Assembly: GCF_029027965.1 (NCBI RefSeq)
Contig: NZ_CP119082.1
Span: forward strand, 1,468,001 to 1,532,000
Length of the DNA stretch: 64,000 nucleotides
DNA from: Paracoccus sp. S3-43
GTDB taxonomy: Bacteria > Pseudomonadota > Alphaproteobacteria > Rhodobacterales > Rhodobacteraceae
Direction: 5' to 3'
In this document: positions 1 to 64,000 of the stretch, piece after piece
Layout of the letters: the number at the start of each line of letters is the position of its first letter
Numbering within the stretch: the first letter of the stretch is position 1
The notes under the pieces: model-generated
The model's database searches: none
Told to the model about the DNA's origin: nothing
The model's input: only the letters and a program-made list of their open reading frames with translations
Program-made: the position numbers and the translations under genes

Positions 1-2
1 CC

Positions 3-827
3 GCCGCGACCGCGCTGGCCTTCTTTGCCATGGTCGGGTTCGAGGATTCCGTGAACATGGCCGAAGAGGTCAAGGATCCCGTCCGCATCTTCCCACGCAT
101 CATGCTGACGGGCCTGGGCATTACCGGGGTGATCTATATCCTGGTGTCGATCTGCGCGGTGGCCCTGGTGCCGGTGGGCGACCTGTCGAACCCCGACAAG
201 GGATCGGCGCTGACGCAGGTGGTCCGGGCGGGCGCGCCGAACCTGCCCTTCGACACGATCTTCCCCTTCATCGGCATGTTCGCGGTGGCGAATTCCGCGC
301 TGATCAACATGCTGATGGCCAGCCGCCTGCTCTACGGACTGGCCCGCCAAGGGGTGCTGCCGCACGGGCTGGGCCTGGTCCATCACAGGCGGCGCACGCC
401 CTGGGTGGCGATCCTGTTCACCACCGCTTTGGCCTTCGGGCTGATCTATTTCGTCGTCACCCGGTCCGAACTTCCGGCGGTCAGCCTGCTGGGCGGCACC
501 ACCTCGCTGCTGCTGCTGTGCGTGTTCACGGTGGTCAACATCTCGCTGATCGTGCTGCGGCGACAGCCTGCCGGGCACGACCATTTCCGGGCGCCCGCGA
601 TCACGCCCTGGATCGGCGCCGTGACCTGCGCCTTCCTGGCCGGGCCATGGGCGCGCAGCGCGGCGCAGATGGACCAATACCGCATCGCGGGCTGGCTGCT
701 GGCCATCGGGATCGTGCTGTGGGCCGCAACCTGGATCTGGAACCGGGCGCGTCACAAGCCCCATCCGGGCAGCCTGGGAGACATCGAATCGATGCGCGAA
801 CATCACGGGGATTCACCGCGCAACTAG
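3..827 (+). CDS. APC-family amino-acid/polyamine permease, C-terminal part
   Basis: This gene is already open at the left edge, so its start lies outside the window and only the C-terminal 274 residues are visible. The segment has several hydrophobic helices and the motif FFAMVGFEDSVNMAEEVK, which is typical of amino acid-polyamine-organocation permeases (helix 6 region followed by a conserved loop). The rest shows helices around GITGVIYILVSICAVAL and SLLGGTTSLLLLCVFTVVN, and ends in a short polar cytoplasmic tail. It probably imports amino acids or amines across the inner membrane; the substrate cannot be told from this part. It is followed within 15 bases by an oppositely oriented tRNA. Confidence 0.85.
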   Translation, partial: AATALAFFAMVGFEDSVNMAEEVKDPVRIFPRIMLTGLGITGVIYILVSICAVALVPVGDLSNPDKGSALTQVVRAGAPNLPFDTIFPFIGMFAVANSALINMLMASRLLYGLARQGVLPHGLGLVHHRRRTPWVAILFTTALAFGLIYFVVTRSELPAVSLLGGTTSLLLLCVFTVVNISLIVLRRQPAGHDHFRAPAITPWIGAVTCAFLAGPWARSAAQMDQYRIAGWLLAIGIVLWAATWIWNRARHKPHPGSLGDIESMREHHGDSPRN

Positions 828-841
828 GGCGGAAAGACTGG

Positions 842-915
842 CGATCCCGGAAGGAATCGAACCCTCAACCTGCCGATTAGAAGTCGGCTGCTCTATCCAG
901 TTGAGCTACGGGACC
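842..915 (-). tRNA. tRNA-Arg(TCT)
   Basis: On the minus strand a 74-base cloverleaf can be folded. The acceptor stem is GGTCCCG with CGGGATC, with one G-U pair. The anticodon stem is GCCGA/TCGGC around the loop CTTCTAA, giving anticodon TCT, which reads AGA. The T-arm is recognisable from GGTTCGATTCC. The discriminator base is G and the CCA end is not encoded. It lies between the permease end and a GNAT gene, converging with the permease. Confidence 0.93.
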
Positions 916-956
916 GTCTGGCCGATCTTTTGCGGGATCGCAGGCCGATGCGCAAG

Positions 957-1424
957 TCACAGCGTTCGGGTCATGAAGACGCTGTTCGGATCGGCACGAT
1001 AGGCGCCGAACGGCGGGCATTCGGCGAAGCCGCCGCGCGCATAGAGGCCCCGCGCGGCGGCAAAGCTGGGCTGCGCGCCGGTTTCCAGCGACAGCCGCGT
1101 CAGCCCGGCCCGGCGCGCATGGTCGATCAGCCGGGCCAGCATCAGCCGCGACAGGCCCCCGCCGCGCGCCTCGGCCAGGATGTGCATGGACTTGATCTCT
1201 GCATGCGTGGGATCGAGGCGCTTCAGCGCCGCCATGCCCACCGGGGCACCGGCGCGGCGCAGCACGAAAAAGTCGATCTGCGGCGAAACCAGCGTCTCGC
1301 GCGGCATCATGTGGATGGAGGCGGGCGGCGTATCGGCGTGCATTTCCACCGTGTGGCGCTGGAACAGCAGAGCCAGGTCATCGGCCAGCGGCGATTCGGC
1401 GGCAAAGGAAAGCGTTTCCGTCAC
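957..1424 (-). CDS. GNAT-family N-acetyltransferase
   Basis: A 155-residue protein with the GNAT fold. It shows the core strand EIKSMHILAEARGGGLSRLM, in which the R/Q-x-x-G-x-G/A acetyl-CoA loop appears as ARGGGLS, and a later segment LSLETGAQPSFAAARGLYAR typical of small-molecule acetyltransferases. I placed the start at a GTG (beginning VTETLSF) because a longer frame would run back through the carD terminator hairpin. The acceptor substrate is unknown. The gene lies downstream of carD but is separated from it by that terminator, so it may have its own promoter. Confidence 0.75.
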   Translation of the reverse strand: MTETLSFAAESPLADDLALLFQRHTVEMHADTPPASIHMMPRETLVSPQIDFFVLRRAGAPVGMAALKRLDPTHAEIKSMHILAEARGGGLSRLMLARLIDHARRAGLTRLSLETGAQPSFAAARGLYARGGFAECPPFGAYRADPNSVFMTRTL

Positions 1425-1450
1425 GGGCAGCCCCTTGAGAGGCGGACAGC

Positions 1451-1476
1451 AAAAGGGCGGCCGCAGGGCCGCCCTT
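1451..1476 (-). terminator. Rho-independent terminator of carD
   Basis: A perfect 10-bp stem (AAGGGCGGCC and its complement) with a 4-base loop lies 17 bases after the carD stop and is followed on the minus strand by TTTT. It sits just upstream of the GNAT start, which argues for the shorter GNAT start. Confidence 0.8.
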
Positions 1477-1492
1477 GGCGATGGGTGCGACA

Positions 1493-2002
1493 TCAGGCGG
1501 CGCGGGACAGCAGCACTTCCTCGACGCTTTTCTGGGCCGCACCCTCGTCCAAACCTTTGACAGCCGCGACCTCGCGGGTCAGCCGGTCCAGGGCCGCTTC
1601 GTAAAGCTGGCGTTCGGAATAGGACTGTTCGCGCTGATCGTCATTGCGGTGCAGGTCCCGCACCACCTCGGCAATGGACATCAGGTCGCCGGAATTGATC
1701 TTCTGGTCGTATTCCTGCGCCCGGCGCGACCACATCGCGCGCTTGACGCGGGCCTTGCCCTTCAGGGTTTCCAGGGCGCGGTCGATCAGGTCGGGGGTCG
1801 ACAGGCTGCGCATCCCGATTTCCGAGGCACGGGCGGTGGGAACGCGCAGGGTCATCTTGTCCTTCTCGAAAGAGATGACGAACATCTCCAGCCGCAGGCC
1901 CGCGACCTCCTGTTCGTCGATCGAGACAATGCGGCCGACGCCATGGGCCGGGTAGACGACGAAGTCATCGGGGCGGAATTCGTTTTTCTTGGTCTTGGAC
2001 AT
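1493..2002 (-). CDS. carD: CarD/CdnL-family RNA polymerase-binding regulator
   Basis: The 169-residue protein starts MSKTKKNEFRPDDFVVYPAH and carries the CarD RNA-polymerase-interacting Tudor-like domain in roughly residues 10-65 (VVYPAHGVGRI, EMFVISFEKDKM). A helical C-terminal DNA-contacting domain follows (MRSLS, then an alpha-helical stretch to the end). CarD proteins bind the RNA polymerase beta subunit and stabilise open complexes at rRNA and other promoters. The ATG was chosen because AGAGGAAG lies a few bases upstream and the frame before it is not CarD-like. A strong terminator follows, so it is probably monocistronic. Confidence 0.93.
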   Translation of the reverse strand: MSKTKKNEFRPDDFVVYPAHGVGRIVSIDEQEVAGLRLEMFVISFEKDKMTLRVPTARASEIGMRSLSTPDLIDRALETLKGKARVKRAMWSRRAQEYDQKINSGDLMSIAEVVRDLHRNDDQREQSYSERQLYEAALDRLTREVAAVKGLDEGAAQKSVEEVLLSRAA

Positions 2003-2324
2003 CTGGCTTCCTCTTGGTGGTGCCTTGAGAAGGACACAAAGAACCGAAAGCGGCCCAGGCCACCTCCGGTGCGTTTTTTGATCGTGATGGTGTCCCTGCC
2101 CGGCAGAAGGCAGGAAATCGGCAGTTCGGGGCGCACATCCTTGGGGCCTCTGACTCCCATCAGATGCGAATGTTTCCTGAATATAGCATAAATAAGACGC
2201 CAAAAAAAGCATCCTGTGGGGAAAGTCCCCCGGCTCGCGCCCTGCGCGAAAAGCGTTTTAATCCAAATGATTAAGAAAAGAACGCCGAAAAATTGACGCG
2301 ACGGCAGCCTGCGAATCGCGACAA
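2003..2324. other. 322-base intergenic region between fdxA and carD
   Basis: No gene is visible. The segment is much richer in A and T than its surroundings near 2170-2300, with runs such as AAAAAAGC and TTAAGAAAAG, as expected for the carD promoter and leader and the fdxA 3' end. I could not pick a convincing -35/-10 pair. A small 5-bp stem (CGCGA/TCGCG) lies near 2298-2321. Confidence 0.5.
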
Positions 2325-2663
2325 TCAGTCGCCCTCGCCCGGCGCTTCGGAAAAATACTTCTCCAGCTTGCCCGGAACGCCGTCCAGTTCGGCGGCGGTG
2401 GGCAACGGATCCTTCTTCTGGGTGATGACCGGCCAGATTTCCGAATATTTGCGGTTGAACTCGACCCATTCCTCCATGGCCGGTTCGGTATCGGGGCGGA
2501 TCGCGTCGGCCGGGCATTCCGGTTCGCAGACGCCGCAGTCGATGCATTCGTCGGGATGGATCACCAGGGTGTTTTCACCCTCGTAGAAGCAGTCCACGGG
2601 GCAGACCTCGACGCAGTCGGTGTATTTGCACATGATGCAATTATCGGTCACGACATAGGTCAT
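2325..2663 (-). CDS. fdxA: Seven-iron ferredoxin FdxA
   Basis: This 112-residue ferredoxin begins [17 protein letters not shown]. Cysteines at 9, 17, 21, 40, 43, 46 and 50 match the pattern for one [3Fe-4S] and one [4Fe-4S] cluster, with extra cysteines at 12 and 25. The C-terminal tail ([16 protein letters not shown]) is the typical long extension of the alphaproteobacterial FdxA family. It is a soluble low-potential electron carrier. I chose the internal ATG because homologues begin at the conserved TYVV; four more residues are possible upstream. It lies downstream of the helicase and S4-protein genes on the same strand. Confidence 0.93.
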
Positions 2664-2809
2664 CAGAGGCTCCATTCCTTCCGAGGGCTAGTTACGCCCC
2701 GGTGTTCGATCATTCAAGGCCGCAGCTTTGGAAAAGACTGCCGTTTCGCGAAAGCGCGCCAGCAGGAAACGCCGTTCCCGGCGGGCCGCGCGCATCCGAA
2801 CGGGATCCG

Positions 2810-3088
2810 TCAGGCCGGTTCGTCCAGGTCGTGATACAGGGCCTGAGCCTCGGGCGCGGGGCCGCGCCGCTGGCCAAGCGCGGCTATTTCCAGCACCCGG
2901 ACATGGCCGAAGGCCGACACCACGATCCGGTCGCCCGGCCGGACCAGCTTGCCGGGCTTGTTGCAGGGCTGGTCGTTCACGCGCACGCCCCCGCCCTCGA
3001 TCCGTTCGACGGCAATCGCGCGGGACTTGAAGACCCGCGCGAAGAACAGCCACTTGTCCAGTCGCAGCCCGTCGGGACCGTCCGTCAC
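2810..3088 (-). CDS. RNA-binding S4-domain protein, Hsp15-like
   Basis: The 92-residue protein is essentially one S4 RNA-binding domain: LRLDKWLFFARVFKSRAIA, GGGVRVNDQPCNKPGKLVRPGD, then a short tail. This matches the Hsp15 (HslR) group, which rescues stalled 50S subunits carrying nascent chains. The start is GTG and overlaps the helicase stop by four bases (GTGA), which implies translational coupling. In many alphaproteobacteria the same S4 gene follows the same helicase, so the pair probably acts in RNA metabolism. Confidence 0.88.
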   Translation of the reverse strand: MTDGPDGLRLDKWLFFARVFKSRAIAVERIEGGGVRVNDQPCNKPGKLVRPGDRIVVSAFGHVRVLEIAALGQRRGPAPEAQALYHDLDEPA

Positions 3089-6054
3089 TTCTTGTCCTTC
3101 AGCGCCGCGAGGATCGCGAAGGGGCTGTCGGGATCGGCCTTCTTTTCCGGCCGGGAGGAGAAGGTGGCGGGCTTGTTCTGCTGCGGCTTGCCGCCCTTCT
3201 TGAAGTTCTCCTTGCCGCGCGGCTTGCCGCCGCCCTCGCCATGATCGCGCTTGTCGCGGCGTTCGCGGTTCGGGCGCCCGCCTTCGGGACGGTCCGGGCG
3301 GTCGCCCTGATGGGCGGAACGGTCGCCCCGTTCCTGCCGGTCGCCCCGTTCCTGCCGGTCGGCACCAGCTTCGCCTGCGCCGTCCTGACCGGCGGCGTCG
3401 CGGCGCGGGCCGCCCCGGCGGCCCTGGCCGTCGCCCTGCGGACGGCGGTTCGGGCGCGGCTTCGGCGCCCAGCGGAAGGTATAGAACACCTCCATCTCGG
3501 GGGCGGCTTCCTCGACCGGCTCACCCGCGGCCTCGGCCTCGGCGCGGCGTTTCTCGGCCTGCTCGGCCTCCCATTTCGCGCGGGTCTCGGCGGCCAGCAC
3601 GCTTTCCTCCTCGGTCAGCGGGGCGTCCGACGCCTCGCCTTCCGGCGCGGGCGCCGCGACCGGAACCTCGGCCGTCTTGACCTTGGCCCGCTCGCCGCGC
3701 TCGGCGGCATAGCCAAGCCCTTCCATCAGTTTCGAGAACTGTTCCAGCGTCATGCCGGTGATCGACAGCATGTCGGGATTGGCCTCGAAGCCGCCGCGCG
3801 TGTCCTGGGTGCGCAGCAGGTCGGCCAGCCGTTCCAGCATGTCGATGCGGATCGCGCGTTCGCCCGCAGGACGATATCCCGACAGCGTGTAATGCTGTTC
3901 GGGAACCTCGGCGATATGCGGGATCGTGACCAGGCCGGGCGGCGGGCTTTCCGGGAAGCTGTCCAGCCCCTCGGCCAGCGACCACAGCACCAGCCGCAGC
4001 CGGGTGGGCGCGGGTTTCAGCAGCGCGGGCATGAAGATCGTGAACTGGCCGAAGCGGACGCCATGCTTGCGCAGCGCGCCGCGCGCCTCCTGGTCCAGCT
4101 CCTTGACCTCGTGGGCCACGCCGTCGCGCGGCAGGACACCCAGCGATTCCACCAGGCGGAAGGCAAAGCCGCGCGCAAGCCCGGTCAGCGCCTCGTCCTT
4201 TTGCAGGGTCAGCAGCGGCTCGAACAGGGCGGCCACCTTGCGGTCGATGAAGTGCTGCAAGCGGCGCTTGACCTTCTCGGCGATCTCGGGACCGGCTTCC
4301 TTGTCCACGAAGACCTCGACGCCGGGATGCAGCGCGTCCGATCCGCGCACCAGCTTGCCGATGGCGGCGGTGCCCCACATCAGCCCGCCCTGTTCGGTAT
4401 AGTCCAGTTCGGTATCCGGCGCGTTGTAGAAGCGGTCGGCGCGCAGGTGAAATTCCGGGCGCAGCGCCTCGTAGCTGGCGCGGTTCAGCATCCGGGCCTC
4501 GTCCGCCGTTGCGGTCTGGTCGGGGCGGAAGCGAAAGCCTTCCAGACGGCCGGCGAATTCGCCCTCGACCGTCACTTCGCCCTTGTCGTTCACTTCGGCC
4601 ACAAGGCTCTCCTTCTGCTTGAGCCGGCGCAGCAGCACCGAGGTGCGCCGGTCCACAAATCGTTGGGTCAGCGCGGCGTGCAAGGCGTCCGACAAGCGGT
4701 CTTCTACCGCGCGAGTCTCTCCGCGCCAATGGCTTTCGTCCTGCACCCAGCCGGATCTCTGCGCGACATAGGTCCAGGTGCGGATATAGGCCAGCCGCTT
4801 GGACAGCGCGTCGATATCGCCATGGGTCCGGTCGATCCGCCGGATCGCGGCGGCCAGCCAGTCCGACGGAATGGCCCCATCTTGCAGGAAGCCGAAGATT
4901 CGCGCCAGCAGGCTGGTATGTTCGACGGGCGAGATGCCGCGAAAATCCGGCACGCGGCACACGTCCCACAAAAGCCGCACGTCCTGCCCGCCCTGCACGC
5001 GGTCGCGGATGTCGGGGATGTCGCGCAGCGATTTCAGCGCCTGCACATCGTCCGCGTCCCGGCCCCGGCCCAGCAGCGCGTGGCCGGACGGCGATTCCAG
5101 GCTTTCCACCAGCCGGTCCATGGTGCCGAATTGCAGGTCCGAATTGCGCCAGGTCAGCCGCTGGATCGGCGCGAAGCGGTGGTTCTGGATGGCGTCGATC
5201 AGCCCCTCGTCCAGAACCTCGGCCTCTCCGGTCACGCCGAAAGTGCCCGATTCGATGTGCCGCCCGGCGCGTCCCGCGATCTGGCCCATCTCGTGCGGGA
5301 ACAGCGGGCGGACACGGCGGCCGTCGAACTTGTGGGTGGCGCTGAAGGCGACGTGGCGGATGTCCAGGTTCAGGCCCATGCCGATAGCGTCGGTGGCGAC
5401 CAGGTAATCGACCTCTCCGGCCTGATACATGGCGACCTGGGCGTTGCGCGTGCGGGGCGACAGCGCGCCCATCACCACCGCGCAGCCGCCTTTCTGCCGC
5501 CGGATCAGTTCGGCCATGGCATAGACGTCATCGACCGAGAACCCGACGATGGCCGACCGCGCGGGCATCCGCGACAGCTTCTTCGACCCCGACCAGGACA
5601 GTTGCGACAGCCGGTCGCGCCGCTGGAACTGCACGCCGGGGATCAGCGAGGCGATGGCCGGGCGCATCGTGTCGCTGCCCAGGAACAGCGTCTCGTGCAG
5701 GCCGCGCATCTTCAGCAGCCGGTCGGTGAAGACATGGCCGCGTTCGGGATCGGCGCAAAGTTGGATTTCGTCGATGGCGACGAAATCGGCGGCGATGTCG
5801 GGCATCGCCTCGGTCGTCGCCACCCAGTATTGCACGCGGTCGGGGACGATCCGCTCCTCTCCCGTGACCAGGGCCACGACCGAGGGGCCGCGCGCGCGCA
5901 CGATGCGGTCATAGACCTCTCGCGCCAGCAGGCGCAGGGGCAGGCCGATGACGCCGGTCCGATGCGCCAGCATCCGTTCGATCGCGTAATGCGTCTTGCC
6001 GGTATTGGTCGGCCCAAGGATGGCCGTGACGCGGCCGCGTTCATGAAGTGTCAT
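3085..6054 (-). CDS. Suv3/MgpS-type superfamily 2 RNA helicase
   Basis: A 989-residue helicase. The N-terminal half has Walker A at residues 13-20 (GPTNTGKT), a DEIQ motif II, SATHKFDGRRVRPLFPHE, and motif VI QIAGRAGR, as in mitochondrial Suv3 helicases. The middle is helical. The last 150 or so residues are a highly charged low-complexity tail rich in Arg, Gly, Asp and Lys, with tandem DRQERG units, ending in a conserved-looking FAILAALKDKK. Family members unwind structured RNA. The tail probably binds RNA or protein partners. It is transcribed with the upstream TPR gene (3 bases apart) and the downstream S4 gene (overlap). Confidence 0.9.
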   Translation of the reverse strand: MTLHERGRVTAILGPTNTGKTHYAIERMLAHRTGVIGLPLRLLAREVYDRIVRARGPSVVALVTGEERIVPDRVQYWVATTEAMPDIAADFVAIDEIQLCADPERGHVFTDRLLKMRGLHETLFLGSDTMRPAIASLIPGVQFQRRDRLSQLSWSGSKKLSRMPARSAIVGFSVDDVYAMAELIRRQKGGCAVVMGALSPRTRNAQVAMYQAGEVDYLVATDAIGMGLNLDIRHVAFSATHKFDGRRVRPLFPHEMGQIAGRAGRHIESGTFGVTGEAEVLDEGLIDAIQNHRFAPIQRLTWRNSDLQFGTMDRLVESLESPSGHALLGRGRDADDVQALKSLRDIPDIRDRVQGGQDVRLLWDVCRVPDFRGISPVEHTSLLARIFGFLQDGAIPSDWLAAAIRRIDRTHGDIDALSKRLAYIRTWTYVAQRSGWVQDESHWRGETRAVEDRLSDALHAALTQRFVDRRTSVLLRRLKQKESLVAEVNDKGEVTVEGEFAGRLEGFRFRPDQTATADEARMLNRASYEALRPEFHLRADRFYNAPDTELDYTEQGGLMWGTAAIGKLVRGSDALHPGVEVFVDKEAGPEIAEKVKRRLQHFIDRKVAALFEPLLTLQKDEALTGLARGFAFRLVESLGVLPRDGVAHEVKELDQEARGALRKHGVRFGQFTIFMPALLKPAPTRLRLVLWSLAEGLDSFPESPPPGLVTIPHIAEVPEQHYTLSGYRPAGERAIRIDMLERLADLLRTQDTRGGFEANPDMLSITGMTLEQFSKLMEGLGYAAERGERAKVKTAEVPVAAPAPEGEASDAPLTEEESVLAAETRAKWEAEQAEKRRAEAEAAGEPVEEAAPEMEVFYTFRWAPKPRPNRRPQGDGQGRRGGPRRDAAGQDGAGEAGADRQERGDRQERGDRSAHQGDRPDRPEGGRPNRERRDKRDHGEGGGKPRGKENFKKGGKPQQNKPATFSSRPEKKADPDSPFAILAALKDKK
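3320..3355. repeat. Perfect 18-bp tandem duplication inside the helicase tail
   Basis: The 18-base unit CGGTCGCCCCGTTCCTGC occurs twice in direct succession with no mismatch. On the coding (minus) strand it encodes two copies of DRQERG. Perfect identity suggests a recent slippage duplication. Confidence 0.85.
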
Positions 6055-6057
6055 GGC

Positions 6058-6654
6058 CTAGATATCGGTGCCGTCCCGCTGCCGTTCCAGACGCGCGACG
6101 CCATCAATCGCCTCTTGCTGGTGGGGATGGATGGCCAGACTTTCGCGGAAGGCGGCAAGGGCGCGTTCGGTATCGCCGGTCTCCTCCAGCATGATGGCCA
6201 GTTGGGTCAGCGCGGGAAAATGGCGCGGCTCCAGGCGCAGGGTGCGGGACAGATCCTGGAAGGCCGGGCCGAACTGCCCGGCGGCGGCATAGGCGGCGGC
6301 GCGGGTATAGAAACCCGTGGGAAAGTCGGGGGCATGGTCGGTCAGCGCGGTCAGATGGCCGATGGCGGCCTGGGTGTCGCCCTGGTCCAGGGCCTCCTCG
6401 CCCCGCTGCAACAGCAGGTCCATCGCGGCGGATCCCGATTTCGACCATTCGCGCAGGATATCCGATTCGGCGATGCGCCAGGATTCGCCCTGCGGCTCGG
6501 CCAGGCGGCGGAAAAGATCGTCCATGTCGGGGCGATCCTGCGCCCCGGCGGCAGCGGCGGCCACCAAAGCGGTTGCGGAAATGAAGAAAAAGGTAATTAT
6601 TCCGTGGCGGAATGCCGCGACGACATCATGGAAAATGTGGCGGACCGGACGCAT
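6058..6654 (-). CDS. Exported TPR-repeat protein
   Basis: A 198-residue protein starting MRPVRHIFHDVVAAF. A hydrophobic segment (IITFFFISATALVAAAAAG) ending at AQD looks like a cleavable signal peptide, so it is probably periplasmic. The rest folds as tetratricopeptide repeats, with units around GDTQAAIGHLTALTDHAPDF, GQFGPAFQDLSRTLRLEPRH and GDTERALAAFRESLAIHPHQ. TPR proteins scaffold protein-protein contacts; the partner is unknown. The chosen ATG is the first that leaves the signal peptide at the N-terminus. It lies 3 bases upstream of the helicase start and diverges from the SCP2-domain gene. Confidence 0.8.
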   Translation of the reverse strand: MRPVRHIFHDVVAAFRHGIITFFFISATALVAAAAAGAQDRPDMDDLFRRLAEPQGESWRIAESDILREWSKSGSAAMDLLLQRGEEALDQGDTQAAIGHLTALTDHAPDFPTGFYTRAAAYAAAGQFGPAFQDLSRTLRLEPRHFPALTQLAIMLEETGDTERALAAFRESLAIHPHQQEAIDGVARLERQRDGTDI

Positions 6655-6721
6655 ATCAGGGATGTTATCCAGCCCGCTTGCCGGGCGCCAGCCCACCCGA
6701 AACGAAAGACCTGGAAAAAAG

Positions 6722-7006
6722 ATGAGCAATGTTGTGCATGCGGCCGTCGAGAAGCTGAACGAAAAGATCGGCACGTTCGGATCGACCGCCAAATTCGTGA
6801 TCGAGGATGAAGGCGCGATCATGATCGACCAAAACGGCGTTCGCGAAGGCGACGAAGAGGCCGAGGTGACGCTGTTTGCCAGCCGCGACACCTTCGAAGG
6901 CATCCTGAACGGCAGCGTGAACCCGGCCACCGCCTTCATGATGGGCAAGCTGAGGATCGACGGGTCGATGGGTGTCGCCATGCAGCTGGGCCAGGCGCTG
7001 TCCTGA
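6722..7006 (+). CDS. SCP2 sterol-binding-domain protein
   Basis: A 94-residue single-domain protein beginning MSNVVHAAVEKLNEKIG. The pattern VTLFASRDTFEGILNGSVNP followed by AFMMGKLRIDGSMGVAMQLG is diagnostic of the SCP2 lipid-transfer fold, whose hydrophobic pocket carries fatty acyl or sterol-like lipids. The ATG lies after an A-rich stretch with only a weak ribosome-binding site. It is immediately followed (4-base gap) by a lysophospholipase-like gene on the same strand, so a joint role in lipid handling is plausible but not shown. Confidence 0.88.
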   Translation: MSNVVHAAVEKLNEKIGTFGSTAKFVIEDEGAIMIDQNGVREGDEEAEVTLFASRDTFEGILNGSVNPATAFMMGKLRIDGSMGVAMQLGQALS

Positions 7007-7010
7007 TCCG

Positions 7011-7964
7011 ATGCCCGGCCGGCCCGCTCCGTTCAGGCAATTGCCGGACGATCCCTCGCCCCCGGCGCGGGCCTTCTGGACCCAGGCCGACGACGGCGTG
7101 ACCCTGCGGCTGGCCCATTGGCCCGCCGCGACCGGCAGCCGGGGCAGCGTGCTGCTGTTTCCCGGCCGCACCGAATATATCGAGAAATACTCGGGCATCG
7201 CCGCCGAATTGACGGCGGCGGGATACGATGTGCTGGCGATCGACTGGCGCGGCCAGGGCCTGTCCGACCGGCTGCTGCCGGATGTGCGGCTGGGCCATGT
7301 CGGGCAGTTCGCCGATTATCAGCGCGACGTGGTCGAGATGATCGTGGCCGCGACCGAACTGGCCCTGCCCCGGCCCTGGCACCTGCTGGCCCATTCGATG
7401 GGCGGCTGCATCGGCCTGGCGGCGCTGCACCAGGATCTGCCGGTCGCCTCGGCCGCGTTTTCGGCGCCCATGTGGGGCATCAACCTGCGGCCGATGTCGC
7501 ATGGGCTGGCCGTGGGCATGGCCTATCTGGCGGGACGGCTGGGGCGCGGCGCGCGCCTTGCCCCCGGCAGCGGGGGCGGCGCGCTTGGCACCTATGTGCT
7601 GGACGAAAGCTTCAGCGCCAACCTGCTGACCGAGGATGCCGACGCATGGTGCCGCATGGTGCGCCAGGCGGCGGACTGGCCCGACATGACCCTGGGCGGC
7701 GCCAGCTTCGACTGGGTGGGCAAGGCGCTGAACGAATGCCTGCGCCTGTCGCGCCTGCCGTCGCCCGATCTTCCCGCCTTGGTCAGCCTGGGCAGCCGGG
7801 AAAGGATCGTCTCGTCGACGGCGATCCGCGACCGGGTTTCCGGTTGGCCCGCAGCTTCGCTGATGACGGTCGAAGGCGCGCGGCACGAGGTCATGATGTG
7901 CACCCCCGATCGCCGCGCCGCCTTCCTGTCGGCGGCGCTGAACCTGTTTCGATCCGCCCGTTAG
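7011..7964 (+). CDS. Alpha/beta hydrolase, lysophospholipase-like
   Basis: A 317-residue serine hydrolase. It has the oxyanion region VLLFPGRTEYIEKYSG, the strand DWRGQGLSDRL, the nucleophile elbow LLAHSMGG with catalytic Ser, and a late His in VEGARHEVMM. These are the features of the monoacylglycerol lipase/PldB group. No signal peptide is visible, so it is cytoplasmic. The start ATG is 4 bases after the SCP2 gene stop. The 3' end overlaps the oppositely oriented corC-like gene by 4 bases. Confidence 0.85.
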   Translation: MPGRPAPFRQLPDDPSPPARAFWTQADDGVTLRLAHWPAATGSRGSVLLFPGRTEYIEKYSGIAAELTAAGYDVLAIDWRGQGLSDRLLPDVRLGHVGQFADYQRDVVEMIVAATELALPRPWHLLAHSMGGCIGLAALHQDLPVASAAFSAPMWGINLRPMSHGLAVGMAYLAGRLGRGARLAPGSGGGALGTYVLDESFSANLLTEDADAWCRMVRQAADWPDMTLGGASFDWVGKALNECLRLSRLPSPDLPALVSLGSRERIVSSTAIRDRVSGWPAASLMTVEGARHEVMMCTPDRRAAFLSAALNLFRSAR

Positions 7965-8902
7965 CTTTCCTGGCCCAAATCCTGCTGGGGGATGTGATGC
8001 GGGCGCACCTCGTCCGCCGCCCTCGCCGCCGGAAGGCGCAGCCGCACCCGCTTGATGCGGCGGGGGTCGGCATCGACCACCTCGAATTCCGCGCCCGAGG
8101 CATGGGGGATCACCTCTCCCTGCGCGGGAAGATGGCCCGCCAGGGCAAAGACCAGCCCGCCGAGGGTGTCGATATCCTCGCCCTCGTTCTCGCCCAGCAG
8201 GGGCAGGCCGGTCTCGGCCTCGACATCGCTGACGGGGGCGCGGGCCTGGATCAGCCACTGGCCGGGCTTTTCCAGCACCCACAGGCTGCCCTCGGCGTCG
8301 TCATGTTCGTCCTCGATCTCTCCGATGACCTGTTCGATCAGATCCTCGATGGTCACAAGCCCGTCCACGCCGCCATATTCGTCGATGACGAGCGCCATGT
8401 GGGTGCGCTTCTGCTGCATCTGCTGCAACAGCACGCCGATGGACATCGACGGGGGAACATACAGCAGGGGCCGCAGCATCGGCCGCAGGTGGAATTCGCC
8501 GTTGGCGCCAAACCCGTGCTTCAGCGCCAGATCTTTCAGGTGGACCATCCCCAAGGGGCTGTCCAATGTCTCGGCATAGACCGGCAGGCGGGAAAAGCCG
8601 TGTTCGCGAAACAGCGCGACCAGATCGTCCAGGCTGCTGGTTTCGGCGGCGGCGATGATCTCGGCCTTGGGGACGGCCACGTCGTCGACCCGCATCCGCC
8701 GCAGGTTGACCATGCCGGGCACGATCTGGGCGCGCCTGTCGTTGTCGTCGGCCTCATCCTCGGCGCCTTTCAGGGCGTCGAAGAACCGTCCCAGGAAACC
8801 GCGCGAACTGGGAAGATCCCGTCCCTCTCCTCCGACGCCATCCGCCTCGGAGGCGGCATCGGCACCAAGGGGATGGCCGGGTAATCGAGACTCGGAGTTC
8901 AT
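7961..8902 (-). CDS. CorC/HlyC-type CBS-domain protein
   Basis: A 313-residue soluble protein with two CBS domains (MRVDDVAVPKAEIIAAAE through HMALVIDEYGGVDGLVTIED) and a C-terminal CorC_HlyC domain (VSDVEAETGLPL...DTLGGLVFALAGHLP). In other bacteria members affect Mg/Co efflux or act with membrane-anchored partners. No membrane segments are present. Its start ATG shares one base with the ybeY stop (TGATG). The ybeY-corC order is conserved in proteobacteria, often followed by lnt, which is absent here. Confidence 0.88.
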   Translation of the reverse strand: MNSESRLPGHPLGADAASEADGVGGEGRDLPSSRGFLGRFFDALKGAEDEADDNDRRAQIVPGMVNLRRMRVDDVAVPKAEIIAAAETSSLDDLVALFREHGFSRLPVYAETLDSPLGMVHLKDLALKHGFGANGEFHLRPMLRPLLYVPPSMSIGVLLQQMQQKRTHMALVIDEYGGVDGLVTIEDLIEQVIGEIEDEHDDAEGSLWVLEKPGQWLIQARAPVSDVEAETGLPLLGENEGEDIDTLGGLVFALAGHLPAQGEVIPHASGAEFEVVDADPRRIKRVRLRLPAARAADEVRPHHIPQQDLGQES

Positions 8903-9396
8903 CAGACCTTCTCGTGATAGGGGTCGGGAATATTCAGGCGCGACAGGATCGAACGCTCGGCCGCTTCCATGGTTTCCGCGTCGGCGTCGTCCTGGTGGTC
9001 ATAGCCCAGCAGGTGCAGGGTCGCGTGGACCAGCAGATGCGTGACGTGATCGGCCACCGGCTTGCCCTGCGCCTGCGCCTCGGCCAGGCAGGTGTCATAG
9101 GCGATGGCGATGTCGCCCAGCTCATCCTCGTCCGGCAGGTCGGGGGCGGCGCCGGGTTCGTGCGGGACATGCTCGACCGAGGGCCAGGACAGCACGTTGG
9201 TGGCGCGGGGCTTGCCGCGGAAATCGGCGTTGAGCGCGGCGATGCGGGCGTCGTCGCAGCCCATCACCACGACCGCTCCGCCGATGCCATGCCAGGACAG
9301 CGCGGCGGTCACCGCGCGTTCGGCCAGGGCCTCAAGCCCCAGTGTCTCCCATCGGTCATCCTCGATGACGCAATCGGTGGATATGTCGTCAGGCAT
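8902..9396 (-). CDS. ybeY: Endoribonuclease YbeY
   Basis: The 164-residue protein carries the zinc site HATLHLLGYDH (H-x3-H-x5-H), the defining motif of YbeY, which acts in 16S rRNA 3' maturation and ribosome quality control. The start MPDDISTDC was chosen because the longer reading frame upstream lies inside phoH. It overlaps phoH by 8 bases and corC by 1 base, so the three are almost certainly one transcript. Confidence 0.93.
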   Translation of the reverse strand: MPDDISTDCVIEDDRWETLGLEALAERAVTAALSWHGIGGAVVVMGCDDARIAALNADFRGKPRATNVLSWPSVEHVPHEPGAAPDLPDEDELGDIAIAYDTCLAEAQAQGKPVADHVTHLLVHATLHLLGYDHQDDADAETMEAAERSILSRLNIPDPYHEKV

Positions 9397-10528
9397 CGCC
9401 TCGCATTGCCCGGCGGGGTGCGTATTGTCCGCGCGGTCCCTCTGATTCGCCGCGCGCCAGGGCGGCGGCATCGTCCGCGTCATACGCGGTGATGATGCGC
9501 GCGACAAGCGGGTGGCGCACAACGTCCTTGGCGGTGAAGTAGTTGAAGCCGATCCCCTTGACCCCGTCCAGGATGCGTTCGGCATCGACAAGGCCCGACT
9601 GCATCCCGCGCGGCAGGTCGATCTGGGTTCGGTCGCCGGTCACGACCATGCGCGATCCCTCGCCCAGGCGGGTCAGGAACATCTTCATCTGCATGGTGGT
9701 GGCGTTCTGCGCCTCGTCCAGCACCACGAAGGCATTGGACAGCGTGCGGCCGCGCATGAAGGCCAGGGGCGCGATCTCGATGCGCTTTTCCTCCATCAGC
9801 TTCTGCATCTGCTTGGCGGGCAGGAAATCGTTCAGCGCGTCATAGAGCGGCTGCATATAGGGATCGACCTTCTCCTTCATGTCGCCGGGAAGAAAGCCAA
9901 GCCGTTCCCCGGCCTCGACCGCCGGGCGCGACAGGATGATGCGGTCGACATGCCCGCCGATCAGCATGGTGACGCCCACCGCGACCGCCAGATAGGTCTT
10001 GCCGGTGCCCGCCGGGCCGATGCCGAAGGCCAGTTCATTCTGGAACAGCGACCGGACATAGGCCTTTTGCGCGTCGGTGCGCGGTTCCACCGATTTCTTG
10101 CGGGTCCGCAGCTCATAGTCGCCCGCCGCGAACATCTCCATCTGTTCGGCGGGCGTCGCGGGCGCGCTGTCATCAACGCCCATACGCAAGGCGGCCTCGA
10201 CCTCGGCCAGGGACACCGGGCGGCCCTGTTCCAGCCGCGCGTACAGGCCGCGCAGCAGCAGGGCGGCCTCGGCCTGCGCCTCGGGGGTGCCGACCACGGC
10301 CACCTGGTTGCCGCGCCGCAGGATATGGACGCCAAGCGCCTCCTCGATCCGGGCGAGATGGCGGTCGTTCACGCCGCACAGGTCGATCAGCAGCCGGTTG
10401 TCGGGAAATTCCAGCAGGGTTTCGGTCGAAGGGGTCGCGACGGGGGGCGTAGGCGTAAGGCCCAAATTTCTCTCCTGCTCAGGTCTTGCCGTCATGGTGG
10501 CAATCCGGGGGGATTCGCACAAGGTCAT
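9389..10528 (-). CDS. phoH: PhoH-family ATPase
   Basis: A PhoH-like P-loop protein. It has an N-terminal KH-like part (LIDLCGVNDRHLARIEEAL), then the ATPase core with Walker A GIGPAGTGKTYLA, Walker B VVLDEAQN and the RNA-helicase-like VTGDRTQIDLP. PhoH proteins are predicted RNA-linked ATPases and usually sit next to ybeY, as here. The start at the ATGA overlap with the upstream ABC ATPase gives 379 residues; an internal ATG at 10495 (MTARPEQ) is the alternative. Neither has a strong ribosome-binding site. Confidence 0.9.
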   Translation of the reverse strand: MTLCESPRIATMTARPEQERNLGLTPTPPVATPSTETLLEFPDNRLLIDLCGVNDRHLARIEEALGVHILRRGNQVAVVGTPEAQAEAALLLRGLYARLEQGRPVSLAEVEAALRMGVDDSAPATPAEQMEMFAAGDYELRTRKKSVEPRTDAQKAYVRSLFQNELAFGIGPAGTGKTYLAVAVGVTMLIGGHVDRIILSRPAVEAGERLGFLPGDMKEKVDPYMQPLYDALNDFLPAKQMQKLMEEKRIEIAPLAFMRGRTLSNAFVVLDEAQNATTMQMKMFLTRLGEGSRMVVTGDRTQIDLPRGMQSGLVDAERILDGVKGIGFNYFTAKDVVRHPLVARIITAYDADDAAALARGESEGPRGQYAPRRAMRGDA

Positions 10529-11238
10529 AGTGGCGGGGTGTTGCCAAGAAACCCCGCCAGCGGCGCGGCGTCACCCATCTGCGAGACCGGCCCGTCCCAG
10601 GCGATGCGCCCGTCCTGCAACAGCGCCACCCGGTCGCCGATGGCGCGGACCGAATCCATGTCATGGGTGATGGTGATGGCGGTGGCGCCGGTTTCGGTGA
10701 CGATCCCCCGGATCAGGGCGTTGATCCGCCGCGCCCGGATCGGGTCCAGCCCGGTCGTCGGTTCGTCGAAAAAGATCACCGCCGGATCGTCGGCGATGGC
10801 GCGGGCCAGACCGGCGCGCTTGGCCATGCCGCCCGACAGTTCGGCGGGCATCAGGTCGGCGGTTTCGGGACCGAGGCCGACGCGGACCAGTTTTTCCACG
10901 GCGATGGCGCGGGCCTGGGCGTCCGGCATCCGCTGGCGCAGGCGAAAGGCGACGTTCTGCCAGACGGTCAGGCTGTCGAACAGCGCAGCCCCCTGGAACA
11001 GCATCCCGAAGCGGGCCAGGAAGGCGGGCCGCGTTGCGCGATCCAAGGGCCTGCCCTGCCACAGGATCCGCCCGGCATCCGGCGCGGTCAGGCCCAGGAC
11101 GCATTTCAGCAGCACCGATTTTCCCGTGCCCGACTGGCCGATCACGCACAGGCTCTCGCCCTGCGCCACGGCCAGATCGACGCCCGCCAGCACCGGCTTG
11201 CCGCCAAAGGATTTGTGCAGACCGGCGATCTGGATCAT
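10525..11238 (-). CDS. ABC transporter ATP-binding protein, MlaF-like
   Basis: A 237-residue ABC ATPase with Walker A (GQSGTGKS), Q-loop region MLFQGAALFDSLTV, signature LSGGMAKR, Walker B (VIFFDEPTTGLDP) and switch His (ITHD). GGMAKR and the FQ-x-x-ALFDS pattern are typical of the Mla/Ttg2 lipid-transport ATPase. It should pair with the adjacent MlaE-like permease, which it overlaps by an ATGA, to move phospholipids between the membranes. No mlaD or mlaC gene is nearby. Confidence 0.9.
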   Translation of the reverse strand: MIQIAGLHKSFGGKPVLAGVDLAVAQGESLCVIGQSGTGKSVLLKCVLGLTAPDAGRILWQGRPLDRATRPAFLARFGMLFQGAALFDSLTVWQNVAFRLRQRMPDAQARAIAVEKLVRVGLGPETADLMPAELSGGMAKRAGLARAIADDPAVIFFDEPTTGLDPIRARRINALIRGIVTETGATAITITHDMDSVRAIGDRVALLQDGRIAWDGPVSQMGDAAPLAGFLGNTPPL

Positions 11239-11999
11239 TCGAAGAACAGCCCCGTCAGCACGAAATTCGCGGCCAGGATACCCACGGCGGCGGCGACCAC
11301 GGCGGATGTCGTGGCCCGCCCGACGCCCGCCGCGCCGCGCCCCGACCGGATGCCGAACCAGCAGCCGCAGACCGCGACGATCAGCCCGAAGACCGCGCCC
11401 TTCAGCAGGCCCGACACCACGTCCCAGCGTTCCAGATAGGCCGAGGTGTTCGCCAGATAGGGGGTCGAATTGAAGCCCAGCGACTGCGTGCCGACCAGCC
11501 AGCCGCCCAGGATGCCGATGATGTCGCCCACTCCCACCAGCACGGGCACGGTCAGCATCGCCGCCCACAAGCGCGGCGTGACCAGCCACCGCATCGGATC
11601 GGTGGACAGCGTGACCAGCGCGTCGATCTGTTCCGTGACCTTCATCGTGCCGATTTCCGCCGCGATCGAGCTTGCCACGCGGGCCGCGACCATCAGCCCG
11701 CCCAGCACCGGGCCAAGTTCGCGCACCATGCCGATGGCGACGATGGCGGGCACCACGTCGCTGGCCTGAAAGCGCGCGCCGCCGGAATGGATCTGCAAGG
11801 CAAGCGCCGCCCCGGTGAACAGCGCCGTCAGCCCCACGACCGGCAGCGACAGCCAGCCGATCTGGACCAGTTGCGCGGCGAAGGCGCGGCCGTGAAAGGG
11901 CCGCAGCCGGAACAGGCCGCGCGCGGTGAACAGCGCGACGGCTCCGATCCCGCGCGTCACCGACAGCGCGGCGCGGCCGATCAGCCGGACTGGGTTCAC
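11235..11999 (-). CDS. MlaE-family ABC transporter permease
   Basis: A 254-residue integral membrane protein of the MlaE family. It has about five or six hydrophobic segments and the signature [21 protein letters not shown] followed by [14 protein letters not shown]. It forms the transmembrane part of the Mla-type lipid transporter with the adjacent ATPase. The start is GTG and overlaps the alr stop (GTGA). Its place between alr and the ATPase gene suggests co-transcription with cell-wall and envelope functions. Confidence 0.9.
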
Positions 12000-13012
12000 C
12001 GATAGATCCGGTTGTAGCGATGACCCAGCGAGGTCAGGATCTCATACCCGATGGTGCCCGCGTAATCGGCCACCTTGTCCACCGGCTGCGCGGGACAGAT
12101 CAGGTCCAGTTCCGCCGGAATATCCTCAAGCCCGGTCACATCGGCGGTGATCAGGTCCATCGACACGCGGCCGACGATGGGACAGGCCGTGTCGCCCGCG
12201 TAAAGGTCGGCCCCCTTGGATGAGATCGACCGCAGGATCCCGTCGGCATAGCCCGCCGCGACCGTGGCGATGCGGCGCGGCGCGGCGGCCGTCCAGGTGG
12301 CGCCGTAGCCCACGAATTCGCCCGGCTGCACGGTTCGCGTCTGGATCACCGGCAGGGACAGGCGGATCACCGGCTGGGCATCCGCAAAGGGCAGCCCGCC
12401 GTAAAGGCCGATGCCGGGGCGGACCAGGTCGAAATGATAATCCGGCCCCAGCAGGATCCCGCCCGTCGCCGCCAGCGAACGCGGCACGCCGCAGCCCTCG
12501 GTCATGGCGCGGAACGCCGCCAGCTGCGCGGCATTGGCGGCGTGGTCCGGTTCGTCCGCGCAGGCCAGATGGGACATGATGAAATCGGGGCCTGCCGCCA
12601 GCGCCTCGGCCCGGATCACGGACCATTCGCCCGGTTCAAGCCCCAGGCGGTTCATACCGGTGTCAAGCTGGATCGCGAAGGGCTTGCCGGGCCGCATCGC
12701 GCGGTCGCGGAAGAACTGTTCGGGGCTGTTCAGAACGGGGACCAGGCCGGTCAGGTCGGCCCCCTGCAGATGTCCCGACAGGACATTGATGCGGGCATCG
12801 TCCGGCAGATGCGGGCGCAGCGCCCGGCCCTCGGACGCCAGGGCCACGAAGAAATCCCGCGCCCCGGCCTGATACAGCGCGGGCGCCACCCGCGCCGCGC
12901 CCAGGCCATAGGCATCGGCCTTGACCACGGCTGCGGTCCGCGCGCCGGGGGCCTTGGCGGCAAGCGCCTGCCAGTTGGCGACGATGGCTTGCAGGTCGAT
13001 ATGCAGGGTCAT
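11996..13012 (-). CDS. alr: Alanine racemase
   Basis: A 338-residue PLP enzyme that interconverts L- and D-alanine for peptidoglycan. The PLP lysine is Lys31 in [12 protein letters not shown]. The second catalytic residue is the Tyr of EFVGYGATW, and [12 protein letters not shown] and the C-terminal [15 protein letters not shown] are also characteristic. I placed the start at MTLHIDLQ because the longer upstream frame overlaps unrelated sequence. It is the first gene of an overlapping string alr-mlaE-mlaF-phoH-ybeY-corC. Confidence 0.93.
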
Positions 13013-13073
13013 GGCGTGGTCCCGTGATGGTCGCGCCTCTTCAAGCAGAAATCGCCCCGCGCTTCCAGCCCGT

Positions 13074-13835
13074 TCACACGAACTGTTCGCGCAGCAGCCG
13101 TTCTTCCAGCCCGTGGCCGTTGTCGAACAGCAGCCGGTGGCGCACGTCCTGGGCGCTGCGGATCTGGACGCGGACGACATGGCGGACCGACCGGGAATCC
13201 GCATCCGCCATGACCGGGCGGCGCTCGGGGTTCAGCACCTCGATCTCGACCTCGGCGCCCTTGGGCAGCAGCGCGCCGCGCCAGCGGCGGGGGCGGAAGG
13301 GGGCGATGGCGGTCAGGGCCAGAACCTCGGAATTGATCGGCAGGATCGGGCCATGCGCGGAATAGTTATAGGCCGTGGACCCGGCGGGCGTGGCGATCAG
13401 CGCGCCGTCGCAGACCAGTTCGGCCATCCGCATCCTGCCGTCCACATGGATGCGCAGCTTGGCGGCCTGCGGCCCTTCGCGCAACATGCTGACCTCGTTG
13501 ATGGCCAGCGCCTCGTGGACCGACCCGTCGGCGCGGATCGCCCGCATCCGCAGGGGGTTGATGACGGTTTCCTCGGCGGCCGCCAGCCGTTCCAGCAGCC
13601 CGGTTTCGGAATAGCCGTTCATCAGGAACCCCACGGTTCCCCGGTTCATGCCATAGACCGGCAGGTCGCGGTCGGTCAGCGCGTGCAGGGTTTGCAGCAT
13701 GAACCCGTCGCCGCCAAGCGCCACCACGACCTGCGCCCGATCCAGATCCGCCGCGCCATACCGGTCGGTCAGCACCGCCAGGGCCTTTTGCGCGATCTCG
13801 GATTCGCTGGCGGTAAAATGGATCTTGGCGGTCAT
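13074..13835 (-). CDS. nadK: NAD kinase
   Basis: A 253-residue ATP-NAD kinase making NADP. The phosphate loop GGDG is in [13 protein letters not shown]. The conserved INEVSM segment and the glycine-rich [17 protein letters not shown] motif are present. The length is typical of the short alphaproteobacterial form. It lies 61 bases upstream of alr on the same strand and diverges from glyA. Confidence 0.93.
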
Positions 13836-14001
13836 GTCGGTCCCTGCTTGGCGCGGGCAGCATCGGACGCAGCCCCTGGCAATGCAAGCCCTGTCGCCCC
13901 TATCCCGGATTCTGCCGCATTTGTGCCTTTCCGCACCGTGAACCGTGGGTTAGAAGGCGCCGAACCACCGCCCCTTGGCCCAACGATAAGGACGCGAGAC
14001 C

Positions 14002-15297
14002 ATGAACGCCCCCACCCGCGAAACCGGATTCTTCACCGAAACGCTGGCCAGCAGCGATCCCGAGGTCGCAAAGGCCATCACCCAGGAACTGGGCCGCCAG
14101 CGGGACGAGATCGAACTGATCGCGTCCGAGAACATCGTGTCCAAGGCCGTGCTGGAGGCGCAGGGTTCGGTCCTGACGAACAAATACGCCGAGGGCTATC
14201 CGGGCAAGCGCTATTACGGCGGCTGCCAGTATGTCGATATCGTCGAGACCCTGGCCATCGAACGCGCCAAGACGCTGTTCGATTGCGAATTCGCCAACGT
14301 CCAGCCCAACAGCGGCAGCCAGATGAACCAGGCGGTGTTCCTGGCGCTGTTGCAGCCGGGCGACACCTTCATGGGCCTGGACCTGAATTCCGGCGGGCAC
14401 CTGACCCACGGATCGCCGGTGAACATGTCGGGCAAGTGGTTCAACGTCGTCAGCTATGGCGTGCGCCAGCAGGACCAATTGCTGGACATGGATGAGGTCC
14501 GCCAGAAGGCCCTGGAAAATAAGCCGAAACTGATCGTCGCGGGCGGCACGGCATACAGCCGCGTCTGGGACTGGGCCGCCTTCCGCAAGATCGCGGACGA
14601 GGTCGGCGCCTGGCTGATGGTGGACATGGCCCATATCGCGGGCCTGGTCGCGGGCGGTCAGCACCCCTCGCCCCTGCCCCATGCGCATGTCGTGACCACC
14701 ACCACGCACAAGTCCCTGCGCGGCCCGCGCGGCGGCATGGTGCTGACAAACGACGCCGAGATCGCCAAGAAGATCAACAGCGCCGTGTTCCCCGGCCTGC
14801 AAGGCGGCCCGCTGATGCATGTGATCGCCGCCAAGGCCGTGGCCTTCGGCGAGGCGTTGCAGCCCTCGTTCAGGGCCTATGCCGCGCAGGTCGTGAAGAA
14901 CGCGCAGGCCATGGCGGACGAGCTGATGAAGGGCGGCATCGACATCGTCTCGGGCGGCACCGACAACCACCTGTGCCTGGCCGACCTGCGCCCGAAAGGC
15001 GTGACCGGCAAGGCGACCGAGGCCGCGTTGGGCCGCGCGCATATCACCTGCAACAAGAACGGCGTGCCCTTCGACCCGGAAAAACCCTTCGTGACCAGCG
15101 GCGTCCGCCTGGGCACCCCGGCCGGCACCACCCGCGGCTTCGGCGAAGAGGAATTCCGCCAGATCGCCCGCTGGATCGTCGAGGTCGTGGACGGTCTTGC
15201 GGCGAATGGCGAGGAAGGCAATGCCGAGGTCGAGGCCAAGGTGAAATCCGAGGTGGCCCAGCTTTGCGCCCGCTTCCCGCTCTACGCCGGGATGTGA
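14002..15297 (+). CDS. glyA: Serine hydroxymethyltransferase
   Basis: A 431-residue PLP enzyme converting serine and tetrahydrofolate to glycine and 5,10-methylene-THF. Hallmarks are [28 protein letters not shown], and the PLP lysine in [14 protein letters not shown], with the usual C-terminal [15 protein letters not shown]. It is preceded by AAGGACGCGA as a ribosome-binding site and followed at once by a strong terminator, so it is monocistronic. The 166-base region upstream, shared with nadK, should hold the divergent promoters. Confidence 0.96.
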
Positions 15298-15316
15298 TCG
15301 GCTGATCCGAACATGG

Positions 15317-15347
15317 CCCCGCCGCGTCCCTCGCGGCGGGGTTTTTT
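15317..15347 (+). terminator. Rho-independent terminator of glyA
   Basis: A 10-bp GC-only stem (CCCCGCCGCG/CGCGGCGGGG) with a short loop is followed by TTTTTT. It lies 20 bases after the glyA stop and touches the 3' end of the convergent EamA-type gene. Confidence 0.92.
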
Positions 15348-16249
15348 CATGGCTGTTCGGCGGCAGGCAGAATGGCGGCCGACCGCAGCCGCGCCTCGCG
15401 CCATGTGATATAGCTGATCGCGCCGATCATCAACGCGCCGCCCAGGATCACCCATTGGTCCATGGGTTCGTGAAAGACCAGGACGCCCAGCAGGCTGGCC
15501 CAGATCAGTTGCAGGAAGACGACCGGCTGCGTCACCGTCAGCGGCGCCGCGGCAAAGGCGCGCGTCATCGTGTAATGCCCCACCGTGGCAAAGACCGCGA
15601 CCAGCCCCAGCCAGCCGATCTGCGCCCAGGTCGGCGGCACCCAGACCGCCCAGGCGATCGGCGCCAGGCCGATCGCGACGGTCAGCGACATCATCGCCAC
15701 GACGATGGCGGCGGGAACATGGTCGGTAAGCCGCTTGGCGACCAGATAGGAGGCCCCGAAGGCCAGCGAAGCCACGATCTGCGACAGATGCCCCGGATCC
15801 AGTTCCCGCAGCCCCGGCCGCAGCACGATCAGCGCCCCGATCAGCGCGACGCAGACCGCCGCGATCCGCCGGGCGGCCAGCCGCTCGCCCATGATCAGGG
15901 CGGCGCCCACGGTGACGACGATGGGGTTCAGAAAGCCGATGGCCGTCGCCTCGGCCACGGTGATGCGCGACATGGCATAGAACCACGCGATCACCGCCAG
16001 GACATGCAGCGCCCCCCGCAGCGTCAGCATCCGCCAGACCTGGGGCGGAAACCCCGCCCGCAGCGCCGGGATCAGCACCGGTCCCAGGAACACCAGCCCG
16101 AACAGGAACCGGATAAACGCGGCCTGGGGGGCGGGCACCGCGCCGCCCAGCCACCGCACGATGCCGTTCACGGCGACGAAGCACAGCCCCGTCGCCAGCA
16201 TCCAGCCGATTCCCGCCAGATCGCGGCGTGTCTGCATGTCCATTTGCAT
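15347..16249 (-). CDS. EamA/DMT-family transporter
   Basis: A 300-residue protein with ten predicted hydrophobic helices arranged as two EamA repeats. The first ends around WFYAMSRITVAEATAIGFLNP, the second around VGHYTMTRAFAAAPLTVTQP and VVFLQLIWASLLG. Members export amino acids, nucleosides or other small metabolites; the substrate is not evident. The start MQMDMQTRRD was chosen; a longer start at 16285 adds 12 charged residues. It converges with glyA. Confidence 0.85.
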   Translation of the reverse strand: MQMDMQTRRDLAGIGWMLATGLCFVAVNGIVRWLGGAVPAPQAAFIRFLFGLVFLGPVLIPALRAGFPPQVWRMLTLRGALHVLAVIAWFYAMSRITVAEATAIGFLNPIVVTVGAALIMGERLAARRIAAVCVALIGALIVLRPGLRELDPGHLSQIVASLAFGASYLVAKRLTDHVPAAIVVAMMSLTVAIGLAPIAWAVWVPPTWAQIGWLGLVAVFATVGHYTMTRAFAAAPLTVTQPVVFLQLIWASLLGVLVFHEPMDQWVILGGALMIGAISYITWREARLRSAAILPAAEQP

Positions 16250-16288
16250 GATGTGCAGTTGGACCGCTTTGCGGCGGCTGCGCAAGGT

Positions 16289-16563
16289 TCAATCGGCGAT
16301 CAGGCTCAGCGCGATGGACCACATGAGGACGCCGCCCCGGCCCACCGCATCACCTCCGCCAGCAAGCTCGCGGCCGCGACGATGCGCGCCATGCCGGTCA
16401 CGCCCAGCAGGATCAGGGCCGCGTCGGACAGGGCGCGGACCAGGCAGACCCAGAACACATGCCGCCGCATCAGCCCCTGCTTCAGGACAAAGGCGTTCTG
16501 CGCGCCGATGGCGACGATCAGCGACAACCCGGTTCCAAGCCCGGCGGCATAGGACATCATCAC
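16289..16563 (-). pseudogene. LysE/ArgO-family exporter, truncated and frameshifted
   Basis: The first 75 or so residues match the N-terminus of the arginine/lysine exporter family: MSYAAGLGTGLSLIVAIGAQ, NAFVLKQGLMRRHVFW and LLGVTGMARIVAAASLL. After EVMRWAG the frame is lost. Reading continues in another frame as GGVLMWSIALSLIAD and then stops, so more than half of a normal protein of about 200 residues is missing. It sits divergently to an argP-like fragment, the usual partner regulator, so both halves of an argO-argP unit have decayed. Confidence 0.8.
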
Positions 16564-16641
16564 GGCACCTCCGGCCGGCCCTGTCGCACAGGCGGAAGAT
16601 CAGTCGCACTGAATTTGCCTTACCCCGATGAAGCGCCGCTG

Positions 16642-16899
16642 ATGCTGGACTATCCCGCCCTCGCCGTCCTGGCCGAGGTGATCCGCCGCGGATCGTTCGA
16701 CGCCGCCGCCTTGGCCTTGCGCGTCACGCCCTCGGCCGTCTCTCAACGCATCCGCACGCTCGAGGACCGGATGGGAACCGTCCAGATCGACCGGGGTCCG
16801 CCCATCCGGGCGACCGCCCCAGGGTCGCGCCTTGCCGCGCATCTGGATCAGGTGCGGCTGCTCGAAGCTGGTCTGACCCAGGCCGCGCCGGACCGCCCC
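16642..16899 (+). pseudogene. ArgP/LysG-type LysR regulator, N-terminal fragment
   Basis: About 86 residues of the winged-helix N-terminus remain: MLDYPALAVLAEVIRRGSFD, ALRVTPSAVSQRIRTLEDRM and RATAPGSRLAAHLDQVRLLE. ArgP regulators activate divergent lysine/arginine exporter genes. The effector-binding domain is absent. The reading frame runs into a palindromic intergenic element at about 16900 and then antisense to yebC. Together with the adjacent exporter remnant this looks like a deletion of the distal parts. Confidence 0.8.
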
Positions 16900-16913
16900 G
16901 TGCCCTTTGCCTT

Positions 16914-16964
16914 GGTCCAAATATCCCGGGGGGAGTCCCGTAGGGACCGGGGGGCTGGCCCCCC
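16914..16964. repeat. Palindrome-rich extragenic element
   Basis: This stretch contains TTGGTCCAAATATCCCGGGG followed by two short inverted repeats: GTCCC-GTA-GGGAC at 16935-16947, and six G's facing six C's at 16949-16964. From memory, similar sequence is common near gene ends in Rhodobacteraceae; only one copy is in this window. It marks the breakpoint of the argP fragment and the 3' side of yebC. Confidence 0.5.
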
Positions 16965-16988
16965 GCCACCGCCCCCGGCAGGGCGGCG

Positions 16989-17732
16989 CTACAGTCGCGC
17001 CGCGACCGCTTCGGTCAGGTCGAAATTGCCGGTGACGTTCTGCACGTCGTCGTCGTCTTCCAGCGCGTCGATCAGCTTCATCAGCTTCTGCGCCGTTTCC
17101 AGATCGGCGATCTCGGACGGGGACTGGGGCTTCCAGATCAGCTTCGCGGTCTCGGATTCGCCCAAGGACGCCTCCAGCGCGGTCGACACCTCGTTCAGGG
17201 CGGTGTCGGCGCAATAGATCCAGTGGCCTTCCTCGTCGGTTTCCACGTCGTCGGCGCCCGCCTCGATGGCGGCTTCCATCACCCTGTCGGTATCGCCCGC
17301 CGACAGGGGATACATGATTTCCCCCACCCGGTCGAACATGAAGCTGACCGAACCCGTCTGGCCCAGATCGCCGCCCGCCTTGGTGAAATAGCTGCGCACG
17401 TTCGAGGCGGTGCGGTTGCGGTTGTCGGTCATCGCCTCGACGACCAGGGCGATGCCGTTGGGACCATAGCCCTCATAGCGGATTTCTTCGTAATTCTCGG
17501 CGTCGCCGCCCACGGCCTTCTTGATGGCGCGGTCGATCACGTCCTTGGGACAGGAATTCGACTTGGCCTCTTTCACGGCCAGGCGCAGGCGGGGGTTCTT
17601 GTCGGGATCGGGATCGCCCATCTTGGCGGCAACGGTGATTTCCTTGGCCAGCTTGGAAAACAGCTTGGATCGCGCGGCGTCCTGGCGCCCCTTGCGATGC
17701 TGGATATTGGCCCATTTGGAATGGCCTGCCAT
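16989..17732 (-). CDS. YebC/PmpR-family DNA-binding regulator
   Basis: The 247-residue protein starts [20 protein letters not shown], the invariant YebC N-terminus, and continues with [20 protein letters not shown] and [20 protein letters not shown]. Family members act as transcription regulators and, in some bacteria, help translation of difficult proline-rich stretches. Length and motifs are complete. The ATG is preceded by AGGACGA. It appears to be monocistronic. Confidence 0.93.
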
Positions 17733-17824
17733 GATCGGTCGTCCTTCGCAGTTCAGAAAATTCCGGATAGGCGCGCTTTTAGTCCAGCCCGCCCATCCCT
17801 CGCAAGTCATCACGCGGCACATGC

Positions 17825-17856
17825 AAAAGCGCCCGATCCCCCAGGGGGCGGGCGCT
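17825..17856 (-). terminator. Terminator downstream of the DUF1127 gene
   Basis: An 8-bp stem (AGCGCCCG/CGGGCGCT) around a 13-base loop that itself contains complementary C and G runs. On the minus strand it is followed by TTTT. It lies 24 bases beyond the stop of the small DUF1127 gene. Confidence 0.75.
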
Positions 17857-17880
17857 GCGCAGCGGATCCGGCGGCGGATC

Positions 17881-18102
17881 TTAGAGAAGGGCCGAAACCC
17901 CCATGATACGGCGGATTTCGCCGTCGCGGGTCAGGCCGCGCGCGGAAAGCTGGGCGTCGCTCACCTGACGCAGACGCTCAAGCTCCCGGTATCGGGAACT
18001 GGATTCGGCGACCAGCACCAAGAACCGGCCGATGGCGGCCAGAGGAGCGGTCAGGAAGGCCCAGGAAAGGCCCCGCGGCGTGCCGATGGTCGTGTTGGCC
18101 AT
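17881..18102 (-). CDS. DUF1127-domain small protein
   Basis: A 73-residue protein starting [17 protein letters not shown], with an amphipathic or hydrophobic N-terminal half and the arginine-rich DUF1127 motif [20 protein letters not shown] then IRRIMG at the C-terminus. In some alphaproteobacteria small DUF1127 proteins affect phosphate or carbon metabolism and RNA binding; the role here is unknown. The start follows GAAAGGG. It has its own terminator. Confidence 0.85.
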
Positions 18103-18231
18103 GTGGAAACCCTTTCGTGCAACACAAAACGTTTCCTCCCCGCCCACCCATATTGCCGCGGGACCGGCGTTTCACAACGGCCAATGCTGCATGGCAGCAT
18201 TGCGGGACGGGCAGGAAGGGTTGACCCGGCC

Positions 18232-20010
18232 TCAAAGCGGCCAGAACAGCGGGATCACCAGGCAGACGACGATGCCGCAGATGATGTCCAGCGGCACGCC
18301 GACGCGCAAGAAATCGCTGAAGCGATAGCCGCCGGGACCATAGACCATCATATGCGTCTGGTATCCGATGGGCGTCGCGAAGGCGACGGTGGCCGAGAAC
18401 ATCACCGCCACGACATAGGCGCGCGGATCATGGCCCAGCGACTGCGCCAGCGCGATGGCGATGGGCGTCAGCAGCACGGCGACCGCGTTGTTCGACAGGA
18501 TCTCGGTCATCACCAGCCCCAGGAAATAGATCGCGATCAGCGTGGCGAAAGGCGGCAGGTCGCGCAGCCAGGGGGTGACGACATCCACGATCAGCGCGAC
18601 CGTGCCGGTATGTTCCAGGGCCTCGCCCACCGCCAGCATGGCAAAGATCATCGCCATCAGCCGTGCGTCGATAAAGGCAAAGGCCTCCTCGGCGTCGATG
18701 CAGCGGGTCAGCAGGATCGCCGCCGCCGCCAGGAAGGACAGCACCATGATCGGCGCCACGTCCAGGGCGGCCAGCGTCACCACCGACAGCAGGCACAGGA
18801 CGGCGATGGGCGCGCGGTCCCGACGATAGGCGCGGGCGGCGGGGCGGGTCACGTCGACCAGCCCCATGTCGGCGGCCAGCCGCGCGATATCCTCGGGCGC
18901 GCCTTCCAGCAGCAGCGTGTCGCCCACCCGCACCACCAGATCGTCCAGCTGGCGTCCCAGGTTCTGGTCGCGCCGATGCGCCGCCAGGACATAGATGCCA
19001 TAGCGGCGGCGCAGGCGCATGTCGCCCAGCCGCCGCCCGATCAGATGCGCGCCGGGCGAAATCAGAACCTCGACCGTATCGGTAGCGACCGAGCTGAGCT
19101 TGTCCGCGACTTGCAGGTTCTTGTTCCCCAGAAGCTCCAGCAGGTCCACCATTTCCGACCGCAGAACCACGCGGTCGCCGGGTTCCAGCACGACGCTGGC
19201 CAGGTCGCGGCGCAAGGACGCGTCGCCGCGCAGCACGTCGATCAGCCGCACCGCGTCGCGCTTGAACAGCGCGACCTCGACCGCCTTCTGGCCCACCAGG
19301 GACGAATCCTGCGGAATCGCCAGTTCCGTGAAATACTTCATTTCCCGCCGCGCCCCCAGAAACCCCGCCAGAGAGGTCCGGTCGGGCAGCAGCTTGCGCC
19401 CGAGCAGCGCGAAATAGGCGATTCCGGCCAGGGTGATGGCGATGCCGACCGGGGCGATTTCGAAGATCGTGAACGGCTCCATCCCCTGTTCGCGCGCCAC
19501 GCCGTCGACCAGCAGGTTGGTCGAAGTGCCGATCAGCGTGATCATGCCCCCCATCAGCGTGAAATAGCTGAGCGGCATCAGCAGCTTGGACGGAGAGACG
19601 TTCAGCCGCCGGGAAAGCTGGATGCAGATCGGGATCATCACCGCCACGACCGGAGTGTTGTTCATCACGGCCGAGGCGACGATCACGAAGCCGAACAGCG
19701 CGCAGACGGTCAGCGCCGGGTTGGTCGCCGCGCGCGCGGTGACGATGCGCGACATCATCTCCAACGCGCCGGTGCGCAGCAGCCCGCCCATGATCAGGAA
19801 CATGAAGGCGATGGTCCAGGGGGCGGAATTCGACAGCACGCCCGCCGCGTCGTCGGCGGGCAGCAGGCCCAGGACCAGCATCGCGGCGGCGGAGCCGATG
19901 GCGACGACCTCGGGCGGCTGCTTTTCGCGGATGAACTGGATGAAGGTGATCGTCACGATGACCAGCATGGCGATCGAGGCGTTCGTTCCGGTCAGGTCAA
20001 ATCCAAGCAT
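18232..20010 (-). CDS. SLC13/DASS-type transporter with TrkA-C domains
   Basis: A 592-residue membrane protein. Two halves of hydrophobic helices carry the paired signatures of divalent anion:sodium symporters (ASAVMNNTPVVAVMIPI with TLIGTSTNLL, and ILSNNAVAVLLTPIAIAL with ATPIGYQTHMM). Between them, roughly residues 210-385, are two RCK_C (TrkA-C) regulatory domains (AVRLIDVLRGDASLRRD and DDLVVRVGDTLLLEGAPED). Substrates of this class include sulfate, dicarboxylates and related anions; specificity cannot be assigned. It appears to be a single-gene unit. Confidence 0.9.
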   Translation of the reverse strand: MLGFDLTGTNASIAMLVIVTITFIQFIREKQPPEVVAIGSAAAMLVLGLLPADDAAGVLSNSAPWTIAFMFLIMGGLLRTGALEMMSRIVTARAATNPALTVCALFGFVIVASAVMNNTPVVAVMIPICIQLSRRLNVSPSKLLMPLSYFTLMGGMITLIGTSTNLLVDGVAREQGMEPFTIFEIAPVGIAITLAGIAYFALLGRKLLPDRTSLAGFLGARREMKYFTELAIPQDSSLVGQKAVEVALFKRDAVRLIDVLRGDASLRRDLASVVLEPGDRVVLRSEMVDLLELLGNKNLQVADKLSSVATDTVEVLISPGAHLIGRRLGDMRLRRRYGIYVLAAHRRDQNLGRQLDDLVVRVGDTLLLEGAPEDIARLAADMGLVDVTRPAARAYRRDRAPIAVLCLLSVVTLAALDVAPIMVLSFLAAAAILLTRCIDAEEAFAFIDARLMAMIFAMLAVGEALEHTGTVALIVDVVTPWLRDLPPFATLIAIYFLGLVMTEILSNNAVAVLLTPIAIALAQSLGHDPRAYVVAVMFSATVAFATPIGYQTHMMVYGPGGYRFSDFLRVGVPLDIICGIVVCLVIPLFWPL

Positions 20011-20101
20011 GAAGCCCCTGTCGCTGGGCGCCGGTCAACGCCGGCACCAGGGGCGAGATAGAATTGTTTTCCCCGCGACCGCAAGCACAAGCGAAGATCT
20101 T

Positions 20102-20923
20102 CTATGCGGCGGGAACGGGGGCCGGGGCCAGCCGTCCGCCGTCGCGCACCGCCTCGATGGCGGTGGCGCGGCCGGTGCGGTCGTCGGTGACGATCAGGGC
20201 GCCGCACAGCGTCGCCTCGCCCTCGGCCGGGGTGAAGCGGTCGCGGGTCATGCCGGTGATGAAGCGGCGCAGCGGTTCGGTCTTGTCCATGCCGATCACG
20301 CTGTCATAGTCGCCGCACATCCCTGCATCCGACTGAAAGGCCGTGCCGCGCGGCAGGATCTGGGCGTCGGCGGTCGGCACATGGGTATGGGTGCCCAGCA
20401 CGGCACTGGCCCGGCCGTCGCAGAAATGGCCCGCCGCCATCTTCTCGCTGGTCGCCTCGGCATGGATGTCGACCAGCAGGGCCTGCACCATCCCGCCCGG
20501 CGGATGCGCGCGCAGCACCGCGTCCAGGGCCGAGAACGGGTCGTCATAGGGCCGCGACATGAACACCTGCCCCAGGGCCTGCGTCACCAGCAGCTTGCGC
20601 CCGCGCGTGTCGCTGACGATGGCGCTGCCCCGGCCGGGGGCCTCTTTCGCGAAGTTCAGCGGGCGGACGATGCGGGGTTCGCGGTCGATGAAGGCCAGCA
20701 TGTCCTTTTGATCGAAGGCGTGGTCGCCCAGCGTCAGGCAATCGGCGCCCGAATCCAGCAGAAGCTGGGCATGGCCCGCCGTGCAGCCTCGCCCGCCGCT
20801 GGCGTTTTCGGCGTTCACCACCACCAGGTCGGCCTTCAGCCGCGTCCGCAGCGGGGCCAGCCGCTCTACGATCGCGCGCCGCCCGGCCCGCCCCATCACA
20901 TCGCCAAGAAAGAGTATCCGCAT
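20102..20923 (-). CDS. YmdB-like metallophosphoesterase (TIGR00282 type)
   Basis: A 273-residue calcineurin-like phosphoesterase. Metal-binding motifs are visible in order: LFLGDVMGRAGR, VVNAENASGGRG, LTLGDHAFD, LLVDIHAEATSEK and LGTHTHVPTAD. This matches the YmdB/TIGR00282 family, which has 2',3'-cyclic nucleotide phosphodiesterase activity in Bacillus. No signal peptide is seen. The gene diverges from the kinase-like gene at 21.0 kb, sharing about 100 bases of upstream DNA. Confidence 0.88.
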   Translation of the reverse strand: MRILFLGDVMGRAGRRAIVERLAPLRTRLKADLVVVNAENASGGRGCTAGHAQLLLDSGADCLTLGDHAFDQKDMLAFIDREPRIVRPLNFAKEAPGRGSAIVSDTRGRKLLVTQALGQVFMSRPYDDPFSALDAVLRAHPPGGMVQALLVDIHAEATSEKMAAGHFCDGRASAVLGTHTHVPTADAQILPRGTAFQSDAGMCGDYDSVIGMDKTEPLRRFITGMTRDRFTPAEGEATLCGALIVTDDRTGRATAIEAVRDGGRLAPAPVPAA

Positions 20924-21022
20924 GACGGGTCGTTACGCCCATGCCCGCGGCGGTTCAAGCGCCGTCTCTGGACAGGACGCGGCGGGACGATCATCTTGCG
21001 CGTCGCAGGAATGGGGGCGCGG

Positions 21023-21820
21023 ATGGATTGGGTGGCGGTCGAACGGGCGGAGGGGGAATTGCGGCTGTGGCACGACGGCCGGACGCGTGCCGCGCCCTGC
21101 ACCGAGGATCCGGGCGCCGCGCTGCGCGGGCTGCTGCTGCCGATGCCGGCGCCGGGCCGGGTGCTGACGGTGATCGCCTCGGGCTGGCCGGGGGTCGATC
21201 CGGTCCGCGTTCCCTGCAGCCCCGGCCGGCCTGCCCCGGCGCTTGACCTGGATCCGCGGATCCGCCTGCATCCCCTGCCCGGCCTGGCCCAGGACCGCCC
21301 CACCGATCTGATCGTCGGCCCCGTGCCCCGGATCGCGGGCCATCTGGCCGCCCGGCCGGATTTCGACGGTGTGCTGTGCCTGCCGGGCAGCCCCTCGGCC
21401 TGGGTGCAGATCAGCGCGTCCGAGGTGGTCAGCTTCCGCACCTTCCTGACGGCCGAGATCCTGTCGGCCCTGGCCGCGCAGGACGACGCGACCGCCGATG
21501 CGGGCTTTGCCGATGCCGTCGCACAGGCCATGTCGCGCCCGGCGGCCCTGGCGGCCGAGCTGTCGTCGGTCCGCGCCGACCTCGCGCTGAACCGGATCGG
21601 CCGGGCCGCCGCCAGGACACGGATCGCGGGCCTGCTGATCGGCGCGGAACTGGCCGCCGCACGGCCCTGGTGGCTGGGCCAGAACGTCGTGATCCTGGGC
21701 CAGGGCTGGCTGGCCGACTGCTATGCCGCCGCCCTGGCGGCGCAGGGGGTGGTCGCGGAACGGGCCGATCCCGCGCAAGCCTGGCTGGCCGGAATGACGA
21801 CGGCGCGGCAGGCGATCTAG
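21023..21820 (+). CDS. 2-dehydro-3-deoxygalactonokinase-family protein with altered phosphate motif
   Basis: A 265-residue DgoK-like protein: the later parts AGHLAARPDFDGVLCLPGSP, VSFRTFLTAEI and ARTRIAGLLIGAEL match 2-keto-3-deoxygalactonate kinase. The N-terminal phosphate-1 motif, normally close to DWGTT, reads instead WVAVERAEGELRLW, so the residues expected to bind ATP phosphates are missing. The protein is also shorter than usual (about 300). An alternative ATG at 21011 adds four residues. The gene is upstream of a disulfide reductase and an MBL-like gene on the same strand. Whether it is still a kinase is doubtful. Confidence 0.7.
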   Translation: MDWVAVERAEGELRLWHDGRTRAAPCTEDPGAALRGLLLPMPAPGRVLTVIASGWPGVDPVRVPCSPGRPAPALDLDPRIRLHPLPGLAQDRPTDLIVGPVPRIAGHLAARPDFDGVLCLPGSPSAWVQISASEVVSFRTFLTAEILSALAAQDDATADAGFADAVAQAMSRPAALAAELSSVRADLALNRIGRAAARTRIAGLLIGAELAAARPWWLGQNVVILGQGWLADCYAAALAAQGVVAERADPAQAWLAGMTTARQAI

Positions 21821-21880
21821 GCGCGACGGAACCCCGGACCCGGCCCGTTGTTCTGTTGCGGAAACCAGCGGGGGACGACG

Positions 21881-23305
21881 ATGACCGACACCGGGGCCGA
21901 CCTGACCAGCGCCGACCTGACCTGCGAGGTCGCGATCATCGGCGCGGGCACGGCGGGGCTTGCGGCGGAACGCGCCGCGCGGCGGGCGGGTGCGCGCACC
22001 CTGCTGATCGACGACGGGTTCGGGGGCACGCTTTGCGCAACGACCGGCTGCATGCCGTCGAAGCTGCTGATCGCCGCGGCCCGCGCCCGTGCCGATCTGG
22101 ACAAGGCCCGGCTGATGGGCATCGACATCCCGGCGGCGCAGGTGGACGGAGGGCGGGTGATGCAGCGGCTGCGCGCCGAACGCGACCGCTTCGCGGCGGC
22201 GACGCGCAAGGGCTTCGACGACATTCCCGACGGCATCCGCATCGACGCGCGGGCGCGTTTCGTGGCGCCCGACCGGCTGGAACTGGGCGATGGCAGGCAG
22301 GTCGCGGCGCAAGCGGTGGTGATCGCCACGGGATCCCGGCCGGTGATCCCCGGCCCCTATCGCGATCTCGGCCCCAGGGTCATGACCAACGAGACGATCT
22401 TCGAGATGAAGGCCCTGCCCGCCAGCATGGCGGTGATCGGCGCCGGTCCCCTGGGCGCGGAACTGGCCCAGGCCTTCGCGCGGCTGGGGGTGCGGGTGGC
22501 GCTGTTCGACCAGGGCGACCGGCTGGCCAAGATCCGCTGCGACCGGATCCACGATGGGTTCCGCGAACTTTACGGCCGGGATGTCGCGCTGCATCTGGGC
22601 TGCGCGCCGGAACCGCAGGCGCGGGACCAGGGGATCCGGCTTTCCTGGGACGGCCAGCATCGGGACTTCGATTGCGTGCTGGTGGCGACGGGGCGCGCGC
22701 CTGCGCTGGAGGGGCTGGATCTGAAGGCGGCCGGGCTGGTGCTGGACGACAGGGGCGTGCCGGATGTCGACCGCAAGACCCTGCAATGCGACGACCGGGC
22801 GATCTTCATCGCGGGCGACGCCGATGCCGACGCCCCGGTCCTGCACGAGGCGTCGCTGGAAGGCGCCATCGCCGGGGCGAACGCCGCCCGCCATCCCGAG
22901 GTGACGCCCGCCGACCGCCCGCCCCTGTTCACGATCACCTTCACCGATCCGCCGGTCGCGGCCATCGGCGCCGGGCCGGAGGACTGCCCGCTGAACGGCT
23001 TTGCCGGTTACGCCGACCAGGGCCGCGCGCGGATCGAGGCGCGCAACCACGGAAGGCTGCGCCTGGGCGCCGACGCGCAGGGCAGGCTGATCGGCGCGGA
23101 TCTTGCGGTGCCGGGCGCCGACCATCTGGCGCATCTGCTGGTGGCGGCGATCATGAACGGCAGCACCGCGCGCGACCTGCTGGACGTGCCTTTCTATCAC
23201 CCCACGCTCGAGGAAGGGTTGAAGCCCGCCCTGCGCGAGATCTGCAAGGCCGCCGGCCTGGAACTGTCCGCCGCCCGCGACAGCGGCAATCCTCCGGGGG
23301 CGTGA
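21881..23305 (+). CDS. Pyridine nucleotide-disulfide oxidoreductase, dihydrolipoamide dehydrogenase-like
   Basis: A 474-residue flavoprotein. It has an FAD motif (VAIIGAGTAGLAAERAA), the redox-active CxxxxC disulfide in GTLCATTGCMPSK, an NAD(P) motif (MAVIGAGPLGAELAQAF), the second FAD contact (IFIAGDADAD), and the C-terminal active-site pair in YHPTLEEG. The domain order is that of dihydrolipoamide dehydrogenases and soluble transhydrogenases. No 2-oxo acid dehydrogenase genes are near, so the partner is unknown. Its stop overlaps the next gene (TGATG). Confidence 0.85.
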   Translation: MTDTGADLTSADLTCEVAIIGAGTAGLAAERAARRAGARTLLIDDGFGGTLCATTGCMPSKLLIAAARARADLDKARLMGIDIPAAQVDGGRVMQRLRAERDRFAAATRKGFDDIPDGIRIDARARFVAPDRLELGDGRQVAAQAVVIATGSRPVIPGPYRDLGPRVMTNETIFEMKALPASMAVIGAGPLGAELAQAFARLGVRVALFDQGDRLAKIRCDRIHDGFRELYGRDVALHLGCAPEPQARDQGIRLSWDGQHRDFDCVLVATGRAPALEGLDLKAAGLVLDDRGVPDVDRKTLQCDDRAIFIAGDADADAPVLHEASLEGAIAGANAARHPEVTPADRPPLFTITFTDPPVAAIGAGPEDCPLNGFAGYADQGRARIEARNHGRLRLGADAQGRLIGADLAVPGADHLAHLLVAAIMNGSTARDLLDVPFYHPTLEEGLKPALREICKAAGLELSAARDSGNPPGA

Positions 23306-24075
23306 TGGCGGATCGGGTGATCGACCTGGGCAACGGCTTCTGGAACATTCGCGGCACCCTGCGGATCGGCGGCGTGGTGAATGTCGGCACGCAGTCGTCG
23401 CTGGTGCGGCTGTCTTCGGGGGATTTCCTGTTCCTCGATTCCTATGGCTTCGGCGACCGGGTGGCCGGGCAGGTCATGGCGCTGACCGAGGGCGGCGGGT
23501 CGGTCCGGGCGATCCTGAATCTGCATCCATTCCACACGATCCATTGCGAAAGGATGCACCGGATGTTTCCCCAGGCGCTGCTGTTCGGGTCGGATCGCCA
23601 CCGCCGGACATGGCCCGCCCTGCCCTGGCAGCCGGATGCGGTCGAATCCGCCCCGGTCGCGGCGCGGTTTCCCGACCTGCGCTTTTCGCTGCCCGACGGG
23701 ATCGACTATATCTGCCGGAACGAGCGGGTCCATGCCGGGTCGCTGCTGGCCTATCACCCCGCCAGCGGCAGCCTGCATGTCGACGACACGCTGAACGTCC
23801 TGCCGATCCCCGGCCTGCTGCGGCGGCTTTTGCGGCTGCCGCGCCTTGCCTTTCACCCGACCCTGGGCCAGGCCTTGCAGGATCGGCCCGGCGCGGCGCG
23901 GGATTTCCGCGCCTGGGCCTTGCGGACAGCCCAGGACTGGCGCGACGCCCGCACCATCTGCGCGGCCCATTCGGCGACGCTGGCGATCGCGCCGGGCAGC
24001 TTTCCCGGCCATATCCGCCGCGCCCTGGCCCGCGCGGAACCTGTCCTGAAACGGTCCGAGGCGAAGCGCGACTAG
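23305..24075 (+). CDS. Metallo-beta-lactamase-like hydrolase, divergent
   Basis: A 256-residue protein whose pattern resembles the MBL fold: strand pairs TQSSLVRLSSGDFLFLDSYG, AILNLHPFHTIHCERMH in the position of the zinc loop, and HVDDTLNVLP in the position of a later ligand. The canonical HxHxDH is not present (HPFHTIHCERMH instead), so metal content is uncertain. It starts within the previous stop codon, so it is translationally coupled to the disulfide reductase. It converges with the dehydrogenase at 24.1 kb by 4 bases. No function is assigned. Confidence 0.6.
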   Translation: MADRVIDLGNGFWNIRGTLRIGGVVNVGTQSSLVRLSSGDFLFLDSYGFGDRVAGQVMALTEGGGSVRAILNLHPFHTIHCERMHRMFPQALLFGSDRHRRTWPALPWQPDAVESAPVAARFPDLRFSLPDGIDYICRNERVHAGSLLAYHPASGSLHVDDTLNVLPIPGLLRRLLRLPRLAFHPTLGQALQDRPGAARDFRAWALRTAQDWRDARTICAAHSATLAIAPGSFPGHIRRALARAEPVLKRSEAKRD

Positions 24076-24935
24076 CCCAGCCGCGCGATCAGGGACGAGG
24101 TGTCCCAGCGGCCCCCGCCCATCCGCTGCACATCCTGGTAGAACTGATCGACCAGGGCGGTCACGGGCAGCGAGGCCCCGACCTCGTCCGCGGCGGCCAG
24201 GCAGATCGCCAGATCCTTGCGCATCCAGTCCACCGCGAAGCCGTGGTCGAACTGGCCCGCATCCATGGTCTTGTGGCGGTTGACCATCTGCCAGCTTCCG
24301 GCGGCGCCCTGGCTGATCACCTCGACCACCTTCTCGACCTCCAGCCCCGACCGCTTGGCGAAGGCCAGCGATTCCGACAGCGCCTGGACCAGACCGGCGA
24401 TGGCGATCTGGTTGCACATCTTGGTGATCTGGCCCGCGCCCACATCGCCCATCCGGCGGCAGATCCGGGCATAGGCGCCGATCACCGGGGCGGCCGCGTC
24501 GAAATCGGCCTCGGACCCGCCGCACATCACGGAAAGCTGGCCGTTCTCGGCGCCCGCCTGCCCGCCGGATACCGGCGCATCGACATAGCCCAGCCCCAGA
24601 TCCCGCGCGGCTTGGGCCAGTTCGCGGGTCACGGCGGCCGATACCGTGGTGTGATCGACGAAGATCGCGCCCGGTCCCATCCCGGCGAAGGCCCCGTCGG
24701 AACCAAGGCAGACCTGGCGCAGGTCGTCGTCGTTGCCCACGCAGCACAGCACGAACTCCGCGCCCTCGGCCGCCTGGCGCGGGGTTTCCGCCCAGGCGCC
24801 GCCATGCCGGGCCACCCAGTCCCCGGCCTTGGAATGGGTGCGGTTGAACACCGTCACCTCGTGGCCCGCGCCCTTCAGATGCCCCGCCATCGGCGCGCCC
24901 ATGACGCCCAGTCCCAGAAATGCCAGCTTTGCCAT
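24072..24935 (-). CDS. NAD(P)-dependent beta-hydroxyacid dehydrogenase (3-hydroxyisobutyrate/tartronate semialdehyde type)
   Basis: A 287-residue enzyme with the N-terminal Rossmann motif FLGLGVMGAPMAGHL, the substrate-binding DAPVSGGQAGAENGQL, and the catalytic Lys in ITKMCNQIAIAG. These define the beta-hydroxyacid dehydrogenase family (3-hydroxyisobutyrate, 2-hydroxy-3-oxopropionate and related). Specificity among these is not evident. MAKLAF was chosen as start because the Rossmann motif then lies at the usual distance. It is a stand-alone gene. Confidence 0.85.
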   Translation of the reverse strand: MAKLAFLGLGVMGAPMAGHLKGAGHEVTVFNRTHSKAGDWVARHGGAWAETPRQAAEGAEFVLCCVGNDDDLRQVCLGSDGAFAGMGPGAIFVDHTTVSAAVTRELAQAARDLGLGYVDAPVSGGQAGAENGQLSVMCGGSEADFDAAAPVIGAYARICRRMGDVGAGQITKMCNQIAIAGLVQALSESLAFAKRSGLEVEKVVEVISQGAAGSWQMVNRHKTMDAGQFDHGFAVDWMRKDLAICLAAADEVGASLPVTALVDQFYQDVQRMGGGRWDTSSLIARLG

Positions 24936-25080
24936 TCGTCCCCTCGATGCCGCTGCGCGGGTCCGTTGAACTGACGCCGCGCCTGAATTATGCAGCACCC
25001 CAACATTCCCGCGCGCCATGGTCAAGCGCGCAGGCCCCCGAAAGACAGGCAGCGGACCGGCCCATGGATCATCTTCCGAC

Positions 25081-27507
25081 ATGCTGACCCTTTTCCGCTG
25101 GCTTCTGCGGCTGACCATCGGGCTGATCGTGCTGCTGGTCGTGGCGGCGATCCTGGCCTGGTATTTCGCGGTGCGGTCGCTGCCCGACTATAACGCCACG
25201 CTGCGCGTGCAGGGCATCTCCGCCCCGGTCGAGATCGTGCGGACCACCGAGAACGTGCCCCATATCTTCGGCCAGACGGACGAGGACGTGTTCTTCGCCT
25301 TGGGCCTGGCCCATGCCCAGGACCGGCTGTTCCAGATGACGCTGCTGCGCCGCGCGGCCCAGGGCCGCCTGTCCGAGGTCTATGGCGCGGGCGCCTTTCC
25401 CGCCGACGACCTGGCGCGGCGGCTGGAACTGTATCGCAACGCCGCCGCGTCGGTGGAATCGCAGGACCAGGCCACCCAGGCGGCGCTGCGCGCCTATTCC
25501 GACGGCGTGAACCAGTGGATCGCGCAGATCAACAAGGGGGCGTTGGGCCGGGGGGCGCCCGAATTCTTCGTCCTGCCCCAAGACATCGCCTATTGGCAGC
25601 CTGCCGATTCGCTGGCGATCCTGAAGCTTCTGGCCGCCGCCACCAGCAATTCGGCGGCCGAGGAGATCCTGCGCGCCCGCCTGTCGCTGACCTGGCCCGA
25701 CCGGGGTACGGACCTGCTGACGGGCGAAGGCAACGCCGCCCTGCCCCGCTATGCCGACCTGTTTCCCGGCGCGCGCCTTGCCGCGCCCGAGGCGCGGCTG
25801 GGCGATCCGCTGGCCCGCGACGCCGCCGGGTTCCTGCGCCCCAACCAGGGGCTCGGCGCCAATGCCTTCGCGGCGGGCGCGGACCGCACGGCGGCTGGCG
25901 GCGCGCTGCTGGCCAACGATCCGCAAAGCCCGCTGGTCGCGCCGTCGCTGTATTATCTGGCGCGGCTGCACCTGACGCCGGGCGGGGTGATCGGGGCCAC
26001 GATACCGGGGCTGCCGGTGATCTTTTCCGGGCGCAACCCGCAACTGGCCTGGGGCATCGCCCCGGCCGCCGTGGACGACGCCGACATCGCCATCGAGGAG
26101 GTCCAGCCCGGACAGGCCGACCGCTATCGCGGCGCCGAGGGCTGGACCGAATTCGCCACCCGGCGCGAGGTGATCCGCGTGCTGGACGAACCGGCCCGCG
26201 CCGTCGTCCTGCGCGGCACCCGCAACGGTCCCCTGGTGCCGCTGCTGGATCCGGGGCTGGCCGATGTCACCCCCCTGGGCCATGTGCCGGCGCTGCGATG
26301 GACCGGGTTGTCGGCCACGGACACCACCATGTCGGCGCTGATCGGGCTGATGCGCGCCACCGATGCCGACAGCGCCGCCACCGCGCTTGGCCGCGTGGTG
26401 GCGCCCGCGATGGCGGTGACGCTGGCCGACGCGGACTCCATCCGGCAGGTGACGGTCGGCGCCATGCCTCAGCGGTCGGCCAGCCATCCGACCGGCGGCG
26501 CGATGCCGGTTCCGGGCTGGCTTTCGGAAGGCGAATGGTCCGGGCTGGTGCCCGTCACCCAGGACAGCCCGACCCCCGGCAACCTGGCGCTTGCGACCGA
26601 GGAACGCGGTCCCCTGGCCCTGCGCCGCGCGCGGCTGTCGCATCTGCTGAACGACCGAGAGGTCCATTCCCGCGACAGCTTCATCGCTGCCCAGCTGGAC
26701 ATCGTCAGCCCTGCCGCGCGCGCCCTCCTGCCGCTGGTCGGGGCCGATCTGTGGTTCACCGGCGAAGCCGCCGCCCCCGGCACGCCCGACCGGCAGCGCC
26801 AGGACGCGCTGAACCTGCTGGCCGAATGGGACGGCGCGATGAGCGAGCATCTGCCCGAACCGCTGATCTATGCCGCCTGGATGGCCGCGCTGCAAGACCG
26901 CCTGATCCGGGACGAGCTTGGTCCCCTGGCCGACGACATCCGCGGCCTGCATCCGGGCTTCGTCGATTCGGTCTTTCGCAACCGCGACGGCGCGGGCGCC
27001 TGGTGCGACATCGTGCAAAGCGCCCCGGTCGAGGATTGCACGGCCATCGCCCGCCAGGCCCTGGACCGCGCGATCCTGGATCTGACACAGCGGTTCGGCC
27101 CCGACGTGACAAGCTGGCGGTGGGGCGACGCGCATCAGGCGCGCCATGTCCATCCGGGGCTGGGGCGGATCCCTGCGCTTGGCTGGATCGTGAACCTGTC
27201 GCAGTCGACGTCCGGCGGGGCCTTCACCCTGTCCCATACCGGGATGCTGGGCGCCGGTCCCGATCCGTTCGAGGCCGCGACGGGTCCGGGCTATCGCGGC
27301 GTCTATGACCTGGCCGATCCCGACAGTTCGGTCTTCATCATCTCGACCGGGCAGTCGGGCCATCCGCTGTCGCGCCATTACGACGATCTGGCGGGGCTGT
27401 GGCGGCGGGGGGAATATATCGGCATGTCGCTGGATCCGGGACTGGCCCGCGCAGCCGCCACCGGCATCACCCGCCTGCAACCCTCGGGCGGACCGTCAGT
27501 CGAATAG
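25081..27507 (+). CDS. Penicillin acylase (S45) family protein with nucleophile position changed to Ala
   Basis: An 808-residue protein with an N-terminal membrane anchor or signal (LLRLTIGLIVLLVVAAILAW), then the alpha-chain-like part (VEIVRTTENVPHIFGQTDED, FALGLAHAQDRLFQMTLLRR) and the beta-chain-like part (ALLANDPQSPLVAPSLYYLA, LPVIFSGRNPQLAWG). It is a member of the N-terminal nucleophile hydrolase S45 family, which cleaves amides or acyl-homoserine lactones in the periplasm. At the expected autoprocessing site, where relatives have (G)SNAF or SNNW, this protein has GLGANAFAAG, so the catalytic Ser appears to be Ala (GCC at 25858-25860). If the alignment is right, it cannot mature normally. 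Confidence 0.85.
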   Translation: MLTLFRWLLRLTIGLIVLLVVAAILAWYFAVRSLPDYNATLRVQGISAPVEIVRTTENVPHIFGQTDEDVFFALGLAHAQDRLFQMTLLRRAAQGRLSEVYGAGAFPADDLARRLELYRNAAASVESQDQATQAALRAYSDGVNQWIAQINKGALGRGAPEFFVLPQDIAYWQPADSLAILKLLAAATSNSAAEEILRARLSLTWPDRGTDLLTGEGNAALPRYADLFPGARLAAPEARLGDPLARDAAGFLRPNQGLGANAFAAGADRTAAGGALLANDPQSPLVAPSLYYLARLHLTPGGVIGATIPGLPVIFSGRNPQLAWGIAPAAVDDADIAIEEVQPGQADRYRGAEGWTEFATRREVIRVLDEPARAVVLRGTRNGPLVPLLDPGLADVTPLGHVPALRWTGLSATDTTMSALIGLMRATDADSAATALGRVVAPAMAVTLADADSIRQVTVGAMPQRSASHPTGGAMPVPGWLSEGEWSGLVPVTQDSPTPGNLALATEERGPLALRRARLSHLLNDREVHSRDSFIAAQLDIVSPAARALLPLVGADLWFTGEAAAPGTPDRQRQDALNLLAEWDGAMSEHLPEPLIYAAWMAALQDRLIRDELGPLADDIRGLHPGFVDSVFRNRDGAGAWCDIVQSAPVEDCTAIARQALDRAILDLTQRFGPDVTSWRWGDAHQARHVHPGLGRIPALGWIVNLSQSTSGGAFTLSHTGMLGAGPDPFEAATGPGYRGVYDLADPDSSVFIISTGQSGHPLSRHYDDLAGLWRRGEYIGMSLDPGLARAAATGITRLQPSGGPSVE

Positions 27508-27622
27508 AACGAGCCGGCGCTCGAAGGCGGGGGCGGGGGTGGCGCCCGCCCGGTCCAGCGCATGATCCACGCCGCCGCCGGTTTCCGCGCGGATCCGGGC
27601 GGCCAGACCCGGTTCGGCCGCG

Positions 27623-28663
27623 TCACGGGTGCCGGCCGCCCCCAGGTCGCGGGTTCTCGGCAAGCCAGCGGTGGAACAGGTCGTCCCCCAGCCGCCGGGT
27701 TTCGGCCAGGCGGAACCGGGGGGCGTCGGCCAGCCGGTCCAGGCCCAGCGTCCCGACCGCAGCCCGTCCGTCGCCGCCCAGCATCACCCCGGCGGTATAG
27801 CCGATGACCTGATCGACCAGCCCCGCGCGCAGCAGCGACGCGGCCAGCACGCCTCCGCCTTCGCAGAACACCCGCGTGATGCCCTGCTGCGCAAGCCGGG
27901 TCAGCGCGTCCCACGGCGGGGCGTCGATCTGGATCAGGGGGCCGTGCATCGGCCCCTCGGGCGGCAGGCCGGGCACGGGGCCAGAGGTCAGGACCACCCG
28001 CACCGGCTGGCACGGGGTGGTCAGCCCCCGCACGTTCAGCGACGGCCGGTCGGCGCGCGCGGTGTTGCCGCCCACCATCACCGCATCGTGGATCATCCGC
28101 ATCGCGTGGACATGCAGCCGCGCCTGCGGGCCGGTGATCCACCGGCTTTCGCCGCTGGCCGTGGCGATGCGGCCGTCAAAGCTGGTCGCCAGCTTCAGCG
28201 TCACGAAGGGCCGCCCCGCCAAGAGGCGCGACAGGAAACCGGCCTGCAATTCCTCCGCCTCGGCCTGCCGCACGCCTTCGGTGACGGCGATCCCGGCGTC
28301 TTGCAGGATCCGATGCCCGCCCCCGGCCACGCGCGGGTCGGGATCGGTCATGGCCGACACGACGCGCGCGATCCCCGCCGCCGCCAGCGCCTCGGCGCAA
28401 GGGGGGGTCCGGCCATGATGGGCGCAGGGTTCCAGCGTGACATAGGCCGTCGCGCCCCGCGCCAGCGGACCGGCCTGATCCAGGGCCATCCGTTCGGCAT
28501 GAGGACGGCCGCCGGGCTGGGTCCAGCCGCGTCCCACCACGCGGCCGTCGCGCAGGATCACGCAGCCCACCGCCGGATTGGGCCAGACATTCCCCAGCCC
28601 CCGCCGCGCCAGCCGCAGCGCATGGGCCATATGGCGCAGATCGTCGGGTCGCGGCACGTTCAT
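27623..28663 (-). CDS. ribD: Bifunctional riboflavin biosynthesis deaminase/reductase RibD
   Basis: A 346-residue enzyme for two steps of riboflavin synthesis. The N-terminal deaminase has the zinc ligands in [11 protein letters not shown] and [13 protein letters not shown]. The C-terminal reductase domain has [20 protein letters not shown] and [14 protein letters not shown]. It overlaps nrdR by ATGA, a common gene pair. The last residues in this frame (RPGGGRHP) end abruptly. A different frame continues for about 50 codons with coding-like composition to 27498, so the C-terminus may be frameshifted. Confidence 0.92.
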
Positions 28664-29124
28664 GCGCCGCCGGGCATGGGACGCAGTTCCGACACGAACT
28701 TGTCGAAATCGTCGGCGTCCTGGAAGTTCTTGTAGACGCTGGCGAACCGCACATAGGCGACGTTGTCGATGCGCGACAGCGCCTCCATCACGATCTCGCC
28801 GATCATCTTGGACTGGATGTCGGTTTCGCCGGTGCTTTCCAGCCGCCGGACGATGCCGCTGATCATCTGTTCGATCCGCTCGGGCTCGACCGGGCGCTTC
28901 TGCATGGCGATACGGATCGAGCGGGCCAGCTTGTCGCGGTCGAAATCCTCGCGCCTGCCGCTGTTTTTCACCACCACCAGATCGCGCAGCTGCACCCGTT
29001 CATAGGTGGTGAAGCGCCCCCCGCAGGCGGGGCAGAACCGGCGGCGGCGGATGGCGACGTTATCCTCGGCCGGGCGCGAGTCCTTGACCTGCGTATCGAC
29101 GTTTCCGCAAAACGGGCAGCGCAT
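28660..29124 (-). CDS. nrdR: Transcriptional repressor NrdR
   Basis: A 154-residue regulator of ribonucleotide reductase genes. The N-terminal zinc ribbon ([37 protein letters not shown]) is followed by an ATP-cone domain ([20 protein letters not shown]). The start MRCPFCG is invariant in the family, so the longer upstream frame was discarded. It is translationally coupled to ribD. I did not find a clear NrdR box in its own upstream region. Confidence 0.95.
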
Positions 29125-29244
29125 CCAGTTGTCCCCTTTGCCCCGAAAATCCCCATCACTATAAAAGACCGGCAGGAATTGGGTAGCCTTATCCACAAGC
29201 CACAAGATGTTCATGGGCCGGCCTGTGACCGGAATGCCGCGCGG

Positions 29245-29667
29245 TCAGGCGGGCTGGAACAGGGCCGCGATCTCTCGCCGGTGCGGCGCGCGGCGGTGTT
29301 CGACCAGATAGAGGCCCTGCCAAGTGCCCAGCATCATCCGGCCGCCCGCCACGGGGATTTGCAGGCTGACCGGCAGGACCGCCGCCTTCAGATGGGCGGG
29401 CATGTCGTCGGGGCCTTCGTCGCGGTGGCGCAGCCAGGACATCGAGGGGTGATCGGCGGGCGGGGCGATGCGATCCAGCCAGCCCAGCAGATCGGTCTGC
29501 ACATCGGGATCGGCGTTTTCCTGGATCAGCAGCGAACAAGAGGTGTGGCGCGCCATCAGGGTCAACAGCCCGTCCCGCGCGTCCAGATCGGTCAGCCATC
29601 GCGCCACGTCGCGGGTAAAGTCGTGACAGGCGGGACCGCGCGTGGCGATCGTGAAGATCCGGTTCAT
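29245..29667 (-). CDS. YjbQ-family secondary thiamine-phosphate synthase-like protein
   Basis: A 140-residue protein of the UPF0047/YjbQ family: GLLTLMARHTSCSLLIQENA, HRDEGPDDMPAHLKAAVL and MMLGTWQGLYLVEHR are the diagnostic motifs. Conserved His residues form a metal-like site. Some members rescue thiamine-phosphate synthase mutants, but the true role is unsettled. The ATG overlaps the rmuC stop by four bases. Confidence 0.9.
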   Translation of the reverse strand: MNRIFTIATRGPACHDFTRDVARWLTDLDARDGLLTLMARHTSCSLLIQENADPDVQTDLLGWLDRIAPPADHPSMSWLRHRDEGPDDMPAHLKAAVLPVSLQIPVAGGRMMLGTWQGLYLVEHRRAPHRREIAALFQPA

Positions 29668-31094
29668 TCGGCGGCCTCGGGCGGTTCCAGGCGAAAGCCG
29701 TCGTCGCCGTCGTGGCTGGTCTCGATGCGCTTCTGGGCGCGCGCGCCCAGTTCGCGCAGGATCTCGACCTGGCGGATCACGTTGCCGGATCCGCGGCACA
29801 GCCGGTCCATGGCCTGCCCATGCGCCCGCCCCGCCTGGTCCAGGGCGCGGCCCACGCCCTCCATCGATTCGACGAAGCCCGCCACCTTGTCGTAAAGCTG
29901 GCCGGCGCGCTTGGCGATCTCGGTCGCGTTGGCCTCGCGCCGTTCGACGGCCCAGATATGTTCGACGGTGCGCAGGGTCAGCATCAGGGTCGTGGGCGTC
30001 GTCAGCCCCACCCGCCGCTCCATCGCGAAGCTGGCCAGCGTCGGATCGGCCCGCAGCGCCTCGGAGAACGCGCCCTCGATGGGGATGAACATCAAGACGT
30101 AATCGACCGAACCGTCATCCATCCGGTGATAGCCCTTGTCGCCCAGCGTCACGACATGGGCGCGAAGGGCCGCGACATGGCGGCGCAGCGCGGCCTGCGC
30201 CTCGGCCGGATCCTCGGCATTGACCGAGGCTTCATAGTCGTTCAGCGACACCTTGCTGTCGATCACCATGACCTTGGCGCGCGGCATCCTGACCACCACG
30301 TCGGGACGCCAGCGCTTGCCGTCCTCGTCCGTCCAGCTTGACTGGGTGTCGTAATGGGTGCCCGCGATCAGGCCCGAATCCTCCAGCAGGCGTTCCAGCA
30401 CCATCTCGCCCCAGGCGCCCTGCCGCTGCTTGTCGCCCTTCAAGGCGCGGGTCAGGTTCACCGCCTCGCGAGAGATATCCTCGGACCGCTGGTGCAGAAA
30501 GGCGATCTGTTCGCGCAGTCTCGCACCTTCTTCGTCCAAGACCTTGTTTCTGGCCTGCAATTCCGTCTGGAAGCGATGGACCTGTTCGCGGAACGGGTTC
30601 AGCAGCGCCGACAGTTGCTCGCCCTGGGCCTTCTGCATGTCGCCTTGCTGGACGCGCAGGGTTTCCGTGGCCAGCAGCTTGAACTGCGCGGTCATGTCCG
30701 CGCGCAACTCGCGCAGCGTCTGGATTTCGCGGGCGGCGGATTCGGCGTCCTTTTCGGCTCCCATCCGCGCCTCGGCCAGTTCGGTGCGGGATGCGGACAG
30801 CAACTGCCGCGCCTGGTGCAGCGCATCGGCAAGTCCGTCGCGTTCCTCGGACAGTTCGGACAGGCGCGCGGACTGACCGTCCAGCCGCGCCTCGTGCTGA
30901 CCCGCGCGCAGCGCCAGGGCGCGCGATTCCTCGCCCAAGGCGGCAAGCCGCGCTTCCAGGTCGGCGGCGCGGCTTTCCGCCAGTCGGCGCGCCTTGGCCC
31001 AACCCGCCGCAAGCACCGTCAGGACCGCCAGCATCGCAACCGCACCGATCAGCAGGATGCGAAGGGCGTCGGGGTCTTCAATCAGGCTGGGCAT
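29664..31094 (-). CDS. rmuC: DNA recombination protein RmuC
   Basis: A 476-residue protein. A single N-terminal membrane helix (ILLIGAVAMLAVLTVLAAGW) precedes a long coiled coil to about residue 150. The RmuC nuclease-like domain follows: QGAWGEMVLERLLEDSGL, RPDVVVRMPRAKVMVIDSKV, and MFIPIEGAFSEAL. RmuC limits DNA rearrangements at inverted repeats. It is followed by the overlapping yjbQ gene on the same strand. Confidence 0.93.
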   Translation of the reverse strand: MPSLIEDPDALRILLIGAVAMLAVLTVLAAGWAKARRLAESRAADLEARLAALGEESRALALRAGQHEARLDGQSARLSELSEERDGLADALHQARQLLSASRTELAEARMGAEKDAESAAREIQTLRELRADMTAQFKLLATETLRVQQGDMQKAQGEQLSALLNPFREQVHRFQTELQARNKVLDEEGARLREQIAFLHQRSEDISREAVNLTRALKGDKQRQGAWGEMVLERLLEDSGLIAGTHYDTQSSWTDEDGKRWRPDVVVRMPRAKVMVIDSKVSLNDYEASVNAEDPAEAQAALRRHVAALRAHVVTLGDKGYHRMDDGSVDYVLMFIPIEGAFSEALRADPTLASFAMERRVGLTTPTTLMLTLRTVEHIWAVERREANATEIAKRAGQLYDKVAGFVESMEGVGRALDQAGRAHGQAMDRLCRGSGNVIRQVEILRELGARAQKRIETSHDGDDGFRLEPPEAAE

Positions 31095-31193
31095 CGGCTC
31101 TCCACGAACAACTGGGGATAGTGTTCATGGTTTGTGCCGAACTTGCAAGCCGGTTCGGCACCTGCCCGATTGGGGAAAGGCTGTCGGTGCCGG

Positions 31194-33167
<1,974 letters not shown>

Positions 33168-33307
33168 GAACGGCTCCCTTGCTCAGGCGGTGATTCGCGG
33201 GCGGGGCGAATCACTGAAATCTGCTCTACATTTAGCGTGGCGCACCCCCGAATCAAAGGGCGCGCGATGCGACCGATTCGCGTCGCCGGCGAATCACCTG
33301 CGGATGG

Positions 33308-35197
33308 TCAGCGGCGCGGCGGCTTGCGCCAGATCTGACCGTCGAGGAACTGGGACAGCTGGGCCGACAGGGCCTCGCGATCCTCGTTCAGATCCGTGCC
33401 GCCTTCCAGTTCGGGGCGTTCGGCGCGGTGGCGGGCGCGGGCGATCTGCTGCATCCGCCAGGTCAGGCCCTCATCCGCCTCTCCCTGGATTTCGGCCTCG
33501 GCGCGGGCCAGTTCGGCGCCGATGGCGCGCTGCGCTTCCAGCCGGTCCAGAAGATTGGTCAGAATCGCGGCGACGGTTTCGGTATCCTGCGCGTCGATGA
33601 CGGCCGGGGTCAGGCCCAGATGGGCGTCGCGGCGCAGCGTTTCAAGCCCGCGCGCCCCGGCGAGGCTTTGGGTCTGGCCCAGCAGGTCGAACAGCAGGGC
33701 CGCGCGGTCGGGATCGGCGGGCGTCAGGCGTTCCAGGCGCGTTTCCTCTGGCCCGATCAGTTCGGGACGCAGCGCGCAGATCAGCAGGCTGGCCCCTTCC
33801 AGCAGGGCGCCGGCGGCCTGGGGATCGGTCGCCGTGGCCGGAACCGGCACGATGGGGCGCGCCGCCCTGGCCGCCCCGCCGCGCTTGCCGGGCTTCCAGT
33901 CGCCCCGCCGGGCTCCGCCGAAAAGCTCCCATCGTTTGCGGCGCAGTTCCTCGGAATAATGGGCGCGGGTCCGTTCGTCGGGGATCCGCGCGATGGCCTC
34001 GGCCAGCCGCTTGTCCAGGGCGGCCTTGCGTTCGGGGCTGTCAAAAACCTGGTCTTCGGTTTCGCGCGCCCACAGCAGATCGACCAGCGGGCGCGCCTGG
34101 TCCAGAAGCGCGCCCATCGCGCCCGGTCCCGCCGCGCGGATCAGGTCGTCGGGATCCTGACCCGCGGGCAGGATGACGAAGCGCAGCGCCTGGCCCGGCC
34201 CGGTCATCGGCAGGGCCAGGTCGATCAGCCGCTGCGCCGCGCGCTGCCCCGCCGCGTCGCCGTCAAGCGCGATCACCGGTTCCGGCGAGAGGCGCCACAT
34301 TAGGTGCAGCTGATCCTCGGTGATGGCGGTGCCCAGGGGGGCCACGGCGCCCTCGAACCCGGCGCGGGCCAGGGCGATCACGTCCATATAGCCCTCGGCC
34401 ACCACCAGCCGCTGGCCCTTGGCGGCGGCGGCGCGCGCGGGGCCGAGATTGTAGAGGTTGCGGCCCTTGTCGAACAGCGGCGTTTGCGGGCTGTTGAGGT
34501 ATTTGGCCCGCGCGTTCGGATCCATCGCCCGGCCGCCAAAGCCGATGCAGCGCCCCTGCCCGTCCCGGATCGGAAAGATGATCCGGCCGCGGAAGCGGTC
34601 ATAGGGCGCGCCGCCCTTGTCGGGCAGGGCCGACATGCCCGATTCGACGATCAGCGCGTCGTCGAAGCCCTTGTCGCGCAGGGCGGCGGTCAGGGCGGTG
34701 CGGCTGTCGGGTGCAAAGCCGATCTCGAAGCGGTCGAGCGCCGCCGCGTCCAGCCCGCGCCGGGCCAGGTAATCGCGCGCCTGGGCGGCGGCGGCGGTTT
34801 GCAGTTGCAGGCGGAACCAGCGGCAGGCGGCCTCGGTCACATCCAGCAGGCGGGTGCGGCGGTCGGTCCTTTCGCGGGCGCGGGGATCGGGTTCGGGCAT
34901 CTGCAAGCCCGCCTCGGCGGCCAGCAGCTTGACGGCCTCGATGAAGTCCAGCCCGTCGGTCTCGCGCAGGAAGCTGATGGCGTCGCCCTTGGCGTGGCAG
35001 CCGAAGCAGTAATAATAGCCCTTCTGGTCGTCGCAGTGGAAACTGGCCGATTTTTCCTGGTGGAACGGGCATGGCGCCCACCAGTCGCCGCGCGCCTGGT
35101 TCGACTTGCGCAGATCCCACGCCACCTTCCTGCCGATCACGCGGCTGATCGGAACGCGGTTGCGGATCTCGTCAAGGAAGCCGGGGGGCAGACTCAT
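33308..35197 (-). CDS. dnaG: DNA primase DnaG
   Basis: A 629-residue primase. The N-terminal CHC2 zinc finger is seen in APCPFHQEKSASFHCDDQ and YYCFGCHAKGDAIS. The catalytic core with the Toprim motifs (VVAEGYMDVIALARAG, PVIALDGDAAGQRAAQR) is in the middle. A helical DnaB-interacting tail closes the protein. It synthesises RNA primers for replication. rpoD lies downstream on the same strand. The ATG is close behind a TetR-family gene on the same strand. Confidence 0.96.
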   Translation of the reverse strand: MSLPPGFLDEIRNRVPISRVIGRKVAWDLRKSNQARGDWWAPCPFHQEKSASFHCDDQKGYYYCFGCHAKGDAISFLRETDGLDFIEAVKLLAAEAGLQMPEPDPRARERTDRRTRLLDVTEAACRWFRLQLQTAAAAQARDYLARRGLDAAALDRFEIGFAPDSRTALTAALRDKGFDDALIVESGMSALPDKGGAPYDRFRGRIIFPIRDGQGRCIGFGGRAMDPNARAKYLNSPQTPLFDKGRNLYNLGPARAAAAKGQRLVVAEGYMDVIALARAGFEGAVAPLGTAITEDQLHLMWRLSPEPVIALDGDAAGQRAAQRLIDLALPMTGPGQALRFVILPAGQDPDDLIRAAGPGAMGALLDQARPLVDLLWARETEDQVFDSPERKAALDKRLAEAIARIPDERTRAHYSEELRRKRWELFGGARRGDWKPGKRGGAARAARPIVPVPATATDPQAAGALLEGASLLICALRPELIGPEETRLERLTPADPDRAALLFDLLGQTQSLAGARGLETLRRDAHLGLTPAVIDAQDTETVAAILTNLLDRLEAQRAIGAELARAEAEIQGEADEGLTWRMQQIARARHRAERPELEGGTDLNEDREALSAQLSQFLDGQIWRKPPRR

Positions 35198-35262
35198 GGG
35201 GGGATTATCGCGCTGTGGCAGGCGTCAAGGAAAGGGGTATTTGGGCAAGGAAGACGCGGCGG

Positions 35263-35847
35263 TCAATCCGCGCCGACCGCACCGCGCGCCAGACCCCAAT
35301 AGATGTCGCCGATGCGGCGGCGGTCCAGGCGCCCGCCCTCGCGATACCAGTTGGTCACGCCGGTCAGCATCGCGATCAGCGCCATGGTCGCCAGCTTCAG
35401 GTCGTCGATGCGCATCACGCCCGCCGCCACCCCGTCGCGCAGGATCGTTTCCAGCGCGGATTCGTATTGCCCCCGCAACGCGGCGATGCGGGCGAAGTTT
35501 TCCGGCGTGAGGTTGCGCAGTTCCATATAGGCCAGGAACACCGCGTCCGCCTGGTCCAGGCTGGTGTCGATATGGAAGCGCACGAAATGTTCCAGCCGGG
35601 CCAGGGGATCGCCCGGAATATCCGCCCAGGACGCCAGCAGGTGCTCCATATGATCCTGCAACAGATCGAACAGCAGCGCCTGCTTGTCGGGCGTATAGGC
35701 ATAGAGCGCCCCCGCCTGCACCCCCACGGCGGATGCGATCTGGCGCATCGACACGGCGGCATAGCCCTGCCGCGCGAACAGGCGGCGGGCATGGGTGCGG
35801 ATCAGGGGGCCGGTGATCTCGGCGCGGGAACCTTGGGTGCGGGCCAT
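35263..35847 (-). CDS. TetR-family transcriptional regulator
   Basis: A 194-residue repressor-type protein. The N-terminal helix-turn-helix is plain (ARRLFARQGYAAVSMRQIAS, VGVQAGALYAYTPDKQALL), followed by an all-helical ligand domain with no recognisable specificity. The start MARTQG places the HTH at the usual distance. A lipoprotein gene is divergent. The regulated genes are not evident. Confidence 0.88.
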   Translation of the reverse strand: MARTQGSRAEITGPLIRTHARRLFARQGYAAVSMRQIASAVGVQAGALYAYTPDKQALLFDLLQDHMEHLLASWADIPGDPLARLEHFVRFHIDTSLDQADAVFLAYMELRNLTPENFARIAALRGQYESALETILRDGVAAGVMRIDDLKLATMALIAMLTGVTNWYREGGRLDRRRIGDIYWGLARGAVGAD

Positions 35848-35923
35848 GGGGCCTTGTAACGCGGGGCGCGCGGGCGGGAAAGTCCGTTGCCCCGTGGCCG
35901 GACCCGCCGTAATCATGGAACCC

Positions 35924-36184
35924 ATGAGACATGCCCTGATCCTGACCTGCGCCGCGGCCCTTGCCGCCTGCACCGGCGATGCCGACACCTATCCCAGCCT
36001 GCTGCCCACCGACCGGATCCTGGCCGAACCCGCGCTGCCCGATCATGCGCCGCGCGCCGCCTCCTCCGCCGCCGTGGATGCCCAGGCGAAGGCGCGGGCC
36101 GATGCCTTGCGGCAGCGGGCCGAGGCCCTGCGCGGCCCGGTGATCGAGCCGGACACCCTGTCGCGGATGCGTCCGCAGGACTGA
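35924..36184 (+). CDS. Small lipoprotein of unknown function
   Basis: An 86-residue protein with a short signal peptide ending in a lipobox (ALAAC, Cys16), so it is probably lipidated and membrane-anchored. The mature part is alanine- and arginine-rich (YPSLLPTDRILAEPALPDHA) and predicted helical. It resembles small conserved Rhodobacterales lipoproteins, but no function is known. It lies just upstream of the lactate-dehydrogenase-type gene. Confidence 0.75.
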   Translation: MRHALILTCAAALAACTGDADTYPSLLPTDRILAEPALPDHAPRAASSAAVDAQAKARADALRQRAEALRGPVIEPDTLSRMRPQD

Positions 36185-36240
36185 TTGCCGAAGGCCCGCC
36201 TCTCTGGTAAAGATTTTTGACCAAACTGCCGGAGAGCGCC

Positions 36241-37422
36241 ATGCCCGTCGTCACCTCGATCGAAGATCTGAAGCGGATGCACCGCGCCCGCACGCCGAAA
36301 ATGTTCTATGACTATGCGGAATCGGGCAGCTATACCGAACAGACCTTCCGCGAGAACGCGACCGATTTCGCCCGGCTGAAGCTGCGCCAGAAGGTCGCCG
36401 TGGACATGTCGAACCGCAGCACCGCGTCCGACATCGTGGGCCTGCCCGTGGCGATGCCGGTGGCCCTGGCCCCGGTGGGCCTGACCGGAATGCAGCACGC
36501 GGACGGCGAAATCCACGCGGCCCGCGCGGCGGAGCAATTCGGCGTGCCCTTCTGCCTGTCCACCATGTCGATCTGTTCCATCGAGGATGTGGCGGAACAC
36601 ACGACCAAGCCCTTCATGTTCCAGCTCTACGTGATGAAGGACCAGGACTTCCTGGCGGCCATCATCGAACGCGCGAAGAAAGCCGGGTGCAGCGCGCTTG
36701 TGCTGACGCTGGATCTGCAAATCCTGGGCCAGCGGCACAAGGATCTGAAGAACGGCCTGTCCGCGCCGCCCAAGCTGACCCTGCCGACGCTGCTGGATCT
36801 GGCGACGCGCTGGCGGTGGGGCATGGGGATGCTGCAAACCAGGCGGCGTTTCTTCGGCAATATCGTGGGTCATGCGAAAGGCGTCGCCGACCCCTCCAGC
36901 CTGATGAGCTGGACGGCCGAGCAGTTCGACGAAAAGCTGGACTGGGACAAGATCGCCCGGATCCGCGACCTGTGGGGCGGCAAGCTGATCCTGAAGGGCG
37001 TGCTGGATCCCGACGACGCCCGCATCGCCGCCGATTTCGGGGCCGACGCGATCATCGTCAGCAACCACGGCGGGCGGCAGCTGGACGGGGCGCTGTCGTC
37101 CATCCGCATGTTGCCGCATATCGTCAAGGCGGTGGGCGACCGTGTCGAAATCCATATGGACGGCGGCATCCGGTCGGGCCAGGACGTGCTGAAGGCACTT
37201 GCGCTTGGCGCGCATTCCACCTGGATCGGCCGCGCCTGGTTGCACGGGCTTGGCGCCATAGGCGAGGCGGGCGTGACCGCCGCGCTTCAGATCATCCGCA
37301 AGGAACTGGACATCAGCATGGCGCTGTGCGGCGAACGCGATGTCAGGAATATCGGTCCGCAGAACGTGATGATCCCGCACGGCTTCCTGGACGAATATCA
37401 GGTTGCCGCCCTGTCAGAGTGA
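36241..37422 (+). CDS. FMN-dependent alpha-hydroxy acid dehydrogenase, probably L-lactate dehydrogenase
   Basis: A 393-residue TIM-barrel flavoenzyme: FYDYAESGSYTEQTFREN, PVALAPVGLTGMQHADGEI, the active-site SNHGGRQLDGA with catalytic His, and DGGIRSGQDVLKALALGA for FMN phosphate. This is the LldD/glycolate-oxidase family. The substrate is most likely L-lactate, judging by overall similarity, but other 2-hydroxy acids are possible. I chose the ATG at 36241 because GGAGAG lies 6 bases upstream; a TTG at 36217 has no such site. Its 3' end overlaps a convergent gene by 9 bases. Confidence 0.88.
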   Translation: MPVVTSIEDLKRMHRARTPKMFYDYAESGSYTEQTFRENATDFARLKLRQKVAVDMSNRSTASDIVGLPVAMPVALAPVGLTGMQHADGEIHAARAAEQFGVPFCLSTMSICSIEDVAEHTTKPFMFQLYVMKDQDFLAAIIERAKKAGCSALVLTLDLQILGQRHKDLKNGLSAPPKLTLPTLLDLATRWRWGMGMLQTRRRFFGNIVGHAKGVADPSSLMSWTAEQFDEKLDWDKIARIRDLWGGKLILKGVLDPDDARIAADFGADAIIVSNHGGRQLDGALSSIRMLPHIVKAVGDRVEIHMDGGIRSGQDVLKALALGAHSTWIGRAWLHGLGAIGEAGVTAALQIIRKELDISMALCGERDVRNIGPQNVMIPHGFLDEYQVAALSE

Positions 37423-37881
37423 CAGGCGATACCGTGCATTTGCCGGAACAAGGATACGCATGGGAAGAACCATGCGCTCCTGTCCCTGGGGGCAGGATTG
37501 CATGGTGAAAATGATCGTGCCGACGGATTCGAAATCAGTCTGTGCACCGCAAACCACCTCTTCGTCCCGCATGTAGGTCGGTTCTGTTTCGTCCTGCGTG
37601 CCCGGAAGGCGGGATGTCATGACTGGTCCCGACTCGTCCTGGCGCAAGGCCAGAAGGCGCAGGTCGATGGGCTTGCCCATGGTGACGGACAGAACTTGGC
37701 AGTCGCCTGCGCCGATGCTGACCCAGCCCTGCGTCACCCAACCGTGATCGGCCAGTTGGCCATAGGCGATGCGCAAACCGATGTCGCTGGCGCAGACCGC
37801 AAGCTGCGCGGCATCACTCTGGGCTGGCGACAGACCTGCCGCAGCAAGAACGGCAGCGGAAAACAATTGCAGTCCCCTCAT
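37414..37881 (-). CDS. Exported DUF1036-like protein
   Basis: A 155-residue protein with a signal peptide (LFSAAVLAAAGLSPAQSDA). The mature part has the pattern LAVCASDIGLRIAYGQ, GWVTQGWVSIGAGDCQVL and a pair of further cysteines (VVCGAQ, QSCPQG), as in DUF1036 periplasmic proteins. The Cys pairs probably form disulfides. The function is unknown. It starts one base after the stop of the upstream lipoprotein gene, so the two form an operon. Confidence 0.7.
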   Translation of the reverse strand: MRGLQLFSAAVLAAAGLSPAQSDAAQLAVCASDIGLRIAYGQLADHGWVTQGWVSIGAGDCQVLSVTMGKPIDLRLLALRQDESGPVMTSRLPGTQDETEPTYMRDEEVVCGAQTDFESVGTIIFTMQSCPQGQERMVLPMRILVPANARYRLSL

Positions 37882-37882
37882 G

Positions 37883-38668
37883 TCAATCCACCAGCTTTTC
37901 CATGCCACAGTTCGGCCGCCCCGTTCCCAGAAGCCCCTCTTCTGATCCAGCCACAAAGGCGCCGGTTTCAAAGGAATACCAGAACCTGCCGTCCACGCTG
38001 TTAACGATCAACTGGTCGTCTTCGGCCACGCAGACCGCATTGGCCAGGGGGCAGTCGGCCATCATCGCCAGACATTCCTGCCGGTTGCGTCGCGCGTCGT
38101 CCCCGGCCTTCTGCTGCCGGCGGGCTGCGACGGCGGCATCAAAATCCGCTTCCGATTGGCGAGAGGGGCGGAACGTCCCGGATTCGTCGTAAAGGTTGAT
38201 TATCTTGAAAAGCTGCGGGATACCCACCGCCCAGAGATTGGCGCGGTTCAGCAGAACCCGTGGATCGTCATGGGTGACTGTATCCACATCGACAAAATCA
38301 ATGCGCCCGTCGGCGTGGGTGCGGAACAGGTAATAGTGGACCCGGCCCGAATCCTGCATTTCCGCCCCCAGCTTGGCATTCATGGGACCGGGAACGGTAT
38401 AAAGCGCAACGAATCTGACCTGCTGTTTTTCAATGCCGTTATCGAACAGCGTCACCTCCAGCAGGCCGTCGGGGGTCATCTCAAGGCTGGCTGAGCGCGT
38501 GCCGCCGACTTCCTCGTAGCGGGTGGCGGGCAACACAGCCAATGTCGCATCCAACGACAACGGGGGCCGGCCTGCCAAGATATCACGCTCGGCCTCGAAC
38601 CGGCAGCCGGCCAGCAGCATGGCAAGGGTTGTTGCAACCGCAAGCTTGCGCAAACGCACCGAGACCAT
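37883..38668 (-). CDS. Lipoprotein of unknown function
   Basis: A 261-residue protein with a lipoprotein signal (TTLAMLLAGC, Cys22). The mature region is mixed alpha/beta with conserved-looking segments VRFVALYTVPGPMNAKL and VHYYLFRTHADGRIDFVDVD. Four later cysteines (QECLAMMADCPLANAVC plus one near the end) could form disulfides. I do not recognise a family. It is transcribed with the DUF1036-like gene downstream. Confidence 0.7.
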   Translation of the reverse strand: MVSVRLRKLAVATTLAMLLAGCRFEAERDILAGRPPLSLDATLAVLPATRYEEVGGTRSASLEMTPDGLLEVTLFDNGIEKQQVRFVALYTVPGPMNAKLGAEMQDSGRVHYYLFRTHADGRIDFVDVDTVTHDDPRVLLNRANLWAVGIPQLFKIINLYDESGTFRPSRQSEADFDAAVAARRQQKAGDDARRNRQECLAMMADCPLANAVCVAEDDQLIVNSVDGRFWYSFETGAFVAGSEEGLLGTGRPNCGMEKLVD

Positions 38669-38844
38669 GCAAACCCCGCACCAGGCACGGTTTCAGTCTG
38701 GCAGAGCAGGTGATTCGGCACAAGCACCCCACCGCGACCGGGCATTTATGACTTCACATCGTCCGTGACCCGCGCTATAGCCCCATCTTCCGCCATGCAC
38801 CCTTGGAGGATGGCGGCGCTCACAACCTGTTTAGGATAGATATC

Positions 38845-39465
38845 ATGGCCAAAGAGATCCCTGATCTGGTGGCCGAGCCGCGCGCGGGGTCAGGCAAGGG
38901 GGCCGCCCGCCAAGCTCGCCGCGACGGTAAGGTTCCCGGAGTCGTTTACGGCGACCACAAAGACCCGGTCAACGTGCAGTTCGACTTCAACAAGCTGCTG
39001 ACGCAACTGCGCGCCGGCCGCTTCATGTCCACCCTGTTCAACCTGAAGGTCGAAGGCCAGGAAGACGTGCGCGTCATCTGCCGCGGCGTCCAGAAGGACG
39101 TGGTGAAGGATCTGCCGATCCATATCGACTTCATGCGCCTGCGCCGCACGTCGAAGGTGAACCTGTTCATCCATGTGGACTTCATCAACCACGACAAATG
39201 CCCCGGCCTGAAGCGCGGCGGCACGCTGGTCACGGTGCGCCCCGAGGTCGAGCTGGTCGTGACGGCGGGCGACATCCCCGATCACATCACCGTCGATCTG
39301 GATGGCCTGAACGTCGGCGACACCATCCACATCGCCGACGTGAAGCTGCCCGATGGCGTGAAGCCGACCATCGACCGCAACTTCGTGATCGCCAACATCG
39401 CCGCGCCCTCCGCGCTGCGTTCGGGCGGTGACGACGAAGAAGCCGAGGTCGCAGCCGAGGAGTGA
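38845..39465 (+). CDS. rplY: Ribosomal protein L25 (CTC form)
   Basis: A 206-residue long-form L25/Ctc protein. The N-terminal 5S rRNA-binding L25 domain is seen in [18 protein letters not shown], the C-terminal TL5-like domain in [20 protein letters not shown] and [17 protein letters not shown]. The tail is acidic, which is typical. It is cytoplasmic and part of the 50S subunit. The ATG was chosen at MAKEIPDL. It is upstream of trmFO, another translation gene. Confidence 0.94.
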
Positions 39466-39545
39466 ACCCGGCCGCCTCGCGCGATCCTGGGGCGGTGCCG
39501 CTGGCGCCGCCCTTTCCATTTTGCTAGTCGTTTGCAGGGGGTCAC

Positions 39546-40883
39546 ATGGAACCAGTCCACATCATCGGCGCGGGCCTCGCCGGATCCGAGGCCGCCTGGC
39601 AGGTCGCCCGCGCGGGCGTCCCGGTGATCCTGCACGAGATGCGCCCCGCCAAGGGCACCTTCGCCCACAAGACCGGCGATTGCGCGGAAATGGTCTGTTC
39701 CAACAGTTTCCGGTCCGACGACGACGTGATGAACGCGGTCGGACAGCTGCATTGGGAAATGCGCGCGGCGGGCGGCCTGATCATGGCGATGGCCGACCGC
39801 CACCGCCTGCCCGCGGGCGGCGCCCTGGCCGTGGACCGCGACGCCTTTTCCGCCGCCGTGACCCAGGCGTTGCGGGCCGAACCGCTGATCCGGGTCGTGC
39901 CGGGCGAGGTGACGGACCTGCCCTCGGACGGCAACTGGATCGTGGCGACCGGGCCGCTGACCTCGGACAGGCTGGCGCAGGCGATCCGGTCCGTGACGGG
40001 CACCGACTCGCTGGCCTTCTTCGACGCCATCGCCCCCATCGTCCATGCCGAGACCATCGACATGACGGTGGCCTGGGAACAAAGCCGCTATGACAAGGGC
40101 GGGACCGAGGCCGAGCGACGCGCCTATATCAACTGTCCGATGACCCGCGACCAATACGAGGCTTTCATCGACGCCCTGCTGGCCGCCGAAAAGACCGAGT
40201 TCCACGAGGGCGAGACCGCGGGCTATTTCGACGGCTGCCTGCCGATCGAGGTGATGGCGGAACGCGGACGAGAGACATTGCGCCACGGTCCGATGAAACC
40301 TGTGGGGCTGACCAATGCCCACAAGCCCCACGAAAAATCTTATGCAGTGGTTCAACTTCGCCGCGATAACGCTCTGGGAACACTCTATAATATCGTCGGC
40401 TTCCAAACCAAGATGAAATACGGCGCGCAGACCCAGGTGTTCCGCATGATTCCCGGCCTGGAAAACGCCAGCTTCGCCCGTCTGGGGGGCATTCACCGCA
40501 ATTCCTTTCTCAATTCGCCCACGCTGCTGGACGACCGGATGCGGCTGCGCCAGCGTTCCAACCTGCGCTTCGCCGGGCAGGTCACCGGGGTCGAGGGCTA
40601 TGTCGAAAGCGCCGCGATGGGCCTCTTGGCCGGGCGGATGGCGGCGGCGCAGGCGCTTGGGCGCGACCTGCCGCCCCCGGCGCCGACCACCGCCATGGGC
40701 GCCCTGGTCAATCACATCACCGGCGGGGCCGAGGCCAAGACCTTCCAGCCGATGAACGTGAATTTCGGCCTGTTCCCGCCGCTGGATCAGGCGCGGGTCG
40801 GCAGGAAGGGCCGCAAGGACCGCTATCCCGCCTATACGCAGCGCGCCAAGGACGATTTCAGCGCATGGCTGGCGGCGCAGTAA
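39546..40883 (+). CDS. trmFO: Folate-dependent tRNA (m5U54) methyltransferase TrmFO
   Basis: A 445-residue flavoprotein: FAD motif [18 protein letters not shown], the conserved [30 protein letters not shown], and C-terminal [19 protein letters not shown]. It methylates U54 of tRNA using methylene-THF. Length is normal. The last 19 bases overlap the following gluQ gene, so the two are coupled. Confidence 0.96.
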
Positions 40884-41710
40884 CCCGCTTCGCGCCCTCG
40901 CCCACCGGGCTGCTGCATCTGGGCCATGCCTATGCCGCGCTTGTGGCCGCAAGCCTGGCCGATCCCGGCCGCTTCTTGTTGCGGATCGAGGATATCGACC
41001 GCGACCGCTGCCGTCATGAATACGAGGCGGCGATTTACGAGGATCTGGCCTGGCTGGGGTTGACATGGCCGCAACCGGTGATGCGTCAGTCCGACCGCAT
41101 GGCGGCCTATCACGAGGCGCTGGCGCGGCTGTCGCCGCTGACCTATCCCTGCCGCTGCCGCCGGGGCGACATCCGCGCCGCGCTGTTGGCCCCTCAGGAA
41201 GGCGCCCTGCCCGCCGGGCCGGACGGGATGGTCTATCCCGGCACTTGCCGGGGCCGCAGCATGGCCGATGCCGGGCCGGATGACGTGATCCGGCTGGATG
41301 TGGCGCGGGCCTTCGACGCCCTGGGCATCGACCGGGTGTCCTTTCGTGATCAGGCGATCATGCCGGGCCAGGACCATGTGCTGACCCGCGATCAGTTCCA
41401 GGACGGGATCGGCGACGTGATCCTGTCGCGGCGCGGCATGGGAACGTCCTATCATCTGGCGGTGGTCGTCGACGATGCGGCGCAGGGAATCACGCTGGTC
41501 ACGCGCGGAAAAGATCTTTTCGATTCAACCCATATCCACGTTCTTCTTCAGAAACTTCTGGACCTGCCGACGCCGCTCTATCACCACCACCGCCTGATCC
41601 GGGACGACGCAGGCAAGCGGCTGGCCAAACGCGACGACGCCCGCGCGATCCGCCATTTCCGCGACGAAGGCGCCACGCCGCAGGACATTCGCCGGCTTGT
41701 CGGTTTCTAG
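40865..41710 (+). CDS. gluQ: Glutamyl-queuosine tRNA(Asp) synthetase
   Basis: A 281-residue paralogue of glutamyl-tRNA synthetase without an anticodon-binding domain. The HIGH-type motif is in [19 protein letters not shown]. The zinc site uses YPCRCRRGD and GTCR, and the KMSKS-like loop is [13 protein letters not shown]. This composition is that of GluQ-RS, which attaches glutamate to queuosine-34 of tRNA-Asp. It overlaps trmFO upstream and converges with hisI by four bases. Confidence 0.93.
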
Positions 41711-42063
41711 GCCATCGGCGCCATGATCTCGACCTCGGCCCCGTCGCGGATCGCGGTATAGAAGCAGCTTCGCCGGTTGGTGTGGCAGGCCGGGCCGGTC
41801 TGGCGCACCAGCACCAGCAGGCAATCCCGGTCGCAATCGACGCGCAGTTCCACCAGTTCCTGCACATGGCCCGAGCTTTGGCCCTTGACCCAGAACGCCC
41901 GCCGCGACCGCGACCAATAGGTGACGCGCCCGGTCTGCAACGTCCGCGCCACGCTTTCGGCATTCATCCAAGCCATCATCAGGATCTCGCCGCTGTCGGG
42001 ATCCTGGGCGATGGCGGGAATCAGCCCGTGCGAGTCGTATTTCAGGCCGGCGGGATCGAACAT
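41707..42063 (-). CDS. hisI: Phosphoribosyl-AMP cyclohydrolase
   Basis: A 118-residue single-domain enzyme of histidine biosynthesis. Motifs are MMAWMNAESVARTLQTGRVT, DCDRDCLLVLVRQTGPACH and RRSCFY, giving the zinc/magnesium-binding Cys and Asp residues. No HisE domain is fused. No other his gene is in the window. The gene is divergent to the scaffold-like gene. Confidence 0.95.
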   Translation of the reverse strand: MFDPAGLKYDSHGLIPAIAQDPDSGEILMMAWMNAESVARTLQTGRVTYWSRSRRAFWVKGQSSGHVQELVELRVDCDRDCLLVLVRQTGPACHTNRRSCFYTAIRDGAEVEIMAPMA

Positions 42064-42124
42064 CGGGTTTCCTTTCGCACTCGTCGTTCCTATCTAGGCG
42101 CAAGGCAGCCCATGGGAAAGACCG

Positions 42125-42562
42125 ATGGCCGACAGCGACCTGATGCAGCTTTATTCCCGCCGGATCCTGGCGCTGACCACGGCCATTCCGCATCTGGGCA
42201 CCCTGCCCGACTTCGACGGCAAGGCCATGCGCCGGTCGCCGCAATGCGGATCCTCGGTCACCGCCTATGTCGCGATGGAGGGCGACCGGATCGCCGATTT
42301 CCGGCAAGAGGTGCGGGCCTGCGCCTTGGGCCAGGCCTCGGCCTCGGTCCTGGGACAGGCGGTCATCGGCCGCAGCAGAACGGAACTGGCCGCCACCCGC
42401 GACGCGTTGCGCGCGATGCTGACGGCGGCGGGCGATCCCCCGGCCGCGCCCTTCGCCGATTTGGAAGCCCTGCTGCCCGCCCGAGACTATCCCAACCGCC
42501 ATGCCTCGATCCTGCTGGCCTGGGACGCGGTTCTGGCAGCGATCGACCAGGCCCAGGCATGA
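42125..42562 (+). CDS. Iron-sulfur cluster scaffold-like (NifU/IscU-type) protein
   Basis: A 145-residue protein of the NifU-N fold: RRSPQCGSSVTAYVAMEGD has the first conserved Cys and VRACALGQASASVLGQAVIG the second. A third Cys, usual in true IscU, is missing, so it is more likely a NifU-like scaffold relative conserved in Rhodobacterales. Cytoplasmic. A bidirectional-looking hairpin follows the stop. Confidence 0.8.
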   Translation: MADSDLMQLYSRRILALTTAIPHLGTLPDFDGKAMRRSPQCGSSVTAYVAMEGDRIADFRQEVRACALGQASASVLGQAVIGRSRTELAATRDALRAMLTAAGDPPAAPFADLEALLPARDYPNRHASILLAWDAVLAAIDQAQA

Positions 42563-42589
42563 AAAAGCCGGTCCTGTGACAGGACCGGC
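42562..42589 (-). terminator. Rho-independent terminator of the 31-residue membrane peptide gene
   Basis: A perfect 10-bp stem (GCCGGTCCTG/CAGGACCGGC, loop of three) is followed on the minus strand by TTTTT. There is no T run on the plus side. It therefore terminates minus-strand transcription coming from the small gene at 42.7 kb, though it may also help end the convergent scaffold gene. Confidence 0.85.
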
Positions 42590-42655
42590 AGTTGCGCGTG
42601 CTGGAAAGGTGACGGTCGCACAGGCAGGCGCCGTCCTCGCAACGCGGGGCAGAGA

Positions 42656-42751
42656 TCAAGCTTGCAGGATCGCGGGCAGCCACAGCACGATGACGGTGGT
42701 CACGGTCAGGGCGGTGACGCCAAGAAGATCGCAGATGAATTCGCGGGACAT
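42656..42751 (-). CDS. 31-residue single-span membrane peptide
   Basis: A very short gene: it starts MSREFICDLLG and continues with a hydrophobic span (VTALTVTTVIVLWLPAIL) to a stop after QA. The ATG is preceded by GGAG at a 6-base distance. The stop is followed 66 bases later by a strong terminator in the same orientation, so the unit looks like a real monocistronic gene. The predicted topology is a single inner-membrane helix. No family is recognised. Confidence 0.6.
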   Translation of the reverse strand: MSREFICDLLGVTALTVTTVIVLWLPAILQA

Positions 42752-42821
42752 AAGCAACTCCTATCAGTTGCTCCTTTGTTCTCATTTCCACGGCGATTCG
42801 TAAAGAACATTTTAAGAACTT

Positions 42822-47901
<5,080 letters not shown>

Positions 47902-47954
47902 CTATGTAAGCCCCGATTCGTGTATTCGCTGCGATCAACCATCGACCCATAAGG

Positions 47955-47969
47955 TTAATATGGTGTTAC
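47955..47969. promoter_or_regulatory. Candidate CtrA-binding site upstream of ctrA
   Basis: The sequence TTAA-N7-TTAC matches the CtrA consensus TTAA-N7-TTAA at 7 of 8 positions. It lies 54 bases upstream of the ctrA start, in the intergenic region to sciP, where autoregulation would be expected. Confidence 0.45.
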
Positions 47970-47997
47970 CATGATCTATTGATTGATCCTGCGCAAC

Positions 47998-48273
47998 TTA
48001 TGGTTGCCGGAATCTCTGAATCGAGGTGACTTTCAGGGCGGCCGGGCCATGATCCTGCACCGCCTTGATCCAGCCGTCGAACTCCTCCTCGGACAGGCCA
48101 TAGCGGCGCAGGGCTTCGTCCTTGGTGATCAGGCCGTGGATCACGGCGTTGACCACGGTTTCCTTGCGGCTGGCCACCCATCGCGTCGTGTCGGGCGGCA
48201 GGTCGGCCAGGGTCAGGATCCTGCCGTCGGGCAGGATTACGGTGCGAGGTGCGTCGGTTTTTTTCAAGAACAT
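47998..48273 (-). CDS. sciP: CtrA inhibitor SciP (DUF1153)
   Basis: A 91-residue protein: RTVILPDGRILTLADLPPDT followed by TRWVASRKETVVNAVIHGLI and a Trp-helical C-terminus (LSEEEFDGWIKAVQDHG). This is the DUF1153/SciP family, whose founding member in Caulobacter binds CtrA and blocks its transcriptional activity. It starts at MFLKKTDAP; a longer frame adds 10 residues. Adjacent to ctrA. A transposable element sits 60 bases upstream of its start, within reach of its promoter. Confidence 0.92.
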   Translation of the reverse strand: MFLKKTDAPRTVILPDGRILTLADLPPDTTRWVASRKETVVNAVIHGLITKDEALRRYGLSEEEFDGWIKAVQDHGPAALKVTSIQRFRQP

Positions 48274-48333
48274 CCCACCTGTCCTATGTCGCGTTCCAGG
48301 CAACTTGGCCCAAATCCCCTAAGGCCAGGTTTA

Positions 48334-49184
48334 GGTCATGTTGACAAATGGCGGAGCCAGATGCGGATCGAGGTGATGTCGATGAAGCCCAGGAAGCTCT
48401 CTGCGGTTTTGTCGTAGCGGGTGGCGACGCGGCGGGCATTCTTGAGCTTGTTGAAGCAGCGCTCGACGAGGTTGCGCAGCCGGTAAAGGGTTCGGTCCAC
48501 GGCCACGCGCAGCTTGCGGGACTTTCGCATCGGGATCACCGGCACGACGTTGCGCGCCTCCATGGTTTCTCGAACCCTGTCAGAGTCATAGCCGCGATCC
48601 GCCAGCAGGACGGAGGGCTCTGGCAGGTTGTCGTCCATGATGAGGTCAAAGCCCAGATAGTCCGATGTCTGGCCCGGCGTGATGTCCGACCTCATGGGCA
48701 GGCCTGCGCCATTGACGCGGAGGTGGATCTTTGTCGTGAAGCCACCTCGCGAACGGCCAAAACCCTGTCGCGGAGTCCCCCTTTAGCGCCCGCTGCCTGA
48801 TGATGGGCGCGGACCACGGTGCTGTCGATCATCTGCAAGGCCGCTGGAACCACCCCGCTCTCGTTCAGGGCCTCCAGTATCCCTTCCCACAGCCCGGCCA
48901 GGGTCCAGCGCCGGAACTGGCGGTAGACCGACGACCACTTGCCGAACTCTTCCGGCAGGTCACGCCACGGCGAACCTGTGCGGGCTATCCAGAAAATCCC
49001 ATCCAGAACAAGACGATGGTTCATGGGTTTGCGCCCGTTCGGTGCGCGGACGGCCAGAATGAAGCGTTCGTGAAACGCCCATTCCTCGTCAGACATCAGG
49101 TCTCGTGCCAAGCTGGTCTCCATCGCAGATACCAGCTTGAATCACGTTCAGCACGTCCTGTGAATCCCTTTTGTCAACACGGCC
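48334..49184 (-). mobile_element. Complete IS5-family (IS427-like) insertion sequence, 851 bp
   Basis: The element is bounded by imperfect inverted repeats. The left end is GGTCATGTTGACAAATGGC, and the right end, read inward, is GGCCGTGTTGACAAAAGGG. They match at most positions, including a core TGTTGACAAA. TA flanks both ends (48332-48333 and 49185-49186), a likely target duplication. It encodes a two-frame transposase. It separates sciP from mnmA without breaking either reading frame. Confidence 0.85.
48336..49123 (-). CDS. IS5-family transposase, two reading frames joined by frameshift
   Basis: The upstream frame (49123 to 48692) starts METSLARDLMSDEEWAFHER and covers the N-terminal DUF4096-like part, including GIFWIARTGSPWRDLPEEFG and the first catalytic Asp (MIDSTVVRAHHQ). 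The downstream frame (to 48336) holds the rest of the DDE domain (LLADRGYDSDRVRETM, NLVERCFNKLKNARRVATRY). They join by a -1 shift near 48780 at AAAGGGGGA, after which GFGRSRGGFTTKIHLRVNG reads on. This is the usual arrangement for the IS427 group. The stop codon lies inside the terminal repeat. Confidence 0.88.
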
Positions 49185-49272
49185 TAGCGTGACAGGTTTT
49201 TCCGGGGCTGGCCGCTTGAGAATAGGCGGCATTTGCCTATATTTCGATGCAATCTTTATCCTTGGACCTGCC

Positions 49273-50439
49273 ATGACCCTTCATCACCGCGCCACGGCGG
49301 GCGCGCCTTCGTTGAACAGCCTGGGCTTTGCCAAGCCGCCCGCGCAGACCCGCGTGGTGGTGGCGATGTCGGGCGGCGTGGACAGTTCGGTCGTCGCCGC
49401 CAAGCTGAAATCCGAGGGCTATGACGTGATCGGCGTCACCTTGCAGCTTTACGACCACGGCGCCGCGCTTGCCAAGAAGGGTGCCTGTTGCGCCGGACAG
49501 GACATCCATGACGCCCGGCGGGTCGCCGAGCGCATGGGCTTTCCGCATTACGTCCTTGATTACGAAAACAAGTTCCGCGAATCGGTGATCGACGAATTCG
49601 CCGATGCTTATCTGGCGGGCGCGACTCCGGTGCCCTGCATCCGCTGCAACGAACGGGTCAAGTTCCGCGACCTGCTGGAGACCGCGCGCGACCTGGACGC
49701 CGACTGCATGGCGACCGGCCACTATATCCAGCGCAAGGACGGCGTTGCGCGGGCCGAGTTGCATATGGCGGCCGATCCGAATCGCGATCAAAGCTATTTC
49801 CTGTTCTCGACCACGCAGGAACAGCTTGATTTCCTGCGCTTTCCCTTGGGCCATCTGGCCAGCAAGGCGGAAACCCGCGCCCTGGCCGCGGAATACGGGC
49901 TGGCGGTGGCGGACAAGCCGGACAGCCAGGACATCTGCTTCGTGCCGAACGGCAACTATGCCGCCGTGATCGAAAAGCTGCGCCCGAACGCCGCCGAACC
50001 GGGCGAGATCGCGGACATGGAGGGCAACATCCTGGGCCAGCACCGGGGTGTGATTCATTACACCATCGGCCAACGGCGCGGGCTGGGAATCGGCGGCTTG
50101 GGCGATCCGCTGTATGTCGTGCGGCTGGACCCGGAGGCGCGCCGCGTCGTCGTCGGCCCGAAATCGGCGCTTGCCACCACGGTCGTCCCGATCAGCGAGG
50201 TCAACTGGCTGGGCGATCAGCCCTTCGCCGGCGAGATCCCGGTGATGGTCCGCATCCGCTCCACCCGGCCGCCGCGCCCCGCGATCCTTCGCCCCATCGA
50301 CGCCACCCGCGCCGAGGTCGAGCTTCTGGACCCCGAGGAAGGCGTCAGCCCCGGCCAGGCCTGCGTCTTCTACGCCCCCGACAGCACCCGCGTGCTGGGC
50401 GGCGGCTGGATCACGCTGCGGCGTCGGAAAGCTGCCTGA
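49273..50439 (+). CDS. mnmA: tRNA-specific 2-thiouridylase MnmA
   Basis: A 388-residue ATP-pyrophosphatase that thiolates U34 of tRNA. The PP loop is in [18 protein letters not shown], the catalytic cysteines are in [13 protein letters not shown] and [10 protein letters not shown], and the tRNA-contact [12 protein letters not shown] is present. The start MTLHHRA was chosen; the frame is open further upstream to the IS. Its 3' end overlaps sufE by 29 bases on the opposite strand. Confidence 0.95.
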
Positions 50440-50821
50440 TCCGCTGCACCATCGCCCGCAGCCCGTTCGAGCGTTGCGAGGACAGGTGTTCGTCCAGGCC
50501 CAGCCGCGCCAGTTCGGCCTGGGCGTCGATCTTGCCGACCTCGGCCACCGGCACGCCGGAATACAGCGCGTGCAGCACCGCGATCAGCCCGCGCACGATC
50601 ATCGCGTCGCTGTCGCCCTGGAAGTCGAAGCGGCCGTTCTCGATCATCGGCATGATCCAGACCTGGCTGGCGCAACCCTCGACCTTGGTGGCCGGCACTT
50701 GCAGCGCCGGGTCCATGGGCGGCATCGCGCGGCCAAGCTCGATCACATGGCGATAGCGTTCCTCCCAGTCGTCGAGGAAGTCGAAGGTGTCGGCGATGTC
50801 TTCGAAGGCTTGGGTTGCCAT
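50411..50821 (-). CDS. sufE: Cysteine desulfuration protein SufE
   Basis: A 136-residue SufE. The active-site Cys is in [17 protein letters not shown], with the helical [20 protein letters not shown] and [18 protein letters not shown] at the end. It accepts sulfur from SufS for Fe-S assembly. No suf cluster is nearby. MATQAFEDI was chosen as start. It converges with mnmA, overlapping it. Confidence 0.93.
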
Positions 50822-50931
50822 GGCGCGGTCCTTTTGCCTGTGGTTAGCGCGCCGGGGCGGCAAGGTCAAAGTGCCTTTATCCGCGCGCGGATTTCGCCTA
50901 ACACGGGCCGAAACGCCCAAGGGATGGTGAC

Positions 50932-51423
50932 ATGAGCAAACTGACCGCGCCGTTGTTGATCGCCACGATGGTCCTTGTCGGCTGCGGACGGCTTGGCGAC
51001 AGCCGCTGGAACCCGCTGTCCTGGGGATCCGCCCCCACCCGGACGCTGGAGCCCGAGGGCGGCTATGCCCGGATCTCGGACACCCGCCCCGCCATTCCCC
51101 AGATCACCGCCGCCCGCTGGGAGCCGCTGAACGAAGGCCGCTTGCTGGTCGTGACCGGTTTCGCGCCGATGCGCGGCTATTCCTCGGTCGCGCTTGTGAC
51201 GGCGCGCCCGCAACCGGGCGACCGGCTTGCGCCCGATGCGGACGGGGTGCTGCGCCTGCGGCTGGTGGGCGTCCCACCCGCGCCCGGCAGCGCCGCCGCC
51301 CTGCCCGCCCGCCCCGGCGTCGATGACATCACGGCGGCGATGGCGATTTCGTCGGTGCAACTGTCGCGGATCGTGGCGGTCGAGATCACGAGTGGCAGCA
51401 ACGTGGTGACGCTGCGGCGATGA
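50932..51423 (+). CDS. Lipoprotein of unknown function
   Basis: A 163-residue protein with a lipobox (LIATMVLVGCG, Cys18). The mature part is Pro- and Ala-rich with a central beta-like segment (NEGRLLVVTGFAPMRGYSSV) and resembles a hypothetical lipoprotein family common in Rhodobacteraceae. No function is known. It is the last intact core-type gene before the accessory region that begins at 51.4 kb. Confidence 0.75.
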   Translation: MSKLTAPLLIATMVLVGCGRLGDSRWNPLSWGSAPTRTLEPEGGYARISDTRPAIPQITAARWEPLNEGRLLVVTGFAPMRGYSSVALVTARPQPGDRLAPDADGVLRLRLVGVPPAPGSAAALPARPGVDDITAAMAISSVQLSRIVAVEITSGSNVVTLRR

Positions 51424-51611
51424 GATGCGCCGCCCCGGCGACGATGGCAATGCTGTGCCAGCCCCGCAGAGGGCCCGCCTGTGGGCAGGCCTGCCGTAAT
51501 CCCCTGAAAACGCTCTGCCTAAGGTCTACGATAGGCCCCGATTGGAGACCAGATCGATCCGTTCCCGGAAGCATAGGAGCATGATCTTGCCAGCCTGACG
51601 CCCGACCTCCG

Positions 51612-51944
51612 AGGCCGCTGGGGGCGTTTTGCATGAACCGGGATCCGTGCGCCCCGCGCATGAGCTGCTGTCAGCGCCTCCGTCAGCGCCTTTGACGGCC
51701 GTTCGTGCGGATCGCGCCAGGCAGGCAGGATCACGGTGTCGGCTTCATCGAGAAGGCTGAGATCGTGTTCCACATCGATGTTGAAGCCCGACATCGTGCG
51801 CACCGGCCCCGTCCGCTCGCCGCAGATAAGCAGTGGGTAGCGCGGCGCTCCAAGCTTCAGCAGGTCATCCCCGAACACGATGCAGGGTACGGACAGATGG
51901 AAGGGGCTGAGCCCCTCGAAGGCGATGACGGCGATGGTGTGCAT
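51612..51944 (-). pseudogene. GlxA-type (DJ-1/AraC) regulator, N-terminal fragment
   Basis: The first 110 or so residues match the DJ-1/PfpI-like sensor domain of GlxA transcription regulators: HTIAVIAFEGLSPFHLSVPC, YPLLICGERTGPVRTMSGFN, and ADTVILPAWRDPHERPSKAL. After AARGARI the similarity stops where VGLCLGAF would be expected, and the AraC DNA-binding domain is absent. It is therefore a truncated relic. It lies back to back with an isochorismatase relic, a common regulator-target arrangement in intact genomes. Confidence 0.75.
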
Positions 51945-52071
51945 CGGGCTGGCGCTCCTGGTCAGACAAGATTGGCCAGAACCTGTCATATATTGTCATT
52001 CAGGCCACTTTCGCCATGCGGCGCTTTTCGTTTTTTGGCGCCGTTGCCAAACAATGCGAAAGGAGCATCGA

Positions 52072-52389
52072 ATGACACAGCATCCAACGATCCGCGCACT
52101 TTCCGGCGCGAGTGCACCGCAGAGCCTTGATCCGTGCAGAACCGCCGTTCTCGCGATCGATTTCCAGAACGAATATTTCACCGGCAGGATGCCGATCCCG
52201 GATGGCGAGAAGGCGCTGGCAAACGCCAAGCGGCTGATCGAGCGCGCCGATGAGAGCGGCATGAAGGTGTATCATGTCCACGGCGTCGTGCTCGAGATCG
52301 GGAGCATCTGGATAGGTCAACGCGCTGACCACGTGCCTGGCCTCCCATCCAAAAAGGGCGATCCAGTCTCGGCCGGATCGAATCCCTGA
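52072..52389 (+). pseudogene. Isochorismatase-family cysteine hydrolase, truncated
   Basis: About 75 residues of an isochorismatase-like hydrolase remain, including the catalytic Asp region CRTAVLAIDFQNEYFTGRM and NAKRLIERADESGMKVYHVH. After HGVVL the sequence becomes unrelated and runs to a stop 31 codons later, so the catalytic Lys and Cys regions are missing. The start has a good ribosome-binding site (AAGGAG), showing that the 5' end is original and the 3' end was lost by recombination. Confidence 0.75.
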
Positions 52390-52429
52390 AAGGAAAACCA
52401 TGTGTAAGCGGCGGCTGCTTCCCCCATTG

Positions 52430-52920
52430 TTTGGCTGGGGCGGTGCTGCGAAGACCTTTTCATCGGCTGATCTCGCCCGCAAGGGCTTCTCGGTTCGCGC
52501 GTGGAACCGCACAGCGGAAAAGGCGCAGGCCCTCGAAACCGATGGCATCCAGGCTTTCGATACACCGGCCGATGCGGCCCGCGACGCCGACATCATCGTG
52601 ACCATGCTCAAGGATGGCCCCGCCGTCACCGAAGCAGTTGCCGCTGCGCTGCCCGGTCTTCGGAAAGGGGTTATCTGGTTGCAGCTCTCGACCGTGGGCG
52701 ATGAGGCGACAGACAAGCTCGCCGCGTTCGCCGAAGAAAATGGCATCGTTTTCTACGATGCTCCCGTTCAGGGAACACGCCAACCGGCCGAGCAAGGCAA
52801 GCTGGTCATTCTCGCCGCCGGCCCCGAGGACAAGCGCGAGGTTGCCCAATCCGTTTTCGACGCCATCGGGCAGCGCACGCTTTGGGTATCGGACAAACCG
52901 GGCGCGAGCAGCCGGCGCAA
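52430..52920 (+). pseudogene. Beta-hydroxyacid dehydrogenase-family fragment
   Basis: Residues from the middle of a 3-hydroxyisobutyrate-dehydrogenase-like protein are readable: GFSVRAWNRTAEKAQALETD, DADIIVTMLKDGPAVTEAVA, IVFYDAPVQGTRQPAEQGKL and LWVSDKPGASSR. The N-terminal glycine-rich NAD motif is replaced by unrelated residues (WGGAAKTFSSADLARK) and the C-terminal half is missing, running into the bioB 3' end. It is a relic with both ends cut. Confidence 0.75.
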
Positions 52921-53019
52921 GCTATCGAGTTTTCGCCTTGGAAGCGGGAGAACGACCTGCCAGTTCAGCGCGAGAATACGGACTCGCCATGTCGAGTGCC
53001 ATGCTGGTTGCTCTCGTGC

Positions 53020-54006
53020 TCAGGAAGCAGACTCAGACATGCAGATACGCTCCGGTTCGCCGATCGCCGCGAACAGTTCGGCATCCTCGCCGATGCCGGC
53101 GTTGGATGTGGTCAGCAGCGTGTCGCCGTAGAAGACCGAATTAGCGCCAGCCACGAGACAAAGAACCTGCGCCTCGCGGTTGAGAGCGGAGCGTCCTGCC
53201 GATAGGCGCAGGGTCGAGGCCGGCATCACGAGACGAGCCGTCGCCACCATCCGCACCAGGTCCAGCGAATCAATGCGTGGCCGATTGGCGAGCGGCGTGC
53301 CTTCGACAGGGACCAGCGCATTGATCGGCACGCTTTCGGGATGCGGGTCCATTCCGGCCAGAACCTGCAGCATGGAAGCCCGATCCCGGACGGTCTCGCC
53401 CATGCCGATGATGCCGCCACAGCACAGGTCAATGCCGAACGATCGCACCGTTGCGAGCGTGTCCAGTCGGTCCTCATAGGTGCGGGTGGTGATGATCCGC
53501 CCGTAGAACTCCGGGCTGGTATCGAGGTTATGGTTATAGGCAGTTAGGCCGGCGGCTGCGAGGCGTTCGGCCTGATGCGGTTTCAGCATGCCGAGCGTGA
53601 CGCAGGCTTCCATGTCGAGGGCGCGAACGCCCTCGACCATCTCGATCACCGCATCGAACTCCCCGCCGTCGCGCACCTGACGCCATGCCGCACCCATGCA
53701 GAAGCGTTCGGCCCCCGCCGCCTTGGCGGTCGCCGCCATTGCGATAACCTTTGCCGGGTCCATCAGCCTGTCGCGGGTCAGATCGACCTCGCGATGATGC
53801 GCCGACTGCGGGCAATAGGCACAATTCTCCGGGCACCCCCCGGTCTTGATGGAAAGCAGGCTCGCCTTCTGCACCTTATTCGGGTCGTGGTGCTGGCAGT
53901 GGACGGCATTGGCCCGTCCCACCAGCTCAAGCAACGGCAGTTCGTGGATCGCGACGATCTGGTCGATCGTCCAATCGTGCCGGATTCCCCCCTCGGCGGC
54001 AATCAT
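53020..54006 (-). CDS. bioB: Biotin synthase BioB
   Basis: A 328-residue radical SAM enzyme that inserts sulfur into dethiobiotin. The SAM cluster cysteines are in [18 protein letters not shown]. Other conserved segments are [37 protein letters not shown] and [16 protein letters not shown]. It is full length. It overlaps bioY by four bases, so both come from one transcript under the BioR-type operator. The rest of the biotin pathway is not in the window. Flanking relics suggest that the pair was acquired. Confidence 0.95.
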
Positions 54007-54578
54007 TCGACTTTGCCCCGCAGCCGAGTGAAAGATGCCGGAAGAGCCATGCTGCCCGCCGCCACGAAACCGATCTTGACCAGATCACCGAGAAGGAAGG
54101 GCACGACGCCGGCAGCGAGAAGTTGGCCGACCGGGACATAGACCGCCAGCCATGCCATGCCGATGGCATAGATCGGCACCATTCCGGCGAGCATCGCACC
54201 GATCCGTCCGAGCGTGCCTTTGCCGGCCGCCAGCATGCCGACCAGCCATGAGGCGACGAGATAGCCGAGCAGATAGCCGCCAGTCGGTCCGGCCATATAG
54301 GCAAAGGCTACGCCGCGCTCGGGCGAACCCGAGAATACTGGAAGGCCGACAGCACCGGCCGCGAGATAGGCGAGGAAGATCGAGACAGCGATGCGCGGCC
54401 CGAACCCCACGGCGAAAGCCATGACGGCCATCGTGTGCAGGGTCATCGGAACCGGCCAGAACGGAATCTGCACCTTGGCGGCAATGGTCATCAGCGCCGT
54501 ACCGGCGATGATGGTCAGCGCCGTGCGGGCCGATTGTGCAAATCCGGTCTCGACGGGTCTCGTGGCGGCATCATTCAT
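54003..54578 (-). CDS. bioY: Biotin transporter BioY
   Basis: A 191-residue membrane protein, the substrate-specific S component of biotin ECF transport. It has about six hydrophobic helices and the conserved [39 protein letters not shown] and [13 protein letters not shown]. The start MNDAATRP follows GGAGAAACA. No bioM or bioN is adjacent; many BioY proteins work alone or with shared modules. It is the first gene of the bioYB unit. Confidence 0.95.
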
Positions 54579-54600
54579 GTTGTTTCTCCTTAGCGCCATA

Positions 54601-54610
54601 TTATAGATAA
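54601..54610. promoter_or_regulatory. BioR operator upstream of bioYB
   Basis: TTATAGATAA matches the palindromic alphaproteobacterial BioR consensus (TTATMKATAA) exactly. It lies 23 bases upstream of the bioY start, within the AT-rich promoter region, where a GntR-family BioR repressor would block transcription when biotin is ample. Confidence 0.75.
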
Positions 54611-54712
54611 TTTTTCGAATCTATCGCTAAATGAATCCACAGAACCATGATCATGGCAATAGCCTCGCTCGTGACGCTGCTTCCGGTCCGGGTTGAACAA
54701 GCTGTTGCCGCA

Positions 54713-54811
54713 CTATTTCGGCTTTTTCTGCCCGCTCATCTGAACGTGCCGAGCGAGCACCCGTGCCGCCATTTCGGCCCGTCCCGCCCTCAAGGCGTCG
54801 AGGATCGAGCC
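54713..54811 (-). pseudogene. GntR/FCD-like C-terminal tail, possible bioR remnant
   Basis: The last 33 residues of this frame (RGSILDALRAGRAEMAARVL then ARHVQMSGQKKPK) resemble the final helix of FCD-type GntR regulators, where 'H-x-x-I-x-x-A-L-x-x-x-D/R' recurs. The location next to bioY and its operator suggests a lost bioR. The sequence before it belongs to a different family (DUF2493), so this is a fused remnant. The family call rests on a short stretch. Confidence 0.4.
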
Positions 54812-55170
54812 CCGCCAGGCGCTGCCGGTGTGGTGCTCGAACGCTTCGGCGACGAGGTCGCGGAAGCGTTCCATGCTGGCGCGCCGTTCGATAAGGGTTT
54901 GCCCCTCGGCCGTGAGGCGTTTGAGTTCGACCGACTTCACCTCGCTGCCGTCCTGTTCCCGCTGCATCCGGCGCTGCGCCTGCTCGTTGTCGTCGAAGTC
55001 GCGCTCTACCCGGCCGGTGGCACGGTGGAAGAGATGACGGTCCCCCAGAGCAGCTCTTCGAGATCGGGCCCTAGGCGGGTGTCGCAGAGCGTCGCGACGA
55101 GGGCGTCGAAGATGTCGGTGACGGCGGCAGCGACGGTTTTCCCTCGGGCAAGGGACTCTCAGACGATGGA
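54812..55170 (-). pseudogene. DUF2493-type protein fragment with frameshift
   Basis: Two frames together read like the N-terminal part of DUF2493 proteins found on plasmids and integrative elements. One has VAAAVTDIFDALVATLCDTR then GPDLEELLWGT; the other resumes with VERDFDDNEQAQRRM, GSEVKSVELKRLTAEGQTLI and TGSAWR. A single missing base near 55035 explains the shift. The conserved C-terminal nucleotide-binding DUF2493 domain is absent, replaced by the GntR-like tail. Confidence 0.6.
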
Positions 55171-55341
55171 TGCACCTGCCGATGGCGAAAGAACGAAACC
55201 GGCAGGGGACGAGCCAGGCCGAGCCTCCGGGGACCGATCACGACCTCACCCCTCCATGAACCGGGCTGTTCCGACGTCGTAGGCGGTCGTTTTGTGCGCC
55301 GGGAACGGGATGCCGTCAGCAACTTATGGTCGTCGCTACGG

Positions 55342-55568
55342 TCAGAAGCCATCGAGGAAGTCCAATTCGTTTAACGAACGCTGCCGCCATCCGGCGGGGT
55401 TGGTGACCCAGCGATTGATGTCGAATTCCTTCCATCCCGCGCCGTTGGTGCTGATCCTGATCTGGGGCGGGAAGGTGTCCTCGTTGATCTTGCGGTAGAT
55501 GGTGGACCGGGACATGCCAGTGCGGGCGAGAACGTCTTCAGGCGGGCGATACGGTCTGGCTGGCGCAT
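55342..55568 (-). pseudogene. AlpA-family excisionase/regulator with one-base frameshift
   Basis: The start reads MRQPDRIARLKT and, after a one-base loss, continues LARTGMSRSTIYRKINEDTF, PPQIRISTNGAGWKEFDINR and WVTNPAGWRQRSLN. This is the compact helix-turn-helix of AlpA-type proteins, which control prophage or integrative-element excision. The codons AAG ACG TTC would be AAG ACN GTT CTC in an intact gene. It marks the remains of a mobile element together with the DUF2493 relic. Confidence 0.75.
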
Positions 55569-55658
55569 GGTCGTGCTGCCTCCTGCTGGTTGTTTCTGAC
55601 GGTTGCAGAGACCAGACAATGCAACAAATTATCGCTTTCAAACAATCACTTAAGTGTC

Positions 55659-55862
55659 TTAAACCAGGCGCACCGCAGTACTGGCGCTCACACCCAACAC
55701 GCGGCCCGCCGCCCGCGCCGAATGACCCGCATCGACATAGGCCACGGTCCGCTCCCGAAGGTCCAACGAGTAGGGCTCGCCCATGATCCACCTCCTACAG
55801 GGAGTGAAGCAGGCCTCCCCGGTCCTGTGAATCCCGATTCACATCAATGGCAAACCGCTCTA
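55659..55862 (-). mobile_element. IS630-family fragment, 5' end with transposase N-terminus
   Basis: On the minus strand the tiny frame 55784-55659 encodes 41 residues, MGEPYSLDLRERTVAYVDAG then HSARAAGRVLGVSASTAVRL, the N-terminal helix-turn-helix of an IS630 transposase. Upstream, an outer terminus TAGAGCGGTTTGCC ends at TA (55861-55862), and there is a palindrome TGTGAATC...GATTCACA near 55826-55842. The rest of the element is gone. The retained terminus faces the peptide cluster. Confidence 0.8.
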
Positions 55863-55923
55863 ACAGAAGGGAATCACCGCAGATCGAATCTGGGAATCGG
55901 AATCTCAATGCCCACGATAAGCT

Positions 55924-58065
55924 CTAGCTGGCTGAATACACCGTCCTGCGCGGACCGGTGGGAAGTTCCTCGATCCCGCCGCCATGCACCAGCAGGCGGC
56001 GCGTTGCGCGTTCGATCAGGGCCGGGCGATGGGCAATCACGATGCGGGTGATCGGCAGTTCGGCGATCAGATCGGCGATGGCGCGTTCTGTCTGTTCGTC
56101 CAGATTCGCCGTCCCCTCGTCCAGAAACAACAGGCGCGGCTGGCGGTACAGCGCGCGGGCCAGCAACACCCGCTGGCGCTGGCCGCCCGACAGCGCCGAT
56201 CCCATGTCGCCCACCAGCGACAGGTATTGCATCGGCATCCGGGTGATGTCGTTGTGGATCTGCGCGGCCGCGGCTGCGGCGACCACGCGCTCCATCTCCA
56301 TGTCCGGGTCGAAGAAGGCGATGTTGTCCGCGATCGAGCCCGACAGAAGCTGGTCGTCCTGCGCGACCACACCGACCTGCCCGCGCCATGCGCGCCACAG
56401 CTCGGGCGAGGCCGGCTGGCCGTCCAGCAGGATCTGGCCGTTTTCCGGCGCGTTCAACCCCAGAAGCAGCTTGGCCAGCGTGGTCTTGCCCCCGCCCGAG
56501 GGGCCGGTGACCGCCAGGAAGTCGCCCGGCGCGATCTCCAGCGACACGTCGTCCAGCACCAGCGGGCTGGCATTGCCATAGCGGAAGCTGACGCCGCGCA
56601 CCGAAATGCCGCCCTGCACGTCGATCATGCGCGGGGGCGCGTCGTTGGTTTCGCTGATGTCGGCCTCGGCGGTCACGATGTCGGACAGGCGTTCCAGATG
56701 CAGCTTCAGCAACCGGAACTGCATCACCTCGCCCACCAGCGACAGGGCGCGGTCGCTGAAGGTCTGCCGGAACGACAGGAACGCCATCAGCATCCCGACC
56801 GAGAGCCCGTCCGCGTTCAGGATCATCCTGGCGCCCAGATAGATCACCAGCACGGTCTGGATCCCGATGACGGCGGTTTGCAGGAAGCCGAGGCTGATTT
56901 CGTACTTCCCCACCCTGACCGAACTGTTGATGACCGAGGCATAGCGGTTGCGCCATTTCCCCTCGCGGTCGGTTTCGCCCCCCATCAGTCGGATCGTGGG
57001 CATGGCGCGCACGGTCTCGATCAGATGGGATTGCTCGGACGCCATGGCGACGATGTTTTCCTCGGTCGAGGACCGGGTGAAGGGGTAAAAGGCAAAGCCC
57101 AGACCCAGCACGATCAGCAGCGAGCCGACGACGACCGCCCCCAGAAGTGGCGAGTAAAGAAACAGGATGAAGGCCGCGACCACCGCCATCAACCCGTCCA
57201 CGATGGCCGAGATCATGCCCCGCGTCAGCGCGTCCTGAATGGCCGAGGTGGATTCGATGCGCGACATGATGTCCCCCACATGCCGCTTTTCAAAGAAGGA
57301 AACGGGCAGGCGCAGCAGGTGGCGGACGATGTTGCCGACGATCTGGAAGGACATCATCGACCCCAGCAGCCTCAGCACCCAGTTCCGCAGCGCCTCAAGC
57401 GCCGCATGAAGCACGCTCAGCGCGCCGAACCCCAGGGCCAGCACGGTCAGCAGGTCGCGGTCGGACCGGCTGATCGCCTCGTCCACGACAAGCTGGATGT
57501 GGAAGGGGATGGCGAAGGTCACGACCTGGAACACCAGCGACAGGGCCAGCACCTGAAAGATCGCGGCGCCCATCCCCTGGGTCTTTGACCAGAGGCTGGA
57601 CAGTCTGACCGGCATCCGGGCCTGCGCCTTCTGAAAGTTGCCCATCGGCGACAGTTCCAGAACCACCCCGGTGAAATGGTTGGACAGATCCTCCATCGAC
57701 AGGGTGCGGGCGCCGCGCGCCGGATCGTGAATCACCGCCTTGTGGCGGCTGATCGACTTCAGCACCACGAAATGGTTCAGATCCCAGTGCAGGATCGCCG
57801 GCAGCTTGACCTGCCCCAGCGACTGTATCCCGACCCTCAGCGCGCGGGGCGCCAGCGACAGCTGTTCCGCCAGCTGCATCAGGTTGCGCAGCGTGGCCCC
57901 GGTGAGCGACAGGGAAAATCGCTGCCGCAACCCGTTCAGGTCGATGTCATGGCCGTGATAGCGGCCGATCATCGTCATGCAGGCCAGGCCGCATTCGGCG
58001 GCTTCGGCGGCCCGGATCTCGGGCAGGCGGCGATGCCCGGAAAAGTTCAGCTCAGTGATGCTCAT
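55924..58065 (-). CDS. C39-peptidase-containing ABC exporter for double-glycine peptides
   Basis: A 713-residue peptidase-ABC protein. The C39 domain has Cys25 (AAECGLACMTMIGRYHGHDI), His98 (ILHWDLNHFVVLKSI) and Asp114 (VIHDPARGA), so its catalytic triad is complete. A six-helix membrane domain follows to about residue 450. The nucleotide-binding domain carries Walker A (GPSGGGKTT), signature ALSGGQRQR and Walker B (LLFLDEGTANLD). It should remove leaders after a GG-type site and export the cores. It overlaps the HlyD gene by ATGA and is last in the minus-strand peptide operon. Confidence 0.93.
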   Translation of the reverse strand: MSITELNFSGHRRLPEIRAAEAAECGLACMTMIGRYHGHDIDLNGLRQRFSLSLTGATLRNLMQLAEQLSLAPRALRVGIQSLGQVKLPAILHWDLNHFVVLKSISRHKAVIHDPARGARTLSMEDLSNHFTGVVLELSPMGNFQKAQARMPVRLSSLWSKTQGMGAAIFQVLALSLVFQVVTFAIPFHIQLVVDEAISRSDRDLLTVLALGFGALSVLHAALEALRNWVLRLLGSMMSFQIVGNIVRHLLRLPVSFFEKRHVGDIMSRIESTSAIQDALTRGMISAIVDGLMAVVAAFILFLYSPLLGAVVVGSLLIVLGLGFAFYPFTRSSTEENIVAMASEQSHLIETVRAMPTIRLMGGETDREGKWRNRYASVINSSVRVGKYEISLGFLQTAVIGIQTVLVIYLGARMILNADGLSVGMLMAFLSFRQTFSDRALSLVGEVMQFRLLKLHLERLSDIVTAEADISETNDAPPRMIDVQGGISVRGVSFRYGNASPLVLDDVSLEIAPGDFLAVTGPSGGGKTTLAKLLLGLNAPENGQILLDGQPASPELWRAWRGQVGVVAQDDQLLSGSIADNIAFFDPDMEMERVVAAAAAAQIHNDITRMPMQYLSLVGDMGSALSGGQRQRVLLARALYRQPRLLFLDEGTANLDEQTERAIADLIAELPITRIVIAHRPALIERATRRLLVHGGGIEELPTGPRRTVYSAS

Positions 58066-59339
58066 CCCAGGCGCCCCACGGCATAGATCGGATCGAGAAG
58101 CCATTCGACCAGCGTCCGCCGGTCGATGACGATCCCGGCGGTCAGAAGCATGCCGGGCTGGATCTGGATGCCTTGGCCGTAAGCCCGGATCTGGTCGCTT
58201 TCCATCTGGACCTTGACGCGGAACACCGGCTCGGAAATGTCCAGGCCGGGAATGGCGACCTCGGCCGGGGCAAGGACAGTGCGCGACACGCTGTGCACCA
58301 CGCCGGGGGCCGTGCCGAATTTCTGATAGGGAAAGGCCTGGTACATCAGTTGCACCTCCTGCCCCTTCTGGATGAACCCGGCGGAGCGCGAAGGGACGTA
58401 AAGCTCGGCCTGCAACGTGGATCCCTCGGGCGTGACGACGGCCACGACGGATTGCGGGGCGACGGTCTGGCCGCGCGATACCGGCACGGCGACGACGCGC
58501 CCCGCCACGGTGGCGCCCGCGTGATAGACGTTCTGGGTCGCCATTTCGGTGCCTTGCTGGGCAAGCTGCGCCTGGCTGGCGCTGGCGGCGGCCTCGGCCG
58601 CGCGGATCGAGATCGGCAGGCTGCGCAACTGGGCGTCAATGTCGCTGATCTGGCGTTCTATCGACATCACGCTGCTGCGGACGTTCGACAGTTCCTGCTG
58701 GGCGGACAGCACGCTCATCTCGCTTTCCTCGACGCTCTTGGTGCTGGCAAAGCCGCGACCGGCGACGGTGCGGACCCGTTCGGCGTTTGACTGCACCAGT
58801 TGAAGATGGCGAGTCATCGTCTCGATACGGCTGCGGCCCTGCTCCAGTTCGCGCAGCAGAGCGGCGCGTTGCGTTTCCAGGCTGGCTTCCTCGGCCAGCA
58901 GCTTTTCGCGCTCGGCTTCAGCCTGGGCGCGGACGGCCTCGATCTGGGCCGACAGCTGAAGCTGAAGCGCCTGCCCGGCGCTGCCGTCCTCAAGATCGGC
59001 GGACAGACGCAACTGCGCCAGCGACTGCCCGACCCGCACCTCGTCGCCCTCGGATACCGACAGCGTCTGGATCACCCCGCCCTGAGGCGCGGTCACGCGG
59101 ATCAGCCCGCCTTCGGGCACGACCCATCCGACGACGGTCTCGATGCGGGCATAGCTTGCCGTGGCGGCAAAGATGACCGCGCCGCAGACGACAACGGTCG
59201 CCAGCACGATCAGCACCCGCATCCGCATGGAGAGCGACACAAGAACCTCTCCGTCGAGGGAGCGGGACTGATAGGCGACGGCCTGCTTGCGAAACAGCGG
59301 AACGGGATCGGGAGACAGCGGGGCGTCCTTATCGCTCAT
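58062..59339 (-). CDS. HlyD-family membrane-fusion protein
   Basis: A 425-residue adaptor. After a cytoplasmic start it has one membrane helix (MRVLIVLATVVVCGAVIFAA), a lipoyl/barrel-sandwich half (VTAPQGGVIQTLSVSEGDEV), a long coiled-coil hairpin (about residues 110-265), and the second half plus beta-barrel (VAGRVVAVPVSRGQTVAPQS). This is the periplasmic partner linking the C39 ABC exporter to an outer-membrane channel such as TolC; no channel gene is nearby. It lies upstream of and overlaps the exporter gene. Confidence 0.92.
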   Translation of the reverse strand: MSDKDAPLSPDPVPLFRKQAVAYQSRSLDGEVLVSLSMRMRVLIVLATVVVCGAVIFAATASYARIETVVGWVVPEGGLIRVTAPQGGVIQTLSVSEGDEVRVGQSLAQLRLSADLEDGSAGQALQLQLSAQIEAVRAQAEAEREKLLAEEASLETQRAALLRELEQGRSRIETMTRHLQLVQSNAERVRTVAGRGFASTKSVEESEMSVLSAQQELSNVRSSVMSIERQISDIDAQLRSLPISIRAAEAAASASQAQLAQQGTEMATQNVYHAGATVAGRVVAVPVSRGQTVAPQSVVAVVTPEGSTLQAELYVPSRSAGFIQKGQEVQLMYQAFPYQKFGTAPGVVHSVSRTVLAPAEVAIPGLDISEPVFRVKVQMESDQIRAYGQGIQIQPGMLLTAGIVIDRRTLVEWLLDPIYAVGRLG

Positions 59340-59369
59340 TGCCTGACCATTGCTCCTGTGATAGAGGTG

Positions 59370-59395
59370 GCGTCAGAGGTTGCACCCTCTGACGC
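59370..59395. other. Intra-operon stem-loop 1
   Basis: A perfect 10-bp inverted repeat GCGTCAGAGG/CCTCTGACGC with a 6-base loop, lying between the 52-residue peptide gene and hlyD. No T run follows, so it may be an attenuating or RNA-stabilising structure. Confidence 0.7.
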
Positions 59396-59405
59396 CTGCG
59401 ATGCG

Positions 59406-59429
59406 GGTCGGCCCTTTACCGGGCCGACC
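59406..59429. other. Intra-operon stem-loop 2
   Basis: A perfect 9-bp inverted repeat GGTCGGCCC/GGGCCGACC with a 6-base loop begins two bases after the stop codon of the 52-residue peptide gene. Together with stem-loop 1 it separates the peptide genes from the exporter genes. Confidence 0.7.
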
Positions 59430-59431
59430 TC

Positions 59432-59590
59432 TTATTTTTGGGCCAGGTCACGACCGACCTGATAGCCCAAGGCAGCGGAAGCCACACCCAGAGCCAGCAG
59501 CGGGATCAGCGGGAAGGCGCCACCGGCGATGGCGTCGATGTCCTGGTCGTTCAGTTCGAAGGACTGCAGTTCGTTTTCAAGAGCGTTCAT
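59432..59590 (-). CDS. Double-glycine leader peptide, bacteriocin-like (52 residues)
   Basis: A 52-residue precursor. The leader is MNALENELQSFELNDQDIDA then IAGG, with a GG processing site at residues 23-24. The mature part AFPLIPLLALGVASAALGYQ continues with VGRDLAQK and is a hydrophobic helix with Gly/Ala small residues. It resembles class IIb bacteriocins of the lactobin A/cerein 7B type. The ATG follows AAGGATC. It is the last peptide gene before hlyD and the C39 exporter, which should process and export it. Confidence 0.75.
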   Translation of the reverse strand: MNALENELQSFELNDQDIDAIAGGAFPLIPLLALGVASAALGYQVGRDLAQK

Positions 59591-59615
59591 TTCTTGATCC
59601 TTTCAGAGATTGGTT

Positions 59616-59717
59616 TCAGCGAGCGGCCAGATCCGATCCGATCCCGTAGCCCAAGACCATCGAAAGCACCGCCAGAACAGCGAGCCAGATGATGGTTTCG
59701 GACGAGAGATTGAACAT
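59616..59717 (-). CDS. Leaderless 33-residue membrane peptide, paralogue of the neighbouring bacteriocin
   Basis: A 33-residue peptide: MFNLSSETIIWLAVLAVLSM then VLGYGIGSDLAAR. It has no double-glycine site, yet its end (LGYGIGSDLAAR) is clearly related to that of the 52-residue neighbour (LGYQVGRDLAQK). The ATG follows GCAGGAAAA. It may be an immunity peptide, a leaderless bacteriocin or an unprocessed helper; none is proven. Confidence 0.6.
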   Translation of the reverse strand: MFNLSSETIIWLAVLAVLSMVLGYGIGSDLAAR

Positions 59718-59738
59718 TTTTCCTGCCTTTCGGTTACG

Positions 59739-59924
59739 TCAGCGGTTGACCAGGTAGCCGAGACCGACACCGGCCGCGCCGCCCGAGGCGATCGCGATGG
59801 CGCCCCAGACGATCAGCGGGATGGCGGCACCCGAGACGTCCTCGACATCGGCCGGATTCAGCTCCACCAGCGCGTTCTCACTGGCATCATCGACCAGTTT
59901 CAGTTCGAACTTCTCAGCGAACAT
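59739..59924 (-). CDS. Double-glycine-type leader peptide, bacteriocin-like (61 residues)
   Basis: A 61-residue precursor. The leader MFAEKFELKLVDDASENALV continues ELNPADVEDVSG, with a GA rather than a GG at the likely cleavage site. The mature part AIPLIVWGAIAIASGGAAGV continues GLGYLVNR and is hydrophobic and glycine-rich. The ribosome-binding site is AAGGAAAG. The leader is nearly the same as that of the next gene (53 residues), so these two are duplicates. Exported presumably by the C39 system. Confidence 0.72.
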   Translation of the reverse strand: MFAEKFELKLVDDASENALVELNPADVEDVSGAAIPLIVWGAIAIASGGAAGVGLGYLVNR

Positions 59925-59943
59925 GAGACTTTCCTTCACGGTA

Positions 59944-60105
59944 TCAGGTGTTCTTGGCGACGACGTAGCCGGCCACGAAACCCGCAGCGAAGACGAGCGG
60001 CAGGAAGCCACCCGAAACGTCGTCGACCTCGGCGGCGTTCAGTTCGACCAGGGCGGTTTCGTTCAGGTCATCGACCAGCTTCAGTTCGGTTTTTTCAGCA
60101 AACAT
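59944..60105 (-). CDS. Double-glycine leader peptide, bacteriocin-like (53 residues)
   Basis: A 53-residue precursor, the first gene of the minus-strand operon. The leader MFAEKTELKLVDDLNETALV continues ELNAAEVDDVSGG with a GG site at residues 32-33, and the mature part is FLPLVFAAGFVAGYVVAKNT. The ribosome-binding site CGAGGAGAA is strong. The pattern GGFLPL plus small-residue helix is typical of cerein 7B-like class IIb bacteriocins. The promoter must lie in the region shared with the LuxR gene. Confidence 0.75.
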   Translation of the reverse strand: MFAEKTELKLVDDLNETALVELNAAEVDDVSGGFLPLVFAAGFVAGYVVAKNT

Positions 60106-60417
60106 GGTTTTCTCCTCGGATTGCTGTGGATTTTCCCGGATCGGGATTTCGTTCTTGCGAACATCAGCATCAAGCCACCGAAACCGGCCCCGGAAAATCT
60201 GGACGGATGATCTAAGCGCCTCGAACAGGTGCACTAAACACGCACGGAATTGTTTGGGTGCGGCGGGAACCCGCGTCCGCTGCGGGGCGGCTCGCGCAGG
60301 GATTCGCCGAAACACGCAAGAGGCGTCCCCACGGGCTATTCGCTGATTGCAGCCCTGCGGATTCGTGTCACTCTGGAACTTGACATTCAAGAGCCGCAGA
60401 ACCTCAAGGAGTTTCCG
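60106..60417. other. Divergent intergenic region between the peptide operon and the LuxR-type gene
   Basis: No gene is supported. This 312-base stretch must carry the promoter of the minus-strand peptide operon and that of the regulator. A TTGACA is present on the plus strand at 60380-60385 but no convincing -10 follows at 17 bases. No long inverted repeat was recognised. Confidence 0.5.
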
Positions 60418-60834
60418 GTGAAGGATTTGATAACGCCTGTTAAAACCGGCGCCTCTAAAACCACCATCATCGTCGCCAACGCCAATCCAGCCTATCAGGA
60501 CGACATAAGAGAGATCATCCGCCAGCTGAAGCCGGACGCGGATGTCATCGTCATGGCGGCCCCTGCGTCCGGCGGCGGCGGGGATGCCCTCGCGCCCGCG
60601 CCCGACGACGACCGCTTCGACCGGCTGTCGCCGCGTCAGCGCGCCGTCCTCGCCCTTCTCGTCGAGGGTCGGTCGAACAAGGACATCGCCCGCAGCCTCG
60701 ATATCTCGCCCTCGACCGTGCGGGTGCATGTATCGGCCGTGCTGCGCGTACTGAGCGTGAGTTCCCGGACCGCGGCCGCCGCCCTGGCGGCCGGGACCAT
60801 CGCGCAGCAACGGCAGCAGTCCGTCACGCTGTAG
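60418..60834 (+). CDS. LuxR-type HTH regulator
   Basis: A 138-residue protein. The C-terminal GerE-type helix-turn-helix is clear: [20 protein letters not shown] then [20 protein letters not shown]. The N-terminal half ([20 protein letters not shown]) is too short for a standard receiver and lacks the usual acidic pocket, so it may be a reduced input domain. The start is GTG with AAGGAG six bases upstream. Position between the two peptide units suggests that it controls them. It has its own terminator. Confidence 0.85.
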
Positions 60835-60879
60835 CACCGTCATCTTCTGCCCCGGCATTGGGGCTCCGCGATCGCAGGG

Positions 60880-60912
60880 GGCGGGCGTCCGATGGGGCGC
60901 CCGCCGCTTTTT
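60880..60912 (+). terminator. Rho-independent terminator after the LuxR-type gene
   Basis: An 8-bp GC stem (GGCGGGCG/CGCCCGCC) with a 10-base loop followed two bases later by TTTTT. It separates the regulator from the graspetide precursor, which therefore needs its own promoter in 60913-61019. Confidence 0.82.
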
Positions 60913-61019
60913 CGATCCGGCCTGCGTCTAGCACATCTGACCGAATTGCCGCAGCGGGAACCGGTTGCGATCTTTTTTTCACACGCAATCCCGCGTGTTT
61001 TGAATCCAACGAGGATCCC

Positions 61020-61232
61020 ATGACGACCGACACCAACGATATCCGCCCGCTGGAAACCGCCGAGGTCGATAGCGTCGCCGGCGGCACCCTCCGCCGCCCC
61101 CCGGCGGCCACCACGCTCGCCCTTGGCGAGGAGGACGGAGGCTGGGCGACCACCTTGGCCGTCGGCGAAGAAGACGGCGGTGACCGGCGCCTGCTGCTGG
61201 ACGCAGGATTCCATCTGCGCCAGGGCGCGTGA
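61020..61232 (+). CDS. Graspetide (omega-ester peptide) precursor, plesiocin-like with two TTxxxxEE repeats
   Basis: A 70-residue precursor. Leader residues 1-22 end in a double glycine (PLETAEVDSVAGG). The core has two near-identical 13-residue units: TTLALGEED at 31-39 and TTLAVGEED at 44-52. TTxxxxEE is the core motif of plesiocin-type (group 2) graspetides, where the two Thr and two Glu are joined by side-chain esters into a nested double ring. The tail is DRRLLLDAGFHLRQGA. The ribosome-binding site GAGGAT precedes ATG. An ATP-grasp ligase gene follows 57 bases later. The leader resembles those of the minus-strand peptides, so the C39 exporter could process it. Confidence 0.85.
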   Translation: MTTDTNDIRPLETAEVDSVAGGTLRRPPAATTLALGEEDGGWATTLAVGEEDGGDRRLLLDAGFHLRQGA

Positions 61233-61288
61233 ACCCACCGGGCCGGGGCAGGCCCCCGGCCCGGCGTCCCAAAGAAAAGGAATCCCGG

Positions 61289-62137
61289 ATGATCTTGGTG
61301 GCGGGCGGACAGGGGGATCCCAGCATGGCGGTCCTTGTGGACAGGATGGCGCGGCGAGGGACCGGACATCTCAACCTGCTGCTGGGGTCGGACCGGGATT
61401 TCGACCTGCGGATCGACCTGCAATCGAACAGCCTGTCGATCGACGGACGGGTGATCCGGCCCGGCGGGTGCTTCATCCGCCATGACGTGTTCCTGTACGA
61501 TACGCCGGATCCGGCGGCGGCCCATTCCCGCGCGCTGAACTGGTATCAGGCGATTCGCGGCTGGTGCGCGGCGCAGCCCGGCATCCGCCTGTTCAACCGC
61601 CAGTCCATCATGCGCGAAAACAACAAGATCGAGAACCTGCTGGCGGCCCGGCAGATCGGCCTTGCGGTGCCCCATACCCTTGTGACCAATGATTTTTCCG
61701 ACCTGCGCCATGACGATTCGCTGATCCAGAAGCCGGTCGCGGGTGGCGAATACACCGCGCTGTTGCGCGACCTGCCGGCGGATTCCCGCTGCCCTCGATT
61801 CGTCCAGCCTCGCCTGAACCGGCCAGAAATGCGGGTCTATCGCATCGGCGACGCCGTCATGGGGTTCCGGCTGACCTCGCCCGATCTCGATTATCGCCTG
61901 GCGCAGACGGCCACGCTGACCACGGCGCCGGTCCCCGCCGATCTGGCCGACCTGCTGGTGCAATTGTGCGACCGGCTGAACCTCGATTTCGCGGCGGCCG
62001 ATTTCATGACCGGTGATTCGGGAGAGCCGCTGTTTCTGGAACTGAACTCGCAGCCGATGTTCGCGGCCTTCGACCGCACGGCCGAAGGCCGGCTGTCCGA
62101 CGCGATCATCGACTATCTGGAACAACGCGGCGCCTGA
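61289..62137 (+). CDS. ATP-grasp ligase of the graspetide (MvdC/MvdD/PsnB) class
   Basis: A 282-residue ATP-grasp enzyme. Motifs in order: NKIENLLAARQIGLAVPHTL followed by VTND, then IQKPVAGGEYTALL, MRVYRIGDAVMGFRL, and the metal-binding end AADFMTGDSGEPLFLELNSQ followed by PMFAAFD. KP-x-x-GGEYT and ELNSQPMFAAFD are characteristic of the peptide-macrocyclising ligases of graspetide clusters, which activate Glu/Asp side chains as acyl phosphates for attack by Thr or Lys. Its substrate is surely the adjacent precursor. The ATG follows AAAGGAATCC. It is the last gene of the plus-strand unit. Confidence 0.87.
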   Translation: MILVAGGQGDPSMAVLVDRMARRGTGHLNLLLGSDRDFDLRIDLQSNSLSIDGRVIRPGGCFIRHDVFLYDTPDPAAAHSRALNWYQAIRGWCAAQPGIRLFNRQSIMRENNKIENLLAARQIGLAVPHTLVTNDFSDLRHDDSLIQKPVAGGEYTALLRDLPADSRCPRFVQPRLNRPEMRVYRIGDAVMGFRLTSPDLDYRLAQTATLTTAPVPADLADLLVQLCDRLNLDFAAADFMTGDSGEPLFLELNSQPMFAAFDRTAEGRLSDAIIDYLEQRGA

Positions 62138-62189
62138 TCCTGTCGTTCACGGCCGATTCTGTCAAAGGCGGAGCAAGATCCGGCCAAGG

Positions 62190-62524
62190 CGGCGGCGTAA
62201 AACCAGGCCAGTGGGAGAAACTGGCCCAAAGATGGTCGCAATGCGCCAGCGTGGCGCGATAGTTGGCGTGCAGTTCTTCGGCTTGGCCCGGATCGTCATT
62301 GCCCCGCCATAGCTCGGCCAGTCCCGGATCGGTCCGTTCCAGCCGGTGCGGAAGGCGTCCTTGAACCGATCCGGCGCCTGGAAGGGTTCATGCGGATCGA
62401 ACGTCTCAATCTGCAGCAGTCAGTGGTCGGCGGCATGATTGTGCGCGAGAAAGTCCAGCCCCCTGGCAAAAGTCCGATGCGACGGAAAGTCCTCTTCCGC
62501 AATGATGAATTCGCGGTTGGTAAT
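62190..62524 (-). pseudogene. Sulfatase-family relic
   Basis: Read on the minus strand from the IS630 border: EEDFPSHRTFARGLDFLAHN, then an in-frame TGA where Trp is expected (DH-stop-LLQIETFDPHEP), then APDRFKDAFRTGWNGPIRDW. After SYGG another frame continues DDPGQAEELHANYRATLAHC. These are segments of an alkaline-phosphatase-type sulfatase. The 5' part is cut by IS630. The nonsense codon and frameshift make it non-functional. Confidence 0.7.
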
Positions 62525-63235
62525 ATAGAGCGTGTTGCGTCTAATCGGTTTCATGTCCTGCGGCGATGAAGAAGTTGTAGCCTTCGTCCTCGGTGAAGAG
62601 GCCGCAGACATGGCCGACAGCACGCCAGAGGTCTTCGTAGGTCCGTGCCGCTGCCCTGCGAATCAGGGCCTTCAGTTTGGCGAAGGCCCTTTCGATCGGG
62701 TTCAGATGGGGCTGCCGGGCGGCAGGAAGAGAAACCACGCGCCAACGGCCTTCATGGCCCCGGCCGCCTTGGGGCTTTTGTGGGATGACAGATTGTCGAG
62801 GATGATCACGTCGCCGGGCAGCAAGGTCGGGGTCAGTTGGGTCTCGACATAAAGCTCGAACAACGCGCGGCTCGACGCGCCCTCGATCTCCCAGGGCGCG
62901 TCGAGCCGGTCTTGGCGTAGGGCGGCGATGAAGGTCTGGGTAGTCCAGTGGCCGAAGGGCGCAGGGCCGATCAGACGCGCATCTCTGGGGGACCATCCCG
63001 TGGTCTTGGCCATGTTCGTCTTCAGCGAGGTCTCGTCGATGAAACCGATGCGTGGCGACAGGTTGCGCATGAAGGGCTGACGTCGTGTGATCCAGATATG
63101 GCGCGCCCGCCGGACCTCAGGCCGCTTTTGTTCGAGAGCTTGCAGGTCTTTTTTTATGTGTCAGCCTGAGACCGCGCAGGAATCGCCAGACCGAGACGCG
63201 GTGGATGGCGATGCCGTGGTGAGGCCCTCTTCTCG
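62525..63235 (-). mobile_element. IS630-family fragment, 3' end with DDE domain
   Basis: The minus-strand sequence carries the 3' terminus TAGAGCGTGTTGCG (TA at 62525-62526), related to the terminus of the fragment at 55.9 kb. It holds most of the transposase catalytic part but lacks the 5' end, where an integrase fragment begins near 63235. The conserved terminus faces the peptide cluster, as in the other copy, and both copies point the same way. Confidence 0.8.
62541..63220 (-). pseudogene. IS630 transposase catalytic part, frameshifted
   Basis: The readable pieces are HGIAIHRVSVWRFLRGLRLT up to an A7 run; ALEQKRPEVRRARHIWITRR then SPRIGFIDETSLKTNMAKTT with the first Asp; GDVIILDNLSSHKSPKAAGA with the second Asp; and, in another frame, HLNPIERAFAKLKALIRRAA with the Glu. 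So D, D and E are all present but split by a shift at the A7 run (possibly programmed) and another near 62700 (PPGSP, where PPYSPDLNPIE is usual). The N-terminal domain is missing. Confidence 0.8.
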
Positions 63236-63556
63236 CATCTCGCGAGGCGATTTCAGCGGATGCCAGAAAAAGAACAATGGGCTCGGCCCCTTTCTCATTG
63301 TCTGCCTGGCCGCCTCATACCGGGCGGCCTGCTCAATCATAGCGCGTGCGGCTTTCGGATCCAGCCGCGCTTCGGCGATGGCCTCGAAAGCGGACACGGA
63401 CGTCGCAGTGGCCGCCGCCGCTATGGCCCGGGCTCCGGTGGGCTGGTCCGTGTTGAGAGGGATTTGGATGGTGATTCCGCGGACCTCGCGCCGCCAAGAG
63501 TAGCGGCGGCCGCGGCGGATGAGGAATGGAGAAAGTCCCAAGATGTCGTGCTCCCG
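63235..63556 (-). pseudogene. Tyrosine-recombinase (integrase) N-terminal fragment
   Basis: The frame reads FLIRRGRRYSWRREVRGITI, QIPLNTDQPTGARAIAAAAT and FEAIAEARLDPKAARAMIEQ, which resembles the N-terminal SAM-like region of alphaproteobacterial phage-type integrases. The catalytic domain is not present; IS630 sequence follows. It indicates that an integrative element once lay here, fitting the AlpA and DUF2493 relics on the other side of the cluster. Confidence 0.5.
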
Positions 63557-63792
63557 GCAGATCGGGGACGCGTCAGGTTCTGGACAATCTGTCCCTGGCT
63601 CCGAAAAGAGCCGCGTAAGTCCTTGAGAAGATTGACTTGGCTGGGGCGGTAGGATCCCCAGCGAAATCCGTAACATCTTGGCACTTCAGTAACTTCCGGC
63701 GCAGAAGACAAAGATTGCCGCGCTTTGGATGACTGTATCATTGCAGATAATTTCAGTCGCAACAACAAACGATGATCAGGAGTTTCGTCTAG

Positions 63793-64000
63793 ATGAACGA
63801 TCTTCCTAACCACCGACGAGCAGATGACGCGGCTGCGCCCCTATTTTCCGAAATCAAACGGCGGTCCGCAGGTAGATGACCGCCGTGTGCTGAGCGGCAT
63901 AATCTTTATCAATCTCAATTGCTTGCAGCGCCGCGGGCGTATGGCCTGCCAGGATGCTCCACACTCACTGGAAACGAAGGAGCTATCTGGGGGTCTTTGC
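63793..64000 (+). pseudogene. IS5-family transposase, degraded N-terminal fragment reaching the window edge
   Basis: It starts MNDLP, then after a one-base shift reads LTTDEQMTRLRPYFPKSNGG then VDDRRVLSGIIFINLN, the standard N-terminus of another IS5-type transposase. Later residues (LQRRGRMACQDAPHS) diverge from the expected RWRDAP, so the copy is decayed. It runs off the right end of the window and differs from the complete element at 48.3-49.2 kb. Confidence 0.65.

What the first reader, a model, noticed from the sequence alone, without database searches (positions are those of the whole stretch)
61020..62137. Two-gene graspetide (plesiocin-type) biosynthetic unit in a Rhodobacterales-like genome
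Seen: a 70-residue gene with a double-glycine leader and two TTLAxGEED units, followed by an ATP-grasp gene with KP-x-x-GGEYT and ELNSQPMFAAFD. Known: TTxxxxEE cores with MvdC/PsnB-type ligases define group 2 graspetides, whose Thr and Glu side chains are joined by esters. Inference: this unit makes a small two-domain omega-ester peptide; the two-repeat core and short leader differ from plesiocin itself, which has four repeats.
Basis: partly seen in the sequence, partly recalled or inferred. Interest (0 to 1): 0.88.

Follow-up and report, generated by a model that had tools for sequence, protein, structure and literature searches.

The report
Plesiocin-like ester-ringed peptide gene pair
Two neighbouring genes very probably make and cross-link a small secreted peptide resembling the protease inhibitor plesiocin, and comparison with relatives hints that the cross-linking enzyme may not need the usual leader sequence to find its substrate.

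Summary
In detail: a 70-residue precursor (61020-61232) with a double-glycine leader and two TTLAxGEED units lies 56 bases before a 282-residue ATP-grasp gene (61289-62137). By PDB sequence search and Foldseek the nearest solved enzyme is plesiocin ligase PsnB; RimK is weaker there, though nearly level in VIA-align. In 25 of 27 distinct related loci the gene before the ligase carries TT....EE motifs; the other two carry variants. The graspetide reading is supported.

Ligases 44-50% identical sit beside precursors with no double-glycine leader, and more distant ones beside other N-termini, while the TTxAxGEE core persists.

I infer that the leader mainly serves export and that the ligase reads the core, perhaps with the tail. 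New variant of a known kind; the chemistry (-72 Da) and the target are untested.

The parts
61020..61232 (+). graspetide precursor, 70 aa
61020..61085 (+). double-glycine leader, residues 1-22, predicted C39 cut after VAGG
   Evidence: sequence; alignment A3; resembles leaders of three neighbouring peptides
61110..61133 (+). first core unit TTLALGEE, residues 31-38
61149..61172 (+). second core unit TTLAVGEE, residues 44-51
61197..61214 (+). conserved C-terminal tail LDAGFH, residues 60-65 (L[DE]xxxH)
   Evidence: L60 and H65 invariant, D61 at least 90% in 22 rows
61289..62137 (+). ATP-grasp graspetide ligase, 282 aa
60418..60834 (+). LuxR-type (GerE) regulator, start uncertain (60250 TTG or 60418 GTG); related gene beside the precursor in L002 and L003
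55924..58104 (-). C39-peptidase ABC exporter, inferred to cut the leader and export the peptide
   Evidence: PF03412, PF00664, PF00005; TIGR03796 492 bits, below cut-off 853
58062..59339 (-). HlyD-type membrane fusion partner of the exporter
59432..59590 (-). double-glycine bacteriocin-like peptide 1, probably another exporter substrate
   Evidence: TIGR03949 17.7 bits, below cut-off 21.5
59739..59924 (-). double-glycine bacteriocin-like peptide 2
   Evidence: TIGR03949 15.1 bits, below cut-off
59944..60105 (-). double-glycine bacteriocin-like peptide 3
   Evidence: TIGR03949 24.2 bits, above cut-off 21.5

Best explanation
This is a plesiocin-type graspetide unit. Shown: the precursor, the adjacent ATP-grasp ligase, a C39 exporter with HlyD close by, and the same precursor-ligase pairing in relatives. 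Inferred: the ligase uses ATP to activate the two Glu of each TTxxxxEE unit and the two Thr attack them, giving two nested omega-esters per unit (four in all, -72 Da). The C39 exporter then cuts after VAGG and secretes a 48-residue, two-hairpin peptide that keeps the LDAGFH tail (monoisotopic 5029.576 unmodified, 4957.534 after four water losses). The loops (LALG, LAVG) are like those of the Plesiocystis precursor P0197, so the likeliest activity is inhibition of serine proteases. The leader probably serves export above all; substrate choice probably lies in the core repeats, with a possible contribution of the tail.
For: Anatomy. Ligase nearest to graspetide ligases. TT....EE before the ligase in 25 of 27 distinct related loci, variants in two. 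Exporter: match at E 2.9e-171 or better in 12 of the 13 genomes of loci L002-L014; the 13th (L002) has a HlyD fragment at its contig end. C39 or HlyD within the locus: 10 of 14 (L002-L014 and window) against 0 of 5 leaderless loci. The distant double-glycine locus L025/L040 also has C39 and HlyD. Leaders alike among the window's double-glycine peptides. Loops alike in P0197.
Against: No mass spectrum or assay. No Pfam or NCBIfam model passes its cut-off for either gene. The exporter is on the other strand beside three other peptides, so its use here is inferred; L005, L009 and L012 have none in the locus and L013 only a remnant. Three of the 12 exporter matches contain one in-frame stop. RimK is nearly level in VIA-align.
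Confidence: 0.8

Rival explanations
1. Ordinary leader-dependent graspetide: the ligase binds the N-terminal leader (R-x-L-x-x-x-E) as PsnB and MdnC do, and the same leader is then cut by C39.
For: Leader positions R9, L11, E15, V19, G21 are conserved in 22 rows. The plesiocin leader is itself a double-glycine leader with the motif built in (P0197). Characterised ligases need a leader (PMC7823629 passages; PMC8939145 section 5).
Against: The conserved pattern is also what C39 cleavage alone would ask for. LFIEDL, HPF and PFFARFL motifs are absent. Related ligases serve precursors without any such leader.
Confidence: 0.4
2. C-terminal follower: the ligase recognises the L[DE]xxxH tail, perhaps through Arg109.
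For: L60 and H65 invariant in 22 rows. Halomonas L009 and L012 lost one core unit but kept the tail. Arg109: 13 of 14 tailed loci and 20 of 21 tailed ligases paired by equal contig length, against 0 of 5 leaderless loci. N- and C-terminal motifs never co-occur in 132 precursors (54 N, 64 C, 0 both, 14 neither). An engineered follower works for ThfB (PMC13003496).
Against: The tail may instead belong to the product's activity. Leaderless relatives have neither leader nor tail. The motif table is biased and confounded by descent. Arg109 also occurs in some distant ligases (3 of 7).
Confidence: 0.3
3. The ATP-grasp enzyme is a RimK- or other amino-acid ligase that by chance follows a repeat peptide.
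For: RimK is nearly level in VIA-align and scores weakly in NCBIfam.
Against: Conserved pairing with TT....EE genes in 25 of 27 loci; better sequence and Foldseek scores for graspetide ligases.
Confidence: 0.04

Closest known systems
Plesiocin of Plesiocystis pacifica (PsnA/PsnB; group 2 graspetides)
   Same: TTxAxGEE units with like loops, double-glycine site, one ATP-grasp ligase; PsnB is the best PDB sequence and Foldseek match
   Different: Plesiocystis precursor P0197 (PPSIR1_14310; that it is a plesiocin precursor is recalled) has four units, a DLFIEDLG leader and ends at the last EE; here two units, no LFIEDL, an LDxxxH tail, and a shorter ligase (282 against 334 residues)
Group 2 graspetide clusters with NHLM-type peptidase transporter (survey PMC13097080, sections 5 and 7 read)
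   Same: peptidase exporter near a group 2 precursor and ligase
   Different: the exporter here is below the TIGR03796 cut-off, on the other strand, and adjoins three bacteriocin-like peptides
Gra-5, a group 2 graspetide lacking one set of donor and acceptor residues (PMC9576775, passages)
   Same: group 2 core with fewer linkages than plesiocin
   Different: its sequence was not seen here, so leader and tail could not be compared
Fuscimiditide with repositioned leader (PMC13003496, abstract and introduction)
   Same: shows that a C-terminal recognition element can direct a graspetide synthetase
   Different: engineered, another ligase (ThfB) and core; here a natural tail of untested role

Membership tests
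graspetide (ATP-grasp RiPP) | precursor with donor (Thr/Ser/Lys) and acceptor (Asp/Glu) residues beside an ATP-grasp ligase | tested here: met
   two TTxxxxEE units, ligase 56 bases downstream; same pairing in relatives
graspetide (ATP-grasp RiPP) | ligase closer to peptide maturases than to RimK | tested here: met
   under curated cut-offs, RimK nearly tied in VIA-align, no sound tree with RimK
graspetide (ATP-grasp RiPP) | side-chain esters or amides in the product | not testable with these tools
   needs mass spectrometry
group 2 / plesiocin type | TTxxxxEE core, usually repeated | tested here: met
   two units; P0197 has four
group 2 / plesiocin type | ligase inside the published group 2 cluster of the similarity network | not tested
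   supplementary data were not read
plesiocin lineage within group 2 | LFIEDL-type leader | tested here: not met
   absent from the window precursor; 35 of 132 sampled precursors have it. So it is not filed as a plesiocin proper
microviridin | PFFARFL leader motif and TxKxPSD-type core | tested here: not met
   neither is in the precursor; motifs from PMC7823629 passages

The most novel reading that the evidence does not exclude
In this ligase clade the TTxAxGEE unit is a self-sufficient, portable cross-linking tag. The ligase recognises the core (helped in one subgroup by a C-terminal L[DE]xxxH follower), and evolution swaps the N-terminal part by destination: double-glycine leader for C39 export, signal- or lipoprotein-like start, Nif11-like leader, an uncharacterised domain, or no leader at all. 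It would be a natural leader-independent graspetide ligase family.
Probability: 0.45. Interest if true: 0.68.

Novelty: new variant of a known kind. Interest (0 to 1): 0.5.

Why it matters
Characterised graspetide ligases are described as guided or activated by an N-terminal leader (PMC8939145, PMC7823629). A clade whose substrates keep the core but exchange or lose the leader would separate recognition from export, give a natural test of leader independence, and offer a short motif for installing ester-locked hairpins in other proteins. The LDxxxH tail is a concrete, mutable candidate recognition element.

Tried and rejected
RimK or another non-peptide ATP-grasp enzyme: less likely, not excluded by fold. 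Mobile origin: viral contigs gave no relative, plasmids one partial 30% match, phages one 25% match (not fetched). Microviridin type: motifs absent. PADLOC and PHROGs were not searched.

Tree with outgroups: the RimK-like row was a wrong-frame ORF and the PsnB and AMdnB rows were fragments on very long branches; discarded. One search, without outgroups, is the tree used; it omits L025 (partial match), L026 (same contig as L010) and L028 (near-copy of L020). The 14 double-glycine ligases are not one clade in the best tree, but one clade is not rejected (AU p 0.335).

The first motif table missed many LFIEDL leaders through a faulty expression; one search corrects it. Its 132 rows are the 30 and 102 new ones from the 120 listed of 972 hits: a sample drawn with tailed precursors. 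The strict tail pattern L[DE]xxxH is in 43 of 132; one search allows L[DEG] and counts 44 (adds P0167). P0141 and P0201 have this kind of leader but no tail; their ends look unlike the rest of the family.

A shortened stretch after KPVAGG (13-17 residues in L002-L014, 20-25 in leaderless loci, 22 in PsnB) first looked like loss of a leader-binding helix. Tailed ligases paired by equal contig length run from 13 to 20 (19 of 21 measurable), so it does not separate the classes; dropped as an argument.

Fisher p 0.011 for exporter against leader type uses counts read by hand and ignores relatedness. Contig-length pairing of proteins is indirect.

Literature: 'graspetide' with 'leaderless' and with 'follower', and 'TTLALGEE', listed no paper that I recognised as describing leaderless or natural follower graspetides; I judged mostly by title and abstract, and subscription papers are not held. 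(graspetide with taxon names) was uninformative. Variation of precursors beside similar ligases is already reported for a Bacteroides branch (PMC8939145 section 6, part 1 of 3 read).

Full report
What is there. The window (G000:C1:1468001-1532000 of a single 3.22-Mb contig; one match to the ligase in that genome) holds a 70-aa ORF at 61020-61232 and a 282-aa ORF at 61289-62137, both + strand. The precursor reads as a 22-residue double-glycine leader, an eight-residue spacer, TTLALGEED, GGWA, TTLAVGEED and a C-terminal stretch with LDAGFH. It is the only one of 989 ORFs in the window with two TT....EE motifs; 40 order-3 Markov shuffles gave none with two.

Relatives. One search gave 17 loci in named genomes (L002-L018). 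Searches added L019-L029; L026 is the same contig as L010 (53,150 bases), leaving 27 distinct loci besides the window. The gene before the ligase has TT....EE units in 25 of 27. L029 has KT....EE-like units on the kind of N-terminal domain seen in L020 (my reading of the DNA); L025 has a double-glycine peptide with one degenerate YTQAIGENGG. The ligase is sporadic: matches in 6 of 394 family, 2 of 385 class, 3 of 398 phylum and 6 of 292 order genomes, the window's own counted each time and G300 found twice (E limits 1e-20 for the first two, 1e-15 for the others).

Substrate classes. (a) L002-L014 (13 loci; Paracoccus, Rhizobium-type, Aureimonas, Halomonas and an unnamed alphaproteobacterium): double-glycine leader, one to three intact units, tail L[DE]xxxH in all 13. 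L005's leader is masked except for VAGG. Halomonas L009 and L012 keep one intact unit and the tail. (b) L015, L017, L027: the first unit starts at residue 5 or 7, so there is no leader; the open frame before the chosen start has room for only 4, 13 and 2 residues. L016 and L018 have 19 and 14 residues before the first unit, rich in Lys and Arg, and a Lys/Arg-rich end; L016 has a PGG just before its first unit. Neither group has the tail. (c) More distant ligases (33-39% identical): L019 lipoprotein-like and L021 signal-like N-termini (by eye), L020, L023, L028 and L029 a shared domain of about 110 residues, L024 a weak Nif11 match under cut-off, L022 cut at its 5' end.

Tree. In one search (26 rows) classes (a) and (b) form a 100/99 clade against (c); the leaderless rows, L016 and L018 included, are a 99/98 clade. 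The five substrate labels need 4 changes, the least possible. So the N-terminal type changed during the history of the ligase while the core stayed. This is the main reason for doubting leader dependence. It contrasts with the statement in PMC8939145 (section 5 read) that leader sequences follow the major ligase branches, and the Phhx(1,2)h leader motif described there is not conserved here.

Exporter. On the other strand lie a C39-peptidase ABC exporter (55924-58104), HlyD (58062-59339) and three double-glycine peptides, one over the TIGR03949 cut-off. Their leaders end as the graspetide leader does. The window's exporter matches at E 2.9e-171 or better in 12 of the 13 genomes of class (a), three of these matches with one in-frame stop; in the 13th (L002) the contig ends in a HlyD fragment beside similar peptides. 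Of the four leaderless genomes searched, one has full-length exporters at about 30% identity (2.6e-94), two have matches without the C39 part, one none at 1e-40. Within loci, C39 or HlyD is present in 10 of 14 of class (a) with the window and 0 of 5 leaderless ones; the Rhizobium-type loci L006-L008 have HlyD, exporter, precursor and ligase in one direction. L005, L009 and L012 have none in the locus, L013 only a remnant. The distant double-glycine locus L025 (wider as L040) has a 38%-identical C39 exporter and HlyD nearby.

Tail and motif exclusivity. In 22 aligned precursors L60 and H65 are invariant and D61 is at least 90%. Among 132 TTxAxGEE precursors, 54 carry an N-terminal motif (35 LFIEDL, 12 HPF-like, 7 Paenibacillus type), 64 a C-terminal one (44 L[DEG]xxxH, 20 [PAT][FL]GxF at the very end), none both, 14 neither. 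The PFGAF/ALGSF ending recalls the microviridin leader motif PFFARFL (PMC7823629 passages). This suggests natural follower recognition in some lineages but is confounded by descent and by the way the sample was drawn. It is a lead for a contact with the tail's acidic residue, no more.

Function. The loops are like those of the Plesiocystis precursor P0197, and plesiocin is called a potent serine protease inhibitor whose potency rises with the number of units (PMC13097080 introduction). A two-unit secreted inhibitor is the most likely product; elastase and chymotrypsin as targets are from recall.

Verdict. The finding is confirmed and its interpretation supported. It is a new variant of a known kind: a plesiocin-like unit with a leader that is not plesiocin's, a conserved tail, and a ligase clade that may be leader-independent.

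Noticed in passing
window 59432-60105 (-): Three small double-glycine peptides, one over the class IIb bacteriocin cut-off (TIGR03949), beside HlyD and the C39 exporter; relatives of at least two of them lie in Paracoccus loci L002, L003 and L010.
   Followed up: partly
window 62541-63676 (-) and 63824-64000 (+): Transposase-like reading frames directly after the ligase, apparently broken (only a weak DDE_3 match, 0.068), and another transposase-like start at the window's end by eye: a mobile neighbourhood.
   Followed up: no
P0134-P0137, P0140, P0144, P0146, P0147, P0149, P0178, P0188, P0218 and eight more: A separate set of 20 TTxAxGEE precursors ends exactly in [PAT][FL]GxF, five of them without a double-glycine site; looks like a leader motif moved to the C-terminus. 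Their ligases were not found.
   Followed up: partly
L020, L023, L028, L029: A domain of about 110 residues (no Pfam match for L020) followed by many TT....EE-like units; in L029 the first Thr is Lys, which could give amides.
   Followed up: partly
L019:944-1396, P0220, P0234: Lipoprotein-like starts (by eye) on proteins with TTxAIGEE units: ester-locked motifs might occur on envelope proteins.
   Followed up: no
L016:8574-8972 and L018:8500-8967: TT....EE repeat proteins with Lys/Arg-rich ends beside the ligase and no C39 exporter in the locus; possibly intracellular.
   Followed up: no
L024:1018-1953: The ligase has an internal run of short repeats (NPDTQNPNT, then LGPNT) just before its KPIAGG strand.
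   Followed up: no
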